A stretch of 64,000 bases of DNA from Synchiropus splendidus. Taxonomy: Eukaryota; Chordata; Actinopteri; Syngnathiformes; Callionymidae. Shown piece after piece: positions 1 to 64,000 of this stretch. How positions within the stretch are numbered: the stretch's first letter is position 1; every line of letters begins with the position of its first letter. The notes under the pieces were generated by a model that saw only the letters and a program-made list of their open reading frames with translations, was not told the origin of the DNA and searched no databases. The position numbers were made by a program, and so were the translations under genes. Location of the stretch: contig NC_071335.1 of the NCBI RefSeq assembly GCF_027744825.2, forward strand, positions 29,043,001 through 29,107,000, read 5' to 3'.

Positions 1-941
1 CGAACTGTTTCATTAATAGTAATGACACTTATTAAAGCCAAATGAGCGTCGTAGCATATCTGCCCAAATGGGATTTTTCCAGAAAAGCCCTTTAAACATT
101 CTCGGGCCAGTCAGAACTCTGTTGCTGCATCTTGTGCGGCTGGAGTCATCGACCTGAAATTGGTTCACTGCAGACACAGAACAACAAGAAGGACATGCAT
201 AGCTAGTAACTGCTTATAATAACAAGGCGATGGATGTGTGGAGTGTGGAACTGCAGCCCACTGCAAAGGTGAGAGAAGAGGATGGACAACAACTGACCAA
301 CAGTAGGATGGAAATTTAACTCCCTTCTGCTTGATACTTGGACATGTTCCTGTCACTGTACGCCATAGTGCTTTCACAAAATCACAGTGGTACGAAACAA
401 TACCAGAACAGCCTGCCCCAAGGTTTTATCTTGTTGTCTCTGTGACTGTTTTAACCATCACAATCTCTTTTGCATTATTTTATTGCAGTCTGGGGAATTT
501 CCAGACAAATATTTCACATTCTTTGCCTCTGCTTCACAACAGTGACTATAAATCTCTTTGCATTTTGGAGCGCATTTATCTGGTTCTGGTACCTAACTTT
601 AAAACCACGAAGCAAACTTTCATGGTATTTGTGTGTCAATAAAGACGTCACATTAGCCGTTAGCTCTGCTGTGCAGACAGTCTTTGGCCTTGTGGGTCCG
701 ACAACTAACACTCCATCACTCTGTCATGAAGGTGTGTGGTGAAGTTAGAGGAGCATCGGGTTTAAAAACAACTGAAAGTTACGCATTTGACTGGCTTCTT
801 TGCTGTATGTGGGAAGAGGCAACGCAGCTGCGACTGTTGAAGAATCAACGTATCAGCATAGATCTATAGTGTATAGAGAGAATATGACAGAATCCATGTG
901 ATCTCCTCACGTTGGTAGAATGTCAACAGGTTCTGCTTGTT
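1..941. other. Left flank, no recognised feature
   Basis: Unique-looking AT-rich sequence. The open frames here are short, overlap on both strands and show no domain. I saw no repeat, exon or RNA gene that I can support. Confidence 0.5.
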
Positions 942-946
942 CAATT
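942..946. repeat. 5-bp target site duplication, left copy
   Basis: CAATT directly precedes the TGTCG end of the left LTR and is repeated at 9176-9180 directly after the ACAACA end of the right LTR. Five-base duplications are made by several retroviral integrases. The exact pairing shows that the whole element inserted as one unit and that its two ends have not recombined with another copy. Confidence 0.93.
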
Positions 947-1524
947 TGTCGTCGGGTTTAGGTTTTCAAGGTCTTGTGTACAAGGCGATTAGCTATAACA
1001 TAAGCCGTCCCTAGTTCCAAGCACACTACCTCCCTTTGCCTCTCTGGTAAAGGGCCCCTCGGTTGGTCAACTCAGTCAGCCTCTTGTTGCGGACACGGTT
1101 CTAAAACTATAATAAGCATATCAACTATACCTTATTATATTGGTGAGTAGTGTCGGCGCTTCACTGAGCGGGTTATTTAATTAGCCCGACCTGTTAAGAA
1201 ACAGGTTCTTGACCTTACAATGCTACACCTTATCGTAGTCTCTTTACTTAACTTCGTTTAGGGACTCATGATCGGATCCTAAATCCATTCCTTTCAAATA
1301 ACATTTTCCCCATAAATGCCTAAAACTACCACCTAATCATTGACACAATAATTCAGGATGGAATAATGCTGCCATGTGAGACACTCATTAAATGTGCAAC
1401 AGGAGGAAATCAAACAGTAACTCACCTATAACCCAATTGATGGTAGTAGGTAGGAGCCAGTTGATTCTTTAGTAGTCAGGGATCCACGCCGTTGTGCCTT
1501 TTCAGTACTTAATTCGTACTCAAT

Positions 1525-1530
1525 TTTATT
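1525..1530 (-). promoter_or_regulatory. Polyadenylation signal of the 3' LTR
   Basis: The plus strand TTTATT reads AATAAA on the minus strand. It lies about 515-525 bases downstream of the expected start site and is the only canonical hexamer I saw between the TATA box and the LTR end. It would define the R/U5 border near 1505-1510. Confidence 0.72.
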
Positions 1531-1626
1531 TTGTTTTTTTGTCACAAAAATGTTTCTTCAAAAAATTAATAAAAGAATAGTAAAAACAGCAAAGTCAACC
1601 AAAAACAATAAAATCCATAAACTCAA

Positions 1627-1684
1627 GGGTATTGCCAGACGCTGATACCCAACAATATCAAAAGTACCGCCAGACGCTGGTACT
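1627..1684 (-). other. Twin hairpins with a shared loop in R (left LTR)
   Basis: Two short inverted repeats enclose the same CCAGACGCT core: 1627-1650 with arms GGGTAT/ATACCC and 1663-1684 with arms AGTACC/GGTACT. The arms differ in sequence but both pair perfectly, while the core is identical. This is the pattern expected of a structured RNA element or a protein-binding site. The copy in the right LTR is at 8186-8243. Confidence 0.7.
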
Positions 1685-1691
1685 AGTACAT

Positions 1692-1900
1692 ATACTTCAA
1701 AAACCATATAATCAAAAATACTTCAAAACCATATAATCAAAAATACTTCAATAACCGTATAATTAAAAATACTTCAAAATCATATAATCAAAAAATACTT
1801 CAAAAGCCGTATAATTAAAATACTTCAAAACCATATAATCAAAATTACTTCAAAAGCCGTATAATTAAAAATACTTAAATCATATAATCAAAATTACTTC
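1692..1900 (-). repeat. AT-rich tandem array in R (left LTR), two alternating unit types
   Basis: About eight units of 24-26 bp share an ATACTTCAAAA core. Units come in two forms on the plus strand, CATATAATCA (A) and CGTATAATTA (B), arranged roughly A A B A B A B A, so the array grew partly as dimers. The same array lies at 8251-8459 in the right LTR. It sits between the TATA box and the polyA signal, so it would be present at both ends of the genomic RNA. Confidence 0.88.
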
Positions 1901-2073
1901 AATAAAAAGGATTAATTCAAAAATAGTAAAAGAGAAATAAAAGATGAGTTGAAATCAAATGGTCCGAGAGCAAACAGCAAGAGCACCGTCCCAAGATAAG
2001 ATAAAAACTTACGGCGGACAAACGCGGGCGAAGATCCAAAAAGAGCAAGAGCCCAGGGTCACATCTCCGAGCG

Positions 2074-2081
2074 CTTATATA
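2074..2081 (-). promoter_or_regulatory. TATA box of the 3' LTR
   Basis: The minus strand reads GGCTATATAAGCGC, a near-consensus TATA box. A start site 25-30 bases downstream would fall near 2045-2050 and set the U3/R border. In this 3' LTR the promoter would face outward into flanking DNA toward position 1. Confidence 0.8.
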
Positions 2082-2482
2082 GCCACACACGGCTTTGAAG
2101 ACATACCGACATCCGTTTTCTCACGCCAAGCCAATTAGTCATATCTATAACTTATCTTGTTTTTTCTCCAGGTGGCCTTTTGAAGTTCCTCCCTCAAAAG
2201 GATACATGGTCGGTGATAGATCATATTAGTGTCAATTGCGTCAGCACTTACATCATTTTTTACGTCACTGATGCCCGGTTCACCATATTAGGTCAGTACA
2301 TCCACTCCATTTTGTCAGCACGTGCGCACAGGTTCAAACTAAGTTCAAGATGGCCGCTTTCTCATGACTTCAAATGAGCGCGCCTTCAAGGTCATTCTCA
2401 GATCCAAGCACACAGCTGTTCGTGAGTTCAAACGCGCATGATCAAACGCATACAGGTTCACTAAAGTTTGAAACATTAAACA

Positions 2483-2577
2483 ATTAATGATAAAAAATCA
2501 GAAACAATATCAAATATTATTTAGCAGGTCCATTAATGATAAAAAACAGAAACAATATCAAATATTATTTAGCAGGT
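2483..2577 (-). repeat. Duplicated ~47-bp block in U3 (left LTR)
   Basis: Two adjacent direct copies lie at 2483-2529 and 2532-2577. They differ by one base of length in the A-run and both end in TTTAGCAGGT on the plus strand. Duplicated blocks in retroviral U3 regions often act as enhancers, so this is a candidate enhancer; that role is inferred. The same block is present at 9042-9136 in the other LTR. Confidence 0.85.
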
Positions 2578-2616
2578 TTTGATTATAATATTTTCGAACT
2601 TCCAGTGTATACAACA

Positions 2617-2625
2617 TCCCCCTCC
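2617..2625 (-). other. Polypurine tract
   Basis: The minus strand reads GGAGGGGGA immediately before the TGTTGTATAC start of the 3' LTR. This is the expected position and composition for the primer of retroviral plus-strand DNA synthesis. It lies only 14 bases beyond the stop of the 645-codon ORF. Confidence 0.9.
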
Positions 2626-2639
2626 GAAAATATCCTCCT

Positions 2640-4577
2640 TCACCATTTGTCTAAGTCCATCGATTCATCTTCTTCATCTTTTTCATCTTTTTCATTCATT
2701 CGGGACTCAAGCTCCTTCAAATCTTCCTCCTTCAGCCTTCTCAGCACATTCATATAGTAGTCAAACAATTTCTGTGCAGACTCCTTGGATCTACCGGTAG
2801 ATGTCGTGGCGGCGTGCGTTGAAGGAGGAGTGAGGTCGCTTCCTCTGCTCGGACGATTAGGCATGGTGGGATCTGGACTCTCAGCTCGGGGGGTGGTAGG
2901 AGAGTATTCGTTCCGCTCAGGCGTAACAGGGGTCGAAACTCTGGGGGTATTCGGACGCACCGGAGATGATGTGTTCACAGGATCAGCCGACCCCGAGGAG
3001 GTAACATTAGCTGGGACATCTGTGAGCTGTTTTGAGTCTGGGAAGACAAATTTGTTTTTTATCATATTTAACCCACATTGATGACAATTTTTCAGGACAT
3101 GGCCCTCATATTTACATAGGAGTAGATTTTTGAGAGTTATTACGTTACCTTCACAATAGTTGCAATTTGTTGCACCGGTGTCTTCCGGAGATTTTGATTG
3201 ATCTTTCGGATTTTCTTCATCCGTCTCACCTTCAGTTAGCGAGGTGTCACTCTGCTGTGATCGAGGAAAGGACTGCAGGTGTACGTACGTTGGTACGGAC
3301 ACGGAGGCCCTTGAACGTCTGGGTGCCCTTGGGGCGGGAGTAGCTCCCGAATCCGAGTTAGCAGATGGTCCTGTATCAGACAGACAGTTGTTCCCCTGCC
3401 CAGGAGGCGAAGCAAACTGAAATACCCAACCGCTTCTGGATGTCGCAGCTCTCTCTACCCAGCGTCTCGCCGGATTTGTTCTCCGAGGAAAGGGCCTCCC
3501 ACCGCGCCTAAATCTCTGCTTGTGCTGCTCGAGCATAGCAGGGCGCTTCCAGTCACGTTCTCCCTTCAACACAGCCAGAGCTTCTTTCTCATTTCCGCTT
3601 ATTACCAGTTGGGCAAAATTCTGCCATGAGACTGGTCCTTGAACATGCCACCCATGTGCCGTGGGCACCACTGATCTGCCTTTCAACAACCTTTCGATCC
3701 ACTCATAGTAACCACGAGGGCAAAATCCTCCCTGATAATGGTGTAGACGAAACCCCCCATGCCATAATCTACCATGTTCACTGAGTATCAAGTCCTCCCA
3801 GTCCTCATACACGCTCACATCGTCTCTTAGCCACTGAGTCACCATCAGTAAGTTTGGGTCACGGAGGTGAATCTGGTCCCCTGGACGTCGGTAACCTGGC
3901 TGTATGTTTCCCGGCCCCCAAGGTCTAGCGGGACTAATGAACCCCAAATCTTTATCATACACTTCTCCCACCTGTTCCGTTTTTAACACCATTCCCTGCA
4001 CCACATATGGAGGATGAAATCCTCCCTGTTCAATCCAGGATGTCTGCCCAGGTCCTATAGTACAGTGGTACACCCTAAGGGCGTACGTGGTCAATGGGGG
4101 CAGCTTATCATCCCCTGGGAATGTGAACTCCCAGTGTTCGGCACATACCACTGGAAGCCAGTGTACTAATGGCTCATTCTCCTGGCACATTACCACGAAA
4201 CGTGGCCATGCCTGGAGGATGAACGGGGTCTCTTTTTCAAATGACCACACGATCTTTCTCGTTGGTTTGATTTCGAGGGGCACCCATATCTTTTGGACCT
4301 TCTTTCGGTGATCTTGAGTGACGACGCCGCGTGATACTTTTGCTGTAAATCTCATGTGGGGCTTATTCCTCCAATATTCAATCATTTTGGTGGAGGGTCC
4401 CCAACTAAAAACCCTACGGCGTCCTATGTCTGCAGGGCGGACTTTGGTTTTAGGATCAAGGGGCTCCATGATCACATCCAGAGCTAACAGCACATTCGTC
4501 TCCTTTGTGCCCCATGGATCCCATTGATCCGCCTTGTCGTTCCCGTCCGTAATCACAATTGGGCCCTGCAGAAACAT
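2640..4577 (-). CDS. 645-residue retroviral 3' protein, unrecognised; possible regulatory/accessory protein
   Basis: An intact ORF fills the interior up to the polypurine tract. I do not recognise its family. Residues 1-350 are rich in Trp, Pro and Gly and look globular. Residues 355-381 are Arg-rich (RFRRGG, PFPRR, ARRW) and could bind RNA or serve for nuclear import. A second basic patch is at 417-423. C472/C475 and C498/C501 form two CxxC pairs that could bind zinc, with C488 between them. Residues 525-595 are rich in Ser/Thr-Pro, 598-630 look helical and charged, and 628-643 are acidic. Its place after env resembles that of foamy virus bel genes, but I claim no sequence match. TTTCTGCAG after codon 4 is a good splice acceptor, so the printed start may be skipped in a spliced mRNA. 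Gag and Env are less likely: there is no signal peptide and no membrane anchor. Confidence 0.75.
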   Translation of the reverse strand: MFLQGPIVITDGNDKADQWDPWGTKETNVLLALDVIMEPLDPKTKVRPADIGRRRVFSWGPSTKMIEYWRNKPHMRFTAKVSRGVVTQDHRKKVQKIWVPLEIKPTRKIVWSFEKETPFILQAWPRFVVMCQENEPLVHWLPVVCAEHWEFTFPGDDKLPPLTTYALRVYHCTIGPGQTSWIEQGGFHPPYVVQGMVLKTEQVGEVYDKDLGFISPARPWGPGNIQPGYRRPGDQIHLRDPNLLMVTQWLRDDVSVYEDWEDLILSEHGRLWHGGFRLHHYQGGFCPRGYYEWIERLLKGRSVVPTAHGWHVQGPVSWQNFAQLVISGNEKEALAVLKGERDWKRPAMLEQHKQRFRRGGRPFPRRTNPARRWVERAATSRSGWVFQFASPPGQGNNCLSDTGPSANSDSGATPAPRAPRRSRASVSVPTYVHLQSFPRSQQSDTSLTEGETDEENPKDQSKSPEDTGATNCNYCEGNVITLKNLLLCKYEGHVLKNCHQCGLNMIKNKFVFPDSKQLTDVPANVTSSGSADPVNTSSPVRPNTPRVSTPVTPERNEYSPTTPRAESPDPTMPNRPSRGSDLTPPSTHAATTSTGRSKESAQKLFDYYMNVLRRLKEEDLKELESRMNEKDEKDEEDESMDLDKW

Positions 4578-4590
4578 TACAAAATGTCAA
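4562..4590 (-). promoter_or_regulatory. Candidate splice acceptor ahead of the 645-codon ORF
   Basis: The minus strand reads a T-rich stretch ending TTTCTGCAG followed by GGCCC, with the intron ending at 4566 and the exon starting at 4565. The exon would enter the ORF at codon 5 in phase 0. The donor candidate after 6286 also ends a codon, so the two would join in frame. No transcript data are available here. Confidence 0.5.
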
Positions 4591-5237
4591 TTTTGAGAAG
4601 GTCTACTAACAGCAGACGCCATTCCAAACAACCTAATGTCGTTAGGAGTTTTCCATAATTTCATGGGATAACAGGTCCCCATCAGATAACCTATATAAAA
4701 CATAGAGACATACAAAGAAGTTCCTCCAGCTAACTTTTTGAACAGAATCCATATCATCAGAATTATCCATTGCGCAGTAAGATTAAGTGCTGCCCTTTTA
4801 TACCTCCCCAGGGTTGACCAAATTAATGTCAGCAATAAACCTATGAGTATGAAATATATCGCCGTTCCTGCTATAATGCAATAGGTACACTGAGAACCTA
4901 TGCAAAACAAAAGGGCCAATTCGGTGTACAGACTGTCCAGTACGTATACTATGGTGACCGCGGTCGGCCAAAGCCATGGTCTCTGAGGGCTTAAATTTAA
5001 ACCCGTGCATCCAATGAGGCTGAACGAGGCATGTAAAGGGGATGCTTTTCTAACGAAAAAGCGAATGCACCCTACTATTAATCCGAGGATGCATCCCAGA
5101 CAAGTTTTTTGCTTATGTAATGGAGGAACAAATATTACTTGTAAAATGGACAGTATTGCAAGATCAATAAAATCTGCCCCTACCTGGGGAGGACTCTCGG
5201 GGTGATACCCGGTGGTGTTCGTCTGGTTGCTTGCCAT
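4587..5237 (-). CDS. 216-residue multipass membrane protein of the retroelement, unrecognised
   Basis: An intact ORF starts in a strong context (A at -3, G at +4). It has about six hydrophobic segments at residues 22-40, 45-63, 90-113, 117-141, 152-168 and 173-190. Two N-glycosylation sequons (NQT at 4, NTT at 7) lie in the short N-terminal tail, and Cys residues cluster around 46-57 and 112-120. Basic loops at 63-65 and 145-148 suggest cytoplasmic sides. It is not an Env transmembrane subunit, which has one anchor. Retroviruses rarely carry multipass proteins, so it may be a captured host membrane protein or a lineage-specific accessory gene. I do not recognise the family. It begins 12 bases after the env-like remnant stops and ends about 10 bases before the next ORF. 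Confidence 0.68.
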   Translation of the reverse strand: MASNQTNTTGYHPESPPQVGADFIDLAILSILQVIFVPPLHKQKTCLGCILGLIVGCIRFFVRKASPLHASFSLIGCTGLNLSPQRPWLWPTAVTIVYVLDSLYTELALLFCIGSQCTYCIIAGTAIYFILIGLLLTLIWSTLGRYKRAALNLTAQWIILMIWILFKKLAGGTSLYVSMFYIGYLMGTCYPMKLWKTPNDIRLFGMASAVSRPSQN

Positions 5238-5248
5238 GTTCAGTGCGA

Positions 5249-5470
5249 CTAAACGTGAGGTATTTGCTGCGCTGCTCTTTGCAGGTGCTTGCGGGTGGAG
5301 GCGTTACCTTGAGTCCCCTGTTGATGTAGGCGGAGCGTCAGTATGTCTCCTCCAATGTATGCCCATGTCAGCATCATCCAGAAGATAGTCCAAACACTAT
5401 CTCCTGGATCCGTGCAGTGTTCAAACACTTTTGGGTGTTTAATGTAATCGTGGGTAATAAGCCATGGAGC
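5249..5470 (-). pseudogene. env: Env-like remnant: membrane anchor and tail
   Basis: This open frame has one hydrophobic span (core VWTIFWMMLTWAY) followed by a charged tail of about 35 residues ending at the stop 5249-5251. A Cys and acidic residues lie just before the span. That is the expected build of the C-terminus of a retroviral Env TM subunit. It takes over from the frame at 5633-5439, which ends about 20 bases after the two overlap, so a frameshift separates anchor and ectodomain. The assignment rests on topology and position between pol and the 3' genes, not on a recognised signature. Confidence 0.42.
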
Positions 5471-5633
5471 TCAGTGTATCGTTCTGTAACATTGTATCAT
5501 TTTGCCATTTAGTCAATCCTTCAGTGATGTCATAAACCAATGCCTTGGCACTGATTAGGATGTATTTTTCTGTTATTATAGTGGTTGTTTCAACCTTTCT
5601 CCATTTTGACAAGTATTTGGCTGAAGGCGGCAC
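5439..5633 (-). pseudogene. env: Env-like remnant: ectodomain segment in another frame
   Basis: This frame carries two NDT glycosylation sequons eight residues apart and a run of Ile/Leu/Val-spaced residues. It leads into the anchor-bearing frame downstream, which fits a glycosylated Env ectodomain near the membrane. It overlaps the end of the Notch fragment and the preceding frame, so the gene is broken on both sides. I cannot point to a fusion peptide, a furin site or a CX6CC motif; those parts seem lost. Confidence 0.38.
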
Positions 5634-5734
5634 TCATCCACATCCTCTGTACAGTGTTGGCCAGTCCACTCTGGAGGGCACTGACAGTTGTAAGTGTTGA
5701 CTCCATCCATGCAAGTCCCTCTGTTAGCTTGGCC

Positions 5735-5774
<40 letters not shown>

Positions 5775-5862
5775 AATCTTCTCTGTTGGAGAAGTAGGTA
5801 ATTTTAAAATTAAGTGATTCATATATTATTATGATGGTGCCGAACACCCATATTAAGGTCAT
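5590..5862 (-). pseudogene. env: Env-like remnant: leader-type hydrophobic segment, then read-through of the Notch insert
   Basis: The frame is open from about 5929. A basic stretch (near WPRKYLRGK) is followed by a hydrophobic run (LIWVFGTIIIIY) and then a Trp/Cys-containing segment. A basic cytosolic start plus one membrane span is how Env leaders with uncleaved or late-cleaved signals look. From about 5725 onward this frame only reads the Notch-derived DNA out of its coding phase. So an Env N-terminal part was probably joined to an Env C-terminal part with Notch DNA in between. The Env assignment is inferred. Confidence 0.38.
5600..5725 (-). pseudogene. notch: Captured Notch fragment (EGF repeats 5-6), out of frame
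   Basis: In a frame different from the env-like ORF, the minus strand encodes about 42 residues with the EGF-repeat pattern. It includes [16 protein letters not shown], then HCTEDVDEC, then a second repeat ending TCQNG. This wording is characteristic of Notch receptors around EGF repeats 5-6. CPPEWTG fits Notch1 or Notch3 better than Notch2, where I expect PPQWTG. The frame is open only for about 50 codons and is closed by stops on both sides (TAA near 5756 and near 5580). No start codon precedes it in frame. It holds no LNR, transmembrane or intracellular part, so it is not an activated Notch. It is a short transduced host segment lying within the env-like remnants. Confidence 0.85.
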
Positions 5863-5966
5863 AAATTTAATCCTGAGGTTTTCCTTATTCGCTTTCCCCC
5901 TCAGGTACTTTCGTGGCCAATACCTTAATCCTTAAGACATAAGCAGGTTGCCTAATTCAAACCTAG

Positions 5967-6281
5967 CTATACCATTTGTCCATTGACTTTTTTCCACTTT
6001 TCTTGCTTGGTGCCGTTTTCCTCCTCCGTCTTTCTGTCCCGTCCAGGGCACGCACAGATTCGTGCCTCAAAACACCTTCTCCCCAGCACGTTACCATCAG
6101 TGGTTTCCTGCGTAAGGATGGTGAGGATAGGCCGGCGATTCATGCCCCCCATGCATGAGCTGTTGCACATGTATGACAGCAAAATGGTCATATGGCGAGA
6201 GCCAAGCTGAGGCGGCTCATACGGCACAGTCACACTATGCCTCTTCGTGTTGGGGTCTTCATAATACAGTGCCAGTTCTGC
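5967..6281 (-). pseudogene. tp53: Captured p53 DNA-binding-domain fragment, spliced copy
   Basis: The frame encodes about 90 residues equal to human p53 positions ~204-290. It carries [20 protein letters not shown], then [18 protein letters not shown], then [22 protein letters not shown]. The zinc ligands equal to C238 and C242 and DNA contacts equal to R248, R273, C277 and R280 are present. The partners C176 and H179, the transactivation domain and the tetramerisation domain are absent. SCMGG and TEEEN point to p53; p63 and p73 have SCVGG and ADED there. It crosses the positions of the human exon 6/7 and 7/8 junctions without an intron, so it derives from spliced RNA. A stop at 6282-6284 closes the frame upstream and no ATG leads into it, so it is probably not made as a p53 protein. 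The frame runs on to a stop at 5967-5969. Confidence 0.95.
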
Positions 6282-6645
6282 TTACCAAAAGTGGCCCACT
6301 AGGCGGCTCGCTTGGGACGGTGCTCATGCTTGTACTTTGCATCCCCAGACCAAATAAGGGCAAAAATGGCGCAGCACAAAGGACACAGTCACCAGGCTCA
6401 TAGTTAGACCAACTAACACTGGTGGTGGGGTGAGTATAGGGCATAACAATCCCTTTTTTCCAGGAATGATTAACACCATCCCAGGCCATGACCAAAAGGC
6501 CATTATTTGGGAAGACTCGGTCGGGGAGCATCTTCACATAGTCCTCCCCAACCCCCTGAACCCAACCTGGCACATGGTCTCGGTCAGCTTCCATCCTGAT
6601 TTTTATACTTAAGTCGTAGTTGCTTGGGGTGGTACCTGTGGCCAT
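6259..6645 (-). CDS. 128-codon ORF overlapping the integrase end, unrecognised
   Basis: The ORF starts 61 bases inside the integrase frame and runs to just inside the p53 fragment, which it reads out of phase for its last few codons. It is soluble-looking, with a Trp-rich centre ([20 protein letters not shown]) and no signal peptide or span. Overlap with the pol end is where retroviruses place vif-like or env leader genes; no match is claimed. After codon 120 the sequence CTTTTG/GTAAGC is a good splice donor, and codon 120 is complete there. The natural product may therefore be a spliced protein whose first exon is codons 1-120, with the last eight codons being intronic read-through. Confidence 0.5.
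6280..6290 (-). promoter_or_regulatory. Candidate splice donor at the p53 junction
   Basis: The minus strand reads TTTTG then GTAAGC, with the exon ending at 6286. It matches the donor consensus at -1 and at +1 to +5. It falls within a few bases of the start of p53 similarity, so p53 sits at the very front of the presumed intron. Paired with the acceptor at 4565/4566 it would excise p53, the env-like remnants, Notch and the 216-codon ORF. Confidence 0.45.
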
Positions 6646-7055
6646 CTTTACCCGTAAGTACGTTCCCTTCGACTTTAACTATAGTGGTAGATTTTCCGGT
6701 GGCGAGTATCCACACCTCACTTCCCATCTGTAACAATACAGAGGGCTCGTGAGAGTGGGCAGGGGTAGAACCCCGTAACTTGGGGAGACTGAGTTGTTGG
6801 TTAATGGCAAAGAGGTTTTCAGGTAAGTGCCATCTGTGCTTATACAGTAGTATTTGTGATTTTGCCGCGCGTACTGCACGTTCCGCGGACTCCGTTAGTG
6901 TTGGATTGATGCGGGATGGATAAGACATGTCGTATCCCTTCCTGCTCCAACCATGAACGAAAGTGCTTGGAAGTGCACACGGCGGCATTATCCATGGAAG
7001 CTCTTCTCGTAAGAGCTCCACCACTTTTTGGCACAACCTCTTTGCTCATTTCCAT
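6584..7055 (-). pseudogene. pol: Integrase 3' part (catalytic core end and C-terminal domain), frameshifted
   Basis: Two overlapping frames together cover the end of a retroviral integrase. The first (7055-6840) holds DNAAVCTSKHF and GIRHVLSIPHQSNTNG, with the second catalytic Asp at 6990-6992. The second (7036-6584) holds AERAVRAAKSQI, with the third catalytic acid, Glu, at 6881-6883, and continues into a C-terminal domain rich in basic and aromatic residues up to the stop. The spacing between the two catalytic codons is 106 bases, which is 35 codons plus one base, so this is the canonical D(35)E core with a one-base frameshift near 6884-6896. Gly of the usual DNG is Ala. The zinc-binding N-terminus, the first Asp and all of gag, pro, RT and RNase H are deleted upstream. 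The fragment cannot be active. Confidence 0.88.
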
Positions 7056-7487
7056 TTTTCAATCTCAGTCAAATTATTTTTAAGGAATTCACTTTACCGG
7101 CTATGAACAGTTTCCCGAACTATGCCGCTGCTTCCTGCTGCAGTTCCCCAGTTGTCCTTAGCGGACTCTTTACCATGGGGTGCCCGTTATAAGGCCTCAC
7201 GGGACTTTTTGCTGTACTTCTGTATTCCAGCTATATTATATAGTTGTACTACAATTACCTTAATACTTTAACTATCCTGCTTGGGGTGATCAGTCCCAAG
7301 GGACAGTCTTTCGGTAAATTGTAGAGTCAACACAATCGTACGTTGTCGAGTGATAGAGCCTGAATCTTTCTCTTTGATTCAAAACTCAGAGATTGTAGGA
7401 TCCATCTATTCACTACCGAACTTTTCCCGCCAGAATTTTAATCTGTGGTCCAGTTACTCACAAATAGATTGTACGTTTTTCAATCAT
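7056..7487 (-). other. 5' untranslated leader of the retroelement
   Basis: This stretch lies between the PBS and the integrase fragment. It has no long ORF. A 5' leader normally carries the packaging signal and the major splice donor. ATGGTAAAGAG near 7160-7175 is one donor candidate. The join to integrase near 7000-7060 marks the internal deletion that removed gag and most of pol. I see no host sequence in it. Confidence 0.65.
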
Positions 7488-7505
7488 GTCCCTGTTCGGG
7501 CGCCA
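7488..7505 (-). other. Primer binding site, tRNA-Lys3 type
   Basis: The minus strand reads TGGCGCCCGAACAGGGAC, an exact 18-of-18 match to the tRNA-Lys3 primer site known from lentiviruses and MMTV. It directly follows the CA end of the 5' LTR. This fixes the element's direction and shows which LTR is 5'. Foamy viruses use the related Lys1,2 site, which differs after the first eight bases. Confidence 0.95.
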
Positions 7506-8083
7506 TGTCGTCGGGTTTAGGTTTTCAAGGTCTTGTGTACAAGGCGATTAGCTATAACATAAGCCGTCCCTAGTTCCAAGCACACTACCTCCCTTTGCCT
7601 CTCTGGTAAAGGGCCCCTCGGTTGGTCAACTCAGTCAGCCTCTTGTTGCGGACACGGTTCTAAAACTATAATAAGCATATCAACTATACCTTATTATATT
7701 GGTGAGTACTGTCGGCGCTTCACTGAGCGGGTTATTTAATTAGCCCGACCTGTTAAGAAACAGGTTCTTGACCTTACAATGCTACACCTTATCGTAGTCT
7801 CTTTACTTAACTTCGTTTAGGGACTCATGATCGGATCCTAAATCCATTCCTTTCAAATAACATTTTCCCCATAAATGCCTAAAACTACCACCTAATCATT
7901 GACACAATAATTCAGGATGGAATAATGCTGCCATGTGAGACACTCATTAAATGTGCAACAGGAGGAAATCAAACAGTAACTCACCTATAACCCAATTGAT
8001 GGTAGTAGGTAGGAGCCAGTTGATTCTTTAGTAGTCAGGGATCCACGCCGTTGTGCCTTTTCAGTACTTAATTCGTACTCAAT

Positions 8084-8089
8084 TTTATT
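8084..8089 (-). promoter_or_regulatory. Polyadenylation signal copy in the 5' LTR
   Basis: AATAAA on the minus strand, offset by 6559 from the 3' copy. In a working provirus this copy must be bypassed, since it lies roughly 515-520 bases after the expected start site. Confidence 0.65.
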
Positions 8090-8632
8090 TTGTTTTTTTG
8101 TCACAAAAATGTTTCTTCAAAAAATTAATAAAAGAATAGTAAAAACAGCAAAGTCAACCAAAAACAATAAAATCCATAAACTCAAGGGTATTGCCAGACG
8201 CTGATACCCAACAATATCAAAAGTACCGCCAGACGCTGGTACTAGTACATATACTTCAAAAACCATATAATCAAAAATACTTCAAAACCATATAATCAAA
8301 AATACTTCAATAACCGTATAATTAAAAATACTTCAAAATCATATAATCAAAAAATACTTCAAAAGCCGTATAATTAAAATACTTCAAAACCATATAATCA
8401 AAATTACTTCAAAAGCCGTATAATTAAAAATACTTAAATCATATAATCAAAATTACTTCAATAAAAAGGATTAATTCAAAAATAGTAAAAGAGAAATAAA
8501 AGATGAGTTGAAATCAAATGGTCCGAGAGCAAACAGCAAGAGCACCGTCCCAAGATAAGATAAAAACTTACGGCGGACAAACGCGGGCGAAGATCCAAAA
8601 AGAGCAAGAGCCCAGGGTCACATCTCCGAGCG

Positions 8633-8640
8633 CTTATATA
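8633..8640 (-). promoter_or_regulatory. TATA box of the 5' LTR (element promoter)
   Basis: GGCTATATAAGCGC on the minus strand, the same as in the 3' LTR. It would drive the genomic and spliced RNAs of the element. GC-rich sequence follows it and the duplicated AT-rich U3 block lies about 400 bases upstream. Confidence 0.8.
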
Positions 8641-9175
8641 GCCACACACGGCTTTGAAGACATACCGACATCCGTTTTCTCACGCCAAGCCAATTAGTCA
8701 TATCTATAACTTATCTTGTTTTTTCTCCAGGTGGCCTTTTGAAGTTCCTCCCTCAAAAGGATACATGGTCGGTGATAGATCATATTAGTGTCAATTGCGT
8801 CAGCACTTACATCATTTTTTACGTCACTGATGCCCGGTTCACCATATTAGGTCAGTACATCCACTCCATTTTGTCAGCACGTGCGCACAGGTTCAAACTA
8901 AGTTCAAGATGGCCGCTTTCTCATGACTTCAAATGAGCGCGCCTTCAAGGTCATTCTCAGATCCAAGCACACAGCTGTTCGTGAGTTCAAACGCGCATGA
9001 TCAAACGCATACAGGTTCACTAAAGTTTGAAACATTAAACAATTAATGATAAAAAATCAGAAACAATATCAAATATTATTTAGCAGGTCCATTAATGATA
9101 AAAAACAGAAACAATATCAAATATTATTTAGCAGGTTTTGATTATAATATTTTCGAACTTCCAGTGTATACAACA

Positions 9176-9180
9176 CAATT
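9176..9180. repeat. 5-bp target site duplication, right copy
   Basis: CAATT, the partner of 942-946. Before insertion the flanks would have been continuous as TTCAATTTAATG. Confidence 0.93.
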
Positions 9181-12004
9181 TAATGTCAAAATGTCCATCT
9201 CTATCTCCGGAAAATGAGGTGAAATTGGATCATTTCCCACAGCACACCCGACAGTCTCTCACTAGTGTAACATGGCACACCGGAAGGGTCCATTTCTGGT
9301 CAAAATGATTATGAGAATCTGCAAGGCGATTTCAATCTGACGTCAGACATGACCCATTCCTTCAGATTTGACTATAGTACACTCACTTCTACTGATAAAG
9401 CTGGACCCTGGAACAGAAACAGACCCAGGCATATGTTCATAATGTTACAATTTGTGCAATAAGCCTTTCATAAACGTCACTTTTCGATTCATATGTGTTT
9501 AATAAATGTATTATTTTTAACTGAAAGTGGAATTGCTAATAATTATAACTCCTCCATATGCATGTCTTTGAGTGAGGTCTGAAAAATGGACAAAAGAAAA
9601 AAAAAATCCTTTGACAAAACCTACATTTCATTACTGAATGAATATGCGCGCAAATGTAAAACATTAGATTTAAGCCAAAGATGTTTTCAGGTGGGAGGAT
9701 AATTCTAACAAACAAAATGAATTCACTGTAAAGATGAATTCTCAATTCAATTTTTCGTCCCCCTCAAAGATATTTCATGAACGGCGTCTGCCCCCACTGC
9801 TATTCAAAATGCCACTCGTTTCAAAAGTGATTCAAACTGGAGCAGGTTAGCGGTTATTTACATGCTTCTTCAAAACTGCAATATTCATTGGATTTTAATA
9901 AGTGCACCAAATGCTGTCCCCATTTTCCCGTCACGTCAAATTTAATGAGCTGAAGTTGGCATTGATACTTTGGCATTCCTCATCGGGGGCCGCCTTGTCC
10001 CTTCTCTCACCTCTCGTCTTCACTCGCCACATCCGTCGCATTCCTCTTTACCACCCTTAGCTCTAATATCCCTTTTCTTGTGACCAGTCGGAACCTGTCT
10101 TCACTCTCTTCTTTGCCACCTTCAGTCTCTCTAGTACGCTGGGTTTGACTCTCCTCACCTCATATCTCCGCTTCACCGAAACCTTCCCCTTCAGGCCCCA
10201 TTGAAATCATTCCATCATCTGCAAATCATTGTTCCTTGGCCTTCCACCCTGAAAAACATTATAGATTGAGGTCTTTTAAACATCCACTTCATATACAACA
10301 AGATGTTCTCTTACAAGACATAGATTTGTCCTCCATGACTATATTATAGATGTCTAAAGGAATTCGCATGATGAACCACTTGTTAAAAATGAATTCAGAA
10401 GGTACTTGACGTAATTGAAAATAACTACACCGTGACCACCACATTAGTCTGAAAGCAGCAGAGGATTTTTTTTTTTTCATATGCAACCTTCAACAGTGAC
10501 TCTATTAAGATTTTCTAACAGTCTCCAGTTCCAATGTCTTTTTTTTAATTATCTGTCTGCTGTTATTTTTGACTTTACTTTTCTGAACCTGACTCATACA
10601 GCACTGCCTGTGAACTGGGCGTCTGACTGGTGTTACTTAAGTGTTTGCTTTTTGTCCTTCGCAAAGAGAAACTGTGGTTCAGGACGACTTCTTAGAATAT
10701 TTTTTTTGCTTTCCTTGTACATCTCTTGGGGTGTATTTGGGTACATATGATTGTTGCATTTATGGTACGTCCTATTTTGCTATAACACGTATCAATGTTG
10801 CTTCCTTCCAGTCGCTTCAGTGTGAATTTAGTCGGTGTCTTAAGTAGCCACGTCTCAACTTGGTTTCTGACTTGCTTCGTGTCCCCTATGGGACAGATTC
10901 AAGTGCCAGCACCTGGATGTCTTCAAATGTAAATTATAGCTGGGTGGAGGAAACACTCCTTCTCCAATTAACCACTCTGTCAGTGCCATCGTAAATGAGA
11001 TCGGCATCAAGCCATTTTGAGTGAGGGAGAAGCCAATTTGTACGTCCTCTTCAACATTATATATTAATTTTTACTGGCAATAAAATGCAGAAGAATACAA
11101 ATATTCTATTTGAGAAATACTGCACAGCTGGAAAGAGCTTTCAGTTCTGAACTTATTGCCCTGGAGCTGGGCTCAGGTGGTTGGATCCGATGATGGAAAT
11201 ACCAGTAGGCCCTTAAGAGGACAGAAAGAAATCGTCCAGCACTAGCCAGCGGTTATCGCAGATACATTTTCCTGATCCATACAGTCTGAGTGGGATCAGC
11301 AAATGATGGCTTGCAGGAAATGATTACGTTCTGAATGAATAAATCTACTGTTTTGCGTTTGTATAATTCACCATTTCACAAGTGCACAGGCTTTCAGCAG
11401 CTATTTTGAAACGGCTTTTACAGACTGAATGTTCCTCCTGCGATGACCAAGCGCCTCTGTGATGAGTAAAGGTGCCTTCAGCTTTTCATCGCCGCCTCAC
11501 ACTTAGCCGGTACTGTCGATCAATTTTCAATCACGATGCTAGCTGTAAACAATAGGCCGACATGCCCGGCGAATTCCAACCGATGATTCTCAGTATTATC
11601 CTCCTGATGTAGAAGCAGACGGCAAACGCAGAGCTACAATTTTACAGTGATTATTTCACACCAATTTGGTCTCGGTTGGTAGCTACATGGCCGATTATGA
11701 TGGGTTTTGACTTCCGCTTTCACTCCCCATGAAGACATTTTTGGCAACAATGGCTGAGATGAGATAGTCTACGATCCGCAGGGAGCATCATCAATAAACA
11801 CTGAGTGATGTCTCTGTCGTAAGGCAGGATTACACCATTTATACATTTTTTTCACGGCAGTTTTGAGTCCGGAAACAAGTCCCTTAATTGATCTGTGTTA
11901 TGTGTGCCTCATTCATGATTTCTCTTATTCTTCTTTATTTCTTTTATTTATCTCTTACGTTTGAAATTCTGTATTCCACATTGATACGTGCTGAACATCA
12001 CTCC
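9181..12004. other. Intergenic, no recognised feature
   Basis: AT-rich sequence with homopolymer runs, for example T-runs at about 10460-10480 and A-runs at about 9595. Pyrimidine-rich stretches lie at 9990-10200. No coding signal was recognised. Confidence 0.5.
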
Positions 12005-12160
12005 AGTGTTCAGCTTCTCTGCACAGGATCTCTGTCCACTTTAGAATCCACTTTAAGATTTTCTTAACAACTTTGGAAGCCCGTCTTGGCCTGGCCCCCG
12101 ACTCCATTGTAGAACATCTGGTGGGTCTCCGCTAGTTGTTCCGAAAGACCCATTAATGCT
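12005..12160 (+). pseudogene. L2-like LINE reverse transcriptase remnant, part 1
   Basis: The plus strand encodes VHFRIHFKIFLTTLEA followed by LGLAPDSIVEHL. This is the style of the C-terminal part of ORF2 in fish L2/CR1-like non-LTR elements (HFRI..KILL...GLAP.YI..L). It breaks soon after. A second piece of the same type lies about 500 bases on, so an insertion or decay separates them. Confidence 0.5.
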
Positions 12161-12229
12161 CCCTTTACGTACAAAATTGTACCCGTCCGTTTCGAACAAT
12201 GTTACCATCACTGATCACAAGCTTCTGTG

Positions 12230-12355
12230 CGCTCTTATGTCGGTATCGCTGTCCACCAGAGGGAGCAGTCCAGAGACAAAAGTTTACAACAACGACAAAC
12301 TCCAAAACAAACGCAGCGACTGTGGTAGAAGCAGTGCACTTGCACAAAAGACGAA
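12230..12355 (+). repeat. Dispersed repeat, copy 1 (partner at 43.1 kb)
   Basis: The block CCACCAGAGGGAGCAG, then AAAGTTTACAACAACGACAA, then AAAACAAACGCAGCGACTGT, then GCACAAAAGACG closely matches the reverse complement of 43082-43230. The family is unknown to me. Short ORFs on both strands here are chance products of the repeat. Confidence 0.65.
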
Positions 12356-12654
12356 ATGGAGTCAGCATTGTAGCAGGTGGTGGTTGTAGAAGCCATTAAA
12401 TATATTGTGACTGGAGGACTTTCCGCCATTGTTATCGCCTCTTTGTGCCGATTAAGAGCTACGTGTCAGGTAGGAGCAGCAACACTGCCCCCACAGTTTC
12501 CGGTGGGACTACTCTGTTAGACCTGTATCCGTAAGTTTGTGGAAACATGCAGGAAAATGGATGAAATGAATGAAGATTACAGACAGACGGCTCTGTCCGT
12601 ATACAGATCCGTACATAATGTTGAGCACAAATGGCCCTTAAGTCTAGACTTACA

Positions 12655-12780
12655 TCTAAAGGGTGACTCAACTCTGGAACAGTCTGCCAAAGATCTGAAA
12701 CTCAACGTGCACCGGCCCCTTTAAATCTCTGCTAAAAAGCACCCACTTTTATATGGCAGCATTTATCTAACTATCCCTCT
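12655..12780 (+). pseudogene. L2-like LINE reverse transcriptase remnant, part 2 (C-terminal tail)
   Basis: In two shifted frames the plus strand carries LWNSLPK and then KSLLKSTHFYMAAF before a stop. This is the usual ending of L2-like fish LINE proteins (LWNSLP...FKS.LKTHLF). At least one frameshift and an in-frame stop show decay. Confidence 0.55.
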
Positions 12781-12831
12781 GGCATCAGTGAGGGAGTAGT
12801 GCAAATTTGCTGAGCCATTTTCACTCTAAAG

Positions 12832-13455
12832 CAGGGGTTCTTAACCTTTTCAATCTCGGGGCCCACCTTTCCCGGAATAAATGGGCCCGGGACCCATTCA
12901 AGTAATAGAATTGATTCATTACACTTGCTTTCATTTGTGATACATAACCATATTTAATCTACTTAGACGTAAACAAACCCAAACCTTGTGAAATGACATG
13001 AAACCATGCGATCATCGCAAAGACATTTAGTTGTCATTGAAAAGTCCAATCAGCAGCAGAACCAGGTGCAAGTCATATTCATCAAAATTGCTAAAGAAAA
13101 AAAGGGGAAAAAATTATAAAATAAAACCACGTCTAAATATGATAAAATTAAAATAATATATTTTATTTAAACTCCAAAAAAGATATAAGTGAAGTGTAAA
13201 TAAAAGTTTCGCTATTTCAAAACTGCTTCAACAGGTGCTTTCATAAAAAGTTATCACTTTCTTAATCATTTTTTTCTATTCAAGAACTCCTTCATAGTTG
13301 GTAACTATCACAGACTTGCAGCTGTCAATTCAATTTAGTGACACACTACTGCCACCACACGTGGCTCATGTATTAAAACTGAAAAACTTTTAGCGGCCCC
13401 CAGGAGGCGCTCGCGGCCGAACCATGAGCCCCGGCCCTGTGGTTAAAATCCACTG
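12832..13455. mobile_element. hAT-like nonautonomous DNA transposon (MITE)
   Basis: Inverted ends CAGGGGTTCTTAACC and, reading inward from the right, CAGTGGATTTTAACCAC bound a 624-bp element without a transposase. Flanks CTCTAAAG (12824-12831) and CACTAAAG (13456-13463) form an 8-bp target duplication with one mismatch, as hAT elements make. GGCCC-rich blocks lie just inside both ends. Confidence 0.8.
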
Positions 13456-13463
13456 CACTAAAG

Positions 13464-14749
13464 CACTTTGTGTACAGCATTCTCAAAAGTGCTACTTAAA
13501 TAAAGCTGTATTATTACTACAAACAAGTGGTGATGCTGATAATGGGTTGGAATTGAGCAGTGCCATTCAATAACTCCTGCTGAACTCCAGGCACTGACAC
13601 CACGACTGAGCAGATCAGAAGGTGTGCTGGGGAAAGGGAGGTGCACACGGGGTTCAGACCATTTCAACAAAAAGGGTGTCAGTATTGTGCTATAAATGGG
13701 TTTGTGTTTTTGTCTTCAGCCTCATTCTGATATCACCCCTGATATGTACTCATTGTTTTTTGAGGTCACTGAGCCGACCGCACAAATACGTGCACTAACA
13801 GAAAACTGCAGAAACCAAGTGCATAAGTAAGCGGACAACTACGTACAATTAGTTCATTTGAAACGCAACGGAGTATATGTGGCTGATTAATGGGAGAAAA
13901 AAAAAAACGTGTTGCTGTAGGTTGTTTGCAAATGTACAAAAGCTCATTATTTTGAGGCGGCCAAACAAGGTTTCGTAAATAGCCGAGTCAGCGTGGCACA
14001 TTTATAAAGTTGACAGTGCAGGTATTGCGTTCCAGCTGACTATGTTGTTTCGTGGTGCGACAACAATTTATGTTTGAGGTTTCGACATTTTTAGTTTCAC
14101 TGAAAGATGTTTTTGGGCCGTTTTTAAATATGCAGATGCTGTCTGAGTGCATTCGCTTTTCTGAAACAAGTGGGTGGCATCTTTGTCACCAGGATCACTT
14201 CTCCTGCGCTTGCCCATCCCTCGTGTGGAAAAGATCATTGGATGCCTCGGACCACTCCTCGGCTTCTGAGCGTGGCGACTGTTACCGAGGAGAGAAAATC
14301 ACCAAACCAACCAAGATACAACCCGCTAAAAATAGCCGCCATCAAAAATCCTGGCTTCTTGATACACTCCAGAGTGTGTGTTTGTTCCGGCTGCTGGCGA
14401 GTGCACACGTGAGGGAGGCACTTTGAATAACTGGGGAGGCATTTCAAAATGAGCGAGAGAGAGAGAGGGAAGGTGGGCTGGTGCTTGACAGAATGATTGA
14501 CTGACAGTCCACATGACAAGCTTAATAGATGAGGCGCCGTGATTGATTTACTTACGAGTATCTCAGCTCAATAAATTAGCGTTATCAATCAGCTCACCCA
14601 CTTAAAACGACTTCTCCTGGCTGTCAGGCTTTTCACGCTGCTTCAGCAGAAAGGACATCATGTCTTATGGCGTGAATCCTCAGTAAAATGATGGAGGTGG
14701 AACCTTTTAGAGGGTGGATACATAGAGCAACTGGATTCCATGGACACTG
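13464..14749. other. Intergenic, no recognised feature
   Basis: Mixed composition. Several overlapping short ORFs at 14052-14519 on both strands are mutual shadows with no domain. A GA-run is at about 14453-14468. Confidence 0.5.
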
Positions 14750-15197
14750 GTGTTGTAGAAGTTGAGACCGCTCTCAGGTCCAGTTCTTTTAGAGTATAGG
14801 TCTCAGGTGCGTTTTTACTCTCGGTCTCGGACTGGGCGGACTCCGGATTTCTATTGAAGGCAGGTCGAGAACGACTGAGAAAACGCATGATTTGTAAGCG
14901 TCAATGGTAACACAGGGATCCACGAAAGGGCCACAGTGGGTGCCGCATTTTGTAGGAACAGGATACCGAACAAGGTGTCTGAAGACTGTCAGAATGGTGC
15001 AGCTTGTTTCAGCTGACATCCAATTGGTTAACCAATGTGTGCTTGTTTCCTTGGACCAAAAACCTGCACCCAACGCAGGCCATTTGCGGATGGGTTTGAG
15101 ACTCCATATATACATATACTGTCTTGGTTTTGTCTCTGTCTCGATACTCTCCGGTCTTGATAATGTCTAGGTCTTGGTTGGTGTCGTACTACAACAC
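14750..15197. mobile_element. Fish MITE with GTGTTGTAG ends
   Basis: The left end reads GTGTTGTAGAAGTTGAGACC and the right end, inverted, reads GTGTTGTAGTACGACACC. The inner sequence near the right end repeats the words GTCTTGG and GTCTC, common in a widespread fish repeat. It is 448 bp with no ORF of its own, and I found no clear target duplication. Confidence 0.5.
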
Positions 15198-15911
15198 GAA
15201 ATGCATATCCTACGCCTGTTTCATTTATAAACCACAACCTATCCTGAAGTTGGCGTACGGAAGAATACACTTTTACTCTTTACAACGTATGCCCGTAGTC
15301 TCTCTCACACTCTTGAGTGAAGGGACACAGATGTTCCAGAGGTAGTGGATCAAGGCCATTTTGTGTTCTTGTTTGAAATGAATGTACATTGAGACGATAT
15401 ACACTGAGATGTCCCCCATCATCATCAGTGGAAATGCTGAAGCTGCTTGTGAATACAGAAAAATGTTTCCCTCTCTTACTCTTTTGTCATTCATGTTTGT
15501 TGCACAACAGCAGACATGCACGGACGAGGATCGACCACAGAGCCTCACGCATCTTTAAAGTCAGGCGGTGGAGGAACTTTGGTGCCGTGTTGTGCATTGA
15601 GGTTGCAGTGACTGACTTATTGATTTTGTGAAGGAATTTCAAAGTACTGCAAAATGTGTGAATTCCACAGGGCATCCATGTAAATTAAACATACATTTGT
15701 TGTTTTTTTTTCCAAATAAAATTGTGCTATGAGACGACTGGTATGTAATTATTTAATTTGAATTCGAATGATTCAGTTAGTATTCAGTTTAACTCAATCG
15801 TATGCTGTCTCCTGTTCCACGTTTTTTTCTTTGTTAAGTATCAAATGACGCATGTTAGGTTGCTTACGCATTGTCATTTTCTTGCAAATGAGGCTCCTGG
15901 TCTCGCATTCT
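15198..15911. other. Intergenic, no recognised feature
   Basis: AT-rich, with a T-run at about 15702-15711. Nothing supported. Confidence 0.45.
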
Positions 15912-16608
15912 CAACCACAATCCATTCCAGACGGCCGTTCGAGAAGCGATTTGTTCGAAATCCGAATCGATTTTTCCTATTACAATGAATGGAAAAAGAA
16001 ATAATGCGTTCCAAGCCTTAAAATAGTCTTTTGTAGGAGTGAATGTAGAGTGTCTGCTGCAGGTGCGCTGTTCCTCTATGTGTGTGGCCGCTGCATGTGG
16101 GAGGGGTTGCCGAGTGAGTGAGGTCTCTCCAGAAGTGAAGAGGTGCCCGGTGCGTGTCCAGCTCTGAATGTGCGCTTCTGTGCAGTTTGGCTGTGACAAA
16201 GTCATAAACCAAGTCACGCTCTGTCCCAGACTCGCCTCATCCCTGTCCCAGCTCCAGCCCACAACAGGACATCAAACCCTGGAGTGGTGTGGAGAGCGAG
16301 CACCTCCCCTGTGACACTCTACCACGGTCCAGAGACAGGAAAGGTTTTACACCTCAATATGAAGAAAAAACAGTCAGTAAATGTAGCTAACGGGACACGT
16401 CTGCATACAGAGGCTGCGTTATACACAATAACAAAGCGCGTCGCGGGTCAGCTGATCGGTCAGCGCACGTCATGTTTTTTCCGGCTTATTTCGGGGGCGT
16501 ACGAGTTCTGGATTTTCGTTCGAAATCTGAAGCAAAAAAATCTCAAAATTTTAGTTCGAACTCCGATTTGTTCGAAGTATGGGACGTTCGTAAACCGAGG
16601 TACCACTG
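15912..16608 (-). mobile_element. pogo/Tigger-like MITE, copy 1 (left end lost)
   Basis: This is the reverse orientation of the element at 36393-37068. The right end CCGAGGTACCACTG is intact and followed by TA (16609-16610). The left terminal repeat is missing or too diverged. ORFs of 113 and 132 codons lie inside but show no transposase. Confidence 0.7.
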
Positions 16609-16610
16609 TA

Positions 16611-17533
16611 TATCTCTTTAACTGACTTTCTGATGCAGCTTTCTGTAAGTGGCACTTTCAAGTCACTCCACTTTTTGACAAGGTTCATGAAAAGACGTGA
16701 TTCTGATAATCGATGGGGCTTTCCACTGAGAAAACAAGCATGAATATTTAAGTAATCATCCTACGTTTAATCAAATAGAGAAGAAAGTCCGAACATCTCT
16801 TTGCTCCCTGAAGACCCTGAACAAAGACAATGGAGAAATATGGCTGAGTGGTTTTACCGTAAGTAACTTCACTCTATTGATCCACTTCATCCGTCGTGCC
16901 TGAAACAGGGACATTTATTTTCCCCGTTCATCAAAGTCTATAAATACTCTTAACATTATGACGCAAAAAATATTTTAGAAACCAATGCCAGTGGATAGGG
17001 TTTCTGGAGAATTATTTTCAGGAGTGAAGAATGGATTCAGCATCATATCCACCGCTTAGATATCAATAATGAAAATCAAGCCGCGAGCGCAGCTACAGAT
17101 CAGCGATATCAGCCACATTAGCTACTCCACTAGGCTGCGCAGGTGCATACACCGATGGGTAAACAAGATACAAGGCATGTTCCTGTTTGAAAGCTTCAAC
17201 CCAGAATTTTAATGGCACGTATTATTGCACTTTATAAGCTGCTTCCTTTATTGAAAGTGTAACTAACGCTATGAATACACATTTTCTCTTGATACAGTAT
17301 AATGCCAGTCGAAGGACTGCTGTATGACTCTTTGTGTTTCAGACAGGGAATGGTCTCTATGATCTTCTGTCAAGTGTTGGTCTATTTTTTGGGGGGGAAT
17401 TCTATCTTGATCAGGTTTTATTGGCCACGGTGTATTGGCCAATAAATTGGTTTTAAGATCAAGAGCAAGAGTTTAAATTAAGTTAGATTTTTTGTACCTG
17501 TCAGGATATTATTTCCTTCTTATGGTCAATGTC
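16611..17533. other. Intergenic, no recognised feature
   Basis: AT-rich, with a G-run at about 17390-17397. No coding signal seen. Confidence 0.45.
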
Positions 17534-17561
17534 ATATATATATATATATATATATATATAA
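17534..17561. repeat. (TA)n microsatellite
   Basis: About 14 uninterrupted TA units, two bases before the left arm of the perfect palindrome at 17564. Confidence 0.95.
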
Positions 17562-17563
17562 GC

Positions 17564-17656
17564 ATTGGAAGGACAAAACAACTGAATGTGTGCTTTTAAA
17601 ATAAACAGATTCTGTTTATTTTAAAAGCACACATTCAGTTGTTTTGTCCTTCCAAT
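17564..17656. repeat. Perfect palindrome, 46-bp arms, 1-base spacer
   Basis: Arms 17564-17609 and 17611-17656 are exact inverted copies around T17610. Both strands can fold into a long hairpin or a cruciform. No ORF or transposon terminal motif lies inside. A perfect arm match implies recent origin or upkeep by gene conversion. Confidence 0.95.
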
Positions 17657-19021
17657 TCTTCTTTGGGAAAAAAAAACACTTTGACTTGACCTCTTTCTGA
17701 ACAACACAGAGGAGCGTCATGAATATTGCCCACATTCACATTCGCTCGGCGAGTCACAGTTTCTGTCAGTCAGCTTATTACCATGGCAACCCTTCAGCTT
17801 CATTGTGGGGTCTGACCTGCAGCGCCTTAACATTTTTCATTGACCTCCATCACGTGGTCATTCCTCTCCACTATCAGGTCCACGGGGTCGGCAGCCGTGT
17901 CCCGGACTGAATTATCTCCCGAGACCAAGCCACCACCGCACTGGTGACCCCGGGGTGATAAACCACTTGCACCAATGACTGCACACGGGGAAAAATACAC
18001 TAAAAAGTCAGTGTGAGCTACACACAGCTGTCATCCACATTGGCCTCAAAGGGCTCTGCTCCCTGAGTCACTGTCTCTGAGGATAAGTGATTGGCTTTCA
18101 ATGCATAATTTCATATATCGCTTCATTCTCCCGGAGTGTGACGATGTTTCAAGAGCCGCTGCTGTAAAGAATCTCGCTGAGAGGCAAATGTAAGAGTGTT
18201 TGTCACTGTCACGAGTGATTTGACAATTCCACCCAGGAACCAAGGAAGTTGGTCTTCAATATACTTGAACATAAAGTTCCAAAACAGGTGTTTTTATCTT
18301 CAAAGATACGCAAGCATTTACACAAATGAAGAAACATACAACTTCTGATGCAGTATTGAGGTCGACGTCATCGGTTTTCCCATTATTGTTTTTTAAAAGC
18401 AGAGGCAGAGATGTTTTAGATTTTAATCCCTTTTTTGTCTTCTCCAATACAAAGTACCTCGATGCAGTACGTCTGTAGTTTGAAAAAAAAAAATGCTGCT
18501 CACTGTACTATAGAATCAACATACAGCACTTCAGCATTCGTGATGAAAACTTTTTTTTTTTTTTTTTAAATACATGTCGACCATGTTACGTGCCATCAGG
18601 TTGTACAATAGTAAACTTTACTGGGAATCATTGCACATTTACAGTTTATTCTATGTCATTTCTATTCATATATTATGGGTATTTATTTAATGTCTTGTGT
18701 TGTTAGTGACTTTTTATTTTTAGCTTTTGTGAACGTCTTTGATGTTTGTTTTGTATGTTTGATGTCTTGGGCGTCTTTGTTGTCACTGACTATTGCTGCT
18801 GCGACATGTTGAATTTCTTCACTGTGGGACAAATAAAAAACACCTAATGTAATATTTAATCCCATTTATCTGCGTATTGACTACTGACAGTTCAGCAAAC
18901 AAAACACCGTGGTGTGTGCAAATGATGTGATTTTTGGATTATTCGTGAGACATATTCATGATCATGTAATCGCATAAACTCTTCTGAATCGTATAATACA
19001 GAACCTTTTCACAACAACAGC
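17657..19021. other. Intergenic; LINE/SINE-type 3' tail near its end
   Basis: Mostly unrecognised. At about 18770-18840 the text GCTGCTGCGAC, TTGAATTTCTTCACTGTGGGA and AATAAA resembles the 3' tail of a fish LINE, with its terminal polyA signal. A T-run lies at 18550-18567. Confidence 0.4.
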
Positions 19022-19026
19022 AAGAG

Positions 19027-19857
19027 TGTCACGGGACGAAGGGACAAGGGAGCTAAAGCCACGTAGGAGGACGTGGTGTAGGACCCAAGTGCAAGTGGTT
19101 ATAGGCACAGGAGGCAGGAGGGAATTATAAATAATATTTAATAATTAAACAAACTAAAATAGAACAGAAAGCGTCACCGAACCGGGAAGAAACAAAGCAA
19201 ACGCAGAGTGTAAAAACAGTAATGAAACTAACAGACGTGCACAAACATTAGTAAAAAGTCAAAACAGAAAGCGTCACCGAACCGGGAGTTAAATGAACTT
19301 AAATCACAAATGAAACCGAGAATAAACTACAAAAGAAACCAAGAAAACACGGCAAACAGCAAGAAACCAAAAACACTAACTCAGGAACCAGTTAAATACA
19401 GACAAATCCAAAATAAGATAGCTCACCGAACAAGAGACACGAGAACCAGGAGTTGCAACAGGAGCTAGCAAACAGAACAATAAAAGCCGAACACAGGGAG
19501 AGACACGAGGACCGTCACCGAACCGGGAGTAGAATGAGCTAGCTGGCATAAGAGACTGAAAACAATGAGAACCAAGAGTCGAACACAGGGAGAGACACGA
19601 GGACCAGGAGTTACCACAGTGGAACGAGAGGAGTCCAAAAAACACAGGAACCAGAGGAAACATCACAGGGAAACATGGAAACACACCGGGACTAGGAGAA
19701 CTGGCAGGAAACAAACACAACGATCTGGCACACGTTGCTGGAGCCCAGGTGTTCTTGAAGACAGTAATCAGGTGGTAATCGGCTCCAGCCGTGTGCCAAA
19801 GGAACAGAGGGAGAGAAGCAAAACCAGGACTCGGAGCCTGGAAGCGGAGCCATGACA
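19027..19857. mobile_element. 831-bp element with TGTCA...TGACA ends and 5-bp duplication (possible solo LTR)
   Basis: The ends TGTCACGGG and GCCATGACA form a short TG...CA inverted pair. AAGAG stands on both sides (19022-19026 and 19858-19862). TG...CA ends with a 5-bp duplication fit a solo LTR, though some DNA transposons are similar. Inside, CGTCACCGAACCGGGA recurs at least three times and AACACAGGGAGAGACACGAG twice, so it contains degenerate internal repeats. The 160-codon minus ORF here is a product of this repeat. Confidence 0.55.
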
Positions 19858-19862
19858 AAGAG

Positions 19863-22800
19863 ACTGAAGCAAGGAAACGTCACGCACCCCAGCAGAACCA
19901 CATTTTGGTTCATTTTACTGACCTACATCATTCTAGGACATGAATCTTCATCTCAGTGAATAAAGTAGCTGCATCCACGAGCAAATTTGAACTTGCAGTT
20001 CATGTTATTTTATTAAATTTTTCCTTGATTGGAAACAGCTGCCTTTTCAACTATATACAAGAGGTATGATAGTGAAGTATCCACTTACATTTACAATGGA
20101 AAAGTGGCATGTCCTAAATTATCTGTACCCTCCACTGTTGTCAATAGAAAAGCGTTTCTTCACCACTTTTGCTTGTGTTTGGGACTCAATTGAGCTGAAC
20201 TGTTCACTGGTGCCCAAGGCCAAGTGTCTCTGCTGAATGAATGATGTTGTTGAGACTCGTGATGTGTTCCTCCTTTTTTCATGGTGTTTGAAAAACACCT
20301 TGAAATCAGTAGGTTCCCACCGGCATGTTTGACAGTGGGGACGGTGGTGTTGAGTTGACGGCTCCATCATTGTAGTCAAACAATTCTGCTCTTTTTCATC
20401 CGCCGAAAAAAAAAACAGACGACCACAAGTCTTCTTCTGTGAGCAGCTGAGCATTTGTAATGGCCAAGCGAGCTTTTGTGTGCGCTCCCTGGAAGTGATG
20501 TCCGACTTGGTCTGAGTCCGTGGCGTCCATTTGCCTGTCTGCCTTGAGACGTCGCTGCCAGCAGAGGCCAGATTCAGCAGGGTGGCCAACACAGGTGTGA
20601 ATTTTATTTTAAATAATACACACTGTGGCTGCTACTGCAACTTGTAAACACTTGGATTACCCAGAGGTTCTCAGTGGGTGCAACCTGGGTAGCTAGGATG
20701 CCATGAAAGAGAGTGGTGTGGAAGGGAACTTTTGAATTGAGTTAGATTTTTTTTCCCAAATCTGCTGCAAGATGTGTCATTTCATATCAACTGAAAATGT
20801 GTTGGTTGAATCAACATACAAAAAAAAAAAATAATTTTTATTTTTCCATATATTATCCTTGTCTCCATACCGTACATTATCATTTGAACATGTTTTCTTT
20901 TTTTTTTTTTTTTTTTTTTTTTTTCAGAACCTAGAGTTTGGCTTACCACGCTGTCAAACATGAAATCGCACGAATTACGTAACAACCAAATGTAAACACA
21001 TTCCGACTCGAACACGTGATTCTACGGAAAAACCCGATCATTCCAGGGACAAAAGAATTCCGTAATAAAACGCAACAATGGAATAAAGACATCCTTTCAG
21101 AAGAGTTGGCATTGTTTGAATCTATGACTGCAATTTTCTGGTCAGCAAAAGACCGAAAAAAAAAAAAGACGCATTGGCAAATCACTCGGTTGAGTTTGTC
21201 ACCCTAACAATCGCACACTTTTCTCAAGTGGCCGCAGTCACATATACTGAACACACTCTCGCACCTTTCATCAAACTGTGGAACATCCTGCCAGCTGGAT
21301 GCCTTAGTGATTATTTAACTGCTTTGGGCTCAGCTTGGCAGCCCAAGAAGGGAGTCTGAGGGAGGAGAGGACACAAGAAGAGGAGGAGATGAGAGGAATT
21401 AGTCGGGGATGAGATGCTTCGAGAGTGTGTGCTTTTGGGTGCGCATCTTTGTGCAGGCTGTACTCGCTTTTGTGTCTTTTCTGAAAGCATTAGTGTGGGA
21501 AAATCCACGAAGAACAACCCTGAGCAAATTTTAGATCTCAAGCAAGTTGTTCTTAAATAGTGGCGACTGGAAGAGCATCCAGACACGTATCAGTTTTGGA
21601 TCCACCTGACAGTCCAAAACAGCCTATATGAGAGTAAACACGTGATTAATAGTCTTCTACAAACTGCACAAACATAGCTGCAAATGAGTTTCAGCACAGC
21701 TTTGATCGATTGTCAAATACAATACATGCCATTTGATGACGGATGCTGTGGATGATAGCGCAACCAAATATTTGGATATGAAGTCAGTGCAGATTCATTA
21801 TTTATTAAGTCAATGTGGAAAAGATGTTTTATTGAAACAGGGAGAAGTTGGAAGGAGTTACTTGCTTGCATCTCGAGAGAAAGTTTTCTTTTCCATAAGT
21901 CACTCCACTGTCTGTAAATACGCAATGATAGCTTCTTCTTTGTTTCATGCATACGGATCTTTTTCTTCACTTTGGAGCTTGTTGCAAATGTACATGCCTT
22001 TTGATTTGTTTCAGGGCCGCGGCCAGTCTTCTCTCTCATGACTCACTTCTGCCTGTTTAAGTTGTTTGTTAAGGTCTATTTTATGATTCTAATTATTCAT
22101 AACCGCACCTCATTACCCATGTTGCTTCTTTTTCCTCATTTATTCCGGAAACTTTTTAGTCTTCGATGAAGCTCACGGAGGTGCTTGCCGCGAGGAAGGA
22201 CACAGCCGTCCGAAGCGTCGCGGCAGGGCAAATCCTTGTTAGGATGAACTCTGGTTCCTTTATGGATTATAAGAAATAAAACTTTAAGATGTGGTCCCAT
22301 TTGAATGACACACTGCACATAGAAATGGACCATCTGTTCAGATTATTTTGGGATTCTGTCCCAAAATTGTGCCACTGAAAAAGAGGGGAAGACAAAAAAA
22401 AAAAAAAATAGATGAAATGGTTGAGGGCACTCATTGTACATTTAAACATAAACAAAACGGAAAACGAAACCAACAAAGAGGAGGGAGGACAGGTGCAAAA
22501 ATATGCAATACACAATTCTTTATCACGCCTAAACTGATAAATGTTTCCAAAAAGAGTCAGATACAGCGACATTCTTTTAAATTCCTTCATTGAGCAAAGA
22601 ACTATTCCAACTATTGTTAGAACTTAGTCAAACGCAAGAAAGAGTCATGAAAAAGAAGCCTGGTTCTCAAGACATGCGCTTGATCTCATCACCCATTTTG
22701 AAGTTCATTCATTGAAATGTAACATTTATCAATGGGACAAAATGTTGATGGTGCGAGCACATGGACACAGAGAGAGTTCCAGAGTTCAGAACATGCCTGC

Positions 22801-24466
22801 TCCTCGCGACAATCACTGTGCCCGGTCGTGCACAATGATGTATGCAATCTGCTTCAGAATGTGCTCAACAAAGACACACATTTCCCTTAGAGTGACTGGA
22901 ACACCATGACTCATATGAGTCATAGCAAATCATGTTATGCCATGGGAGTGAGGATGTGATAGTCCAAGTATTTCCTGAGTGCAAAGAACAAACAAATGTG
23001 TACTTGCCATTTTATGCGTTCCCATAAGAACAAGAAAATTGTGTTCGCACATTCATTGCACTCAGAAAAACATGAGAAATAATGCTAAAATATGCATAGC
23101 ACAATGATATGGTGCTTAAAAAAGTAAGGAAGCACCTCACCAACATCTGGTATTCTGAAATCTATGTGAGACCTTCAGAAACAGCTCACGTGTAGGAGAA
23201 CTGTCAGTTGCCAAGCTGGTGTTTTGCAGTGATCTCCTTGAAAGTCCATGTCCTTAAATCTGCCAATTGTCTGAGGAACATGAAGACATATTCTCAAGTT
23301 TTGAGACAGATGTGAATTTCATTTTGTCACAAATACGTTGACTGCTCTGACAGGGCAGACAATAGAGGACAAACACAAACAAAAACAGAAGTCAGGAGAC
23401 ATGTTGCAGGGTATAATAGAAAATATCTGCTGGAACACAAGGGAGAACATGCTGCCAAACAATGTGCTAGGTTGATAAGGACACACGGATTCCATCCTGC
23501 TCACCACTCCCTTTTATCCTTCCACACTGGAAATGGGTTATTAATGTATTCACATTTACCCGATCACGTACTTGCCAGCAGCCCCTCCACTTGTGTGACC
23601 CTAGTATAAGGCTCACTCCGCTTTGAGATTGTGAGAACTGCCTGATGGATGCATTTAACATTTCATTTTGCTCCAGTGTATTGAGAGACGGCACGCTAGG
23701 CTAAAAATGTAAGAGCTATACAAGGCCTCTCTTCATTCCGAGAAAGCATCCTTGACTTTCAGTTTCTTATTTAGTTCTTGTGTGAAAGAGTATTTTAGTG
23801 TTCTTGGCCTTTGCTTCGGACACAGTCCTCGCAAGGCCAGTCTGTTCTGATTTAAGGGTTAGTGGTGAAGATGGTGAACCACAAAGACTTCAATCATCCG
23901 GTTGGACTTTTCAGGAAGTAACAAAAAAAAAGGGGGGGTTCTGCCTTGTTCTGCCTTCACATGGGCGTGTAAACGTGTTTCAGAAGATGGGAAACAGTAA
24001 ATAGAACATTGAAACCGCAGTGGAAACATCTGTGAACGCTGCTTTGCTGATTCAAGACTAGGCAACCGAATGTTGCGAGTAGATGTGCGTTTGAACAAAA
24101 GGAAGACACTCATTTCTGCACTCATGGGAGCTGTGCTAAAAAACAATGGAGTATTCCACTGACACCTTTAAATGTGTGTTGATGTTGAATGAGTCATTTA
24201 ACAAACAAGACAGGAATAAACATTGCTCTGCTGAATCAACAATTTTATTTTTTTTTTTCCCTCCGTTTCTCGAGTCTCAAGTTACGATGCGGGACTGTGT
24301 TTTTCAAAGGTTCCAATTTTATTGCTGATTTGATGCACAAAATTATACCACTCAGTAGTTTTGAATTAGAACAGGGATCCAGAACAGACTGGCTGCCAAA
24401 AATGAGCCACTTGCCGGGAAAAAGTGAACTCGAGGTTAACAGTCATTCCTCTCCTGTGTGCTGTAG

Positions 24467-24468
<2 letters not shown>
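19863..24468. other. Intergenic, no recognised gene
   Basis: AT-rich with a T-run at 20897-20924 and A-runs near 20820 and 22400. A 157-codon minus frame at 20119-20592 shows no domain that I can name and may be an old transposon. Nothing else is supported. Confidence 0.4.

Positions 24469-24509
<41 letters not shown>
24469..24509. repeat. (AT)n microsatellite
   Basis: About 20 AT units. The IYIYIY run of the overlapping ORF is translated microsatellite. Confidence 0.95.
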
Positions 24510-24514
<5 letters not shown>

Positions 24515-24766
24515 CCTCACACCTTGTATCACACATATGCTCGCTATTCTAGCTATGCTACATGCAGAAGGCAGATGCTAACCGTACTAAACTATGAAAA
24601 GGTAGAAGGTAAGACATGAACACATACTGAGACTGTGCTTGTTCTGCATACTGACTCACTTGACCGACATCAAGTGAGAGCCTGCGACGAGCATTGTAGT
24701 TCTCTACTACTTATCACACAAACCCTAAAGTAACTGGTTGGAAAGCAGTGCACTCACGGGATTAGA

Positions 24767-25640
24767 ATGTATCTTTTGAATTCACTGACGTCACATGTGA
24801 TCTCTATGGCATACTTCAATTTATACGTTATTTTCACACTAAACCACAAGAGGCCACTCCAGACCTGTGTTGATAACTTCAACGTTGGCGGTAACTTAGA
24901 AAAACAACTGAGAAGGGCTAAACAAAAATGGCATCGCAAAGAAAAACGAAAAAAGGAAGTCGTGAAATATGCAGCCGAAAATGGGAATCGCGCAACAGAA
25001 AGAAAGTTTGGAGTTAGCGAGAAACTTGTAAGGGAGTGGCGAAAAGCGGAAGTTACTCTTGCTGAAATAAAGAAAACAAAAAAAGCTAATCGTGGGCTAA
25101 GCGCTTGGTGGCCAGAGCTGGGATTCAGGTTCAGAAAGGCTGGAATCATTGGAACTGCCACTGACAAAAATGACAATAGCAACTTAGAAGAGGAAGCGCT
25201 GCATCTTCTACCTCCGGAGTTGTTGACACCGAACATGATGATTTCATTGGATTTTGTGATTTGGAGTCACACTGATGGTTTGGTAAACTTGTTAGCATGT
25301 TCTTTATGCTATAGTTATCTGAATAATTCTTAATATGTTACGTTAACATACCGTTCTCAGTTGGTGGTTTATGCGTCATGTAACGTTAGCACGTCGTACA
25401 CTTCTGTCAGCCTCTCTTCTGTTTATATCTTAAATTGCCTTTCAAGATGGCATGTCTGTTTTTGGTGTTGGATATTTTTGGAATGAATTTCCCCCAAAAA
25501 ATGCAACTTACACTCCAGTGCGACTTATATATGTCTTTTCCTTCTTTACCATGCATTTTGTGCATAATAAAATACGTCTAGGAAAATACGATGCGTTAAA
25601 CACAAACACATCAAACCATAGCATCCAGTGTCTTTTTTAA
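24767..25640 (+). pseudogene. pogo/Tigger-like transposon fragment with transposase N-terminus
   Basis: The ORF 24767-25333 carries KKEVVKYAAENGNRATERKF then GVSEKLVREWRKAE and KKTKKANRG. This is the helix-turn-helix DNA-binding region (Brinker type) that opens pogo-like transposases. The DDE catalytic domain is absent, so the copy was internally deleted. Downstream, 25480-25575 has ACTCCAGTGCGACTTATATA and TGCATTTTGTGCAT, the 3' terminal region of the same family, also seen as a MITE at 60.9-61.4 kb. The first ~30 codons of the ORF look like chance extension. Confidence 0.72.
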
Positions 25641-28416
25641 TGCGAAAGTTGCTGTTGCAGAAGTGTAGTGCACGTCTGACAGCGCCCTAATCTTTAGTAT
25701 TTTTGGGCTTTACCAAGGGCCCCAACTTCGGACAGCCATATTACATATATCTGACCATAAAAGAAAATAATTCAACTGTTTATTTTCATTAAAAAAAAAA
25801 AAATCAGTTCTGTAATTTGTTTATTAATTTAATACTGAGTGAAATGCTGCACATGTTTTATATAATATTGACCCTGACGTAAGCGTGTTTAAAGCCTGTT
25901 GAAAAAAGATTATGTAACTCACCGACTGCATTTTAAATACTTTGCATCTCGGCGTCCAGTTTGACGTACACCCACATTAACAGAGGAACTGTGATCATGA
26001 AGCAGTAATTTCTAAGACAAAAGACCCCTGTTGTAGGTCAGTGGCCACCATTATAGTTTTATGTCTTCTAACCACAAGCACCCTGAATCTACAAATCACA
26101 TGCCGATGGTCACAGTACACAGAGGCTATCGCCATAATTATATTAAACAATCCATTACTGGTCTTTATTACCCCAGGCTCTTTTGAAAACCTAATTGGTC
26201 TCAGCAGTAACAGGAACAAAAGCCTTTACAAAAGTTGGATCAGGGTAGACAGAGAGGCAGATGAAACGTAACAAAGTGAGACGCAGAAAAAGGCTATGAA
26301 CGTGCCAGCACTTTATTTAAATCCAGCCTCTGATTTGATTTCTTGCCGCATGGTCCATTATTTTTTTCTCCCTGGCTTCCAGCTTTTTTAATGAGTGTCT
26401 TGCTTCTGCGTGTTACTGTCTGAAGTCGGGCTCCAAGCGACAGATATCTTTACACTCCAGTACACATTATAGCGCCAACACCCTCAGTGCTCATTCTCTC
26501 TAGCTTCACGCTGCCTCTGACATGTTCCAAGACTTTGTCCGTCCAATTTGTGAAACACTTTAAGAGATCCATTTTTGCCTCTTGTCAGTGCTCAATATTT
26601 CCATCTCTATGATACTTCAAGTTCCTTTCTTCTTGCACGCCACTTTTTATCAATCACTTATCTGTCGACTCTTTTCATCCCAATATGCGTCGTGTTTTCC
26701 AGAAATACTTCTGGCTTAGTTTGTTAGCGCTCAGCAGCCGATGGTCAAGAGATCCACCAGATAACAGTTGTTTATTTCACATCTAAGAAGCAGTTGAAGT
26801 TTGGTTGGTGGAAAGACTGACTCCCCAACAAGAAAGGCCAATATCGGGTTAGAAAAACATCATTTCTCTTTATCGTGAACAACAGTGAGATTGATCCGTT
26901 AAAAGGCAGACTCATATTGAGATTTGTTTTCAGGCCACGGCTATCAGTCAACAATTTTAGTTCCTACTCAAACACCCCGCACAATGCACACAGTAACAGT
27001 CTAGGTCGCCTGAGCCAAAGAAAGTGACAAAACCAGCAAACGCGTTGGGAGATCCATCATCAATATTTCATTAAAATCTCTTATTTTGCCATAAGACACG
27101 GACAAGCACCTTCACGGTGAAGGCATTGACTCTCCTGATATGCAATTTCCACCTTACAGAGACTGTGAAGAAGGTGAAAGAAAAGTTACACCTCTGGGGG
27201 AAGTCACATGAACTCAGGGTGAGGTTTGATAGAGTCATGCCAATTGTTACACATCCAATCTGTGTTTGCATGTGGAAATGCTCCTCTTGAAGTGTACCTC
27301 TCCAACACCTCCACAGTGTGCTTGTCTTTTTTCCTTCCCCTTCATTTGTTAGTCTTGCAAAAATACCCCTGTTGCAGTGATGACAGTCAGAGAAACAAAC
27401 ATGTTGTCAACCTTTTCAAATGAAAGAGCTCAACACAATTAGTCAAAACAAACGCGGGGCGATGAAGTCGAAATATATGGGATTTATTTTATTGTGTGGG
27501 ACTCGCCTCACCTGTCACACGCTTACCTCTTCTATCCTCTTAAGTGCACCTCAATCTATCATGACTCTGGTACACACGCCGTTTCACTCCTCAGATTGAC
27601 GCTGCAGCAGGTTTATTCACTAAAAAAAAAGAAAGGTTTCTAATTTCTTCGCGAGATCCCTACTCTCTAGTGCCCACACGCGCAACACATCCATTACTCA
27701 GAGCTGAAAGCCCAGAGCCTCTGGCTGACGGACGCATTTGTCTATTCAGCAATTTGCTAGGGCGCCAGAAGAGGCATGCACAAATCCCACACCAAACCTG
27801 CCAACATAAGCATGTTAAAACACACATGCAAATACATCTCATCCACTCTCACCAAGGGGAAGCCCATCTGCGCTGATGTCAGTGGTAACCCATTTCTTTC
27901 TGTCAGTTCAAACCCGTGGATAAGATAGCGGAGAAGAAGCCAGATTCTGATGCCTCAAAAAGCGCTTTGTTAATTTGGGACACGAGCATGCAACTGTGTA
28001 CTGAGGCATTCTAGCAAAATATTAAAGTGTTTCAGTCAAATGACCCGTATTTAAATTCACATATGGAAAACAATGCATAGTTCGGATCACAATGCGTGTT
28101 CACGACGAGAGCGGACGACTCGGGGTTGTCTTGTTCTCTCCCTCAGAGGATCCCGAGGACAGCGCGGAGAATGACTCATAAGAGCCACACTTGTCAAAAT
28201 GAGTGCTGAAGCAGCTACTGTAACAGCGGCGACTGATTGAATCATGATGGAGCGGCTTTTAGAGCGGCTACCACTGTTGGATACACAAGCGGGATCTCCT
28301 GGGAATCTGCCGCTGCCGACCGGCTCCAAATTCTGACAGGAGACGTGTGCTGCAGCCAGATCGCATACCGTGAGTCATTTGAAGCAGAAGATGATTTAGA
28401 ATAACAAAACAAAAGG

Positions 28417-28419
<3 letters not shown>
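25641..28419. other. Intergenic, no recognised feature
   Basis: AT-rich. Short ORFs occur on both strands with no domain. An A-run lies at about 25790-25803. Confidence 0.45.

Positions 28420-28461
<42 letters not shown>
28420..28461. repeat. (GT)n microsatellite
   Basis: About 21 GT units without interruption. Confidence 0.95.
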
Positions 28462-28463
<2 letters not shown>

Positions 28464-31400
28464 GGATCACATAATCCAGCTGATGAGCAGCTTATGTGTA
28501 TGGATGTATATCCATCCCATGAGAAGATGAAGGATGAGTGAGAATGTGTAGGGAACGGAGGATGGTCGGAATCAACATGTTTTTTTAGGGGCTTTGAGAA
28601 ACTGGGACAGTGATGGCATCACTGATGTCCCCAGGCTCCGTGCGATTCAAACACAGGCCACACACACACACACGCTGGCAAGAACAAACAAATCGTAACG
28701 TGCGAGCAGGAAAAAACACACATTAACTGGCAGAGATTCTCTGGGCCTCGGGGAACCCCACTTCCAAAGGGCTTTCATGTAGCCGAAACCAAGTCGCCAT
28801 GCGTATGTGCAGAAAGTATCTAAAATGACATGAATGTCATGGCATTGAGCGCACCAGATCGGCTGCTCATAAACAAACTCAACATGACATATAAGGAAAC
28901 GGTAACAAACACTCCCTAAACATGCGGTGTTGAAATTTGACTGCCATCTAAATAGAGAGATTATCAAAGTTGCGCACTGAAATGACATGTTTACACATCC
29001 TTTTTTAATGGAGTTTTACCGGTGTCTGGACCTGTGCGTGGGCCTTTTGTATATACTGAACATTATACTGAACGTTATAAACGCAAAACATGCAATTCTC
29101 AAACGGTATCTTTTTAAAAATAAATTATTGGTCTGGCATAGAAATAAAGATTCCCACCACCAAAGAAAAAAAGAGAAGAAAAGTGTTCCCAGTTTTCACA
29201 CCAATCGATATGGTTGGTTTCTGACTGAGTGATTTGCCTCACCACCTCAGCTGTGCACGTGACCATCTCACTGGTGCAGGATCTGGATGTCATGGTCTTG
29301 AGCCCTGGTGGTAACACATGGTTTACATGTGTGTGGCACGGTTGTGTTGAATAGCGGACACTTGGACGGCCATCACCTGTCTGATGTGACATTCCAGCAT
29401 GTCAGTGGCATCTTGACAGGACAAATGCATGCAACATTTTTTTTTTTTTTTTTAAATAATTGTGTGACTATATGGTCCCACTGCATTTATGGAGGACAGG
29501 CGTGGGCGACCCTCAGATTTAATCAAAATAACTAAGAACAAACTCCTCAAAAATGAGCGCCTTCTAATGAAAATCATACGGGGAAAAGCATGAAACAAAA
29601 TGACATATTGCATTAGAATTTTGTTCAGTCCAAAGGGTGCTGACGCACCAGCACTTTTTACCTTTGTGAGAAAAGTGTCCAGTTTGCTAGAGTCATTTTT
29701 TTCCCTCTTTTCATTTCTTACATTAACACGTTTTGGTATCCGATTTGAGTTGGTGCATGATATGTTTCGTGACTTGTGATGCGTTGCTTACAAAAACAAA
29801 ACATCTGAAAACATTCCTACTGAAACTGGGCATTAATAGTTATGTATTAAAAAAATAAAAAATAAAAAAAAGGACATTGCTATCAAATGAGTAAAAACTT
29901 CCTAGCGTTCCTCAGCACTTTGCCTCTAACAACTGTGTCGCAGTTGTATCACTGTATCGCAGTCATGTCTTTGATGTGGGCAACACATTGACACCACAGT
30001 TGCAGTTTTTTTCAGTGATTCTTCTATGTTGTAATATTAGATGCAAACAGTCTTGTGACATGAAGTGAAGGAGGAAATCTTCAGAACATTTGCTAAACTA
30101 AACAGATCCCACAACAATAATCATGACGGAGAGAATAAGAATGTTTATTCACGTTGCACTTTTTGTGTCTGGCTTCAGCACCTGCCCCACAGAAACGCCT
30201 GTCCACGTCTGAGCCCTACTATCATTGGTCTTCCCAAACCAGTACATCCAACCCTGTCGTTGATTCACTCCTTTTTCACCACAGAGCATCAAAAGTTAAG
30301 TAACATACCGACTGAAATATGATGTGATGAACGCTGCAGGATTGGGAAAAGAGACTGTGAAATTCACCCTGAGGTAATGTTGCCATACAAAGCCTTGTTT
30401 GAAATATAGGTTTTCCAGCGAACAATTCAAAGCAGCGAAACACGTTTGGTAAACATTAAAAATATTCCCCCTCCTTCCATCTCTGTGGGATTTAACTCTA
30501 GTTACAAATGACTGCTCTTGTTTACATCACATGATCACAGCGCAATGATCGATGACTTTCAAATGTTCAAAAACACTGGCTAAAAGAAAGTACTGTTCAA
30601 TTAATGCCACCGTATTTGAGACACAAAAGAAAATTCATCGTGATGCATATTTTATCACGGCGTCTTATTGTGCTAAAAATAAAAGCAGACTCTTCATACC
30701 GATCATTACTTATTAATGGGGTTGGTATGAATATTTAATTGTTTATTGTACTTTTACAAATGTAACTCGACTCTGCTCGTGTTGAAAAAGTGATTTTCCC
30801 GCTGATGTCTGACAGATGAAGCGGAGCCGCTACATCTTTTGGAATAAATCTATGCAGACGACATTAAATAGCATGAATAACACGTCTAATGAGTATTTGG
30901 GATAAAATTCAAGATCCTCACGTCTATAACATACATTACAAACATTGTGACTAAATAAAACTAATATCGCTGCAGTGAAGTCTCTTTGAAATCTCAAGTA
31001 AGATGTCAGAAACCTCCCATTTTACAGGTTCCACTTTGGGCTTCTTTTGCGATGAGCTGCAGAGAGGTGATTATCAACACTTATTCTTGTGAAAACTCAT
31101 GTTCTTGTGAAAAGTATTTTTGTTCTTAGCGTAAAAGCCTCACGGTGAGACTCTTGTCAGTTTAAATTAAATTCCTATAGTTGATTCAGAAGCGTATGAG
31201 AAAAGTTAGGCGTGATCTCTTCAAGTGTGACAGTAAAGTAAATAGCACCTGAAACATGTATAGTAGAGTTGGTCCTTTTGGTGGCGTTGCCACTGGGTTC
31301 TCACACCACAAAGTTTGGCTTTACTCCTAACAGTGAGCAAGTAAAGCGGAGTGAAGCCACTGTCAATTGAAGTGACTAGAAAAGCCAAGATCAGATCACG

Positions 31401-34019
31401 AGTGTATCGGAGTGACAGGCAGCCCAAGTGGAATTGGAAGACAAAGTTAGGGAGGACGTTGGAGGACACTGACTTGCTGTGGCAACCTCTGATGGGATAT
31501 ATTAGAAGACAAAGAAGAAGGAAGTACTCTGCTCATAAATAATGTGTTAAGAAGAAAACATAATATAGCTTGAGTTGTGCATAAATTGTGCAGCTATCCA
31601 AAATGAGACCAAGAAACCATGGCAGAACTAAGCAGGTGTGGACAGGAGAGCCATGCTTTTCTTGGAATCCTTGCAAAGTTTCATGGCATGTTTAACCTGC
31701 CCAGACGTTTTAGGTCATATTAAGAAAAGCTCCTGACGCATGCTATGCAGAAATTTACTTCAAACACTCGTACAGTCCAACGGTATATTCGGAATTAAAT
31801 CCCTATCCCTATTGGGAGTCAGCTAAGTCAGATTTACTTCCGCTTCATAGGATCCAAGTTAACAAAAAACATGAATGGAGATATGAAAGTTATATTCTGA
31901 TCCAGCGTGAAATATGCCGTCTTCGACCTTTTATACTTTAGTACCGTTAGCATCTGCCTTAGCGCCGGGTTCTGCTGTGATGTCATTCATGGAACGTTGG
32001 CTTTGCCGTCCAAATAATTTCACAAGTAAATCATAAATGACATGACAGCTCAAATTATCATTTAAATTGAGGTACAGCACATGTGTGATCCAGGGACCAG
32101 AAAATAACTGATCTCCCCATAGACTTCTTTCCCCAAACTTAGGTCCCATCGACTGACTGGGGCAGAGACTTTGGCTCCCTGTAGGCATTGTCAGTGGTGC
32201 GTAAGACAAGGGAAAATAGGAAAAAGTTTCACTCCTGTAGCAGGTGTTGTCAGGAGAGCTGACAGAATGACTGTGAAAACAATCTACACTGTTAATATTC
32301 ATCAGCAAAGTCTACTAGCATGGAAAAATTGCGCTGTGAGAGAATCATCCTTCATTTATGCATGGTAATACCACAGTTACTACCATTTGAACTATACCTA
32401 AAATTACTTTTTTTTTCAAATTTGGCCACAGTTTGAGATGCATCACTCACAGCAGAAACGCTATTGATGGCTGCTTCCCACATCCGAGGGTTTGTAGAAA
32501 AAGGAGTATTTGTTGCATCAGTCGACAAGATGAATCAGTGTTTTTCCCCAGGATTGTGAAAATCCAGGTGGCACAGTCCACCATCTAAACTGCAACCATA
32601 TTACTTTGGTAGCTCACCACCTGCTCGATGGGCTTCACAAGTTCAAAACACACAGCAACAGATAGATCATCACCAGCACACAGACGCTTGGCGGACAGAG
32701 ATGAAAAGCCTTTCTCATGACACAGACACCCAGACTCATAGTCTTTGTACCTGGAAAAAAGTTTCAAGAAATGTGACCAAAACGAAAACTGTGAGTGTTT
32801 CTTTTTCTTTCTTTCTTTTTTTTTTTTTTGTTTTTTTGGCATTGCATTTTACAACTTATGACCCTGCAATGTACTTTTCAGTAAATGCTCAGCAATATTG
32901 AAGTACAATTTCTCCCCCATTACAACCACTTCATTCCTGCCGTGCCACAAGGACAATAAAAGCAATAAGATCCTGACAAGTGGGTGTGTTTGCGGGAGTA
33001 GATCTTCTTTCTTCCACTGCCTCAAAGTCACCGTATTAACCAAATCAAGACAAGAATGAGTAAATGGGTCAGCGAGAAAACCCTTTAGTGCCAATTTAGA
33101 GTCTGATGAAAGGGCAGAGGAAGGGATATATCATTATAAAGCTCATTAAACGCAAGCCAGTTTCTCTCCCAGAGGCAGCAGCAGTGTTATTGTTTCATTT
33201 TTTTTTAAGAAAGGGGGCATTGATGTGGTTGTTGTATGAGCCACAACGCATAATATAAATTCTTTGAATGTTCGCCAAGGTGCTGCCATATTTAGATGCA
33301 TTTTTTTTTTCTCTCTTCTGCTAACCAAACAGCATAGTTTATTTTAATGGTCCCTGCGGAGTAGCGTGCTTAAGATATCAAATGTAACTGTAAATATGTT
33401 TGGGGGAAAAAATCGTGTTCAGTGCAGAACAGATTCGGTCCCCGATGTGGACTCGCTCTCTCCCTTCACAACACCGGCCTTGACAGGCTGTGAATGAATA
33501 ACATCCCCAGTTTTAAGAATTTATTGAGGTCAACAAGCCTGGTCGCTTTGTGATAAAATATTCTGAAGAAAGTTCACAACTCAGGTAAATATGAACTTGT
33601 AAATGATTTCCTTTGGTTTTTCGCGAACCTGTTTTGTATGAAGAAAAATACATCCTTACAAAGTTCTACACTGATATTATTCACCACGGACCTTGACTAT
33701 CTCTTAGGAAACATGTTCTTTAGTTCTCAATAAGATAGACATGTTGCATTAAGAGCTTCTCATTATGGGATGTTGAGGAGGGTAATGCAAACTTGGTGAA
33801 GCATTTTACAAGGGTTTGGCTTTCAGAAACACTTCATCAATGAGAAGGAATGAAACAAGCATATTTATGGTTGAGAAACCTTCAGTTGTCTATCTACATA
33901 TTTAATTCTGCTTATTGGGCGTTTAGCTATTTAGAACAGCAATGTGCATTAAAAAAGGGACCATGTGATGATGTGATGTTGAATTTCATCTGTTACCACA
34001 GTAGTTGAACTCTAAAAAA
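28462..34019. other. Intergenic; weak LINE 3' tail at 31.43-31.52 kb
   Basis: Mostly unrecognised. At about 31430-31520 the order AGGACGTTGGAGGACACTGA, GCTGTGGCAACC, TGATGGGA and AAGAAGAAGG resembles the 3' tail of fish RTE-like LINEs. T-runs lie at 29430-29451 and 32808-32829. Confidence 0.4.
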
Positions 34020-34219
34020 AAATAAAATAAGTTTCCTGCTGGAGTCTTAAAAAATAAAAGGTACAAAATTATACTGAAAAAAAAATCTGTATATATATAC
34101 AGACTTTTTTTTCAGTATAATTTTGTACCTTTTGTTTTTAAATTCCACTTGTTAAAAGCAGTAACATTGCTGGTATGTGCCGTATTTTTTAAGACTCCAG
34201 CAGGAAACTTATTTTATTT
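34020..34219. repeat. Nested double palindrome beside (TA)n
   Basis: The outer arms 34020-34055 and 34184-34219 are exact 36-bp inverted copies. Inside them, 34056-34094 and 34095-34133 form a second inverted repeat of 39 bp with one mismatch and no spacer. A 50-bp unpaired stretch (34134-34183) lies only on the right. One strand can fold into a branched two-stem structure. Confidence 0.93.
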
Positions 34220-34223
34220 ATAT

Positions 34224-34226
<3 letters not shown>

Positions 34227-34277
<51 letters not shown>
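34227..34277. repeat. (AT)n microsatellite
   Basis: About 25 AT units, starting eight bases after the outer palindrome arm. Confidence 0.95.
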
Positions 34278-34280
<3 letters not shown>

Positions 34281-36119
34281 AGTAAGCCATGGGATGGCGC
34301 TCTATTAATTCTATTTGTTCCATGTCAATTGCTTTTTAGAGACATGACGGGTTTTAGTCAGAGTTTACTTTCCCCAAAATAATTCTATATTACACCATGT
34401 GAGTGAGGATGGGTTATTGAGAGCAGCAAATAAGTTGCGCTACTTTAAAAATTTGACTGAAACAACAATGTGCCGCTTGAAGAAAAGCAAAAATTCAACA
34501 TCATGTCGTTCTCCAACCTCACTCTTTGCGCTCCCCTGAACACGGCCACTGGTGTGTTTGGGTACGTTGTGTTGCAACCCCTTGTGGCAAGGAGTTTTTG
34601 ACTTCTGTATCGTTCAAGTTTTGAGATCCTGCTGTAGTTTCTGGAGTGTGGTGCCCCTTGGCATGTGCCCACTTCAGTATTCGACTGCATAATCTGACCC
34701 TGGTTAGAATCCTTGGTGAAAAGCAGCAGCTGTGATACTTCACGTCTGCATTTATTCTAACAGTATTCTGTCTTGGTCAAACCACTGAACTGTGGATTCA
34801 TCTTTTGAACTTTAATCTTTAAGACAGGAAAGTGGGCTCATAAGTCAAAGATTTGCATCAGCTCCAGAGGTAGAATGAAAACATGTTTTTACTTGCAGAC
34901 CAAAACCTTCAGTGTCTGATCATCCTGAACAGCGAATACAATGAACTCAGTATATTATTTGACGGAGTCCTGATCCTCTGCATCATCTGGAGCAGCTGTT
35001 CCGAGGACAAACGCAGAAAAAAAAAAAGAAATTAAAGCAGACTCCATTATGACCATGGTAGATTGCCAAGGGAAACAAAGCCACATGATTTCCATGTGAT
35101 CTGATAATTGTATTTCATTATTGTTTAACTGAATTTGGTTTAATGTCATTTAAAGCTAAGTGGGCCAGACGGGGTCTTTTCACTGAAATATGCCATCGCT
35201 GCATTTGTCTGCAGAGCCAGAGGAAAATGAAAGAAATAACCATTGATGTCACGCTCCTCCTAAATCGCATAATGTGAAAACTATTGATCAGTCCTCACAG
35301 GGTCTCCATGTGACACTCTAGTCTGGCGGGTAATTTGTCCAAGTTTCTCCTCCAACCACGAGCATCGGGTAAGTGCAACCCCACGAAAATGCGGCCATCC
35401 GTTCCAAGCCTCTCTCAGAGGAAGAGGCTGAATCTAAGGTGCGTCCATTGAACATTTCTACACCAGCAGCAAGCACTCATTTATCGGTTTCCAGACTGAC
35501 CTCCTGCAGCTGCGTATTAAAAAAGGCACACTGCCCATTATCACCTGCCAGCGAGGCGCCGTAATCCCGGTCAACCCTAGGGGCGAACAAAAAAGAAATA
35601 TGGTTTGGGTCGGTTCCCAAATACAATTCAGACAGGCATGACTCTTGGCTCTAATGTGTCGTCTCTTTTAAGCACCCATTATGCTCCATTAGACTGATGG
35701 CTCAACTTGCACCACATGGTTGCTGGACACTGAATTGGTTCATACAGTAGCAAGCTGTTTTAAAAAAAAAAAGACGGGCAAAAGACAAATGACTTTGGGC
35801 AGTGGCAGTGTCTGACAGGACATAAACTTATTTATTTCCAGGTTTACAAATTGAAGGGAAAAAAAAGTCAATATATTGTAGTTTATGAACCATGACGGAT
35901 CTTCAGGTGTACAGTACAAGGTGTGCTACCTTGTTGATATTGCATGGCTAAAGATTTGGAGCAAGACCCATTTGGAGAGATAGGTTTGAGTCAAGAACAG
36001 AACAGGAGAAATAAATAAAAATAAAAATAATGTGCAGTCATCACTTTTGTTTTTGAGCTTGACAGACAGTTGTTGTACACAATTACACATGTTAACTTTT
36101 TTATGGGGACATTTCATTG
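34278..36119. other. Intergenic, no recognised feature
   Basis: AT-rich, with A-runs near 35018 and 35761. No coding signal seen. Confidence 0.45.
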
Positions 36120-36320
36120 AGGATTCTTTTCCCAGCCTCTCACCATATCCCTAACCATCCAAAGCAAAAGGCTAGTCTTAACCAGGACCTCAACCAAACA
36201 ACCAACTCAACAAAGTTTTAATCCTCACATTGACGCTTACTGGAGGACCAGGAAAAGGTCCCCACAAGGTGGTGTTTTTCCAAGAATTTGTCTCCTACAC
36301 TCAGAGAAAAAGCAATCTAC
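36120..36320 (+). repeat. Dispersed fish repeat (CAGCCTCTCACCAT family), copy 1
   Basis: The words CCCAGCCTCTCACCAT, TAACCAGG, AAAAGG, CCCCACAAGG and AAGAATTTGT occur in the same order as at 51740-51960. CCCCACAAGG is typical of a common fish repeat. The class is unknown to me. Confidence 0.6.
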
Positions 36321-36392
36321 ATGCAACATTTTGAAACCTCAGTTATTCGTAAAATTAATTTGCATGTTCCCCTCAAAGTACATTCTAAACTA

Positions 36393-37068
36393 CAGTGGTA
36401 CCTCGGTTTTCAAACGTCCCGGAATTCGAACAAATTGGATTTCGAACGAAAATCCCGAAAAAAAACGGAAGAAACAAAACGTGCGCAGACCGATCAGCTG
36501 ACCCACGACGCGCTTTGTTATTGTGTATAACGCAGCCTCTGTATGCAGACGTGTCCCGTTAGCTACATTTACTGACTGTTTTTTCTTCATATTGAGGTGT
36601 CAAACCTTTCCTGTCTCCGCACTGGACCGTGGTAGAGTGTCACAGGGGAGGGGCTTCTCGACACCTCCGAGGCTGGAGCGCTCACTCTAGGGTTTGATGT
36701 CCTGTTGTGGGCTGGAGCCGGGACAGGGATGAGGCGAGTCTGGGACAGAGCGTGACTTGGTTTATGACTTTGTCACAGCCAAACTGCACAGAAGCGCACA
36801 TTCAGAGCTGGACACGCACCGGGCACCTCTTCACTTCTGGAGAGACGTCACTCACTGGGCAACCCTTCCCACATGCAGCGGCCACACACATAGAGGAACA
36901 GTGCACCTGCAGCAGACACTCTACATTCACTCCTACAAAAGACTATTTTAAGGCTTGGAACGCATTATTTCTTTTTCCATTCATTGTAATGGGAAAAATC
37001 GATTCAGATTTCCAACAAATGCTTCTCAAACGTGGAATTGATTGTGGTGTAGCACCAAGGTACCACTG
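36393..37068 (+). mobile_element. pogo/Tigger-like MITE, complete copy
   Basis: The ends CAGTGGTACCTCGG and CCAAGGTACCACTG are inverted and flanked by TA on both sides (36391-36392 and 37069-37070). The 676-bp body has no transposase, and its 175-codon ORF is not conserved in the other copies as a protein. The TA target and CAGTGGTACCTCG ends fit nonautonomous Tigger-type elements. Confidence 0.82.
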
Positions 37069-37070
37069 TA

Positions 37071-38139
37071 CTATGTTGAAGCCCCCAAAAAGTGCATCAA
37101 TTGTCACATCTTTTGACACATCTTTAGACATAGCAGGCCATTTTCAGAAACAAACATTTGTGTCCATTACTTTCAATGCAGCCAGCACATCCCAAAACTG
37201 TAGGTGGCAGTGCAACAAGAAGCTAATACAATAGTCCATCATGCCGAAAATAGTACCAACACGTCACTTCATCTTTCATGTTTACAGAAAAAAGGCACCG
37301 GGTCATCATTCATGTTGACTGAAGCCATATTTGCAAAGAATGCTTCCGGCAACAGAAATGCCGCTGCTACTCTTTGTCAGTGACTTTTTAATCATAATAA
37401 AAGGTATATTAAATAGATAAGACTCTTTGAATACAAAAAGACAACACCATGCAATTAATTTCCCTCAATCAAAACAACACAACAACACATCACAGTCATT
37501 AATCAACATTAACAACAAGCTATGTTGAAGGTGAGCAAACAACTGAGCCACTTGCAGAGAACAGCTTTTATACAGTATTTCCCTCACAGTTACCCTCAGT
37601 TGTGGCAGAGCTCACAGGAAAATGAAAATGGTGACATTTTACAAAAAAAATAAATAAATACATCTAACAGAAACCAATAATATTAGGATTTTCAAGCTGA
37701 AGAAATCAGCCTATACAAAGTGACACTTTCATTCATGGAGTACATCCAGTCCTTGTGAGAATATGTTTGTTGTTGCGGTGTCTTTTTTTGAGGCATTGTC
37801 GAGTTACAGTCTAGAAATGCAGCAGACTCTTTTCTCAAAAGAGGAACTAGCTCTGTCGAAAGACCTTAAACTTTTAGCGCAGTAGTCCCACTAGCATTGT
37901 AGCATATTTTACCAAAATGTTCGAAGCAACTTCACCATTTCTCTCCATCACCATCACGGTACCAATATTCCTCCCTTTGTAAACAAAGCCATCTGTGTCT
38001 CAAGCCAATAAAGGTTTCGTTGAGAGGAAATGAGTTTATTGAATTAAGCAGTTATCAGTCATGCGTCTGGTAAATAGAGTAAAGAACACCACGGAAATGC
38101 GATCATAACAGGAAGAAGATGGAAATGACAACAGTCTTC
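37071..38139. other. Intergenic, no recognised feature
   Basis: AT-rich, nothing recognised. Confidence 0.45.
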
Positions 38140-38400
38140 TTTCTCTTTCGGCTTCTCCCTTCAGCGGATCATCCTCCTCCATCTCACCCTGTCCTCTACA
38201 AACCTCATGTCCTCCTTCACCACCTCCATCAATCTCCTCTTTGGCCTTCCTCTCCACCTTCTGCCTGGCAGTTCCAACCTCAACATCTTCCTACCAATGT
38301 ACTGGCTCTCTCTCTCTCCTCTGTACATGTCCAAACCATCTCCACCGAGCCTCTCTGACTTGGTCTCCTAAACACCTGAGCACATGTGTTTTCCCTCTAA
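38140..38400 (-). pseudogene. RTE-like LINE reverse transcriptase C-terminus and 3' tail
   Basis: The minus strand encodes WRWFGHVQRRE, then in a shifted frame YIGRKMLRLELPGRR, RGRPKRRLMEVVKEDM and VRWRRMIR before a stop. This is the well-known ending of a fish RTE/Rex-type LINE protein. The frameshift sits in a GAGAGA run. The tail GCTGAAGGGAGAAGCCGAAAG follows. Confidence 0.75.
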
Positions 38401-41400
38401 TCTACTGCGGACGTGACAACAATGCTCTGTGTAAATCCCCAGCTATTTAAAACTAATGAATTGGGCATTTGGCTTTAATTTCAACTGTAATTGACTCATG
38501 GGTTGGAAACGCAAACTTAACGTTTTCATGTTCGGACGCTAATTAGCTCTGCGATATCTCCGGCCTACTGATGTGAGCTCCTGCTTTGTTTCTTCCTTTG
38601 TTTAGTCATTACTTTCAGATGACCAGCATTGTTTCATGTTTCTCGCCGGCTTTAATGAGCTGAATCGCTTCCTGGGCTCATGTCTGGGACACTTTCAACT
38701 GCCTACTCTTGACCCGTTTAATTGCCTGTTTAGAACGGTCAGCCTCTCATGAAGCCCTTTTTTTTTAACCTTCAAATTTGGACTCTCAATTACCAATTTA
38801 CTTATTCCGTTTCATTCCATACGCTCTATAACTGAGCTCCAGTCTTTGTGTATTTCCTCCCTCAGCTGCATTAAAAATGTGTTTTAACACCCTCACTGTT
38901 CAATCACATCCGCAATCTATGACGGACCTCTGATTCATACGCACCAAATTCCAGAGCACTTTGGCATCCACAAAAGCTCTTTTATTGTATTGTTACCAGC
39001 ATGTTTCCCTAAACTACATGCCCGGTAAAACCAGTTTTATCAATGACCCTGTGCACCCATCTGCTCCTCTACTGCTGTCCTAGTCAAACATTTCTGACAG
39101 TCATCCTATCAACTGTGCTTGGAGTGGTGTGACCCATGAGCAGTTCATTTCTAGGACTTCTCGCACGGTCCTCAAATCTGCACTCCCTCTGTGCATGCAG
39201 GAGTGTTGTCCTTAATCTTAACTTTAGCCCTCAAACCATTTGTTGAGAGCTATGTGTGACTGAGAAATGAAACACCCCTTCAAAGCAGATATGTCCTCAG
39301 GCTGCGGGGGGCAGCATTACGCAAAAGCAAAGAAGAAGAAGAAGAGGTTGACAATGTGCTGAACTCTCTGGGTAGTCTGAGTATTCCGCAATCTTAAAGG
39401 TATGTGTCGGCAATTCTCAAAATTGAGGAAGATATTTTCAACAGCCTTGCTCCTCAACTTAACTTCTTGAGAATCTGGATAGTCCTTGCACTTTTTGAGG
39501 TTGAGGACTAAGGTTGAGGATTAAGGAATGAATTGGAAGTCACACTTGGACTTGTCCCCGCCATCAAACTTGCTCTCGACTCAGTCTACGGAACTTAAAA
39601 TCTTGGTCTTTGGAATCGGCCATGTACACGCCTGACCGACAAAAGACAGTTTATCCCGAGCTGTAGTTATTAACAAAGATACAGGAAAGCTCAACAAACA
39701 AAACCACTAGCGGCAATCGGTGAACATTAATTTCAAAATAAAGCAATACAAATGTATTGAACAATATTGAGAGAAGAATAACTGGATTTTTTTTTTTGTG
39801 TGGCGAAAGAGTCTCTTCTACGATTCCAGCTGTTAACTCTCTGTTTTACAATATTGCACATGTCAGAGTGGGCTAGCTTCATTAGCTTGAATGTATGAAG
39901 AATAGCTTTCTGATCAGAGAACATTAGTTCAGTGGAATAAGTGTCTCCATAACCATAGCTCACCGAGATCTTACTACTCAACTATCCTGACTATCACGTT
40001 GTACAAAGTAAGTTGAACTCAGTGTCAATGTGAACACGAACTGAAGGATTGTCTGTCTGAATTTCAGCCCTTTTTCGTCATGACGGTGCAGCTTGTTAAC
40101 TCAAAATTCTCAGGTCAAGAAACAATCTTTTTCATCCGTCTCCTCCTTTTCATATAGACTGAGAATTAAAACCCTTCCCAGCCTTGATATTCAAGCCAAA
40201 TCTGGAGTATTTGGAATGTATTTCAAATGTTCCCTAGTTAGTTTAGTGCCCATCGATCAGCAACATACTGCCCTGTATAACTGTTGAAAAATAAAATGTA
40301 CCACAACTGTATTTTCTCTTGTTGTACTGTATGTATTGTCTTGCAACACATCAGATGTATATTCGCTTCATGGGTTCATTTCTTGGATTTGGCAACATAA
40401 CGTAAAGCAATGAACCTGAGCCACAACTATTTTTTGCTCCAGTTAAAAATAGCTTTTTTGCGTATCGAACCAAACATTCACAGACATTTAACTTGACAGT
40501 TTCCTTCCGCAATGCATTAGAGTCGTAAGTATTCATCGCATCAGAGAATATTTCTTTAATTTCCTCTAAATGTCGACTATTAAAACTCGCAAGGTTTGCG
40601 TCACAAAATTCAGTGTGCTACATTCACTGAAGTGAAAACGTATCCCCTGGATCAACAGCTGCACTGTGCTAAATTCCTTTTACAAAACCTGGCAGACTTG
40701 ACGTCGATGTGATTTGCACATTTGTGTCACACTGTTTGAGTGGCGGATTAAAACAATGATTTTGATGAACACTGAGCGCAAAAGCACAATCCCTTCTGCT
40801 TGTCCACAGGCGGCTAAGAGGTTCAGGACGATGCGGAGACTCATGCTGACTCCATCAGCCACTGACCAGTTTGTCCAGGAGGTAAACTGCGGGGTATCCT
40901 GTCGAGGGCTTGTGATGTCGCGCAACTCATGAGAGATCTTATCACCACAGACATCGCGATGACTCACCTTTAGTCATTTAACCCTTAACAGAAGGTTACT
41001 TGTAATGCCTCGGTCGCAGGAGGGGATTTATTGGGCCCAAGGTATCGCTTTCACATGTGTTGGAGGATTGGAAGAGCTTATCAGCAAAAACTACAGACTG
41101 GAGACAAGGAGTGTCTGGATCTGCTGCCAGGCGGCCGATCTGTAAGAGCTGACACAGACCTGCATATAGGCTTACAATGCAGCCGGTGGAGATGATCATA
41201 AATGATGAAGCTGTCAATTGAAGTGGAGGCATATGACGTGAAATAATAGAGCCTTCTTTTCATCACAAGGACATTGAAGGCAGCCACATAAAGGTGCGCA
41301 AAGTCCTGTTCAGTCACTCAGAATTGATGTCATTCAAAGCCTCTCTTTGACCCCATTCTTAATTGAAGGAAGCTAGTGAACAGGCCAGGCAGAAAATTAC

Positions 41401-43080
41401 TTCCTCTTGAACAACTTTTGATGCAGCGGCACACTAGTGAGTGAGCTACACTTGTTACAATCTCCCTGAATGGTGGGACGTTTCCAGTGGCGAAATGATT
41501 GATTTCAACTGTGTACATGAGGTTACATGTTGGGCAGGCGTCCGGGTTTCTACTTACTTCCGAGGGCTACATTTCACCTAGTTTCAGCATTTTTTTTCCT
41601 TCTTTTAACTCTGACAAACATGTCTTGTCGAGAAAACATCTTCATCTTTAATGTATCAAGGTCCAAGGTCCAAGCCAAACATTCATTTATTCCAACCAAA
41701 TGCAGTATTTTTAAACTTGCAGAGTTTATTTATGAATACAATGTATTCAATACATCAGTAAACCAGAATTATACAGCGAATGAGTCACAATCCCACATTC
41801 TCTTCAAGGGAAACCACTTAACTTCACTAACTTTGAATGAATATATTTCATAAAACAAAATTGGAGTTTCTTCACTTCTTGTTTTCTCTCCACACTTGTG
41901 CCTGACTTGGTAAGTTAAGTGCCCAGAACGCCCTACTTCTGTGGGCATGACTCATCCAGCTGGAAGCAGGAGTACATACTTCATGCTGGTGCCAATACCA
42001 TTTTATTTATTTATTTTTTTTTACTTGTTTTCATGTTTCCTTTTTTTTAAATAAATGAAAAAGGAATCCTGTTCCTGGAAAAAAAGCCATATAAACAGGC
42101 ACTAGACCCCAGAGTTGGAGTAGTGCCCCGAGAGGTGAGCATTAAAAAAAAAAAAATACTAGCACTTGGGGCCGATGTTCAAAATACACAAATACCCATC
42201 CACATGGGGGAATTCCAGACACAGCACGTCCAACGGAAAATGGCAAATGTCAAAACAATCACAAGTCAAAAAGAGAAAAAAGTCTGCATGTAATGTGCTG
42301 TACTATCACAGAATGCTCTGCAAGTCATTTTGGGAAACACAAAAGCAAAAGTTGCAGGTCAGAATGAATCGCTCATCATCGTGTCAACAATGCCACATGG
42401 AGAATCTCACCCTCGGAAAATAAGGGCACATGAGTTCAGGAGAAGAGTCTTGCCTGGACTGTGGCACCTGCTGGAGGACAGGGAATAGAAAGGTATATAC
42501 TAATGCCAGGAGTAACACCTACCCCCATCGAACATGTCGCTATGCACACACACACGCACACACACTCAATGCAGTTCCGACAAAACAAAACAGTATGAGA
42601 TCAAACAAAAGTAGTATGACGCGCCCTTAAATTAGAGAAATGAACTCACAGGACACGTAAGTCTGGCTACTAAATGTAGATACTGTCCTGTGAGATACGT
42701 AACACTGTAGACAGTGGAGATATGCTGCACCGTGATGCAGTGGTTTTTGAGGACTCAGCTCACACTGGCACTTGAGATGGTGTGGTGGAGGGTGAAGTCA
42801 GCGCTCGCCCCAAAAGGAGCTTTTTGCTCTACGTTACGTCTCGATCTGGCTACGAACTGATCCTTCTGTTCGTTTTTTTGTCCATTTTTCATTGTCCATT
42901 TGTCCAGTTTCCACACAGCTAACGGATACGGGCAAAACGGAGCAGTAACCAACGGAAACTGAGGAGGGCAGTGTTGCTGTTATTACCTGATATGTAGCTC
43001 TATTGACACACAAAGAAGACATATCAATGAGGAAATTCTCTGCCCTCCAATTGCGATATATTTAACAACCTCCTACAACG
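38401..43080. other. Intergenic, no recognised feature
   Basis: AT-rich. (GAA)n occurs near 39329-39345, T-runs near 38758 and 42010, and a short (CA)n at 42544-42566. Scattered ORFs of fewer than 110 codons carry no domain. Confidence 0.45.
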
Positions 43081-43081
43081 C

Positions 43082-43230
43082 TGCCGTCTTTTGCGCAAAA
43101 GGCACATTATCAATACTTCTTCCACAGTCGCTATGTTTGTTTTGCAATTTGTCAATGTCGTAAACTTTCGACTCAGGGCTGCTCCCCCTGGTGGACATAT
43201 TGGTGAACTGCAATACCAACACAAAGAATG
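43082..43230 (-). repeat. Dispersed repeat, copy 2 (partner at 12.2 kb)
   Basis: Reverse-oriented copy of the block at 12230-12355. It shares the CCACCAGGGGGAGCAG end, AAAGTTTACGAC, GACAAATTGCAAAACAAAC and GCGCAAAAGACG on the minus strand. Confidence 0.65.
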
Positions 43231-46200
43231 CCCAAAGACATAGGATAAATGGGCCTGAACACGATAGCTCAAGTCCAGCTGAAAGCTGCAAGCAGGGGCA
43301 AACAATCTCAGCCACCACTGCTGGCAAAGCAGAGCTACGCTGTTGAAGAAGCTGTGTCATCAGCACCACCACTAGATTGTAAGCATGGATGGTGTTCCTG
43401 GGCATGTTGGGGTCGGTATGGACCAAATGTTTGTCCATGGCCTGCTGCCTTCCTTGGGACAATTTTATGTACTCGTCCTGAGGCCACCACTTGATCCACA
43501 CTCTTCATGAGTTTTACTACCCATAATTGTATTGTGTTGTGTTGAGTACCTTGGGTCAAATATAAATGTATTTTCACTACTCACACGTTCCACCAAATTG
43601 TACTTAGGCAATGTAGTTCATTGCATGTAGTTGAAGTCTCCCAAACACTGATTATTTTTACCTGAAGTATTTCATTTACTCCTTTTCTTTCATACAGACA
43701 GCAATGTCCTGATGGAGCTGTGGCTGGCTTCAGTCACAGCGTCTGTATGGAACGGCACCACAAACCCTAGAATCGCATGTGTCTGATTATACAGCTATTG
43801 ACTGGACACTGGGAGAAAATGGTGCCCTGTTAGAATAACTACTGTCTGCGACCAGGAAATGCACTTCCCCTTCTCTCAGACTTTAATTGCTTGTAAATGA
43901 AATAACAATGAAACAATTTGCAGTAAAATTCCAAGAGTCTGAAATTACCTCTGGTGGCTCTGCAGATCAATAATGCAGCGCAGCTCGGTCTGCCTCTGCA
44001 AACAATGGTCGATAGCTGAAAACCAAAGAAAAGAGTGGCTAATTAGCTGGAAGTTGAAAAGTTCAGTTCAAACCGCATGTAAAGCAGCTATTAGAAAAGG
44101 GTAAGAGATAGGAGGTAATTCCTTTGTACTGTCTCAAGTCCCTTCCTCCCGAACCAAGCGTTTTCTTTATTCTTTCGATAGCCTCTCCCCGGTGAAACGG
44201 GAGTCGGGGAATGGAAACAACTGGCAGGAACACAAAAGCAGAGCTGATCAGACTGTGGTTTGGAGAGACTTTTAATGAAAAGCACGTGCGTAATTCCGAC
44301 TTGGGATGTGTAACCCAAACTCCATCTGAATGAAGTATGAATAGATGCCACCAGTCTGAGCTATTTCCGGCTTCATGGGAAGCCAGCCAGGTTGTGTCTT
44401 GAGCTATAAGCTTTTGGGGGCATTATTGATGTTTTGGCAGCGTGATGTACAGTGTGACATGCCCATCGAGACATCTGACTTGATATTGCCTCAGGTAGTC
44501 TGTATCACAGGAAGCGATTAAAACATGTCCGCAGCTCCAAAGTACGCAGACGCTGGTTGCTGTTTTGTTACGTCGAGGCTCGACATTTCAGTCCTTTGAC
44601 TGTGAGATTTTTAGAGTCATGGCCTCGATGTTTTCTTTTTTTCCCCATCTGTAGATGAAACATTAAGTGCAGCCTCATGCTAGAAGGCACATGGGACCAA
44701 GATAAATAGGCTGTTATATGTTTCTGCAACATATGTATCCGCAATTGTTCTCAGCCATGATGAATGTGCCGTGTCAGGTCACACTGAAACTGCGATAAGA
44801 GAAAAAAAACAAGTTTCTTTCAGCGCAGAACCATGACCTCAGAGGCCGTTTTCAAGTCAAGATGTGTTCAATTTTTCATTGCGATTGTCTTTTCTAATTA
44901 TATTTCTCATTCGAGCACTACTCTTGACTCAGTAGATTTTTAAATCTATTGATTTCAATATTTGTTTGTTGTTTATTGAAGTCCAAATGGGGTCAATAAC
45001 ATTCCCTTATACATACATATATGTGTTGATTTTTTCTTTTCGCTCAGACCCAGGCAGAATAGTTAAAAACACTCCACTCCGTCTGAATTTCAAGTCAGAG
45101 AGATAAGCCGAGTTTATTCCTTGATAAATGTGCAGTTTAGCTATGGAAGCACATGGGTGTTGGCTGCTATAATCTTATGTATCTTCAAATCCCAGAGTCA
45201 CATATTTTTCCAAATATCTTTTTCCCTGTGCTTCTTTAGAGATTTGTTACAAATGTACTGCACAAATATCTTACACCTGAGATTGACTTTTCTCTATATA
45301 TTGAAAGTACATATTTGCCATATATGTCTGTCATGAGTTGAGTAGATGATCCTGGGAAACACGTTGTCATACATATGTAGGCCCTTGAACACCTATTTTG
45401 ACGCACATAAATGGCTTGAAACGGCGAAAAATTTGGAGGCGAATATTGAGTGATGCCATGAGATACTTCACACGCAAGTACATTTATTAAATTATAGGGA
45501 CCTATCATTTCCGCAGTCACGGAATTGGCTGAATGAATTTAAATGGAATCCAGCAGAATTTGACATAATGTGTGGAACATTCACCTGAAATATACGCGTC
45601 CGGCATAAGCCACAACACTAGAAATCATTTGTGTCCAATCTCCACGCAGAAATGTGTGGACACTTTGGTTCAAATGTATCAAAAATTTCCGCTCCTCAAC
45701 ATTTCTTGACCTTGAATAAGGTTGAACCGACTGTCAGATACTACCTGACTCACGATTGGTACTTGGCAAGTTGTTGGCACGACTGTGTATACATTGAAGC
45801 TAAAATACAAATGAAACATTGAGTAGTTAACTGACAGTGACACAGTTTGTGGATTATCATTTACCAGAGTAAATGAGGCATTACTGCGGAATTGAAAGGT
45901 GATTTATAGTCATTTCAGTTCCCTGAAAACCGAGCTAAATGAATGCAAAAATGTATGGCTCTGTGTCATGATGTTTGTGTTGCCAGTGTTTTATTATTTC
46001 AAGCATTTTTCTTTCTAGCTTAAGTGCGTTTGCAGGTTGACAAGTAACCATTTGATGAGGTAATGTGACATTTCCTTGGAGAATATTTCACGTCTTCCTT
46101 GGCCGTCTCCTGCATCTGTGTTTACTTGCTGCTACTTCCTGCCGATCACCGGCTGCTTTGTCAACAACATATGACTAATCGTGTAGCCGAGCATCACCAT

Positions 46201-49200
46201 CGCTCCTCACCCCCGAGTCGATCTGACAGGTCCAGTCCATGTCGTAACTAGAAGGCCTACCTCAGTTCTTCTTTACCTTCTTTATGAAATTCATAAAAAA
46301 GTTAAAATTCAACGTGAGAATGACATTCACATGGCAGTGCTGCCAAATCCTCAAGAATGAAAGTTGCCAAAGGCCGCCCTAAATGTGCGCTAGAGGTCGC
46401 TAAATGACATCATCCCCTTATTTGCAGAATGGCTTCGTGAATATGCAAGTCATTTGTAGCCTGGAGTTGGAGCCATTCCAGTCGTCTCCGGCTGCAGACC
46501 GACTGCCTGTGCGAGCTTCGTGCTGGCGCAGGGGCAGAAGCTGCCGCCTGTTGAAGCAGTACGTGCTTTTCACGGAAACCAGGACCACAAAAAAAGGCAG
46601 ATTTGCTGCCAAGGGGGCTTGTAAAGTCACCAGAACAAAGTCACCAGGATGGCAACAATGACACACACAGCCATGCACAAAATAGAAAATGGCAGAATAA
46701 TGAGGCCAACTTTAAATAGCATGCTGTTTTGATTTTCACCCACCGCTTTTTAAGCTCATACTGTTTGGCAAAGAAGACAAACGTTCTTATTTTACTTTTC
46801 TCTGTTAAATTTAAGTCCACTGTTATCTGGGATATTAAAGACGTTCAGCGGAGGAAGTCTTGCTCTGATTCTTCTGCAGTGAATTGACTTTTCAAAAACA
46901 CAAATACCAATCTTGAAACGCTGATAAAACTCTGTTAATCTGAAAGACTCAGCGACCTCAGTCTCTGGCTTCCCATTGAGACGCCTTCTGTTCAGCAGGC
47001 AGATTTTGGATGTTTACAGCTCATCTATCTGGCGGTTACATATTTAAGTCCCTGGAAAGGGATAAAAATTGCCCATTACATCCCAGCAATTCAGATGGCA
47101 GTGAACACCAAGCCCTCTCATTGTGGTGAGCTATTAGTGTCAGGCTAAATGGTCCCAATGAAGACACTTAGATTACCCTGAGTCCCTTTCTGTCAGCGGT
47201 ACACTGTGCATCGCCACAATTATTTCCAACCGAGTAATGAACCAATGCTTTAAATACCCTGCAATTCAAATTTGGATTTAAGTACCACTCGGCGAAGCCA
47301 CGCACTTTCAAATGTAAAACAATTTTACTGCCGAGCTTGATGTTTCACCTCTGACAAATGGGGAATAAGAGAAGCTCCCATAAGCATAACTCTTGTTGCC
47401 AAAATCCAGCTTCAGGTTAGCCATTCAGTTTATATGATGTCGCAAAATACAATCGTGTTGATGGAATCGATTTTGTTTGATGCGCCCTTTAAATAAAATG
47501 CATTTTCTATTTCAAATTGCATTTACTTTTCTTCCTATCTTGCTCCTCTGCGTTCCCCGTCTTTGCAGGTCAGCTATTGTTAAGCTCCTCAGAGAAAAAT
47601 CCCACGAGACAGTGATGCCCAAAGTTCCCAGGGAGAATGAAAGACAATCCTGCACACTCAGCAATCTGCAGCCACACATGGGAACATGTCTTTAAAAGAG
47701 AGAGGCTGGAGGTAATGTAATCTTGCGGCCCACTTAAAGAAGTTCATTAAACGCTGCGCTTTCACAGCAAGTTCCTCAAAGTGCCTGACATTCGTGAGCT
47801 CTCCACTTCAAACATCAAAAGCCTTTGGGTGTGCTATATTGGATTGCATACAATGTATCAGGAAATAAATTGAATCTTCTGTGTTGCAGGGTGGATAAGA
47901 TTGCGAACTTGACAGTGAAAAATCTGGTCAAAAGTCAAGAGGCGTTGAATTTCCCGCCATAGATTTCATTCACCTGAATGTCAAAAACGTGCTCGATATT
48001 GCTCAAAAAATACTCTGGGAAGGAGAAGTGTTTTCACATTTAACCTTCCGTCGTAACGAAAGTTAAAAGTTGCAAAAGTTCCACTTTACATATTTTATCA
48101 CCATGATACAAGCAGCGGAATCTGCTTTCTCTCATGCAGCTCTTGGTTTGTTTTATCAAAGCCGATATGCACAGAAGTGACAGACGCTCCCAAGTGCTCT
48201 CCAAGGACAAAGATATTTTCCAAAAGGCTTTGCAGACTTGAAAAAAAAAAGTCTTGTTTTTTCACAGCGACGAGGGGAAAAGAAGAAGAAAATTATGGAA
48301 GTGAAACTAAGTATGGCCAAAGTTAAGAAAGTTCGCATGGTGGAAAATCCATTTCGAGTCGATACAACAGGTTTCCAGTGCAGAGCTGCGAGGCATCTCC
48401 AGTCTGTGCTTACACCCTCCGTCATTCTCCACCACACGCCTCTGCTGTTTATGTTGAGTTAAGTTTGGCTTGATCCAAAGACACCACATGGTGTATATGA
48501 GGAGTACATGAAGATACAATGGAAATGCTGATAAATCCAGCAGGGTTGAAGGTGAAAATCTGTCTATTATTCTGAATATTATTTTCCATTTGAAGACGGA
48601 TTTAACGTTACATTACGGGATTTTCCTGACACTTGAACGTCAAAATAAGAAATAATTTGAAGCATTCTGTATCTGATTTAAGAATAGCCATTTTAAAAAT
48701 AGCACAGATGGTTCAAATATGTCGTCATTTCCTCTTGGTTTCACCCCCCCCAGTGAGTGCCACAATTCTCATAACATTTTCATGGTGACCTTTCCTGGTA
48801 GCTGTTTCTGACACAATAACTGTGATCCTGACCTGCACGTCACCGGGACATGACAGAATATGAATAAAAAAAAACGGACAAGGGGAAATTATTTCGTGAT
48901 CATAATGAATAGTTAAGCGCTGAATGTTTCATCAATCTAGTCTTACAGTGTCTTGCTCTCTTGCTGGTCTGCATTCAGAAGTATGTGTCTCATGTGGATT
49001 CACTTTGGCATGAATTACTTATGAGTCATGTCAAGAGTGATGACGAAAGAACGCTGGTTGGAGTAAAAATGCATCAGACAGGTGGTGTTTTTTTTTTTTT
49101 TTTTCCCCAGACGTCTCTGTAAGCTGTCTTCCGCTGTCAGCCATACGAGTTGCGTACAACCATGGGTTCTACCTTCGTGACACACTGGAAGCATTACGCC

Positions 49201-51739
49201 CACCTTTCACTTTAACTCAGCGCTGACTTAGAAATTAATAGATCGCAAAAATTCTGCTTTAGATTAACTCGTAAATCATTTATATGCTGTCGTCTGAGCT
49301 TTGTCTGAGACTGAAATGGAAGGGATACAATGGGCTCTCAGACTTAAAACAGGATGCGACGGAAGAAAGAGAGGGCCAGTGATTGTAGCTTGGTCAGCGG
49401 CTAAAAAACAAAAAGATTCCATTGTACGGTATACAATACATAAAACGAGAGTGTTCTCAGACTGAGTAAGGAGGAGATGGCGACAAGAACCGTCCGTCAT
49501 GTGTGTTTCGTGTTTCCTCAGCGACGTCAACAGCGCTGCTCTGTGAGTGTGTCGCACAATGCTAGTCAACTAGATGCTACCGTCGTACAGGACATTTCTG
49601 CACATATTTATTTATGTAGTTTTTTGTATATTTCATTGTTTGTTTTGATGCTAATTTTTTTTTTCTACAGTACATTATCTTGTTGCCTCTTGTCCATGAC
49701 TTTAATGCAATGCTTGTATTCTGCCATAACAACCAAAATTCCCCACGTTGTGGGAGGAATACTGTCATCTTTGAATGGTATTCTATGTAGAAACTTTCTT
49801 TTTCCCTTTTGATTTGCCGAAAACTTTCTTCTGCGTTGCAGCAGTTCGTCATCTCCCATCTTGTCTAACAAACATTCTTGAGGGACGATTGAACCGTTAA
49901 TCGTTAATGTATTCTATGAGGAGAACAAGCCGCTTGCTTAAGATAAAACATCACTGCGGATTCATCTGTCAGCCGTGTTTCAAGGTCATTGCTGTGGCTA
50001 AGAACAAGAAGAGCGTTTTTCTTCTGATCACAATTTTTTTTTCTTTTCATTGCGAAAAGTAAATTTAAAAAACTTTTGGCGTTTTGTATCTCAAGCAACT
50101 GTGGTCTGAATAGAACGTTTTCTAAATGTTCTGACATTGACAGCATAACAGAGCCATGTTTCAGAAGTTTATCAACAAACAGCACTAACTAGCATCTATG
50201 AAATCAATTGGTTCCTTTACACAGCCTTACCGTTATGGTGTATGAGTCATCGCTGAAACCGCGTAACATTGTCACCTCGGACATGATACATCAATATCTA
50301 TTTCTATATATTTGCGTTGAGCAGCACATCCTGTCATTGCCTTTGTCTTTTGTATCCAAATCTTTCTCCTAGTGTGTTGGGAACATTGCTGCTACAACAC
50401 AATGTGGTTGTTGTGTTGGTGAGGCTGGGCCTCAGGCCGGCGGAATGAGAAGACTTGACTCTTTTTTACATGATTCTTTACATGAAAAGATTATACGTAA
50501 CATCAAGTAGCAAGCACAATGGCTCCAAATACCATGTATTACACGGTAACAAGTCATCACCGCAAATGAGCATCACACGGAAGGTGCCAGCCTGGAATCA
50601 TGATGTGTTGGATCAGTGGGATCCGGAGGCATCCCAGCATGCAATGCAGGTGTAAAAGGGTGCGCTGCACTGTTTGTAAGGCCCTTCTTTATGGAAGTTA
50701 TGTAGCCGTATTGTGAAAATCACGTCCTATAAATGCAGCGTGGTTTCGCACTGTAAATATAGGTGCTTGCTATCGAGGCTGAAGAATATCAACCTGAGTT
50801 AGAATGTCCTTGTCACCTCGCCAGCCTGTTTTGCACAAACAGATAGGCATGGCAAACATCTATGGAAATGTATCGGTGAAACCACGAGAAAAAGCAAATG
50901 CTACATCCACCATGCTTGCAAAAAAAAGCACAGAATTTTAAGTACATTTGCATAATCTAGCATCTCACATTGGACAGAGAGGGAGTGCCCTGCGGGGGCC
51001 ACACCCACGCTGCATGCACTCGCCAAACGCCACACTTGAGAGCGAAGCAAAGGTTAGTAGGAGTCAAATGCCTTCGTTCATGATGTGACACAGTCCTGAG
51101 GTTGTGGATTTGCTAATTCCCATTCTGTAAGTAGATTGAGAAGCTTGGCGACCTGAGAGAGGATCAAGGTAACGTTGCCTGAGGGGAAGCCAGTCGATCT
51201 TTTTGGATTCTGACTGTTAAAGGTGCTTCTCCATGTTATAAGAGTGATCTACAGGAAGGTAAAACATGGTCTTTTCTCTGTATTGGGGGATTGAATACTG
51301 AACTCTGAACACATTTCCCTCTGCCACGGTGCTGCTGTCAGATGGGTTGAAGAGTCCCAAACTGGAGCGGTGGAACAAAGAAGTTCCATTCACAGTTCCA
51401 TCTGGTTTCAAGTATAGAAATCATATTCCCGCAGCAGAGCTGTGCTCAGATAGCGTTGCCTGAGCTGTGAACCCATTGGCAGCAACATTGCTTACGGGCC
51501 TGTGGTATCCCCATTTTCCAAAACCAATAAATCAAGTCCTCAAATCTCCTAAAATAACCATCAAAACTGGAAATGAGTAAACGTGGTCGAAACTCAAATA
51601 TGCACAGAGGCAGAGGAGTGTTATTGCGATTCGCAACATTGCTTATATCAGGTTTGTGTATTCACTAAGACCCAAGGTCCATTCCAATGTCTAGTTACAC
51701 AGTCAATTCATATGTTTTGTGGGAACATTAAATTTACTT
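43231..51739. other. Intergenic, no recognised feature
   Basis: Longest stretch without a recognisable element. ORFs are short and on both strands. T-runs lie near 49088-49105 and 49648. I saw no exon, RNA gene or transposon end that I can support. Confidence 0.4.
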
Positions 51740-51960
51740 TCATGCTTTCCCCCAGCCTCTCACCATGAAGCTAAACATCCCAAACACATGGCCAACTTTA
51801 ACCAGGGCTGAAACCAAAATAAAATTACATTATAATAACCCAGTTATTTTGAAGTTTTAACCCTAAAATCGAGGCTCAACCTTGTGGGGACCGGCAAAAG
51901 GACCCCACAAGGAGAAGTGTATCCAAGATTTGTTCCCCGCAAGTACAGCTGTACAAGTTT
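51740..51960 (+). repeat. Dispersed fish repeat (CAGCCTCTCACCAT family), copy 2
   Basis: Same order of words as at 36120-36320: CCCAGCCTCTCACCAT, TAACCAGGGC, TTGTGGGGACC, CCCCACAAGG and AAGATTTGT. A short CA run follows at 51961-51975. Confidence 0.6.
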
Positions 51961-51975
51961 GCACACGCACACACA

Positions 51976-53686
51976 CTTCTTCTTGAGGAGTTGGTACTTT
52001 AGTGTTTACAGTTGTGGCACAGATGGAGCTTCCACAGGTGCTGAGCACCAGGTCCGATCGCTGTTAAGATAACCGACCACATGCAGGCTCAATCGAGCTC
52101 GATTTACCACATTACTGTGCCGTCTGACACAGAGAAGTTTTCTCTCCCATACTTGGACGTAGCTGTTTGGCCCCATCGACCGTCGTGTCTATTTTGCACT
52201 CCTGCTGTGCCACTATTCACCTCTTCCTTCGCTGCTGTCTATGCAAAGTTGAGTGTCATGGCTGGTCATGTGATGTCAAGGAAGTCGTTGTTGCAACAAC
52301 AAACATTATGTCGCTATCTTTTCAATCTTTTCAAGTTCCTGTTGTACATTTCGCAGTTTTGCTAGGATGACCTCGTATGTTGAAAGTTTTGCAAAAAATA
52401 CAACATTTAAAAATAGAAATGTCATGCCCTATCAAATGACTTTTCCAACAATTTGTCCTGGATCTGCAGGCAACGCTACGCTTCTGCAACATGGTAAAAA
52501 GTTTTCAAACAATCTGTATTTTGCAAAAGACGCTGATGAACATTGTGGTGAAAAGGGAACTTCAATGCAGTGTATTATTCAACAGACACTGCCATTGATA
52601 TTTATTTGCCATTCATATACTGTATTACTGTTTGTTTTCATTCCCAACTGAATAATATTGTTTCAAATAAATATGCCAAGCGCTGTGTGACGACACCTGT
52701 AAGTAGCTGTCTTCATCATGCGGTAGTTTAACAGGGAACTGTCTGTCAAGTATACTTACTCTGATGGGAGAGAAAATAAACACAGCGCGCTCCATCCAAG
52801 TTCTTCGACAATTTATATTTTTGATCAGTCAGAACAGGAACATTGGGAGTGATGGAGATGACCCAGGCAGATGCTATCAGCGCGCAATGCATTGTATTGA
52901 GTGGGGATTCAGATGGTGCAGGTCGGCTCCGGTGTCATCGCAGGCGCTTCCATCCAAATCTCCAGGGAGCCCAGGGAGCAAGGTGCCTGCAGTTACATGC
53001 GACCCACTGCACCAGCCCAACTTCCGCCCGGCTTCTAAGGCTTGGAATATAGAGCGCTCTGGCTGTGTGGGAAGAGCTGAGCTCTGTAGGTCATCAACAT
53101 CTTTGTTAGTTGAAGTCAAAGAAACAGACCCATTTTGTAATGAAAGCAGACTTCAATTCTGTGCAAGTGTCGATTGTTTTTAAGACAAGGACAGGAAGGG
53201 AGTCAGGGGATTCACAGTGTTGTTATTGATGTGAGTGGCTTGGAATAATAGAGAGAATAATGTTGTCTGACTAGCGTTTGAGCAAAGCCGGTTTGCTTGT
53301 CAAAGAATGGCGAAGTAAACAGTGTGAGATTGGGCCACAACATGGAGAAATGAAAGGTTTATACAAGGAGGACGCCAGAGCTTTATTAAAGTCTCAAACG
53401 GAAAGGGGAGGTCAAGGCTTGCCCCGAGATGTGGTGGTTTCAAAACCGTTATCGATAGTGGTAAACATCATGCATAAAAAAATATGAAAAAAAAAGGGAA
53501 AAAAATGAAGAGAAGGATAGGAGTCGTGGCAGTGTTAGGTTGGAACAATTGACAAACATCTTCAAATGCACAGGCAGACAGAGAAAAGCTTCATGCAACG
53601 GCATGACTATTGACATAAAGCATGGAAGATTGAAAAAAAAATAAATACATTGACATTGTGTTGAAATGGTTCTATCATATACAGCA
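51976..53686. other. Intergenic, no recognised feature
   Basis: Mixed composition. Overlapping ORFs at 52764-53183 on both strands have no domain. Nothing supported. Confidence 0.4.
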
Positions 53687-54625
53687 CAGTGGTACCACAG
53701 TTACTTTGAAAAAGTAATCTGACTACTGATTACACATTCAAAAAGTTACTTGACCGATTACTTGAATTTAAAAGTAACTAAGTTAGATTACTTGTTACTT
53801 GTCAAGTTACATTTACCAGCAAAACAATATTTTAATGTCAAATCTCAGATTGTGTTTTTGAAACAAAGTGACCTAAGAACAATCCTGAACCTTTATGGTC
53901 CAGCGTTTGGATTTTTATGTTTATGTCTAAGCTTTAAAACTGATTGCCTGGTCATGTTTGGGTCATTTTTTTGAGCACAATCTCAACTACATTGGTACCT
54001 TGGTTTTCGAATGAGGTCAAACTGTAGTTGAGTGGTACTTCAAGTTGGAACAAAAATTTCGAGATTTTTTTGCTTCTGATTTCGAACGAAAATCCAGAAC
54101 TCGAACGGCCCCGAAAATAAACGGAAGAAACATAACGTGCCCATGACGCGCTTTGTTATTGTGTGTAACGCAGCCTCTGTATGCAGACGTGTCCCGTTAG
54201 CTCCATTTACTGACTGTTTTTTCTTCATATTGAGGTGTAAAACCTTTCCTGTCTCCACACTGGACCGTGGTAGAGTGTCACAGGGGAGGTGCTCGCTCTC
54301 CACACCACTCCAGGGTTTGATGTCCTGTTGTGGGCTGGAGCTGGGACAGGGATGAGGCGAGTCTGGGACAGAGCGTGACTTGGTTTATGACTTTGTCACA
54401 GCCAAACTGCACAGAAGCGCACATTCAGAGCTGGACACGCACCGGGCACCTCTTCACTTCTGGAGAGACGTCACTCACTCGGCAAGAAAGCAAACTTTAA
54501 TACTTAACTTCCCGACAACGGCAAAACTAGTATGCACAGTGACTTGTGATAAGTGATAAGTATCTTTAATCTGATAACTGGGTTTGAAATAGTAACGCGT
54601 CAGATTACTGATTTCTGAAAACAGT
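53687..54625. mobile_element. AAAGTAATC-type DNA repeat, interrupted by a pogo-like MITE
   Basis: The left part (53687-53987) is built of repeated AAAGTAATC, GATTACTTG and AAAAGTAACT words. The right part (about 54486-54625) ends with AGTAACGCGTCAGATTACTG. These are the two end regions of a common fish DNA repeat. The MITE between them marks a nested insertion. Boundaries are approximate. Confidence 0.5.
53990..54485 (+). mobile_element. pogo/Tigger-like MITE, copy 3 (right end lost)
   Basis: The start CATTGGTACCTTGGTTTTCG follows TA at 53988-53989, and the body matches 36393-37068 up to the words TCACTCACTCGGCAA. The last ~190 bases are missing. Confidence 0.7.
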
Positions 54626-57600
54626 GATGACATAAGATTAGCACATTGCCAGCATCACTGACACAGCGTATACACAACAAAGACAACAGCGCTTTAATGT
54701 CAAGGTACCTACAAAGAGGACATTGAAGTAGCAGACTTTTGGATTCGTGCGATACTTACTGTATGCTTTGCAGTATGTCTCCTGCGCCATTCGGGGGCGC
54801 GTTATAGCGACTCCAGTTTTGTGCATAGAGAGCAGATATTTGCAAAGAGGGGGGCGCCGTGGGTTTCTAGGTTTACATGTCCAGTATGACAAAGGAACTA
54901 ATGCTGGAGATAGGCTTCACCTAAATATGATATCAAGTGTGAAACATACAGTACTATTAATGTACATGTTTTCCTTCCTAAATGTTCTGAACAGCACGTA
55001 AACGTTTTTGCATCTTCTGATCAGAACACTCTTCTAACTGGACCGCTTATATGTTGCAACATTGAACGGCACAAAGTCTCCTTAAGCTCGAATGATCACT
55101 CTCCATTTGGTACATTATACGTTTCAACAGAATACAACTTTTTTTTCCGCCTTTTTAAAATCAGTAGTGTCATTTGACAGTGTCCTTAATATATTTCTTT
55201 TTTATTTCAATTTTGAGTTTCCATTTAAATGTTGTCAGCACATAGAAAATGCCCTGATACAGTATATCTGTTTTCCTATGTGACCAACTGAAGCCACACA
55301 AGAAACCTCGAAGAATCAGACGACAGAATAAACTGTAAACAATGCTGATTTTCTACCTTGCGACACCACAAGACATGACTCAACCTCTACCTTTCTGGTC
55401 AGTGACGATTTATGACTAAACTGTCCTCTAAGGAAATTTGACAGCTGGGATTGATGGACATGGAATCAGAGCATGTGACCTGTCTGTGCATGTCAGTGTG
55501 TCAGTCAGTGAATTAAGGCCAGATGACTCAGGTCGGCAAGTGTGTAACCTCATCTCTCGCCCAGGCATGATGGGTAAGGGCGGGGTGTGGGTCTTCCTTG
55601 TCAACAAGGTCATTGTAAAAAAACAAAAAAGCAAACAAAAGGGGTACTGTAACAGTCTTCTTCTATCCCTCATCACCATTAATTCAATAAACCAAGAGGT
55701 TGCCCATCATTCCGATTGAGAAGTCGGAATCCAGAATCCAAAATCCAGAGCATGAAGCTCTGACGCCACCAGGATCCAGTCCTCGGCCTATTTTTAGTGA
55801 ATATACCTGCTGACAAATACAGCGAAGGATTTAGAGGATGTGATGTTCATCCCTTCTTCGTCACGCTTGGATAAGAGCCCAACTGCAGATAAATGATACC
55901 GCCAGGACCACATTATGTGCCAACCTGGAATCCAAACCGTGTCAAGCCACTGAAGTAGATATCCTCAACAATTCTGTCCTGGGTTTCTGGTTATCATCGG
56001 TGGACTTAGACTGACTCGTGAATTCATGGCAAATCGAGAAAACAGTCATGAAAGTGATGCATTGTTTTTAGTGCCAGTGACAACACAAGGGGTATCTGTT
56101 CATTTGCTTGTAGGTTTGTACAATGATTATCTGTGGATTGTGCATTGCACACAGACAACTGGTTCACACTGTACTGATGGTACAGTACTGTAGTCCAGCA
56201 ACAAAGTATAGTGTAGACACTCCATATCCATATTTTTGAGGACAGTAGAGATTCCCAATTATTATCATGTTTGATGTAATGTAAGGCATTACATTCAAAA
56301 TGACTGTATGTAAATACACATAAAACTCACTCAAAATGAGCGAAGCTGCGCCGAGCTGCTTGATATAGAATTGAGTTCTGTTCAGTTGCGATGATTGTTT
56401 ATACAGAAAAATTGGTTGACAAAAGTAGAAATACTTATGACAAAGTTTCAAAATGCAGCACTGTGCGGAGACTTTAAAACATAAAACACAAAACACACTA
56501 AAACCGCTTCTGGCGTGAGTCACCTGGCCCTTACTAGCGCTAAAACTAGCGCTACCTTGGCCCAAACCCTGACATTTATTTGTATTCGCCCCAAAACTCC
56601 ACTCATTTTTCCAGCTGAACAACATAATGCGCTTGTTTGTTTTTTTGTTTGATCTCTCTGTGCACACACGTTCCCTTTTCTTATCCTCTCTTATTGGCCT
56701 CGCATCTCTCAACCGCTGCAGCGTAGGTCAGGGTTCAGGATGGTTGTTGAATGTGGCGCCATTATGGTTTCCCCCAACTCTCTCAGGTAAACTGTAATTT
56801 TATAATAGTTTAGCGCAAATGCACTACAAACTGACACACTGCAGATGATGGAAAAACAGCGCCCCGGGTCACATGTACTCGCAGCCTGCAAAGTCGCCAC
56901 ATATATATATATGTTTATGAGCACATACAAGTGCAACCTCAATGGTAGAAAAAGAAAGGTTGAGGTCCAAGGTTGTCAAGACGCCCTTTTGCCCTCCTTG
57001 TTGCTCACAATATACAACATACAAGCTTTTTACTCTGCTTTGGTCAGTAGGGCACAGCTAAGTACTGCTGAAGACATGCTGCATCTGGATGGAAACGGAG
57101 GTTTGCTTTGTCCGATTGTTTGTACCATGGGCAGTTTTACTTGAAGCAGCCTGCTTGGCATGTATTGCTTGAAAAGGCAGCGCCACCATAAAGTGAAAAT
57201 CCACTGTGATGACCAGGCTCAGGTGGCAGACAAGTGGCAAGTGCTCTTTGATCAAGCTCAGCTCGGTCTTCAAACCAACTTCATACCAGTGACCAGACTA
57301 TTTGACCACAAGTGAACCAAAGGTCAATAAAAGCTCACAAATTTTGAGGCAATTTTCCAAACAAGTCCTCACCAAGAAAAGCTTTTCAATTCAGTCAACT
57401 TTGTCAAGAATATTAGAGGTGAAGTGCAATTAAAATATTCATGAAGTCATGAATAAGTTCACTACGAAGATCCGTATTTCACTTTCCCATGTGGAGTGCA
57501 GCTGTCACCACTAGGTTCCCATGAGGCAAATTAATCTGCTGCAATTGTCGCTTTCAAATGTCCAAGTCGTGGCGTCGGAAGTGATATGATCTGCTGCTGT

Positions 57601-58296
57601 TTCCTCTCAGATGCGCCATTTGTTTACCAGCACAAAACCGACAACTTCTGATAAGCGCGTGGAAGCGCTCGCTGCTGGCATCAGTGCCGGTGCCGCACAT
57701 GAAAACCTTCCAGCGGGAGTGTTTGATGCGTGCACGCGCAGCTCTCTCGCACACGTGGGTGGAGTCAGCAGTTCACAGCAGCAGATACTCATGCAGGGTT
57801 CAGTCAGTGTCGGATGTGCTGTAAATGTTTGGTTGTGGGAGACCGTTGGGAAATAAATGCTGATTTAAAGTGAAGTGCGACAACTATTGCTTGATCTTAA
57901 TCTATTGCTGTAGTGGAGAAATTAATCATAGTTGTGCGTCAACCAGAGCGCTTCATTAAAGTCGCGAGAAACTACAAGAAGGGCACAGACGTTACGTTGT
58001 TTATTTTCTTGAGGTTCCCATGAAACAGATGTAGCAGCTTACTACAGCGACATCATATTTAGTTGGGGTGTGAATTTATTTTAAGTGGCTTTGCTCCCGT
58101 GTCATCGTGTTATGCTTCTGCCTCATTGAAACTTCATTGGGAAACAGTGATAGTAGAATGGCCTGGACACAAGAGGACAAATGACAGAAGTACAAACCTC
58201 TTCCGATGTGCGTATATCGGCAATAACCTCTGTACTTCTAAATGTTACAAGGTTGCCAAGATAGGATCAGCATAGTTGATAATAGTTGATAGTTCA
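54626..58296. other. Intergenic, no recognised feature
   Basis: AT-rich, with a short AT run at 56894-56911. The 182-codon minus ORF at 56164-56712 has no recognisable domain or start context and is probably chance. Confidence 0.4.
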
Positions 58297-58374
58297 CAGC
58301 AGGCAGCGCCACCTGGTGGCCTCTGGAAATCTTGACAGTGCTTCATGAAACCTCATCTACACATCACTAGTAAT
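58297..58374 (+). mobile_element. ATGAAACCTCAT-type MITE, right-half fragment
   Basis: GCAGCGCCACCTGGTGGCCTCTG followed by CTTCATGAAACCTCATCTAC and ATCACTAGT matches the right half of the elements at 59265 and 62614. Confidence 0.6.
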
Positions 58375-59264
58375 GGCACATACGCGCTTGACTCCCTGCA
58401 CATACACAGTATGTCGACAGTTGAATTTGCATTCACTATTGCAAATACGTCACTTTCCACAATGCACACGTCACATTTGGTGCAAATCCAGGTTGACCAA
58501 AAGCATCAGCACAATCCTCATTATCATCAACCTTTTGCCACCAACGCCGAGCGGATATACTTCGTGTTTCTCCTGCCCCTCCCCTTATTTCCAGCTCTCC
58601 CCCCTGTACCCAAAGGAGGTCATCATTCATATTTGAACACATGCCACCAGTGACACAGTAATTACAGGTTCCTTCTCAGCCGCGCTCTGACTTTATACGG
58701 CTTGAAACCTCGATATACTTTGGCTTTAATCTGGTTCTTTATGTCTGAACCCATTGGTCATGCGTCAAGCTCTGCTGAGAGATGGGGGGAAACAGGCATC
58801 GAGACCACACAAGAGACTTACATGAGCGGATGAGGCAACCTTTTTTTTTTCCTAATCGCACATGCAGTAGAACAAGCTCTCAATGGGATTTAGAGAGAAA
58901 ATTGGGATCATGGAACAGTTGGATGTCCTGAAAGCCAATCTGATCTTGTATCTCATCTTTGAGGTCTGGGTTACAGAGATGCCGATGACACAATCGAACT
59001 CTTCTGAAAGACATTCACACTCAATGGTGTTAAACAGCGACTATTTTTCCTGCTATTTTGAGGTCGTAGTGAGAAAAATGTTTTCTCCCCTCCTTTGCAC
59101 AATCCAAAATGATTGGTTGGGGTTTGGGACCCACGTACAAACCAACAAACTTCCGACTAAACTTCATGTTTATTTGTGACACAAAGTGAGAAATTTCGCT
59201 CCAGTAAGTACGGTGCCATTGTCACAGCACGTGTCAACTAGACACAGCTCCACCTGTGGCTGCG
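58375..59264. other. Intergenic, no recognised feature
   Basis: Short overlapping ORFs on both strands only. A T-run is at about 58841-58850. Confidence 0.4.
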
Positions 59265-59481
59265 CAGTCGTGATGGGTCCATGAGGTTTCATGACACAGT
59301 ATTGAAGGGTTGATGAGGCTCATGAAACAGTGTCTTCATTTTCAGCAGCCACTAGGTGGCACTGTCTGCTGTAAAATGTTTGGACTTGAACAACTGAGTT
59401 AATGAAACCTCACATCATTTCTCAACCAACAACGGCGTCAAGCGGCTCTGTTTCATGATACCTCATCTGCCTATCACTACT
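59265..59481. mobile_element. ATGAAACCTCAT-type MITE, near-complete copy
   Basis: The left end GTCGTGATGGGTCCATGAGG and the inverted right end AGTAGTGATAGGCAGATGAG pair imperfectly. Inside are ATGAAACAGTGTCTTCATTT and CACTAGGTGGCACTGTCTGC, shared with the other two copies. Confidence 0.65.
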
Positions 59482-60885
59482 GTGCAGCATTCACTGGAGC
59501 TCAAGAAACAAGTAACAAAACCACAATGAAGTACTCTAACAGAGTAATGACCACTTCACCTTCACAAGCCGACTTGTAAATAGTTACTATTTGGTGCCTT
59601 CGCAGAGATAATGTGTGGTGAAAGACTAGGCACATTTGTTCGAACATTTGTTTCCTGGCTCCCACTGCTTTTCTTGGTGACACACCAATTTGATGTGTTT
59701 AGGAATGAAGATAGGGGCCGATATAAATAAGCTGCTTGAATACGTCTCCACTCTTGAGTCTCCCATTCCTGGTGTCAGATTGCATTTTCCTTTGAAATGT
59801 TCGCCCTTCAGTCCAATCCTCATCTTCGTTTCCAAAGTCAAACTTCAGATATGGTTTGTCCAGTCTTTTTTGAAAGAGTGTTTTTCATCCGTTTCGGCAT
59901 CTATAAATATCTGTACCTCTTTAACTCACTGTGTTTAAGCCGGCTGTGATACATGTGAGCTGTCACCATCTGTTCAGTGCTTTACTCAACGATATTTTGA
60001 CACAGATGCTTTATACTTGAAAGGCTTTTGCTTGTTGCAACTAATCTATCATCATTCTGTGCCTTTGACTTTTCTGTCAGCTAATTCTCTTTCCAAACAC
60101 TTTAAAGTTTGAAAACCACTTGGTTGGTTTGATCTTGTCTCTTGGAGTACTGGGAGTTCTAAAATATCTGTTTGGGTATAGTAGTAAGTTTTTTTTTTAC
60201 TCTTTAATGATGGCCTTAAATTATTGATGAATGAAGTCTAAACGTAAGCTTTTTCTGTCTACGCTTCTGGTAAAACTCCTTTAAATTGTTGCTAGATCGG
60301 TCCTCACTCCTCAAAGCTTCATTTTCTCTCTGTCTCTCTTACAACCATCAACAGATCTTTTTTGTCTTTGTTTGCTGGGAGTATCTGAACTGACCTATCA
60401 GCTGAATGAAATTCACTCTGAGATGCTGTTTGAAATAACAAATTGCTACCTGGTCTTCTGTCTACTTCTGACATACGCCCCTCTCTTTGGAATTGCTTCT
60501 GACACTTTCTAGCTCTTTGCCCAGATCATGGTGTTTTGTTTGGCCCTTGCATATCAGTTTGTCTGCCAAGATATTGACAACAACCTTGAACTTGCATCTC
60601 AACCATCCACCCGACAGGTGTCCCCCAGAATAGGAAGTAGGCTATGTTGCTGATGAAAATATGTGTCTTTGGTGATGCACAACACAATACATGTGTCTAT
60701 TTAAACCAAAGAAAAGTTTGTGTTGACAGGTAGAAGTGCTGTGCTGCTATAATAGGCTTCAAATCCTTGGTGGTTTAAATGTGTTGACAGCATGAATTTG
60801 AATCCCAGGATTCGTGATTGATTCTTTTTGGTCAGCAGGCGAAGGAAAGAATAGAAATCATCAGGAAACCAAGATGAAGATAAAT
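59482..60885. other. Intergenic, no recognised feature
   Basis: AT-rich, T-run at about 60190. Nothing supported. Confidence 0.4.
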
Positions 60886-61385
60886 AAAGTAATTTCCAGA
60901 CTATAAAGCGCAACAGAATATTAGCCACCGCCCCTAAATTTAAGAAGGAAAATAGAGGTTGTTCATACATAAGTCACACTGGTCTACAAGCGACCGGTGC
61001 AGTGGTGCTGTCTGCTCCGTAGAAAGGTCAGTGGTGCACACGGGTTAAACATGCATGATGATCACTTGTAAACTAGATTTGAAAATGGGGTCCAGCATCG
61101 AGTCTGACTCATGAAACAAACTCAGCAATGTTCTGAACTTGCTTCATGAACTCTTCGCATCTTTTGTTTACGTTAAAGCGTTCAAAATGAGCTGTTTTCA
61201 GCAGCATTTTGAGCTCTTTAAGGTAAATAAACGCCTGTGATTTCATTGGTTTGATGTGCCAAGGCTCAATATGTTGGCAACATGACGTTTTTTAGCCTGT
61301 AAAAATCCATATACTAGCTGCGTATAAACCGCAGCACTCAGCCTGCAAGAAACAAGTAGCGGCTTATAGTCGGGAAATGACGGTA
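60886..61385. mobile_element. pogo/Tigger-like MITE (ACTATAA...CGC ends)
   Basis: The left end GTAATTTCCAGACTATAAAG and the inverted right end ACCGTCATTTCCCGACTATA form diverged terminal repeats. This is the common vertebrate MITE whose ends read about TTTCCGGACTATAAGCCGC. Its relative carrying a transposase N-terminus is at 24.8-25.6 kb. Confidence 0.65.
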
Positions 61386-62613
61386 AATTAATAGTTAAAA
61401 TGTTAATGCTAAACCAGTTATTTTCCCTGCAAGTTCTGTTTTCGTATCATTACAGAACAAGAACAAGATTCGAAAGTGGTGCCAGTTCAGGGACGACCAA
61501 ACTCCACTAGGCGGACTGGCATTTTCCTATGTCATAAGCAGTTGACTGAATGAGTCCCTGCAATCTAGTCTTCAGTTTGAAATAAAAATAAAAATAAAAC
61601 CACTTGCTTTGTATTGAAAAATACAATTAGCCTGCCTTTATTCTCACCTTAAGGGCAGAAAATTTTGGTTGTTTTGGCAGCATAAAAATAAGAAAAATAA
61701 ACATAGTTGTTACTTTCAAAAATCGTTACCCATCTACTTTGTATACGACAGAAAATGATTAATATATCTGGAAATATGACTGGGTTATGTGCAGATCCCG
61801 ATCAAATTCTGCTCTCCACGTGAATATAAACCTGTGCATGACTCCTGACTGTGAAGCAGAAAGCAGAAATATGTTGCTGCGCATTCAATTTTGTTCCTGA
61901 CAAACCCCATAAAACATCCATAATCTATACTCTTTACAAGGGTCATATTCTTTTTGCCTCACACAACAACCAGTCTCTAAACCTGTCTCTGCCTGTTACG
62001 GGGAATGTAGCTTACATTTCCAGGTAGCCATCTTCATGCCACTTTAAATGATAGCAAAAAAGCGCTTGGAGCGTCGTTTTTGGGGAGATGTGGAGTCAGC
62101 GGAGTCAGCGAAGAGATGAGGTTTTGAGTGTGGCGATGTAAGAAGTCGGGACGTCACTCTTGGTTGTGCTGCTAACTCAGCTGCTGCTTTCTTCTGCACA
62201 CTACATTACACTGGCATTTTCAAGCATCCTCACTGTCAGGTCGACCCATCAAAAACCTGCCTCTGTCTGGGCGTGAAATTATTTCTTTCTTGACTGAGTT
62301 CATATTCTAAAGTAAGAGCACATCATCCCTTCCCCTCCACTTTTCTCATTGACACTTTAAGTTCGATTTTCCCGGTATCTTTCTAGTAATGGCCAGTGAG
62401 CATAAAATTGGTCTAATCCCGGAATGATACACTTTCGTAGTTGATGCCTGGATTCTGGAGTCTGAAAATATGTGCCACCATTACCATTAATAGCCCTGTC
62501 AAACGCAAACACATATATTACCTTTTGTTTTCATGTTCATATGTTAAAAACTGCATCTGCATCATCAAATGTGGAAGCTATTTTGGAGCTAAAAGCGAAA
62601 ACAAAGGTAATAA
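61386..62613. other. Intergenic, no recognised feature
   Basis: AT-rich; GGAGTCAGC is directly repeated at 62090-62109. No gene seen. Confidence 0.4.
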
Positions 62614-62850
62614 CGAGTGATGAGTAGATCAAGTATCATGAAACAGTATAGCAGGGTTGATGAAACGGTGTTGTAATTTTCAGAGGCCCCTAGATGGCGC
62701 TCTTGGTTTAGCAATGATGTGATGTTCCATTAAATTGGTGTTACAAACCCAAACATTTTACAGCAAACAGCGCCATCTAGTTTCCTCTGAAAATCAGGAC
62801 ACTGTTTCATGAAACCTCATCAACCCTTCAGTACCGTGGCATGAAACCTG
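62614..62850. mobile_element. ATGAAACCTCAT-type MITE, foldback copy
   Basis: GTGATGAGTAGATCAAGTAT at the left and GTTTCATGAAACCTCATCAA at the right are inverted relatives. The inner parts TTTTCAGAGGCCCCTAGATG and CGCCATCTAGTTTCCTCTGA also mirror each other, so the element is nearly one long foldback. Confidence 0.65.
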
Positions 62851-62942
62851 TCAAGTAAAAACAATAGCTTCATATCGGACCATGACACCGAAGTCTTTCA
62901 CATAAATCTTTGAACAAGATTAACTCAAAAGGTTTTTGTGCT

Positions 62943-64000
<1,058 letters not shown>

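Follow-up and report, generated by a model that had tools for sequence, protein, structure and literature searches.

Capture of a spliced tp53 fragment by a multi-copy endogenous retroviral element in the fish Synchiropus splendidus, with putative pieces of further host genes

Acute transforming retroviruses are replication-defective and helper-dependent, and they carry intron-free host sequence that replaces viral genes and is fused to them. Retroviral capture of a host gene is usually seen once, in a tumor, after selection. The element of Synchiropus splendidus described here has the same defectiveness, an intron-free host insert and viral-host fusions, but it is endogenous and present in many copies, and it carries near-neutral fragments of tumor suppressors instead of activated oncogenes. 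In FeLV, Notch2 sequence has been described in the envelope gene (Rohn et al. 1996, via PMC3262490). As far as that account goes, the two cases share a host piece of the Notch family captured in a retroviral env. The FeLV genomes are described there as coming from lymphomas and containing the intracellular Notch2 domain, whereas in the fish putative EGF-repeat pieces occur beside those of p53 and PTEN, in a germ-line family that numbers dozens of copies and with no disease known. Fish retroviral elements are also on record with extra open reading frames (ORFs) of a cellular type, namely CNPase and macro-domain ORFs (Basta et al. 2009, via PMC4977317). A 5' gene with a weak macro-domain match is likewise found here; unlike the teleost elements as described in that source, pieces of p53, PTEN, Notch, histone H1 and ribosomal RNA appear to replace parts of env. 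Finally, foamy-like endogenous retroviruses of fish are described as having large genomes, extra ORFs both downstream of env and in the space separating it from pol and, in one lineage, a tRNA-Lys primer site (PMC5512871). Primer type, extra ORFs and size are shared, which is a likeness of layout, and a host-gene mosaic is absent from the description in that paper. The integrase, of which a partial domain from one copy was compared, has its best PDB match in the avian sarcoma virus type (E 3e-5), with foamy integrase at E 0.8. A literature search over titles and the beginnings of abstracts, with subscription journals mostly outside it, gave no report of p53 or PTEN in an endogenous retrovirus, nor of a nested series of captured RNAs. 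Notch2 capture in env and cellular genes in fish retroviruses are already known, and the mosaic with p53 and PTEN appears to be new in the literature searched.

The window, as the whole analyzed stretch is called here, comprises 64,000 nucleotides of contig NC_071335.1 (forward-strand positions 29,043,001 to 29,107,000). The sense strand of the element is the minus strand of the window, and all element features given below lie on that strand. The element is marked as a provirus by its paired LTRs, by a target duplication of 5 bp and by a primer site and polypurine tract. The 5' LTR (7506-9175) and the 3' LTR (947-2616) are 1670 bp each and, aligned to each other, have 1 mismatch in 1670. By eye, the flanks read CAATT on the plus strand at 942-946 and at 9176-9180, the left and right copies of the target-site duplication. 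The primer-binding site TGGCGCCCGAACAGGGAC (7488-7505), which we take to be of the tRNA-Lys type, follows the 5' LTR directly, and TGGCGCCCGA stands in the same place in 10 of 10 sister copies. The polypurine tract CGGAGGGGGA (2617-2626) abuts the 3' LTR and is the same in eight of the ten sisters, the LTR start being undelimited in the other two. Most of gag, pol and env is missing from the window element. What remains upstream, according to the module map, is a remnant that joins the first codons of the 5' gene to a C-terminal part of integrase (6587-7058) and a remnant of ACC3 (6305-6675), an ORF that longer copies have between pol and env. The integrase remnant matches the rve profile at E 0.0016, below the cut-off of that profile, and a PDB sequence search with 7045-6587 gave no match. 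Downstream follow the captured tp53 fragment with three exons joined (6006-6281), the env tail with the env stop, in frame with the p53 piece (5967-6005), TMP, a short, probably viral, membrane-protein-like module (5770-5895; in 44 of the 45 mapped copies, in two forms), 48 nt of 28S rRNA in sense orientation (5727-5774), a putative captured Notch EGF-repeat fragment (5600-5725; best PDB match NOTCH1) and two viral ORFs. These are ACC1 (4587-5237), with 216 aa and several hydrophobic stretches, and ACC2 (2640-4577), with 645 aa and no known family; purifying selection is seen in ACC1 and in the first 225 aa of ACC2. No Pfam family matches the latter, and at E 0.001 it has no homologue among those candidates in the protein collection that share exact short words. 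Elsewhere in the window, a 188-aa ORF on the plus strand (24767-25333) has weak helix-turn-helix matches, with a Brinker DNA-binding domain at E 0.0001, just below the cut-off, and is perhaps a transposase remnant.

The first-pass annotation had proposed an LTR-bounded element that encodes, on its own sense strand, a piece of the p53 DNA-binding domain. Besides the LTR pair, the peptide bears this out. With both strands of 5967-6281 translated, it is found on the minus strand only, in a frame open for 104 codons, and it matches the Pfam P53 profile at E 1.4e-30 over positions 104-192 of 193. The best PDB chains for this peptide, p63 at E 5.8e-40 and p53 at E 1.1e-39, are nearly level, so that the PDB search alone cannot exclude p63. 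The host genes separate the two. Three exons of the host tp53 gene (contig C3, locus L009) match window positions 6277-5991 at 97.2, 96.5 and 97.2% DNA identity, as against a 57-71% match of the host p63/p73-like loci to the p53-piece peptide in the genome search. An origin from p63 or p73 is ruled out by the far better match of the host tp53 exons, in agreement with the earlier assignment to p53. The protein P0001, compared with candidates of similar length in the protein collection, matched 71 proteins. Each of them has a P53 domain, and the best match is from Betta splendens (75%).

The captured piece is spliced. The exon joins near 6207-6209 and at 6096/6097 are crossed without introns, as had been claimed, the host tp53 exons adjoining directly in the window, and the alignment to the host gene shows that the piece derives from spliced host tp53. 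That an LTR element captured spliced tp53 is thereby supported. Three host exons are joined at 96-97% identity in the window and four at 96-100% in copies L017-L019 and L048; away from breakpoints, the p53 pieces are generally about 96-100% identical to the host exons. Farther downstream on C3, exons of host tp53 resemble the tetramerization and C-terminal region of fish p53. At the other end of the piece, DNA similarity to tp53 continues past 6006 to 5991, within sequence shared with env. The last 12 codons of the window frame (6005-5970) are the viral env tail, with a short stretch at the join that p53 and env have in common. In L026, L029 and L031 the env C-terminus closes with a near-identical tail, and in L026 and L029 it also has a hydrophobic stretch.

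The joins can be compared directly with both parents. At the 5' join, env without an insert (L085, L087, L089) reads CACTTAAACGGAGACGT, host tp53 reads AAGAAAACGGAGCACGT and the recombinant L017 reads CACTAAAACGGAGCACGT, with AAACGGAG common to all three. At the 3' join, the sequences are ACCAAGCAG for p53, AAGAAGCAAGAAAAGTGG for the env tail of L026 and ACCAAGCAAGAAAAGTGG for the recombinant; here AAGCA, together with a similar AGAAAAGTGGAAA, is common to env, host and recombinant. Judged from these joins, the switch points would lie at AAACGGAG and AAGCA, as template switching predicts. Among the 45 mapped copies, with up to 2 mismatches allowed, 16 have the 5' join string, 24 have the 3' string and three (L017, L018, L019) have both; neither occurs in host tp53. 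Since both joins recur across copies and are absent from host tp53, one capture is the simplest account. A processed p53 pseudogene, made by a LINE and landed in the element, would also be free of introns, like any copy of cDNA. However, both ends of the piece lie in env at short shared sequence, no poly(A) tract is found in the junction sequences at the p53 3' join, and an accident of this kind would have had to recur for the PTEN, H1, Notch and 28S pieces. The env joins without poly(A) disfavor this origin, which we consider very improbable.

The element is not confined to the window. Other copies, which the first-pass annotation had thought worth seeking, were found when the genome (582.7 Mb in 96 contigs) was searched with the p53 peptide. 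Of the 82 matches, 73 are element copies, 3 are host tp53 exons and 4 are matches to p63/p73-like exons, while 2 are second pieces of copies already counted. The element copies, counted by hand from position and identity, are distributed over 23 contigs and have variable inserts; 45 of them were fetched and module-mapped as elements, the other 28 being judged by the match alone. In all 73 listed element matches, the matched part of the p53 piece has no internal stop, and a copy on another contig is 100% identical in protein to the window piece. The likelihood that the p53 segment is an assembly chimera is negligible: 73 matches on 23 contigs, with variable structures and distinct sites bearing target duplications, and among them the copy identical in protein, rule it out in practice. 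In ten sisters of the window type, the LTR pairs differ by 1, 0, 9, 1, 4, 1, 5, 3, 1 and 1 bases over 1595-1765 positions, two pairs having in addition 32 and 26 gap columns, so that the eleven pairs, with that of the window, show 0-9 base differences. Furthermore, 5-bp duplications occur at distinct sites in eight of these ten, the outer LTR end being undelimited in the other two. The mapped window-type copies are independent integrations, and the near-identity of their LTRs suggests that the element was recently active.

Another arrangement exists on contig C1, where p53-bearing elements form a tandem array at about 39.85-40.2 Mb; around 39.88-40.0 Mb, four pairs of neighboring copies are spaced about 13.06 kb. 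A stretch between two copies of the array (L070) has one LTR match. In one array unit (L069), two gag-like ORFs run directly into an integrase remnant, and no reverse transcriptase match was found in the ORFs of this unit. The first gene of the longer copies is represented there by L069:1361-3022, which encodes 554 aa. Its match to macro domains is weak (Pfam E 0.0027, below the cut-off; PDB E 0.007-0.04), and a comparison of this 5' gene with viral contigs found nothing.

The earlier reading of the element as a capture of p53 alone stands for p53 and falls short for the rest: the window also holds the Notch and 28S pieces, and its sisters hold PTEN, histone H1 and Meteorin-like pieces. In the 45 mapped copies, PTEN is present in 9, H1 in 10, Meteorin-like in 14 and Notch in 24; with up to 2 mismatches allowed, 23 of them have the 48-nt 28S string. 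The PTEN piece extends from the first residue to about residue 100 and matches a PDB chain at E 7.5e-54; it ends near residue 101, which we take to lie upstream of the catalytic loop. The H1 piece has a PDB match at E 1.8e-24 and a Pfam Linker_histone match at E 9.8e-19, the Meteorin-like piece matches Meteorin in PDB at E 2.4e-7, and the Notch piece of L035 (211 aa) matches NOTCH1 in PDB at E 3.4e-58. On these similarities, the PTEN, Notch, H1 and Meteorin-like pieces are most probably captured host sequence as well; the intron-free state was shown at the tp53 exon joins. The 28S piece matches Rfam RF02543 at E 0.0026 in a search with 141 bases, below the gathering score, and an Rfam search over 12 kb gave no rRNA and one unrelated match below threshold. 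Twenty stretches 3' of the env leader, from copies of odd frame length, were inspected by eye and no further host gene was recognized; they resemble env with deletions or frameshifts, the last ~30 residues in L090 excepted. Polybasic stretches are present in the env-like pieces of such copies. Three of the five captured coding genes (p53, PTEN, Notch) are well-known cancer genes, a share that is striking and not what capture at random would predict, but the comparison was made after the fact and famous genes are the easiest to recognize.

The pieces seem to have been added in an order. Nine of the ten H1 copies have the p53 5' join string ahead of H1 (L044 lacks it); the p53 join thus precedes H1, which indicates that H1 was added later, inside the p53 segment. 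The Meteorin-like piece likewise interrupts p53. By eye, and with the host genes left out of the comparison, the H1 and Meteorin-like joins in L038 look similar to the p53 joins. In the H1-type copies, also by eye, the env start belongs to one subfamily and the env-p53 join to another. Over the parts that can be aligned, the LTRs of the C1 array and of the window are 78-84% alike. Taken together, these two observations lead us to suggest that the cassette has moved between subfamilies by recombination. TMP, which precedes the 216-aa ORF, occurs in two forms with about 57-62% and 93-100% protein likeness to the reference (L004 and L013 versus L001); the more similar form is found mainly where a copy has the 28S-Notch piece. 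The two forms are another trace of recombination between subfamilies.

Potential donors of the missing functions are numerous. A genome search with the env leader listed at least 153 matches, and among the matches listed, 41 rows have frames of 1481-1511 codons, two of which are interrupted by a single stop within the match; in the other 39 copies the env frame is open over 1492-1511 codons, in terms of frame length only. By their length, these frames are env lacking an insert. These 39 copies, judged by frame length, may be helpers, and dozens of open env-like frames of about 1506 codons suggest that the parental element was recently active. A Pfam search of the env region gave no envelope-family match, and the env leader found nothing at E 0.001 among the candidates sharing exact short words in the protein collection.

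On the basis of these findings, the element can be viewed as non-autonomous and derived from an endogenous retrovirus that was active recently. During reverse transcription of viral env RNA, the polymerase would have jumped, at short shared sequence, to a spliced tp53 mRNA packaged together with it and returned to env RNA near the end of env, most of which would thereby have been replaced by tp53 exons. In subsets of the copies, later switches would have brought H1 and the Meteorin-like piece into the p53 segment, PTEN beside it, and 28S rRNA and Notch downstream. Env-intact copies could have supplied proteins in trans, and the mosaics would have multiplied by ordinary retroviral integration, because env is presumably dispensable for germ-line movement and such proteins could come from the env-intact copies. 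The window p53 piece would then be passive cargo, with a partial DNA-binding domain, no early start codon and neutral substitutions. We hold it to be quite probable that tp53 was captured by template switching, with later additions, and that the pieces are passengers in a dispensable env, mobilized in trans.

The substitutions bear on the last point. Changes were counted on the frame of the window, with the window copy as reference and tp53 exon 5 left out. Among the unique changes in the p53 piece, 30 change an amino acid or create a stop and 11 are synonymous (30/41), against a neutral expectation of 74% (p 0.86). The protein-altering changes in ACC1 (81/152), ACC2 (91/167) and the env leader (32/73) are far below 74% (p about 4e-8 each), this expectation being computed from tp53 alone and applied to the viral ORFs too. 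The p53 piece compared with the pooled viral ORFs gives p 0.013, and all four host pieces pooled give p 0.0006. The unique changes are few, they are not independent on the tree, and some lie at breakpoints, where ends are misaligned (L026, L029-L031). With these limits, the p53 piece shows what looks like neutral change, counted on unique changes, and the three viral ORFs look constrained; the neutrality of the piece is supported statistically, which is support and not proof. The ratios by mean difference from the reference copy are 0.49 for p53, 0.71 for PTEN, 2.23 for H1 and 0.32 for the Meteorin-like piece, with 0.33, 0.29 and 0.15 for ACC1, ACC2 and the env leader; the Meteorin-like value is no higher than those of the viral ORFs (0.15-0.33). 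Five differences from host tp53 are common to all fetched copies that cover them (40/40, 44/44, 44/44, 31/31 and 31/31). Four of the five are synonymous, which is the pattern to be expected of changes that arose while the p53 gene was functional, in this lineage or in a relative. Of the functions that had been offered, namely antisense or decoy RNA or passenger, the last is the best supported. Nothing observed speaks for a decoy or dominant-negative role, and the substitutions in the p53 piece look neutral.

Retention of the pieces for a benefit at the protein level has to be weighed against this reading. It could be imagined that fusions of the env leader with H1, p53 or PTEN disturb growth control in those cells in which the element replicates, as captured oncogenes do. 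A frame running from the env leader through H1 into p53 is open for 417-677 codons in six fetched copies (L035, L036, L037, L038, L041, L043), and one from the env leader through PTEN into p53 for 552 codons in L023, though not in L022, the other mapped copy with all three. Such in-frame fusions, which may be no more frequent than by chance, and the share of cancer genes count against the passenger reading. The matches free of internal stops, the roles of p53, PTEN and Notch in growth control and the low mean ratio of the Meteorin-like piece point in the same direction. Nevertheless, the unique p53 changes are neutral in ratio, the youth of the copies can explain the missing stops, the DNA-binding domain is only partly represented in the p53 pieces, the PTEN piece presumably stops before the catalytic loop, and the window copy has no env leader and no ATG in the first 30 codons of its p53-env frame (5967-6281). 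We therefore judge a protein benefit to be distinctly unlikely.

The pieces might instead act as RNA, either by making silencing of the element costly, with small RNAs whose targets would include host tp53, PTEN, Notch, H1 and 28S, or by titrating factors away from the host messages. The captured coding pieces are in sense orientation in 45 of 45 mapped copies, the p53 piece is close to the host exons in sequence, and such a role needs no coding constraint and fits neutrality. On the other hand, the window pieces are short and nothing points to their being targeted, and we regard this role as improbable. The antisense role that the first-pass annotation had entertained finds no support in the uniform sense orientation, and an antisense arrangement of the coding pieces is rejected for every mapped copy. 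A wider version, in which the lineage serially collects growth-control fragments (p53, PTEN, Notch) in the env slot because fusions or RNA aid its persistence, for example by damped p53 or PTEN signaling in germ cells or by costly small-RNA silencing, seems unlikely to us.

Under the preferred reading, that of passengers captured by template switching, one genome holds a whole series, from env without insert to p53 alone, then with PTEN, with H1 and the Meteorin-like piece, and then with the rRNA and Notch pieces. The joins are readable to the base and there is no obvious tumor selection, so that the steps of capture, the rules of template switching and the rate of the process would be measurable. 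Furthermore, fragments of p53 and PTEN have multiplied in the germ line. This matters for the annotation of p53 copies in fish, it bears on proposed links between p53 copy number and resistance to cancer, and it raises the question of whether these elements touch host p53.
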